This document shows, piece after piece, positions 1 through 20,508 of a DNA stretch of 20,508 nt; the first letter of the stretch is position 1, and every line of letters begins with the position of its first letter. Both the position numbers and the translations under genes were made by a program. Source of the DNA: a virus; the IMG/VR virus record IMGVR_UViG_3300034092_001819, positions 1 to 20,508 of that record; one strand, 5' to 3'. The notes under the pieces were generated by a model, which saw nothing but the letters and a program-made list of their open reading frames with translations, was not told the origin of the DNA and ran no database searches.

Positions 1-54
1 GGGTTCGCTGCGGTAGAAATGTGTCTCTAAGGAATTTTTGAGGCGATCAACAAC

Positions 55-420
55 ATGGATTTTCAGGCAGACAACGGGGAAGGGGCCGTGCTGTGCGAAG
101 ATCAGCCAGTCAGGGTGATTCAGAGGGATTTGCAGCTTGTTGGCAGAGCACGACGTGAGGGATGGCTGAGAGATCCGGGAGTGATGCAGAAGATTGCCGA
201 TCGTGTCGTGAAAATTGCACTCACGTCACCTGACGAAAAGCTCGCTTTGGATGCGGCGTCAGAAGTCCGGCAAATGGTCGCACAGGATTTAAAGATCGAA
301 GCTGATGGCATTCCCCAACAAATCGAACACCACCACACCCACCAACTCGGCCCGGTAACGGCGAATAACATTGCACAGCAAAGAGCGGCAAGACTTGCTC
401 GATTTGGTGCCACTTCTTGA
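55..420 (+). CDS. Hypothetical protein upstream of the small terminase
   Basis: This encodes 121 residues of unknown function. It is mostly charged and probably helical, with a basic, Ala-rich C-terminus and a His-rich stretch (HHHTH, near residues 92-96). There is no signal peptide or membrane segment. The ATG at 55 has a GAGG at 40-43, a rather long 11-base spacing. The gene lies directly before the Nu1-like small terminase on the same strand and runs into the upstream open part of that frame. Its position suggests a role in or near packaging, but nothing in the sequence proves this. The arrangement of small helical proteins before terS is common in phages (family knowledge). I do not recognise the family. 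Confidence 0.6.
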   Translation: MDFQADNGEGAVLCEDQPVRVIQRDLQLVGRARREGWLRDPGVMQKIADRVVKIALTSPDEKLALDAASEVRQMVAQDLKIEADGIPQQIEHHHTHQLGPVTANNIAQQRAARLARFGATS

Positions 421-451
421 GTCTGCTGAAGACTTTGAAGAGTGGGATCGA

Positions 452-964
452 ATGTCTGAAGACTTGGAGCGTAAAGAGGCGTCGGCAGACAGGTTTGACC
501 TCAAGACGCTTTCAGAGGTTGCTGAGTTCTTCGGCCTAGATGAGCAAACCGTGCGAACATGGAGACTCAAAACACCGGCAATGCCCGGCGAGCCTGGACG
601 CTGGCCAATTAAGCAGATTGTTCAATGGCGTTGCAACTGGATTCAGCAGACGGATTTAGCGGCAGCAAAGAGGCAGCAGGATTTTGAACTTGGACAAATT
701 CAGGTTGAGTCGAAGCGGTTGGAATTGGATCGTGAAAAGGGATCGGTGATTGATCGGCAGGACGTTGAACTCTGGGCGGCCACAGCATTGATCGAGTTGA
801 GAACTGGCGTCATGCAGTTACCGGAAATGCTGGCAGCATCCGCCCCGCAGGAACTGAAGGACTTCGTTCGCGAGGAAACAGACAGACATTGCCGAGATAT
901 GCTGCTGGCGACACAGCGACGACTTGAGACGGCAGAAATTGGAAAGGAGGTAGCCAAGGAATGA
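452..964 (+). CDS. Terminase small subunit, Nu1-like
   Basis: Small terminases bind the packaging site on phage DNA and recruit the large subunit. An N-terminal winged-helix-type segment is visible: LSEVAEFFGLDEQTVRTWR, then a Gly/Pro turn and RWPIKQIVQW. A charged helix follows (KRLELDREKG), then a segment around the words VIDRQDVELWAATALIELR that resembles the C-terminal part of lambda Nu1-type proteins. Length from ATG 452 is 170 residues; lambda gpNu1 has 181. The frame is open and coding-like upstream to a TTG at 371, which would add 27 residues, overlap the previous gene by 50 bases and lack a Shine-Dalgarno. ATG 452 has GAAGAG about 9 bases upstream and is preferred with modest certainty. 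The stop overlaps the terL start (ATGA). The family call rests on motif pattern and position immediately before terL. Confidence 0.7.
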   Translation: MSEDLERKEASADRFDLKTLSEVAEFFGLDEQTVRTWRLKTPAMPGEPGRWPIKQIVQWRCNWIQQTDLAAAKRQQDFELGQIQVESKRLELDREKGSVIDRQDVELWAATALIELRTGVMQLPEMLAASAPQELKDFVREETDRHCRDMLLATQRRLETAEIGKEVAKE

Positions 965-2841
965 TTCGACTCAACGCAACGAAGTTCCTGCGACCTCATG
1001 AACAGATTTCGTCTGCCGCATGGTTGCCAAAGTATGTCACGATGCCAAAGGGCACAGAGACGAGCGGGCTACCGTTTTCGCTGGCTGCCTATCCTCACGT
1101 CGACGGAGTGCTGGAGGCGTTCGATTCGTCGCGAGTGCGGCAGATAGTGTTGCAGTGGGCATCGCGACTTGGCAAGACGACGACGGCACTGTCATTGATT
1201 GCCAAGGTTGCGGGCACAAATCCACGCAACATGATGTTCGCAGGCCCGACAAAGGATGCGGCTGGGCGAGTCGTTGGGTCAAGGCTTTACCCGATTCTCG
1301 CGTCAACGGAAGGCGTCAGGCAACAGTTGCCGCCAGAAGCACGTCGAAGCAAACTACACGTCAAGCTCGAAGCCTGCCAGGTCTTTGTCGGCTGGTCTGG
1401 ATCCGAAACGAGCCTGGCCGACGTCGGGGCGTTCTTTGGACATGCCAGCGAGATCGATAAATGGGACGGCTCAGCATCGGACGAAGGCGATTCGTTGAAG
1501 TTGTTCGTGAACCGATTCAAAGGCTTTCCAGATCACAAAATCATTTTTGAGTCAACACCGACGATCAAGGGCCGGTCGAGAATCGAAAAGATGATGCACG
1601 AATCAAATCAGCATCGTCGATACGTTCCGTGTCCGCATTGCGGAGAGTTTCAAGTATTGGTCAGAGGCGAACAGGGGAAGCCTGGCGGGTTCGCGTGGGA
1701 GCATCCGGAAACAGGGCAATCAGACGCTGAACTGGCTTTCGCAACGGCTCACTATGTTTGCAAGTTCTGCGAAAAGAAGATCGAAAATCATCACAGAACG
1801 ATAATGTTGAGGCGTGGCGTTTGGGTTCCGGACGGCTGCACTATCACGCCAGATGGCAAGATGCACGGGCGAGCAAGGCGGCACGGATCCGACAGCGTTG
1901 GATTTGGACCGCTGGCAAGCTGGTACGCACTCACGGAAACGTGGGGAAGCTTTCCGCGTCGATGGATCTTGGCACAGAAGCGGCCAAAGGATTTGCAGGA
2001 CGTGGTGAACTCCTACATGGGCGAAACGTGGGAGATTCGGCGGTCAAAGTCGACACCGGAGATCGTTGGCGAACGGCTTAAAACGGACATCAAGCGACGA
2101 TCACTGCCAGAGTGGGCTCGACTGCTTACGGTCACAATTGACCAGCAGGCGTCAGATGGCGGGTTTCGCGTCTGGGGAGTCATGGCACATGGGCTCGACG
2201 GCCGGGCTCATTTGGTCGATTACGGATACAGTCAATCGTTGCAGGAAATCTGGGACACCCAAATTCGAAATCCATTTATTCACGCAGACGGCGGCAATCC
2301 AATGCTTCCACATGCCGCAGCTGTCGACTCTGGATGGGACACGAAAAAGACTTACGACTTCTGTAATGATCATGCCGGGCTTCTTGCTATTAAGGGTTCA
2401 TCGACGGATCTTGCTGGGTTGCCGTATCGTCTCGCTGAAATTGAACGCGGCGAAAACGCTGGCCAGCAACTGCTAATGGTCAACACCGACTTCTGGGAAA
2501 CCGATCTGCAGGCGAGACTCGATGAGCGGTTACCAGAGGAGCCAGAATCATTATCGCTCTGCACGGGATCCGAGAACGATACCGATCTGCTGGAGCAACT
2601 TTGCAACGGGACGATTGCCGACAAAATGGACTCGCGCGGAAACGCAAAGTTGATGTGGGTCAAGAAAAACGAAAATGAGCCCAATGATTTACGCGACGTG
2701 ATTCGATACGGGCTTGCTTTGGCTCAGGCGTATGTGTCAGAGAATGGAGGCTTTCCGCCTCGGTCTGGAATTTACACACAGGGGAAAACCATTGTTAACC
2801 AAGGAACGCAGCGGCCGGACGGAAGGAACTGGAATGAGTAA
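961..2841 (+). CDS. terL: Terminase large subunit, GpA family
   Basis: This is the ATPase-nuclease motor that cuts concatemeric DNA and pumps it into the prohead. It has 626 residues (lambda gpA has 641). A Walker A-like ASRLGKT sits at residues 67-73, a Walker B-like stretch ending in SEID at 163-166, and the coupling motif ESTPT at 197-201. The two CxxC pairs at C224/C227 and C267/C270 form a zinc-ribbon insert typical of GpA proteins. The C-terminal nuclease half has candidate metal-binding acidic residues D394 (VTIDQQ), D456 (AAVDSGWDT) and D579 (DLRDV). ATG 961 is preceded by a strong AAAGGAGGT at 943-951, and the start overlaps the terS stop. The Walker A has Arg-Leu before GKT rather than the classical GxxxxGK, as in the deviant A-motifs of this family. 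The protein defines the phage as using a lambda/GpA-like packaging motor. Confidence 0.95.
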   Translation: MIRLNATKFLRPHEQISSAAWLPKYVTMPKGTETSGLPFSLAAYPHVDGVLEAFDSSRVRQIVLQWASRLGKTTTALSLIAKVAGTNPRNMMFAGPTKDAAGRVVGSRLYPILASTEGVRQQLPPEARRSKLHVKLEACQVFVGWSGSETSLADVGAFFGHASEIDKWDGSASDEGDSLKLFVNRFKGFPDHKIIFESTPTIKGRSRIEKMMHESNQHRRYVPCPHCGEFQVLVRGEQGKPGGFAWEHPETGQSDAELAFATAHYVCKFCEKKIENHHRTIMLRRGVWVPDGCTITPDGKMHGRARRHGSDSVGFGPLASWYALTETWGSFPRRWILAQKRPKDLQDVVNSYMGETWEIRRSKSTPEIVGERLKTDIKRRSLPEWARLLTVTIDQQASDGGFRVWGVMAHGLDGRAHLVDYGYSQSLQEIWDTQIRNPFIHADGGNPMLPHAAAVDSGWDTKKTYDFCNDHAGLLAIKGSSTDLAGLPYRLAEIERGENAGQQLLMVNTDFWETDLQARLDERLPEEPESLSLCTGSENDTDLLEQLCNGTIADKMDSRGNAKLMWVKKNENEPNDLRDVIRYGLALAQAYVSENGGFPPRSGIYTQGKTIVNQGTQRPDGRNWNE

Positions 2842-3118
2842 GCAGAGACCAGACAAGCCAGTTCAAAAAATTGCGGAAACGCCATCCGAGAAGCCGCAAA
2901 TGCGAGCCATTGAAGAGTATCGCCATTGCCCGATCTGCTGGAACGGCAACGGCGGCTATGGGACGGCATATTCGACACATGGGCGAACACGCTATTACAA
3001 GTGCGACAAATGCACTAAGGGCGATCGCGGGCCGTGTGGGCACACTTGGACAGTCGAGGTAAAGCTTGAAGTGATCAAGGTTGAGCATCGCATTGTCAAA
3101 TTGGATGGCGAGCGATGA
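2834..3118 (+). CDS. Small zinc-ribbon protein
   Basis: This encodes 94 residues. After a polar N-terminus (about 25 residues rich in Lys, Pro and Glu) come CPIC, then CDKC, then PCGH. This is a treble-clef or zinc-ribbon arrangement that should bind zinc and may contact nucleic acid. The C-terminus is a short beta-like basic segment. The frame is open upstream to 2714, but the ATG at 2834 has AAGGA at 2823-2827 with 6-base spacing and overlaps the terL stop by 8 bases, so it is the likely start. Neighbours are terL and a 59-residue protein. The position between terminase and connector suggests a packaging or transcription accessory role. The function is not known from sequence, and the zinc site is inferred from the cysteine spacing. 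Confidence 0.75.
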   Translation: MSKQRPDKPVQKIAETPSEKPQMRAIEEYRHCPICWNGNGGYGTAYSTHGRTRYYKCDKCTKGDRGPCGHTWTVEVKLEVIKVEHRIVKLDGER

Positions 3119-3294
3119 CCACAAAAGAAGAAAAAGCGGTCGCCATGAAACTGGCAGAAACGTGGGCCGAGTATTTGCGACTGCCGGATCGTGACAGTAA
3201 CGCCGATGCTGAAATGAATGCCGCCATTCACCGTTGTCAGGATGTGATTCGCGGGCGAGTCGCGAAACGTGCCGACCCTGATTTCTGGGCGTGA
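3115..3294 (+). CDS. Small hypothetical protein, 59 residues
   Basis: This is a short frame starting at ATG 3115 in an ATGA overlap with the preceding stop and ending at TGA 3292-3294. The product begins MTTKEEKAVAMKLAETWAEY and is predicted helical, with acidic and Ala-rich segments and a basic patch (RGRVAKR) before the final DPDFWA. There is no cysteine or membrane segment. The coupled start, good codon texture and position within the operon support a real gene. The Shine-Dalgarno is weak (GGCGAG), so translation probably depends on coupling. The function is unknown; small helical proteins here are common in lambda-like packaging regions. Confidence 0.6.
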   Translation: MTTKEEKAVAMKLAETWAEYLRLPDRDSNADAEMNAAIHRCQDVIRGRVAKRADPDFWA

Positions 3295-3316
3295 GTTGCC
3301 ACAGTAGCAACACTGG

Positions 3317-3353
3317 TAAGGACATTTGCGGTTGAGCCTCGCAAACTGCGAGC
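3317..3353 (+). promoter_or_regulatory. Possible folded-spacer ribosome binding site
   Basis: The start at 3354 has no usable Shine-Dalgarno at the normal distance. A TAAGGA lies at 3317-3322. Between it and the start a hairpin can form: TTTGCG at 3325-3330 pairs with CGCAAA at 3340-3345 around a 9-base loop. Folding it out would bring the AAGGA to about 10 bases of the ATG. The pairing is seen in the sequence; the function is inference. Confidence 0.3.
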
Positions 3354-3566
3354 ATGACAACTTCCGCCGATCTTTTAGCGGCTGCGAATGCGGCCTATCT
3401 GAAAGTCTTGACCTCGCAAGAGTATCAAGGGCCGGGCGGTCGTCGGCAGCGAATGGCGGATCTTGCACAGATTCGACAGAGCCGCAAAGAATTGATGGAC
3501 GAAATCGGTAATGAATCGACAGGCTCAATGGTTTCCCTCCTATCGCTAGGAGAGCCGAGCCTATGA
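3354..3566 (+). CDS. Head-tail connector, gpW-like
   Basis: This encodes 70 residues. The N-terminal helix is Ala-rich (ADLLAAANAAYLKVL), followed by a Gly/Arg turn (GPGGRRQRM) and a second helix (ADLAQIRQSRKELMDEI). This two-helix pattern with a central basic turn matches the gpW class, small proteins of about 68 residues that bind at the portal and are needed for head-tail joining. The position between terminase and portal is where lambda gpW sits. The stop overlaps the portal start (ATGA). The ATG at 3354 is the first start after the in-frame stop at 3333-3335. The call combines length, pattern and position; no sequence search was possible. Confidence 0.65.
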   Translation: MTTSADLLAAANAAYLKVLTSQEYQGPGGRRQRMADLAQIRQSRKELMDEIGNESTGSMVSLLSLGEPSL

Positions 3567-5251
3567 ACATCATCGATTCGATCGTCGGCATTTTCTCTCC
3601 AGCCGCTCAGCTTCGTCGCATGGAAGCACGGGCCACGATTCAGCAGGTCAATAAACTGCTCGGAACTGCCAAAGGGCCATACGCAGCGGCAACGTTGAAT
3701 CGGCTCAACGCACTTCGCGGAGTCGTTCAAAAAGAAAACGAAGTCAGCAGCAGCCGGATTGATTTTCTCCGCGCTCAGTCGTGGGATCTGTACCGAGACA
3801 ATCCAAGTTGCCGAAAAATCGTCCGTTCCCTCGAAGCCAAGGTGATTGGCAAGGGAATGCACCCTGAATCGCTCGCAATGTACGCAGATGGCACACCAAA
3901 CGTACCATTTCGAGAGCGGGCAATGCAGCTCTGGGAGCAATTACAGAGCGGATTTGATGCTCGCGGACTACCAGGAAAAGGCGGTTTGACGATGGGATGC
4001 CAGCAGAGATTGGCGTTCCGCTCGGTGGTTTTGTCCGGTGATACGCTTTATCGAATCAAACCAATCAGTTCCGCCGAGCAATCACGCCGCAATTTGCCTA
4101 TCGCTATTGTTTTGCAACTGGTGGATACATGCAGACTGGCCAGCGAATCGGAGATTCTGCAGTCATCGTTGCCAGATGGGCATCGCGTCTTTCGTGGCAT
4201 CGAACTGAACGCCAATGATGAGCGAGTTGCTTATTGGGTCAAGAATACACTGATTTCAGACGCCGCAAATGCTCCAGCAACAGCAACACGAGTTCCGATC
4301 GACAAAATCGGCCATCTGTTTATGGAGGAAGACATTGACGAGCTTCGCGGTGTGCCGTGGTTTTCGTCTGCAATCCTGCGAGCAAGGCGAACGGATGATC
4401 TTGAATACAACGTTTTGACAGCATCAGCGATGGCCTCCTGCATGGTTGCGACCTATAGCAAGCCAACAGGGGCAACGAAACTCGGGCTGAATCAGGGATC
4501 TGAATACAATTCCAACTCTGCGGACGGTTCAGACCTCACCGACAGCGACGGCAACACGATCAACAAAATTCAGCCGGGAATGGTCGTAAACAAGGGGAAA
4601 GACGGCTCGTTTGAGCTTCTTTCGCCTAATCAGCCAAACATGAATCCAGAAGCGTTCGTGCAGCATCTTCAGCGAGGCACGGCGGCAGCGTTGCCAGGCA
4701 CTAAAGCCAGCACCGTAACGGGCGATTATCGTAACAGTTCATTCAGTTCTGAGCGTTCTGCAGATAACGATTGCTGGCCTGAAATTCAGATCGTGCAGGA
4801 GTGGTTCGCGTCTCATTATTGCCAGCCGATTTGGGAAACAATTCTTCGCACCGCAGTCTTTGAAGGCTACTTCGATGGCATCGTGTCAGCAGAAGAGTTT
4901 CAGTCTAGCCCAGAAATGTTTTCGGCGGCCAACTGGCAGGGGCCAGTCGCTTTGTCAATCAATCCGAAAGACGACGTTAAGGCGGCTGCAGATCGAATTC
5001 ACGCCGGTTTATCTTCGCTTCAAATGGAATGTGCCAAGATCAATGTGAACTGGCGAGACGTGTTAAACGACATCGCCGAACTTTACGAAGTGGCGGAAGC
5101 CAAAGGTATTCCGACGGAAGTCATCAACAACATCATGGGCATCGACGCGCAGGACCAAATGGCCGTGCAGCAGATGGAGACATCTAGCGAAGAGAAGTCG
5201 CCAGATGATGCTGTTGAGGATGATCTGATTGAGGAAGTCATCAATGCGTAA
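3563..5251 (+). CDS. Portal protein, lambda family
   Basis: The portal is the dodecameric ring at one head vertex through which DNA passes and on which the motor docks. It has 562 residues; lambda gpB has 533. Recognisable blocks are FLRAQSWDLYRDNPSCRK (about residues 68-85, the family's conserved N-terminal signature), the following VIGKG (94-98), the Gly-rich GDTLYR segment, and DELRGVPWFSSAIL (around 255-270), which resembles the RGVPWL block of lambda portals. The C-terminal part is helical with a long acidic tail (EEKSPDDAVEDDLIEEV), as in many portals. AGGAG at 3548-3552 gives a good ribosome site before ATG 3563. The stop overlaps the next start. Confidence in function is high. Confidence 0.95.
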   Translation: MNIIDSIVGIFSPAAQLRRMEARATIQQVNKLLGTAKGPYAAATLNRLNALRGVVQKENEVSSSRIDFLRAQSWDLYRDNPSCRKIVRSLEAKVIGKGMHPESLAMYADGTPNVPFRERAMQLWEQLQSGFDARGLPGKGGLTMGCQQRLAFRSVVLSGDTLYRIKPISSAEQSRRNLPIAIVLQLVDTCRLASESEILQSSLPDGHRVFRGIELNANDERVAYWVKNTLISDAANAPATATRVPIDKIGHLFMEEDIDELRGVPWFSSAILRARRTDDLEYNVLTASAMASCMVATYSKPTGATKLGLNQGSEYNSNSADGSDLTDSDGNTINKIQPGMVVNKGKDGSFELLSPNQPNMNPEAFVQHLQRGTAAALPGTKASTVTGDYRNSSFSSERSADNDCWPEIQIVQEWFASHYCQPIWETILRTAVFEGYFDGIVSAEEFQSSPEMFSAANWQGPVALSINPKDDVKAAADRIHAGLSSLQMECAKINVNWRDVLNDIAELYEVAEAKGIPTEVINNIMGIDAQDQMAVQQMETSSEEKSPDDAVEDDLIEEVINA

Positions 5252-7451
5252 GCGAAGCCAAAGAGATCAGGCGACGGCCGACACAAACTATCGATTTCTA
5301 AGCGTTCGGGCGGCAACGTTCAACGAGGAAACCAGAAGCGTTGAGGCGGTTATCAGCACTGAGCAGCCTGTCGACATGCCGGACTGGGGCCGACAGATGA
5401 TGGTGCCGGAAGTGCTTGTGCCATCCGGGGCTGAATTTCCATCAAGTCGACAGGTTCCGTTTCTTGATTCGCATCAACGTCGATCGGTCAAAGACCAACT
5501 CGGCTCTGCTCGTGAAATCAAGGTGAACGGAAACGAAATCACTGCAACGCTAGTATTTCGAAAGAGCAAGGAATCAGACGACGCACTTGGTGGTGTACGC
5601 GACGGACATATCACGGATGTCTCGGTCGGATATGACGTTTTGAAACGCCAGTTCATCGAGTCAGGTGCAAAGAAAACAATTGGAAATCGGACCTATGAAG
5701 GGCCGGTAAATGTTGTAACGAAGTGGCGGCTCCGGGAAGTCTCGTTGACTCCAATTGGTGCCGATGATCAAGCGAAGCTGCGAGGGCTGGACCCGGCGGC
5801 AGTCCGTTTCAAGTCCTCAGAAGAACAGGAAGAATTTGCAATGAATCCAGAACTCCGCGCTTTGCTGGTGTCAAAGGGTATGCCAGCCGACAACAACGAT
5901 GAACAGGCTCAGCGATGGCTGATTGACAACGCGGCAAAGCTCAGCGACGTCAAGAAGGAAGAAAAGAAGGAAGAACGCAGCCAGCAGACTCAGACTCTGC
6001 CAACTGCAGCCGATCTTGCGAAGCTTGTTGCCGACGCTACACGTCAGGCCGTTGCCGATCAGGCTGCAGCCCGCAAAGCGTTTGAAGTCGACGTCCGAGA
6101 ATTGTGCGAAATGGCCGACATGCCGGGCGAAATCGAAGCCTGTCGAGCACTCGAAGACTTGGCTGCTGTCCGAAAGCACATCAAGGACGCCAAAGCGAAA
6201 CAGGCTGAACATGTTCCGTATGGTGCAACTGTTCGCCATGTCTCAAGCGGAACGGAGCGACTTGAGGTTGATTTGCGTTCAGCTCTGACACTTACCGCGT
6301 GCCGAGCTGCGTTGAATGGCGATGAGGCCAAGCTCGAAAAGTATTACCCGTCAGCACAGCGAAGCAAGCAGGCGGACAATTTCCGTTATGCAACGTTGTT
6401 CGACATGGCAACAGAATACGTGCGGTCGCGTGGCATTCAGACGCTCGGTTTGACTCGTGACCAGATCGCAATCTGTGCAATGTTCGGCCCTGAAAAAGCT
6501 GGCATTCGTGCGGCCGCAGGCGGGGCAGCGTATCACGGGACAGGTTCATTCAGCAACCTGACTTTGGATGCCGTTAACAAGTCGATGATGATTGGCTATC
6601 AGGAAGTTCCAGCCACATGGCGTGGACCAATGAAGCAGGGTCAGTCGGCGACCGACTTCAAAAACATTCACAGGATGCAGTTGGGAGCAATTCCAAACCT
6701 ACCGGTCTGGAATGACTCTGTGCGGCCTGACATGGCGAGCATGGCGGACGGCAAGGCGACATATGCTGTCGAATGCCGATCGATCGGGATCGACTTCGGC
6801 TACAAGCTGATCGTGAACGACGACATGTCAGCTCTGACCTCAACACCAATGAAGTTGGGCGATGCTGCCGCACGAACTGTCAACACTGTTGCCTGGGCAC
6901 AGATTACCAGCAACCCGACAATGCGAGACGCTCAGGCGCTGTTTCTCGAAACGCCTACGGGCCTCCGATACAGAAAAAACCTGACGACTGGAACCGGTGC
7001 CCCAAGTTCAACGACACTCGGCACGTTGAAGGCGTTGATGCGTCTGATGCGTGGCGAAAACACGCCAGAGGGCACAGAGTCAGCGGATATTCTGAATCTG
7101 ACTCCGGCCTACCTGGTTGTTCCAGCATCACTGGAAACGACAGCAGAAGTGCTCGTGAATTCTATCTACGATCCGGGCTCAACCGGAGCGGGAACATTCA
7201 ACCCAACACGATCGCTTAAGCTGGTTGTTGAACCATTGCTGGATGCCGCATCGACAGTGGCTTGGTATCTGTTTGCAGAGCCAACACGGGTTGAAACTGT
7301 CGAAGTCACATTTTTGGCTGGACAGGAAACGCCACAGGTCCGCGAAGTTCGCGACGAGCACACTTTGGCCAGCACGTACTACGTGCTGCAGTCAGTGGCC
7401 GCCAAGGCTCTCGACCATCGCGGAATTCAGAAGCATAAGGGCGAAGCGTAA
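5244..7451 (+). CDS. Prohead protease / scaffold / major capsid protein fusion
   Basis: This single 735-residue polypeptide carries head maturation and shell functions. Residues about 15-190 match the HK97-type prohead protease (U35/S78). H77 in FLDSH and S127 in DVSVGY are the likely catalytic pair, with E165 in LREVSLTP a candidate third residue. Residues about 200-320 are a Lys/Glu- and Ala-rich helical linker that would serve as scaffold. From about 325 to the end is the capsid domain, with a Mu gpT-like block (LTPAYLVVPASLE, about residues 618-630). A TTG at 5229 is possible, but ATG 5244 has GAGG upstream and overlaps the portal stop. Fusions of this type are known in phages. Self-cleavage near the linker to release the shell subunit is expected from the family, but the exact site is not determined here. 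A candidate internal start lies at 5841. Confidence 0.9.
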   Translation: MRKRSQRDQATADTNYRFLSVRAATFNEETRSVEAVISTEQPVDMPDWGRQMMVPEVLVPSGAEFPSSRQVPFLDSHQRRSVKDQLGSAREIKVNGNEITATLVFRKSKESDDALGGVRDGHITDVSVGYDVLKRQFIESGAKKTIGNRTYEGPVNVVTKWRLREVSLTPIGADDQAKLRGLDPAAVRFKSSEEQEEFAMNPELRALLVSKGMPADNNDEQAQRWLIDNAAKLSDVKKEEKKEERSQQTQTLPTAADLAKLVADATRQAVADQAAARKAFEVDVRELCEMADMPGEIEACRALEDLAAVRKHIKDAKAKQAEHVPYGATVRHVSSGTERLEVDLRSALTLTACRAALNGDEAKLEKYYPSAQRSKQADNFRYATLFDMATEYVRSRGIQTLGLTRDQIAICAMFGPEKAGIRAAAGGAAYHGTGSFSNLTLDAVNKSMMIGYQEVPATWRGPMKQGQSATDFKNIHRMQLGAIPNLPVWNDSVRPDMASMADGKATYAVECRSIGIDFGYKLIVNDDMSALTSTPMKLGDAAARTVNTVAWAQITSNPTMRDAQALFLETPTGLRYRKNLTTGTGAPSSTTLGTLKALMRLMRGENTPEGTESADILNLTPAYLVVPASLETTAEVLVNSIYDPGSTGAGTFNPTRSLKLVVEPLLDAASTVAWYLFAEPTRVETVEVTFLAGQETPQVREVRDEHTLASTYYVLQSVAAKALDHRGIQKHKGEA
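5827..5843 (+). promoter_or_regulatory. Candidate internal ribosome binding site and start for scaffold-capsid part
   Basis: An AGGAAG at 5827-5832 lies 8 bases before an in-frame ATG at 5841, codon 200 of the fusion, exactly where the protease domain ends and the helical linker begins (MNPELRALL). Initiation here would give a 536-residue protease-free scaffold-capsid product. The sequence elements are seen directly; use of the site is inference from comparison with nested scaffold starts such as lambda Nu3. Confidence 0.4.
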
Positions 7452-7476
7452 TCGACCACGTTCTGCGTTAGCCAAG

Positions 7477-7500
7477 AGCCAGCCCTTCCGAGGGCTGGCT
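7477..7500 (+). terminator. Strong hairpin after capsid gene, possible partial terminator
   Basis: AGCCAGCCCT at 7477-7486 pairs perfectly with AGGGCTGGCT at 7491-7500 around a TCCG loop: a 10-base-pair GC-rich stem beginning 25 bases after the capsid stop. No T-run follows, so it is not a classical intrinsic terminator. It may lower read-through, protect the capsid mRNA end, or be a processing point. Genes on the same strand continue downstream, so full termination would be unexpected. Confidence 0.5.
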
Positions 7501-7518
7501 TGCGGCAGTGTTACGGTT

Positions 7519-7558
7519 CGGGAATGTTTCCCGCGAATAGCTCAGTCCCCGAGAGGGG
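7519..7558 (+). other. Two further hairpins in the leader of the decoration-like gene
   Basis: CGGGAA at 7519-7524 pairs with TTCCCG at 7528-7533. CCCC at 7547-7550 pairs with GGGG at 7555-7558 around a GAGA (GNRA-type) tetraloop. Together with the stem at 7477-7500 they make the 133-base gap between the capsid and the next gene strongly structured. The second ends 12 bases before the Shine-Dalgarno. A role in mRNA stability or expression tuning is inference. Confidence 0.4.
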
Positions 7559-7570
7559 CAAACAATCTCG

Positions 7571-7578
7571 AAAGGTGA
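7571..7578 (+). promoter_or_regulatory. Strong ribosome binding site
   Basis: AAAGGTGA stands 6 bases before ATG 7585. AGGTGA is complementary to the UCACCU of 16S rRNA. The same 8-mer at the same spacing precedes the gene at 13835. It decides the start and suggests high expression. Confidence 0.6.
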
Positions 7579-7584
7579 ATTGCG

Positions 7585-8268
7585 ATGATCAATCGTGGCA
7601 CAGTCGAATGGCCGGTCGTTGGCGGAGAACATTTCACACGGGCTCAAGCGTTTACGACGACGCCAGGCCAGAACGGTTGGACTGCAGTTCTCACCGGCAC
7701 GACTCCTACAGCGCTCTGCATCACAGAAGATGGCGGAGCAGCGAAGCTGACACTGACAAGCACGAGTGAAGCACAGTTGGCGGTTTTGTACCACAACGAC
7801 GTGCTGGCGTTCGATGTGCGAAAACTCAAATACATTGAATTCGTGGCACTCGTTGCCGGTGTGGATTCCGTGACAACGATCGTTTTCGGGCTGGCATCAG
7901 CTCACAACGCAACGCTCGACAGCATCGCGACAAACGCGTGGTTCCGAATTCAGGGAGCCGCATCAACGTCCGCTGTTGTTGTTGAGACAGACGATGCGAC
8001 CACCGACAACGACGACAAGGCCACAGGGCAGACTTTGGCGGGCGTTTACAAGACCTTCAAAATCGATTTCGAAAAGGGCTTGTCCGACGTTCGCTTCTTC
8101 ATCGAAGGCGAGCGAGTCGCACAGGATACAACGTTCGACATGTCGGCACTAGGTGCCGGTCTGAACGTTCAGCCTTATGTCGCAGTTGCCAAGGCATCTG
8201 GAACAGGGGTTCCGTCTATCACCCTCGCAAAGATTCATCCAATCTTTAACTACGCCTACGGTGCGTAA
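7585..8268 (+). CDS. Probable head decoration or accessory virion protein
   Basis: This encodes 227 residues, rich in Thr, Ala, Val and Gly, with alternating hydrophobic stretches typical of a beta-sandwich. There is no signal peptide, membrane segment or catalytic motif. Blocks such as KYIEFVALVAGV, VTTIVFGLASA and FKIDFEKGLSDVRFFIEGERV read like a jelly-roll or lectin-like fold. It follows the capsid gene after a structured gap and has one of the strongest ribosome sites in the window, as expected for an abundant virion protein. In lambda-like phages the decoration protein lies next to the capsid gene, so that role is the best guess. The sequence does not resemble lambda gpD, which is much shorter. 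The function is inferred from position and expression signals. Confidence 0.75.
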   Translation: MINRGTVEWPVVGGEHFTRAQAFTTTPGQNGWTAVLTGTTPTALCITEDGGAAKLTLTSTSEAQLAVLYHNDVLAFDVRKLKYIEFVALVAGVDSVTTIVFGLASAHNATLDSIATNAWFRIQGAASTSAVVVETDDATTDNDDKATGQTLAGVYKTFKIDFEKGLSDVRFFIEGERVAQDTTFDMSALGAGLNVQPYVAVAKASGTGVPSITLAKIHPIFNYAYGA

Positions 8269-8630
8269 TGTCTCTGCATGACCTCATCATTTCCGACGTC
8301 GCGGATGTGTTTTTGCAAGTCGATGACTTCGCAGAAACATGCCAGCGTTTCGTCGGCGGTGATGCGGGCAACATCAAGACGATTATTGGCATTCCTGGCG
8401 ACGACATGCCAGCAATCGACGACGTTCGCGGGCGCGGTTACACGCATTCTCGGACATTCGATATTGCCGAAACGTCAACGCTAACGGAAGCCGATGCTGT
8501 GCAGATTGGTTCGCTGCGATACGAAGTCGTTCACGTTTCTGACCCAATGCAGGGGATGAAAACGGTAAAGCTCGGACGTACACAACAGGAAGTGAAGGGC
8601 GGGCGAGTGTTCCGAACGGGTGACATTTAA
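8268..8630 (+). CDS. Head-tail joining protein, FII-like
   Basis: This encodes 120 residues; lambda gpFII has 117. An N-terminal helix (MSLHDLIISDVADVFLQ) and a middle region with a Gly/Asp loop are followed by a beta-rich C-terminus: VQIGSLRYEVVHVSDPMQGM, then TVKLGR. The pattern 'V-x-I-G-x-x-x-Y-x-V-x-x-V-S-D-P' followed by a strand ending LxR is that of small head-completion and head-tail joining proteins. The start ATG shares its A with the previous stop (TAATG). Next to it lie two other neck or tail-completion candidates. The protein probably sits at the neck between the connector and the tail. Confidence 0.6.
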   Translation: MSLHDLIISDVADVFLQVDDFAETCQRFVGGDAGNIKTIIGIPGDDMPAIDDVRGRGYTHSRTFDIAETSTLTEADAVQIGSLRYEVVHVSDPMQGMKTVKLGRTQQEVKGGRVFRTGDI

Positions 8631-9115
8631 TGGCCGCTCTGGACGTAGGAACGTCGCTGGCAAGTCTGCGGACAATGCTCTCGGGCCTTTCCGCATGGCA
8701 AACGATTTGCGGTGTTTCAACATCAGCAGAAGCAGCCAAACGAATTCACTACGGGGCCCTTGAGCTTGATCAGGACGAACCGACATCAAGCTCGAATCCC
8801 TGCATTGTGTTGGACATCACCAGCCTATCTACAAAATGGGTAGCAAATCGGCTGCATGGAACAGCAGTCTTCGAAATGCGGTTCTACTTGGAGATGCCAG
8901 AGGCTGAAAAGGCGACGTATTCGGATCAGTACATTTGGATCTGGGAACAGTTTTCCGCGATGCTCGATGCAATCAATGGAGCGGTGGGCGGGGCTGGCCA
9001 GTCAATGATTGACAGCCTTGACATTCCATTGATGCCAGGGCGATTGGATCCGGATCAGAACGGTGGCGGGAGTGAATGGAACTTCGTCATTTCGATGGGC
9101 GTTGATTTCATATGA
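8630..9115 (+). CDS. Tail terminator or tail-completion candidate
   Basis: This encodes 161 residues. Layout: N-terminal helix (LASLRTMLSGLSAWQTICG), a loop, then strands (PCIVLDI, GTAVFEMRFYLEMP), a helix (YIWIWEQFSAMLDAING), and a final strand (EWNFVISMGVDF). The helix-strand-strand-helix-strand order is that of gpU-like tail terminators, which cap the tail tube and join it to the head. It starts in a TAATG overlap and ends in an ATGA overlap. GGGTGA lies upstream of the start. Its position between the FII-like and gp10-like genes fits the neck region. The assignment rests on pattern and synteny only. Confidence 0.5.
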   Translation: MAALDVGTSLASLRTMLSGLSAWQTICGVSTSAEAAKRIHYGALELDQDEPTSSSNPCIVLDITSLSTKWVANRLHGTAVFEMRFYLEMPEAEKATYSDQYIWIWEQFSAMLDAINGAVGGAGQSMIDSLDIPLMPGRLDPDQNGGGSEWNFVISMGVDFI

Positions 9116-9645
9116 CGATCAACATCGTTCTGGAAATCCAGCGGGCTCAATTACTCCCGCGAGTTCACAACAGAATCATGCGGCAGTTGCATCGCGAGAA
9201 CATGGAACGCCATGTAGCGAATCGACTGCCAAAACACTTCAAGATGATTGCTTACTCCGAATACGGGGCGCGGCGACGATCGGCAAAGTGGGAGAAAACG
9301 AAGGCTCGACTGTATCACACAAAAAACCTGCCGAACGTCGCCAGCGGCAAACTGAAGGAATCGATCAGGACGAAGATCACGGCGACACCAGACGGTGCAA
9401 GGCTGCAGATCAGGGCGGCTTTGGGATCAAAGCTGCCAGCGGAAGAATGGGCCGCAATGAGCCCAGCTCAGAAGGCACAGTGGACGCGAAAAAATACGAG
9501 GCGAATGGCTCAATGGCAAAAGCAAGAAATCGCCGTGATGTCAAAGGCGGAAATTGCTGAAGAACGAAAACGACTGGCGATTGATTACAGGATCGCAGCA
9601 CTGAACCCGGCAAACAGCCGCAAACGAAAACGAAGGACGACATAA
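9112..9645 (+). CDS. Tail-completion or minor tail protein, HK97 gp10/gpZ-like
   Basis: This encodes 177 residues, strongly basic with many Arg and Lys and a C-terminal RKRKRR. A block near residues 75-85 (NVASGKLKESI, followed by a strand and GARLQIRA) matches the 'tGrLr-S-I' signature of HK97 gp10 and lambda gpZ-like proteins. These complete the tail and help it attach to the head. The start overlaps the previous stop (ATGA), and the stop shares a base with the next start. The C-terminal half (from about residue 105) is an amphipathic charged helix rich in Glu, Lys and Arg. The basic character might reflect contact with DNA at the neck, which is inference. Confidence 0.6.
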   Translation: MTINIVLEIQRAQLLPRVHNRIMRQLHRENMERHVANRLPKHFKMIAYSEYGARRRSAKWEKTKARLYHTKNLPNVASGKLKESIRTKITATPDGARLQIRAALGSKLPAEEWAAMSPAQKAQWTRKNTRRMAQWQKQEIAVMSKAEIAEERKRLAIDYRIAALNPANSRKRKRRTT

Positions 9646-10544
9646 TGCCAAAATACTTTGTATGTGCTGACGCCGTGTTCGGTGCGACTAATATCCGCCA
9701 GGTTACGACTGCCAATCATTCGACCAATCAGGAACACCGCAAGGGAATGAACTCCGGCGGGGCTGCTGTTGTGCAGGTCAGCGGCAAAGCTGGCGGTGAG
9801 ATTTCGCAGATTGTGTCAGGCGATTTGGCAGCACTGGTCGCACTCAACAGCAATGCGTTTTGCAGTGCCGGTCTGTCGCTTCTTTCCAGCACAATCACGA
9901 TTCCATACAAGATTCGGGCAGCCGGGGCCGTGTTCGTTTCTGGCTCAAACAACGTGCATTTGACCGGGGCGAATGCTCTAATCGTGCCGACATCGTTTGA
10001 AGCATCGCAAGACGGTGACTTCGCACTGGCCAACATGGACGTGCATTGGCTGTCTGCCGATGGTGTCACAAAGGGATGCGACGACGCGACCGGTCAATCA
10101 ATTGCATCGCAGGCATTCAATGCTGAATACACGCTCGGGCCGTGTTACATCAACGGCACTGCTATCGCCGGTGTTCAGTCGTTTCGAGTGACGCCAGGAA
10201 TTGAAGTCGTTAAGCCGCCATTGGGATCGGGCTCAGTGTTTCCGACGTTTGCGGGAATCAAAGCTGCGATGCCAACGATGCAACTCACGGTCAACGATTG
10301 GGACGCGATCGCCGGAACTGTCGGCGATTTCACGGCGATGACATCAGCAAACTTCTACATGAAGAAGCGGGCCGACTCCGGAGTGTTTACAGCGGCCGCG
10401 ACATCAGAGCACATTCGATTCACGTTTGCCGCGGGCCTCGCTGACACTGACAGCATTTCCGTGAGCAACAATGACGACGGCTCAGCGACGATTACGCTAC
10501 ACGGCAAGGTATTGACTGCTGCTGCTGCCGTTGCCCTGCCATAA
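9645..10544 (+). CDS. Probable major tail (tube) protein
   Basis: This encodes 299 residues, beta-rich with many Ala, Gly, Thr and Val. An N-terminal region (FGATNIRQVTTANHST) is followed by SGKAGGEISQIVSGDLAAL and a strand ITIPYKIRA. The C-terminal third has an ordered strand pattern (HIRFTFAAGL, SATITLHG). This type of composition and its position just before the chaperone-like and tape measure genes suit the tube protein that stacks around the tape measure. AAGGA at 9633-9637 gives a good site before ATG 9645. Two cysteines are present near residues 73 and 145. It is not clearly similar to any tube protein I can name, so the call rests mostly on synteny. Confidence 0.55.
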   Translation: MPKYFVCADAVFGATNIRQVTTANHSTNQEHRKGMNSGGAAVVQVSGKAGGEISQIVSGDLAALVALNSNAFCSAGLSLLSSTITIPYKIRAAGAVFVSGSNNVHLTGANALIVPTSFEASQDGDFALANMDVHWLSADGVTKGCDDATGQSIASQAFNAEYTLGPCYINGTAIAGVQSFRVTPGIEVVKPPLGSGSVFPTFAGIKAAMPTMQLTVNDWDAIAGTVGDFTAMTSANFYMKKRADSGVFTAAATSEHIRFTFAAGLADTDSISVSNNDDGSATITLHGKVLTAAAAVALP

Positions 10545-10561
10545 TTTGCGAGAGGTTCCGA

Positions 10562-11233
10562 GTGCATTTTCTCACGTTTATTCCAGACTGTTCGCCGAAT
10601 CAGATCGAAGACCGTGCAAAGGCGGCCGGTCTTGCCGATCTGTTGGGCGGGCATAATGCAGTCGTGTGCCAGAACGGGCCGAACGGATTGTCAGGCGTAA
10701 CGATTGCACATCTGAATGACCCGACGAAATGCCGACACGATTACTCTCCGGCCGAACAAGACTGGGTTTCGTCGGTGCAAAAAGTCGACGGTAAGCCGCT
10801 TTACTATGTCGGATTCTGGACGAAGGAAGAACCGAAGGAAAACGAGCTGCGACGGCATTACACGCAATCAGGGCCGCTCGTTCAGTTCGGAGCATCACGT
10901 TGGAAACTGCCGACTCCCGACACGGTCGACGCGCGGGCAGTTTATGCTGATGATGGCTCTATGCGATGGGAAACAATCCGTCAGTTCTCGTGGATGTGCG
11001 ACGAAGCAAAGCTGATCCGTGACGAATACCTGCAGGACTTTGGTGTTCGTGACATGGTGTTTCGCGTCGAACCATCTGTGCAGATTCACTGGCTGCTGAA
11101 ACTGTTGCGAGTCAATTACAGACTTCTTCCAGAAGTGGCTGTCCGTCTCGACATGTGGACTGGCCGCGATCACATCATGGATACGTTCCTCTCAACGTTA
11201 GGACTGCAGAGAGGAGCATCCAGTGCCGGATGA
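10562..11233 (+). CDS. Unknown protein in tail assembly chaperone position
   Basis: This encodes 223 residues from a GTG at 10562, with GAGAGG at 10550-10555 as ribosome site. The product is soluble with no membrane segment. Features are an N-terminal MHFLTFIPDC, a Gly/Asn loop, an aromatic strand region (PLYYVGFWTKEEP), and a helical C-terminus (IHWLLKLLRVNYRLLPEV) that resembles the substrate-binding-type helices of chaperones. It stands between the tube and tape measure genes where most siphophages have a frameshifted chaperone pair, but here there is one frame only. Its stop overlaps the tape measure start by 11 bases. I do not recognise the family, and chaperone function is inference from position. 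Confidence 0.65.
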   Translation: MHFLTFIPDCSPNQIEDRAKAAGLADLLGGHNAVVCQNGPNGLSGVTIAHLNDPTKCRHDYSPAEQDWVSSVQKVDGKPLYYVGFWTKEEPKENELRRHYTQSGPLVQFGASRWKLPTPDTVDARAVYADDGSMRWETIRQFSWMCDEAKLIRDEYLQDFGVRDMVFRVEPSVQIHWLLKLLRVNYRLLPEVAVRLDMWTGRDHIMDTFLSTLGLQRGASSAG

Positions 11234-13259
11234 AATCATAACGGTTGAATGGATCGCGACAGCACAAAGCATGCTGACGACGATTCAGAAGATTGACGCC
11301 AAGATTGAGCGTCAAGAAAAGATGATGCAGAAGCTGACCGACACTTCCAAGCAGGGGGCGGAATCGGCGGCTGGAAGTTTCAATAAGCTCGAGCAGGAGT
11401 TGAAGGCCAGCGAAGCGGCGCTCAAGGCATTGCAGATTGGCACGCAGGAATTTGAGCAACAGAAAGCAGTCGTCGACCAGCTTCGCGAATCTGTCAAGCT
11501 CGCAAAAAAGCAAATTGAAACGCTTGAAGCTCCCGTCATGGCGTTGGCCGGATCATTCGACGCATTGCAGGCGGAAATAAAAGAAAACGAAAAGGCTTTG
11601 CACGGATTGCAAATAGGCTCAGAGGAATTCACGAAGCAGAAGCAGAAGGTCGATGAACTTCGCGGTTCTTTGAGGCTTGCCAAAAAAGAAGTTGAGACGA
11701 TCGAGCCGGAAGTTGTGCATCTTGCAGGTTCATTCAATCGACTTGAAAAGGAAGTCAAGGACAATGAGGAGCAGTTGAAAAAACTGCGAATCGGTTCTGC
11801 GGAATTCGACAAGCAGAAGCTGAAGGTTGATGCGTTGCGGGCATCGCTCGACCAAGCAAACAAAGAATTAAAGGAAGGGCAGGAAAGCCCGTGGCCTGCG
11901 ATCGGCATCGGCATGGCAGCAGCCACAACCGCAGCCGGAACATTGTACGCGGCATTGCTCAAGGTGGCGGAGGGGCAGCGGCAAATCGTAGCAGCCGGAG
12001 CGGATCAGGCCGTAAACCTCGATACGCTCGCGCGGAAGATGCAGATTCAGGCTGGCTTGACCGACGAACAGCGTCAGGCCGAATCAATGCAGATCATTCA
12101 GCAAGCGTCAGCGGCCGGAGTGCTTGCGCCTGCTGGGTTTCAGGCGGCGACACAACTGGCTGGCTCTGGGTTTCAAAATCCGGTGCAATCGGGATCCCTG
12201 CAAACCATCCTTAACACGATGCAGGCGAGCAGTTTTCAGGGCTCACCAGAGGAACTTGTTTCAGCATTTGCCCAAGCCTTAAATGCCTACGGACTTGAGA
12301 AGACGAACACCAATCTTCAGCAAATTGCCGTTGCCGCTCAAAGCCTGTTCAAGCAGACTGACTTTCAGCTTACTGAGCTGACGGACTTTGCGAAGAATGC
12401 TTCTGTCTTTGAAGGTGCCAACATCAAGATTGACGAAGCAATGGCAGGCTTTACTGCTCTGCGTGAAGTGTTGCCGGCGGCAGAAGCCGGGACAGGTTTG
12501 CGGAACTTCGTCAATAAACTTCAGGCAGGTGATCTAACCGCAGAGAACAAAGGAAACCTCGAGCGTATCGGCGTCAACGCTGATCAGGTGGACTTTGTTG
12601 GTGAGTCACTGACCGAGGTTTTGCGGACGGTCAAAGAAGCGACCGACAAAATGCCGGAAGCTGATCGCAATGCAGCACTCGGAAAAATGTTCGGCACGGA
12701 AAACGTCGCTTCAGCACGACTGCTGATCAATAGCATTGATCGCATTCAGCAGTTGCAAAACTCGCAGCAAAACCAGCAACAGTTCGAAGCGGATCTCGGC
12801 ACAGCATCTGGCGGAATGCAGGCTCAGCGAAACAGGCTGGAAAATGCTGCACTTATTTCTTCAATGCCAAACGCGGAGCGGCTAAATCAACTCGATATGA
12901 GAAATCGCGAACTTGACATTGCAGTAAAGCAAAAGCAGGAAGAGTTGATGGTTGGCGGTGGCGTCGGTGCTGTGATCGCTCCAGCATTGCCAAGTTTAGC
13001 GTCCGCTGCTGACGTTGCAGCTCGGACGCGAGACGAATCAGCAGGCGGCCGGACGATACTCGGCACCGCTCAGAACTTAGCGTTGGCTGGGTCTGGAAAC
13101 GTTCTCAATCAAATGCTGGACATGTTCACTCAATTCAAAGAAGAACAGGTCCGCACGAGAGAAGCCATTGTCGCCCAGCAAGCAAGACCGCAACAGCGTC
13201 CACCACAACCAGCCGTGAGACCCAAAGAGGCACCGCTTCCAGCGGCGACGGCACCATGA
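11223..13259 (+). CDS. Tape measure protein
   Basis: This 678-residue protein sets tail length and is later ejected ahead of DNA. It starts at GTG 11223 with GAGGAG at 11211-11216. Residues 1-220 are coiled coil: an N-terminal helix followed by three tandem repeats of 59 residues beginning AGSF. A hydrophobic Ala/Gly-rich segment at about 224-247 is a possible membrane segment. From about 250 to 520 is a region like the PhageMin_Tail domain, with ADQAVNLDTLARKMQ and a Gly-Thr-Gly-Leu-Arg (GTGLR) element. The C-terminus is Gln-, Pro- and Arg-rich. Length times the usual 0.15 nm per residue predicts a tail near 100 nm (rule of thumb). It lies after the tube and chaperone-position genes, as expected. 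Confidence 0.9.
   Translation: MPDEIITVEWIATAQSMLTTIQKIDAKIERQEKMMQKLTDTSKQGAESAAGSFNKLEQELKASEAALKALQIGTQEFEQQKAVVDQLRESVKLAKKQIETLEAPVMALAGSFDALQAEIKENEKALHGLQIGSEEFTKQKQKVDELRGSLRLAKKEVETIEPEVVHLAGSFNRLEKEVKDNEEQLKKLRIGSAEFDKQKLKVDALRASLDQANKELKEGQESPWPAIGIGMAAATTAAGTLYAALLKVAEGQRQIVAAGADQAVNLDTLARKMQIQAGLTDEQRQAESMQIIQQASAAGVLAPAGFQAATQLAGSGFQNPVQSGSLQTILNTMQASSFQGSPEELVSAFAQALNAYGLEKTNTNLQQIAVAAQSLFKQTDFQLTELTDFAKNASVFEGANIKIDEAMAGFTALREVLPAAEAGTGLRNFVNKLQAGDLTAENKGNLERIGVNADQVDFVGESLTEVLRTVKEATDKMPEADRNAALGKMFGTENVASARLLINSIDRIQQLQNSQQNQQQFEADLGTASGGMQAQRNRLENAALISSMPNAERLNQLDMRNRELDIAVKQKQEELMVGGGVGAVIAPALPSLASAADVAARTRDESAGGRTILGTAQNLALAGSGNVLNQMLDMFTQFKEEQVRTREAIVAQQARPQQRPPQPAVRPKEAPLPAATAP
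11370..11882 (+). repeat. Three tandem 59-residue (177-base) coiled-coil repeats
   Basis: Within the tape measure gene, units start at 11370, 11547 and 11724, the last one shortened to 53 residues. Each begins AGSF, has L-[QR]-IG-x-x-EF near residues 21-28, QK near 31-32 and an LR helix near 38-39. The units have diverged at the nucleotide level, so they are old duplications rather than recent copies. Modular repeats of this type can change tail length by gain or loss. Confidence 0.85.
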
Positions 13260-13654
13260 CAATTACGCTGACCGATAGCAACAACGTCGAACGAATCGAC
13301 ACAGGATCGCATTTGCACGGCAGCATCAAGCCGGGGCCGTACGATGCCGCGAGAGTCACGCAGCGATGGTTTGGGGCGACCGGTGAAGTGATTCTAACAG
13401 GCAAGCTCAGCGGCCGGGATCTGACGTGCTGGCTTCAGCTCACCGGTTATTCGTCTCACGGAGATTTGCACGCTGGAATTGTGACGCTGAACGATGCGAT
13501 CAACGCGGCCGGCACGCTTGACGTTGACGGGCTCGAATTTCTTAACGTCGTTTTCAACGGATTTACACCCGAGGAGGATCCTTGGCTGGATGGCTCGGGC
13601 GTCAATGGGTGGAATTGCAAAGGCATACTCAGTTTTAGGCAGGTCAAATCATGA
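13256..13654 (+). CDS. Small tail or baseplate protein, function unknown
   Basis: This encodes 132 residues, beginning at an ATGA overlap with the tape measure stop. It is beta-rich: MTITLTDSNNVERID, GEVILTGKLSG, LTCWLQLTGY. It has a Gly/Asp-rich C-terminus and three cysteines or aromatic patches near the end (GWNCKGILSFRQV). The arrangement of strand-turn repeats and the position directly after the tape measure suit a distal tail or hub-accessory protein. No strong Shine-Dalgarno lies ahead, so translation probably relies on coupling. No family was recognised; the role is inferred from position. Confidence 0.6.
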   Translation: MTITLTDSNNVERIDTGSHLHGSIKPGPYDAARVTQRWFGATGEVILTGKLSGRDLTCWLQLTGYSSHGDLHAGIVTLNDAINAAGTLDVDGLEFLNVVFNGFTPEEDPWLDGSGVNGWNCKGILSFRQVKS

Positions 13655-13845
13655 GCGAAGTTGATGACGATACGATTCACGTTGAAACGGAAACAGTTGT
13701 TGCGCCCACGTTGAAGCCAGTCATTGACGTTGATGCTACATGGGACGGCAAAGGCAGTCTCGACGAACATCGTCAGCAGGCATTTGCAAACATCCCTCAG
13801 CCGGGCTTCGGAGATTCCGGAAAGGTGAAACCAGATGGCGAATGA
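13651..13845 (+). CDS. Short acidic hypothetical protein
   Basis: This encodes 64 residues, acidic and probably largely disordered: MSEVDDDTIHVETETVV at the N-terminus, then an Asp/Gly stretch and a polar C-terminus. AGG elements upstream and an ATGA overlap give the start at 13651. The stop overlaps the next gene by 11 bases. Its small size and lack of hydrophobic core argue for a linker-like or regulatory protein rather than an enzyme. No function can be assigned. Confidence 0.5.
   Translation: MSEVDDDTIHVETETVVAPTLKPVIDVDATWDGKGSLDEHRQQAFANIPQPGFGDSGKVKPDGE
13821..13828 (+). promoter_or_regulatory. Strong ribosome binding site
   Basis: AAAGGTGA lies 6 bases before ATG 13835, inside the end of the previous gene. 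It is identical in sequence and spacing to the site at 7571-7578, which suggests that both downstream proteins are made in large amount. Confidence 0.55.
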
Positions 13846-14206
13846 AATCACAACCAGCATTTCATTAGTGTTGCGGAATGGCTTCTTGCGAACTCAGTTT
13901 AAGCCAGACAAGATTCTGACGACGCAAGCGACGGGAGCGGTCTTTGACGTATCACCATCAATTGCGACCACAGAAACTACAGTCACGATAACGGGATTGA
14001 CTACGCCGAAGATTTGCATTCTGCAGAACCTGAACGCGACCAACTATTGCGAGGTTGGTTTTGCGACGACAGTCTACCCGATCAGGCTGTTTCCGACAGG
14101 AACGGGCGTTCCAAACATTATCACGCTAAATGCTGGAACGACTGTTCTGTATTTAAAGGCCAACACGGCGGCCGTCAAAGTTCGCGTTATGGTTCTGGAC
14201 GCATAA
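13835..14206 (+). CDS. Beta-rich small virion protein candidate
   Basis: This encodes 123 residues, with Thr-, Val- and Ile-rich alternating strands across nearly its whole length (ISLVLRNGFL, VTITGL, ICILQNL, VRVMVLDA). There is no signal peptide, membrane segment or known catalytic motif. The composition is that of a compact beta-sandwich such as a fibre, decoration or spike accessory protein. The start follows a strong AAAGGTGA site and the stop is directly adjacent to the next ATG. Strong translation signals plus a tail-region position suggest an abundant structural subunit. The family is not recognised and the exact place in the virion is inferred. Confidence 0.65.
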   Translation: MANEITTSISLVLRNGFLRTQFKPDKILTTQATGAVFDVSPSIATTETTVTITGLTTPKICILQNLNATNYCEVGFATTVYPIRLFPTGTGVPNIITLNAGTTVLYLKANTAAVKVRVMVLDA

Positions 14207-16087
14207 ATGAGCACAGACATTTTTAACTCTGCTGACGAACTCGTCGTGCCCTACGAAGAGTTTACCGTTCTGCTCGGGCCAGAAGACGGGACGACGCCAG
14301 GCGATTCAGACACGTTCGAAAATGTCTACTGCTCAATCGTCGTTCAGTCTGCTGGATCTCGAATCGATTACGCCGATTTGAAATACTCGCTCAGCGAATC
14401 ACTGGCCGATCGAGAGCAGCCCGCATCGTTTGCCCGCAGGGTCGAGGTGCGGTTTCCTGAACCGGACGGAACAGTGATCCATCTTGGCGACTATGTTGGA
14501 GAGGGATTCCGCATTGATCAGGAAAGCGAATCGCTGACTGCATCTAGCCAGCTGCGGCCGTACCATTTTGGAGAGCCTGTCAGTGGTTATCTCGTATGGG
14601 ATGCGATCGACGACGTTGAGCGAAAGATTTCCGATCACATCGTTTTCAATCCGATGATTGACGATAAGACGGTGTTTAACCGCTCAGACAAAACGCGAAC
14701 TGGAACCGGGCTCAGCGGACACCTCTGGACTCATCCGGAGATTGCTGATTCTACAGTAGGAGAAACATATCAGGATCAGACGCGCGAGGAATGGACACTC
14801 AGTGACGCAGTTCAAGCTCTGTGCGAACTCCTGAATCCTGACGAAGAGTTTATCACACGCCCGGCAGCAGATGATTTATTTATTCTGACCGGTGCTCCAC
14901 CGATCCGAAACGTTGTCGTCGAACTCGGGACGCGACTTCCGGCGGCACTCGACAAGATTCTGATTCCGCTTGGTTACAATCACTGGATCAATTACGAGCA
15001 ATCGCCACCGCAGATTGTTTTCTTCAAGATTGGTGAAGGCGAGGAAAAGGAGTTGTACTGGCCAGAGGTTGGCGGCACTGTCGATCCCGCAACGGCAAAC
15101 GTCAATCAATTGGTTGTAAACAATTCAATTGGGGACAGCTTCAACCAAGTCGTTGTGCTCGGTGAGTTCGAGGAAGCTGAAATAACACTGCCGCTATACG
15201 CTGCATGGCCAGCAGCGAATGATGCGATTGCATCAGCTGACCTCGCAAAATCAGACGGTGCTGAATACGCCTCGAACGAATCAGCGTGGCGATTGTTTAT
15301 TGCTAACGAGGCTGGTGATATTGATCCGGCGGTTACAAGACTCGGGCAACTTCCGGCAGTCCCGGACCTCGGCTCGGTATTCACAATTGCGACACCGCAT
15401 CGCAGAACAATTGGCGAGCCTTTGACGTATCAGGTCAATGACAGCGATACGAACGCGAAGAAACAGCGGAGACCGGTTAAGGTTGAGTATTCAATCGACA
15501 GTGGAACAACCTGGCTACCTGAAGAACCAGACTGGACGATTAAACTTTGCCCCGATCAAATCGGTATCTACTTCGACGGGAATGAGATTCCTACGGCGCT
15601 TTACGAAGCTGGCAGCACTGGGCGGTTGAGAATCACCGGAACCGTGTTTAGCGATTACAGAATCCGTGGATATGCGGCGAAACAATCATGGGCTGTTAAT
15701 GCGAGAGTTAATGAACAGATCATTCTGGCTCCGGAAAAGTTTCAGCGACGATGGAGGCAGGCAAGCGGGGCTTATGCGTCTGTCTTCACTGGTACAGCCG
15801 ACGAGCGAAATGACAGCACGGAAATCGAGGACTACGCCGAAAAGATCAGGGATCAAAACCACTACGCAGAAATTGATTGCGAGTTTCGGCTTCCGGGCTG
15901 GCACAAGGAATACAAGATCGGTGATCTGATCACGAAAGTGGCTGGCCGTGAAATCAGTCTTGATGCGGCACCAGACACGGCACCGACGCGGCGATATGTG
16001 CAAATCGTTGAGAGACGTTTTGAGATATCGCCAGCTGGCGGGCCTTCGACGGTGCTGATCGTCGACAGAGGAGTTAAGCCGGTATGA
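14207..16087 (+). CDS. Large tail protein, baseplate hub-like
   Basis: This encodes 626 residues. The N-terminal part is acidic and beta-rich with an early segment YEEFTVLLGPEDG. A middle region (about 240-330) has PAALDKILIPLGYNHWINYE, then strands QIVFFKIGEG and a repeated VNQLVVNNS. A further beta domain follows (RLRITGTVFSDYRIRGY), and the C-terminus ends GGPSTVLIVDRG. This order, together with the position after the tape measure and before the Cys-rich fibre-like gene, is that of a tail hub or tail-tip protein that nucleates the tail and carries the fibre. No catalytic motif was seen. The ATG is directly after the previous stop, and the gene ends in an ATGA overlap. The role is inferred from size and synteny. 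Confidence 0.65.
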   Translation: MSTDIFNSADELVVPYEEFTVLLGPEDGTTPGDSDTFENVYCSIVVQSAGSRIDYADLKYSLSESLADREQPASFARRVEVRFPEPDGTVIHLGDYVGEGFRIDQESESLTASSQLRPYHFGEPVSGYLVWDAIDDVERKISDHIVFNPMIDDKTVFNRSDKTRTGTGLSGHLWTHPEIADSTVGETYQDQTREEWTLSDAVQALCELLNPDEEFITRPAADDLFILTGAPPIRNVVVELGTRLPAALDKILIPLGYNHWINYEQSPPQIVFFKIGEGEEKELYWPEVGGTVDPATANVNQLVVNNSIGDSFNQVVVLGEFEEAEITLPLYAAWPAANDAIASADLAKSDGAEYASNESAWRLFIANEAGDIDPAVTRLGQLPAVPDLGSVFTIATPHRRTIGEPLTYQVNDSDTNAKKQRRPVKVEYSIDSGTTWLPEEPDWTIKLCPDQIGIYFDGNEIPTALYEAGSTGRLRITGTVFSDYRIRGYAAKQSWAVNARVNEQIILAPEKFQRRWRQASGAYASVFTGTADERNDSTEIEDYAEKIRDQNHYAEIDCEFRLPGWHKEYKIGDLITKVAGREISLDAAPDTAPTRRYVQIVERRFEISPAGGPSTVLIVDRGVKPV

Positions 16088-16437
16088 GTAGGCGAGAATT
16101 TAAAGTTATCAAGGCTGGCGGCGGTGGAGGCGGTGGCCAGCTGATCCAGTTCCAGCCAACAGACGTCTGCGAAGGCATTGGCTTGACGTGTGATTGCGTA
16201 ACGGCGACTGTGCTGACAGCCTCCTGCGGGTCATCAGTTCAGCCGGGTGACGTCGTGCAGGTCTGGGACCAATCACGCGGCTGGTTTCAGATGCCGGAAG
16301 CGTTGCTGTTCGCCTCGGTCGGCTGGGCGCATAAGGTTAAAGTCACCGAGGCCGAACAATACGATCTGCCGTTCGATGTCGGACCCTGTCGCTATGTCGT
16401 CATTTCAATGGACTGCATTGAGCAGGAGCCCGCCTAA
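16084..16437 (+). CDS. Gly- and Cys-containing small tail protein candidate
   Basis: This encodes 117 residues. Near the N-terminus is a run of seven glycines (residues 12-18). A Cys cluster follows (C29, C36, C38, C48), with further cysteines at about 102 and 111. The middle has a beta-rich segment (GDVVQVWDQSRGWFQMPEALL) and a VKVT strand. AGAGGAG at 16067-16073 precedes ATG 16084. The ATG overlaps the previous stop, and the next ATG overlaps this stop. A flexible glycine hinge and cysteines like those in the next gene suggest it joins or attaches the Cys-rich protein to the tail. No family was recognised, and the adaptor role is inference. Confidence 0.6.
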   Translation: MSRREFKVIKAGGGGGGGQLIQFQPTDVCEGIGLTCDCVTATVLTASCGSSVQPGDVVQVWDQSRGWFQMPEALLFASVGWAHKVKVTEAEQYDLPFDVGPCRYVVISMDCIEQEPA

Positions 16438-18179
16438 TGGCGTTCGACGTCTTCGGGCATGGTCCGCAATATCTGCCGTACACAAACCCGCAGTATTATT
16501 CCAACGGGCCGGACAGGAAGAAAGGCCCGTCGAAATGCCGGGGAGTTGTCGGCGGATGTTACGACGGAGCGCCAGAACCACACGACCACTCATGTTGCTG
16601 CGATCCATGCCGACACGTCTACGTCGATGTTTGCGGCTCTGGGCATTGTTGCCGGTGTATTCCGAAGGCAATTTGTGCCGTATTTACTCCGGACACCGTG
16701 ACCGCACAGTGCAAAGCTAAGTCGTGGACGATGACGCCGACGACCGCGGACGGCCGATCGTCCTACACGTTCGCCCCAAATGGCGATCAGATCACGCTGA
16801 GCGTCGGCACAGAAACTGCGGAGGAAGGCTACGTTGGCGAATGCACATGGAAGCTGGTTTCTGCCGCACTCAGCATCAACGAAAGCCGACTGATCGACCA
16901 TAGCGGGGCGGTGCATTGTCAGGCACCTCCCGACTTTACAATTGAGGGATTCAATTACGTTCGGTACGACAGCGAGGGAACGCCATCGGATTGCTACGGC
17001 ACAATTACGTTCACCGAAAAGACATTTGCGACAGTTCCGTTCGTTTACCGCTGGCAGGGACAGGAAGAGTTCGCGTCTGTTACCTGCGGAAGTTGCTCAC
17101 AGATCTGTCAGGTTCTCTGCGTTCGTCGTGGCAATGAATACGAATCAGATTACGCCCGAGTGGATTTCCTTTGGGACGCGGACACAGAACGATGGAACGC
17201 AAACGACACCAGCGGGCACTACATTACGCTCCATCGAGAGTACGGAAATTGCTATCTGAAGCTCGAGTCAATTACGCCTGCAACGCTGCAGGGTGACTTA
17301 GTGTTGATTGACGAAACAGCCTGCTCAATCGGAATGGATTTAACGGTCGTCGATGAGGTTGGTGATTACATCAAAATCAGTTGCAACCCCTGTTCATGCT
17401 GGCGGTATTTGTGCGGGGCGTTTCGTTGTGCCTGTCGTGAACTCTGCGGCGTTGGGGTGTTGGCTGGTGAACTGGTCGAGCCGTTTACGCTGAGTTGGGA
17501 CACCGACGCTCTGCGATGGGGTGACGACACTTTTTCAGTGACGCCGACTCGTGGAGAAAATGGCGAGTGCATGGTGTCAGTCACGGGCTTTGAAGATCCT
17601 GTTGAGGTCACAGAAACGAACGACGGATCATTCGGTTTTGCGATTTCTCAAAGCGCGGCTGATTCCTTGTCCGAAGGCTCCGCGACGTACTATTACTTCC
17701 GATGCAAAAACTGTGACGTTGACTGTGCAGGCGGAACGTGTCTTTCTGAATGCGAAGACGTGCCATCTGTTCTCTATGCGGAACTTAGTGCAGCACCGTG
17801 GACGGAAATGCTGGGTTGCAATCCTGCAGAACTCTGCTTCGAAACGATCACGTTCCCCTTGGTGCAGGTGTTCGTTTCAACCATTGACAATCCGGCTGGC
17901 GAATGGCGATGGATCGGCAGTGCAATCATCTCCTGCAAAAACTGCATTGGAGCAACGCGAAAGAATTATCTGGTAAGTGTTGATATCGGCTGCGATGGTA
18001 CTGGCACGTTCAGCGTGTACCATCCCGACGCATCTGCTCAATGTATTCAGAACATCAGTTTCACTTTGCCCTGCAACGGCTCGGCACCGTGGGATTTCTC
18101 GTTTGGGCCTTATACTGATTGTGATGGGCTAAATGGTTGCTGCGATGAGGGCGGGTTTATTCTGGAGATCACGGAATGA
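16437..18179 (+). CDS. Cys-rich modular tail fibre-like protein
   Basis: This encodes 580 residues with 44 cysteines (about 7.6%). The N-terminal 80 residues hold 11 of them, including CCC at 53-55 and CCRC at 71-74. The rest is built of roughly 80-100-residue beta-rich modules, each ending in a CxxC (C217/C220, C316/C319, C423/C426, C500/C503). Repeated phrases such as FLWDADTERWN and LSWDTDALRWG show duplication. There is no signal peptide or membrane segment, so the cysteines would bind metal or form disulfides after release. AGGAG at 16424-16428 lies before ATG 16437. The position just before a glycosyltransferase and after the hub suggests a fibre, tip or receptor-binding protein. Its family is not recognised; function is inferred. 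Confidence 0.75.
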   Translation: MAFDVFGHGPQYLPYTNPQYYSNGPDRKKGPSKCRGVVGGCYDGAPEPHDHSCCCDPCRHVYVDVCGSGHCCRCIPKAICAVFTPDTVTAQCKAKSWTMTPTTADGRSSYTFAPNGDQITLSVGTETAEEGYVGECTWKLVSAALSINESRLIDHSGAVHCQAPPDFTIEGFNYVRYDSEGTPSDCYGTITFTEKTFATVPFVYRWQGQEEFASVTCGSCSQICQVLCVRRGNEYESDYARVDFLWDADTERWNANDTSGHYITLHREYGNCYLKLESITPATLQGDLVLIDETACSIGMDLTVVDEVGDYIKISCNPCSCWRYLCGAFRCACRELCGVGVLAGELVEPFTLSWDTDALRWGDDTFSVTPTRGENGECMVSVTGFEDPVEVTETNDGSFGFAISQSAADSLSEGSATYYYFRCKNCDVDCAGGTCLSECEDVPSVLYAELSAAPWTEMLGCNPAELCFETITFPLVQVFVSTIDNPAGEWRWIGSAIISCKNCIGATRKNYLVSVDIGCDGTGTFSVYHPDASAQCIQNISFTLPCNGSAPWDFSFGPYTDCDGLNGCCDEGGFILEITE

Positions 18180-20155
18180 GTTGTGATCAGTTTCCGACAG
18201 GATCTCGCAAGCATCAGATTTGCACCGGTGAAGCCGATTTGCCACTGGGAAAAATCAACGCCTATCGAGCTAAGTGGGGGCTGGATTTACTGGCTGAATC
18301 TAAGTCATCCGGAACGACTCGTGTTGTGGTGCATCAAGGCCAGGCACCAGTTAAGGTGCGAAGAGTTGAGCATTCCAGACGGCTGCCGTGCAAGTGCTCT
18401 GTAAAGACGCCAACACAAGGGCCGGGAACGGAGTTGATCGAACTGCTAAAAGGCTGGAAAGTTCCTCCATGCCAGCAGTGCAAAGACCTTGCGGCAAGAA
18501 TGAACGTCTGGGGCGTCTCAGGCTGCCGTGAGCGGATCGCAGAAATCGTCGAAGACATATTCCCACGCGCGAAAGAATGGCTCGCAGCAAACAAGCCGTG
18601 GGCACATGCGATGCTGCCGGAGATTGTCGAGGACGCTGGCATCAGGCTCAAACTTCGTCACGACGTTGGAAAGGCGATTGACGCGGCAGACGCTAAGCAG
18701 CTCCGTAGATCCGCCCAATATGTGAGCCACGGGCACAAAGCTTCACCGGCGACGTTTGTCGATGCCGCTGAGCCTATCTTCCGCATCAGGACAGCCGTCC
18801 GGACATCGTTCCGCGAAGTTAGGACGCTGGAGAAAACCATAGCGTCATTGCAGGCAGCAGGCTTTGAAACGCCGACAATTTATGCGGACAAAAACGCGGT
18901 CGATGTGCCAAGTGCAGTTCAATGGCCCGAGCAACTCGGGGCGTTCCGGTCATTCGTCCGAATGTCTGAGCACATGCTGCAGGATTATACGGGCTGGATG
19001 CTGCTGTGTGAGGATGACGTTGAACTTAAAGACGGGGCGGCCGATTATCTGCGGACGCTCAATATCATGCTCGATCAGGTGGTGAGTCTCTACGTTTCAG
19101 CAAAGCAGGACGGTTTGCTTGCTGGCGATGGGCTCAGTGAAATAGTCGGAGACATGCACGGTTCGCTGGCGTATTTGATCCACTCGTCGACGTTGCAGCA
19201 TGTTCTGAACTCACGGACGTTTCGCGAATGGACCTCGGACCAAAGAGTGGACAGGGCATTTTGTAAAGCGGTTGCGGAGATCGGTGCGAAGTTGCTCTGT
19301 CCTCGCCCGGCACTGGCTCAGCATATCGGCCTGACATCAACACTGGTTGCTGGTCGCAGGCTTGACGCTGCGAGGACGTCGCACAATTACAGACCGGACA
19401 GGCACCAGTCTGGACTCGTCACGCTAATCACACCGACTGGCGACCGGCCGGATGCGTTTGCGATGTGCGAGCGATGGGTAAGGCAGCAACGGTACACCGG
19501 GCCGATTCAGTGGATTGTCATTGACGACGGACACGGTCCGACAGAGGTCAACGACGCTGATGTCGTGTTGCGACCGGAGCCAATGACGGGGCACAGTCTT
19601 TGCCGAAATCTGCGGCAGGCATTGCCACACATCAAGGGCCAGCACGTCTTGATTATCGAGGATGACGACTACTACGGGCCGGACTACATTTCTGTGATGG
19701 TCGGCAGACTTCAGCACGCGGATTTGGTCGGAGAGTTCGGAGCCAAATACTACTACATTCGCGAGCGACGATGGCGGCACAACGTCAACGAAAAGCACGC
19801 CAGTTTGTGCCGCACTGGATTCAATCGAGCCGTTTTGCCGACATTCGAAAAGTGCATCACCGGCACAGATCACCCGAGCGTTGATTTGCGGCTATGGCAG
19901 CAATGGTCGGGATCGGCATTGTATTGGACCGATGAGGCCGGGATGTCGCGAATGTGCGTCGGCATCAAAGGCGTTTCAGGTCGGCAGTCATACGGATGGA
20001 AGCCGTCAAAGAATGCTCAGCACGACGACGGCAGCAAGTTGAAACAATGGCTCCGAGATGATGCGGCCAATTACTCAGTAGGAGGAATCAACTTTACAAT
20101 CTGTCCGGGTTCGCCAAGATCCCCTGGCACATCGAAAACAGCCCACCGCGGCTGA
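18176..20155 (+). CDS. Two-domain glycosyltransferase with Cys-rich N-terminal domain
   Basis: This encodes 659 residues. Residues about 55-150 hold a Cys-rich helical region (C72/C74, C99/C102, C117, with GPGTELIELL and WGVSGC), probably zinc-binding. Residues about 202-400 form a first GT-A domain with an acidic EDDVEL motif at 279-284. Residues about 413-605 form a second GT2-like domain with VTLITPTGDRP, a VIDDGHG at 448-454 and a metal-binding EDDDYY at 495-500. Such enzymes transfer sugars from nucleotide sugars to a protein or glycan. The start overlaps the Cys-rich gene stop (ATGA), with GGAG at 18164-18167. The last 20 or so residues (from about 640) look unlike the domain and overlap the minus-strand gene, so the C-terminus may have been altered by recombination. 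Donor and acceptor are unknown. Confidence 0.8.
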   Translation: MSCDQFPTGSRKHQICTGEADLPLGKINAYRAKWGLDLLAESKSSGTTRVVVHQGQAPVKVRRVEHSRRLPCKCSVKTPTQGPGTELIELLKGWKVPPCQQCKDLAARMNVWGVSGCRERIAEIVEDIFPRAKEWLAANKPWAHAMLPEIVEDAGIRLKLRHDVGKAIDAADAKQLRRSAQYVSHGHKASPATFVDAAEPIFRIRTAVRTSFREVRTLEKTIASLQAAGFETPTIYADKNAVDVPSAVQWPEQLGAFRSFVRMSEHMLQDYTGWMLLCEDDVELKDGAADYLRTLNIMLDQVVSLYVSAKQDGLLAGDGLSEIVGDMHGSLAYLIHSSTLQHVLNSRTFREWTSDQRVDRAFCKAVAEIGAKLLCPRPALAQHIGLTSTLVAGRRLDAARTSHNYRPDRHQSGLVTLITPTGDRPDAFAMCERWVRQQRYTGPIQWIVIDDGHGPTEVNDADVVLRPEPMTGHSLCRNLRQALPHIKGQHVLIIEDDDYYGPDYISVMVGRLQHADLVGEFGAKYYYIRERRWRHNVNEKHASLCRTGFNRAVLPTFEKCITGTDHPSVDLRLWQQWSGSALYWTDEAGMSRMCVGIKGVSGRQSYGWKPSKNAQHDDGSKLKQWLRDDAANYSVGGINFTICPGSPRSPGTSKTAHRG

Positions 20156-20346
20156 TAACTGACAACAGTGTACGGCTTCTTAAAACGTTCATTGGCAACT
20201 GGTTCATCGTCGTCACTGTCGACAACACGCTCCACGGTGCACTCGACGACTTTGCTGCCAGTCTTTGACTCGTGAATTGAAAAGCCGACAAACAGCATCA
20301 CGGACAAGCAAGCATGGTACACAAAGAAACGATCTGCGATATTCAT
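20071..20346 (-). CDS. Small membrane-anchored protein on the opposite strand
   Basis: This encodes 91 residues on the minus strand. The N-terminus (FFVYHACLSVMLFVGF) is a likely single membrane segment or uncleaved signal anchor. The rest is soluble, with an acidic SDDDE patch and a C-terminal strand-rich region (YTVVSYQPRWAVFDV). AGGAGGG at 20360-20354 lies 7 bases before the ATG, a very good ribosome site, which is the main reason to call it real. It overlaps the last 85 bases of the glycosyltransferase gene tail to tail, so one of the two ends may be newly formed. It could be a phage moron or a host gene at a prophage border. Function unknown. Confidence 0.65.
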   Translation of the reverse strand: MNIADRFFVYHACLSVMLFVGFSIHESKTGSKVVECTVERVVDSDDDEPVANERFKKPYTVVSYQPRWAVFDVPGDLGEPGQIVKLIPPTE

Positions 20347-20353
20347 TTTGACA

Positions 20354-20360
20354 CCCTCCT
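20354..20360 (-). promoter_or_regulatory. Ribosome binding site of the minus-strand gene
   Basis: On the minus strand AGGAGGG is followed after 7 bases by ATG 20346-20344. This is a near-ideal Shine-Dalgarno and fixes the start. A TTGACA lies further upstream on the same strand (20395-20390) and could be a -35 element, but no good -10 follows at 16-18 bases. Confidence 0.6.
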
Positions 20361-20446
20361 ATTTCCAGGTTTTCAAATCTGGAGGGGAATGTCAAGCATG
20401 AACCGCAAAGAATCATAGTTACGGCCCCGGCGTCATGAACCGGACC

Positions 20447-20495
20447 AACGCAGCCTGGGAAGGGCTTCAGCCGATCGGTTGAAGCTCGCTGCGTT
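20447..20495 (+). other. Nested inverted repeat in the right-end non-coding stretch
   Basis: AACGCAGC (20447-20454) pairs perfectly with GCTGCGTT (20488-20495). Inside, GCTTCAGCC (20464-20472) pairs with GGTTGAAGC (20477-20485) around GATC, with one G-U pair that is possible only in a plus-strand RNA. This suggests the structure acts as plus-strand RNA, for example a terminator for the late operon, but no T-run follows. The surrounding 20347-20508 stretch holds no gene on either strand that I can support. Confidence 0.5.
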
Positions 20496-20508
20496 TAGCT
20501 GTTGACAC

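Follow-up and report, generated by a model that had tools for sequence, protein, structure and literature searches.

The window analysed here, which is the entire IMG/VR virus record (20,508 bp), carries, in this order, genes for a terminase large subunit, a portal-position product, a protease fused to the major capsid protein, and a tape-measure protein, which identifies it as the morphogenesis block of a tailed phage. The head protease and the major capsid protein are encoded by a single 740-aa ORF (5229-7451; phrog_4523, E 7e-116). At the end of the block lie a 117-aa gene, a 580-aa cysteine-rich protein (CYS) and a 659-aa enzyme (Table 1). Re-reading of the ORFs confirmed the latter two proteins, the 44 cysteines and the 4-nt ATGA overlap between the two frames (...GGAATGAGT...), all as given in a preliminary description of this DNA. 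Both frames were under strong purifying selection when compared with the nearest relative (dN/dS 0.034 for CYS and 0.087 for the glycosyltransferase). The start-stop coupling had also been taken as a possible sign that CYS is the substrate of the enzyme; 1- or 4-nt overlaps were found at 9 of the 18 gene junctions of the window, so the ATGA overlap alone is uninformative on this point.

Table 1 Location of the features discussed, in the window unless a locus is named
Feature	Position	Strand	Basis or remark
Joining protein, 117 aa	16084..16437	+	private N-terminus, poly-Gly linker, conserved Cys domain
CYS, Cys-rich protein family of the putative distal tail, 580 aa, 44 Cys	16437..18179	+	28/44 Cys conserved; all-beta prediction
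Three-domain enzyme (GTEL, GT-A-like, GT2), 659 aa	18176..20155	+	profile, HMM and fold evidence
GTEL domain, aa 1-170	18176..18685	+	42-member alignment; similarity to L006; helical model
CQQC in GTEL core, aa 99-102 (third conserved Cys at aa 117)	18470..18481	+	alignment
GT-A-like domain, aa 207-400, with CEDDVE acidic motif at aa ~279	18794..19375	+	HMM and fold neighbours
GT2 domain, aa 414-633, with EDDDYY motif	19415..20074	+	PF00535
Small opposite-strand gene, 91 aa, one membrane-like segment	20071..20346	-	frame kept in L003
Exchangeable cassette	16141..20377	.	85.3% nucleotide identity to L003 over 4.24 kb
Integrase-like ORF beside the L150 tail module with GT2+GTEL fusion	L150:11860-13038	-	by eye
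HxKG domain	L141:10224-11951, L006:5971-6804, L133, L134, L136, L138, L139		fused to or beside GTEL

The Cys-rich protein and the three-domain enzyme

Cysteine accounts for 44 of the 580 residues of CYS (7.6%). Repeated CxxC modules, on which the preliminary description had relied, did not exceed what this composition yields (6 motifs against a shuffle mean of 3.2, P = 0.096), and the conserved feature was instead the position of the cysteines, as 28 of the 44, including those of CCCxPC and CCRC, were retained across 14 relatives when a position was counted as conserved if present in at least 10 of the 14 sequences. CYS was predicted to be all-beta (model pLDDT 61, pTM 0.59), and a PDB fold search with the predicted model returned no confident match. 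Searches against Pfam and PDB sequences gave no match for CYS, and PHROGs gave nothing below E 0.5. By tblastn, 50,697 phage records contained no relative of the window CYS, the window enzyme, two GTELs or a divergent Cys-rich relative. Hydropathy analysis revealed no hydrophobic signal segment in CYS or in GTEL, so CYS would be assembled in the cytoplasm, where its cysteines would be reduced; these may serve metal binding or form disulfides after lysis.

The enzyme consists of three parts, namely a helical N-terminal domain (GTEL), a GT-A-like middle domain and a C-terminal GT2 domain. The two glycosyltransferase domains with acidic motifs that had been described earlier were both recovered (CEDDVE and EDDDYY), but the N-terminal part had been missed. 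The GT2 assignment rests on a PF00535 match of 25.5 bits (1.4e-5), above the Pfam gathering cut-off of 23.3, and EDDDYY at aa 495 falls inside the best-conserved stretch of the aligned GT2 relatives (consensus IIEDDDYY). The middle domain (aa ~207-400) had no Pfam match, and hence none to Glyco_transf_25. It was matched by an HMM built from three glycosyltransferases (L086/L137/L144; E 2e-5), and is homologous to glycosyltransferases that are fused to GTEL in L086, L091 and L109 or encoded adjacent to it in L137 and L144.

Although the AF2 model of the GT-A-like part was weak (pLDDT mostly 34-80), structure prediction of both proteins, which had been proposed as a check, gave a GT-A fold for the middle domain and no confident fold match for CYS. 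The middle domain resembled many GT-A enzymes, nearest among them Mimivirus R699, COLGALT1, POMGnT1 and ppGalNAc-T2 (GalNAc-T2), at VIA Z ~10, with rmsd of 3-4 A over 158-187 residues on this low-confidence model, and Foldseek returned LH3 (E 8.6e-4). In the model, protein-glycosylating enzymes are thus among the closest folds, which is a statement about fold and not about family: the GT25/LH3-COLGALT1 collagen glycosyltransferases and the ppGalNAc-Ts have the GT-A fold in common with the middle domain, and at 8-19% identity the likeness is at the level of fold only. DNA-base glucosylation was considered on account of a weak PHROG 854 match (E 0.022) and is disfavoured by the position of the gene in a tail operon.

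We named GTEL after the GPGTEL motif in the first ~170 residues of the enzyme. The domain has an N-terminal motif, C..F..GSR...IC.G.., followed by a core, GPGTEL...CxxC...MNxWG...C, and an alignment of 42 members showed invariant G, G, L, C, C, M, G and C. The window enzyme carries this invariant core and is encoded after a Cys-rich protein, in agreement with the definition of the family, and its GTEL shares 35% identity over 175 aa with an L006 protein. The predicted model was helical, with pLDDT 71-91 in most blocks and a disordered linker at 42-78. Stand-alone GTELs had no match in Pfam or NCBIfam, and the L096 GTEL had none in PHROGs. The CxxC pair is absent in L139 and the whole core in L144, with the N-terminal motif kept. 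In L136 (9885-11084) and L139 (9917-11464), a DUF6171/phrog_13558 Cys-cluster domain occurs in a GTEL protein whose core is missing or devoid of the CxxC pair.

A conserved unit on mostly unrelated tails

Comparison of the window with its nearest relative, L003, by blastn and tblastx revealed one common region (the cassette in Table 1), and nothing detectable was shared with the rest of the 18-kb L003 locus on either side; L004 carries the same region as L003. Identity fell from 23-29/30 to 4-11/30 at the left edge (~16140) and from 18-26/30 to 8-9/30 at the right edge (~20365). The left edge lies directly behind a poly-glycine stretch, MSRREFKVIKAGGGGGGG, in the 117-aa gene, and in the joining protein that this gene encodes the short private N-terminus and linker are followed by a conserved Cys-containing domain of ~97 aa. 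The joining protein is homologous to a 254-aa protein of L006 (E 9e-13). Also inside the cassette is the 91-aa minus-strand gene, which overlaps the stop codon of the glycosyltransferase; outside this overlap, changes relative to L003 were distributed 7/7/24 over the codon positions (dN 0.09, dS 1.2), and the hydropathy of its product peaks at 1.71 at aa 7-25.

A scan of viral contigs, keyed on the Cys-rich protein, yielded more distant relatives. Thirteen lineages showed a fixed order, in which a protein with a variable N-terminus, a glycine-rich linker and the conserved Cys domain is followed by the Cys-rich protein and then by the GTEL protein. Pairwise comparisons among 14 phages were significant for 91/91 pairs of the conserved joining domain and 85/91 pairs of GTEL-protein N-termini. 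The corresponding counts were 1/78 for the N-termini of the joining protein, 11/66 for tape-measure candidates and 6/45 for the intervening gene, the last two having been chosen by simple rules so that a few may be wrong. The Cys-rich family itself gave 91/91, a figure that is not independent because this protein was the search key. As the viral scans were keyed on the short motifs CCC[DN]PC and GPGTEL, both families are under-sampled and biased towards these motifs.

These comparisons showed, at the level of sequence, that the conserved Cys domain, CYS and the GTEL protein are conserved together as a unit, which is attached to mostly unrelated tail machines and joined to them at the glycine linker. 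The gene order after the tape measure suggests a distal position, in which the predicted all-beta CYS would form part of the tail tip or of a fibre and contact the host, and the conservation of the distal unit on mostly unrelated tails suggests that it serves a shared target. Modular phage receptor-binding modules combine an N-terminal tail anchor with an exchangeable distal part. The unit described here resembles them in being a distal tail unit that recombination at a joint transfers from phage to phage, and differs in that mostly unrelated tails carry a conserved distal side and the gene for a modifying enzyme is included in the exchange. Neither GTEL nor the Cys-rich family is catalogued, and both would serve as markers of the distal tail in a group of phages even without the glycosylation step considered below.

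GTEL, its Cys-rich neighbours and its enzymes

In viral metagenomes, the gene for GTEL lay directly downstream of one for a Cys-rich protein or formed a single ORF with it. Among 45 redundancy-filtered loci found by GTEL alone, with loci found via the Cys-rich protein excluded, the upstream neighbour contained at least 4% cysteine in 29, compared with 13/236 of the remaining plus-strand ORFs, 150 aa or longer, from the same loci (Fisher 3e-18, which is too small owing to the phylogenetic relatedness of the loci; the effect is large nonetheless). In 35 of the 45, the upstream neighbour had the highest cysteine content of all ORFs at the locus, and an earlier GTEL set gave a Cys-rich neighbour in 23/32 against 9/171 in the background. 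Loci L098, L215, L222 and L124 had no Cys-rich neighbour. Most of the Cys-rich neighbours were not detectably homologous to the window CYS. Conversely, in loci found through CYS, a GTEL protein was encoded next door in 13/13 lineages with an intact downstream side.

GTEL also shares one ORF with a Cys-rich segment in L151 (41 Cys/517 aa), L197 (37/236) and L105 (8/120). Such fusions indicate that GTEL may itself be structural, and the enzyme that carries it could then be a virion component of the tail tip acting on the host envelope at entry. We regard this as very improbable, because the nucleotide sugars on which glycosyltransferases depend are unavailable outside the cell.

Of 57 non-redundant GTELs, 34 stood alone, 15 had a C-terminal partner, 5 formed the C-terminus of a larger protein with an enzyme part, and 3 were those joined to a Cys-rich segment. 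The partners were diverse. GT2 is joined to GTEL in the window and in L150, Mannosyl_trans3 (L140, 4.7e-38), a GT4-like enzyme (L137) and a methyltransferase (L138) are fused or adjacent to GTEL, and a weak Stealth-like match was found in the partner or next gene in L106. Seven of the 13 CYS lineages have, in place of a recognised glycosyltransferase, a fused or adjacent domain of ~230 aa with an ExxP motif, in which HxKG is invariant and an SGTFYWFR-like stretch conserved; it had no match in Pfam, NCBIfam or PDB. This domain, which may resemble RgpF-type transferases, is possibly a transferase. The GTEL protein of L135 (9812-11344) continues with a weak match to phosphoribosyltransferases and what looks like a HAD-like part, which is an unusual combination for a domain associated with tails.

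As GTEL is fused to sugar enzymes on either side, and also to Cys-rich segments, it is best read from sequence as a domain that docks on the Cys-rich protein. The earlier suggestion that the enzyme acts on its neighbour gains support from this docking-like domain and its two kinds of fusion, though not from the gene overlap on which it had been built. Probably, the small conserved domain holds different sugar-adding enzymes beside the Cys-rich tail protein.

The absence of an enzyme from 34 of the 57 GTELs implies that the basic job of the domain is not glycosylation. The original role is probably seen in stand-alone loci such as L097, L101, L103 and L123. At these and similar loci, a stand-alone GTEL follows a very Cys-rich protein (8-12% Cys), and inspection of loci of this type revealed no recognised sugar enzyme nearby. 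GTEL could therefore help Cys-rich tail proteins to fold, take up metal or assemble, with its CxxC/CxC and additional cysteine binding metal or exchanging thiols, and the fused enzymes would be exchangeable cargo with another virion substrate. The invariant Cys triad of GTEL is consistent with such a role, as are Cys-rich partners that are often mutually non-homologous, which would suit a general helper of Cys-rich proteins, and the synthesis of these cysteines in a reducing cytoplasm. We nevertheless consider it unlikely, if deserving of serious attention, that this accounts for the whole, since random cargo would not account for the repeated occurrence of sugar enzymes on either side of GTEL, and since L139 lacks the cysteine pair and L144 the entire core. 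Distances among CYS sequences were uncorrelated with those among GTEL sequences (rho 0.11, Mantel p 0.31), and correlated with those among joining domains (rho 0.57, p 0.001). The lack of correlation speaks against a tight co-evolving interface, and GTEL need not bind CYS tightly.

The GT2 domain has a wider distribution. It had 116 viral relatives in the scan, most of them stand-alone proteins of ~240 aa, and GTEL or the Cys-rich family was present in 4 of 80 fetched GT2 loci (two lineages). The co-occurrence of enzyme and Cys-rich protein that had been proposed as a check therefore failed for the glycosyltransferase itself, whose GT2 homologues mostly occur without CYS, and held for GTEL. 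Taken together with the constant presence of a GTEL protein beside CYS, this indicates that the constant partner of CYS is GTEL and the glycosyltransferase an exchangeable attachment; GTEL, not the enzyme, is specific to the Cys-rich protein. Within the L003-L082 series (e.g. L023, L024, L050), GT2 often lies beside small enzymes and a Cys-poor protein of ~370-395 aa, perhaps a capsid protein.

There are well-known phage glycosyltransferases that change the surface sugars of the host, and the commonness of GT2 in phages without Cys-rich proteins would fit an enzyme that acts on the host surface, so as to exclude superinfection or mask receptors, and happens to be encoded at the end of the tail operon. 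The membrane-like 91-aa protein encoded beside the enzyme and the long sugar-gene clusters of L144 and L006 point the same way. Against this, the enzyme has no transmembrane segment (hydropathy maximum 0.88), inspection by eye found no lipid-carrier flippase-like gene beside it in the window or L003, its gene is placed in the late tail operon, and GTEL ties it to Cys-rich tail proteins. On this evidence, host-surface modification appears improbable.

Proposed decoration of CYS and relation to known systems

Returning to the proposed docking of an enzyme on CYS, fusions and synteny are consistent with a course in which helical GTEL would bind the folding CYS in the cytoplasm as a docking or assembly module and, where it carries or neighbours a glycosyltransferase, would deliver that enzyme to CYS. 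The GT-A and GT2 domains would then put a short sugar chain on CYS, the simplest division of labour being that the GT-A-like domain adds the first sugar and GT2 extends it, and the sugar would tune the tail tip in its stability, binding or recognition. This reading would make the region a portable adhesin module of the distal tail, with an exchangeable glycosyltransferase docked on CYS through GTEL, and we put the full chain, including sugar addition, at a little short of an even chance. The broader proposal, that GTEL recruits swappable enzymes from several glycosyltransferase families as well as a methyltransferase to decorate the adhesin, and that the unit moves between unrelated tails at the glycine linker, is a tentative one that we would sooner doubt than accept.

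Both ingredients of this proposal have precedents. In Caulobacter, the flagellin O-glycosyltransferase FlmG has an N-terminal flagellin-binding domain on a glycosyltransferase (PMC7591256). Like FlmG, the window enzyme appears from its sequence to be a cytoplasmic glycosyltransferase with a non-catalytic N-terminal domain; substrate binding by that domain has been shown for FlmG and is proposed here. FlmG combines TPR with a GT-B-like catalytic domain, whereas the window enzyme combines GTEL with GT-A-type domains, so it is not a member of the FlmG group, though it may work alike. As for phages, glycosyltransferases encoded by mycobacteriophages glycosylate the phages' own capsid and tail-tube proteins (PMC12363180), the virion-glycosylating enzymes reported there being Che8 gp110 and Corndog gp38 (Freeman et al. 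2023, via PMC12363180). By analogy, the window enzyme would likewise add sugar to a virion protein of its own phage. The portion of that source consulted reports no GTEL-type domain or Cys-rich partner for the Che8 and Corndog enzymes, and the substrate in the window would be a distal tail protein. In a BFVD structure search, the second match was Gp87 of Mycobacterium phage Ardmore (E 8e-4).

Phage virion glycosylation and a substrate-binding domain on a glycosyltransferase are thus already known, and what would be new is their combination in a transferable distal-tail cassette; the literature searched did not yield a substrate domain and glycosyltransferase in such a cassette with an uncatalogued docking-type domain. 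If the proposal is true, phages tune a host-contact protein by swapping the enzyme that decorates it as well as by mutation or domain swapping, a dedicated docking domain guides the swap, and glycosylation of a phage adhesin becomes directly testable. GTEL and its partner would then also provide a tool for directing glycosyltransferases to a chosen protein.

Among Planctomycetota genomes, GTEL is rare, with at least 2 of 392 positive (a lower bound, as part of the first-look candidates were scored), which indicates that the domain is mostly phage-borne. L150 lies within a 478-kb Pirellulales contig, beside an integrase-like ORF and a histidinol-phosphate-aminotransferase-like gene (both by eye). 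From the contig and the integrase-like ORF nearby, L150 is an apparent and possibly inducible prophage of this phage kind in a planctomycete (Pirellulales, Planctomycetota).
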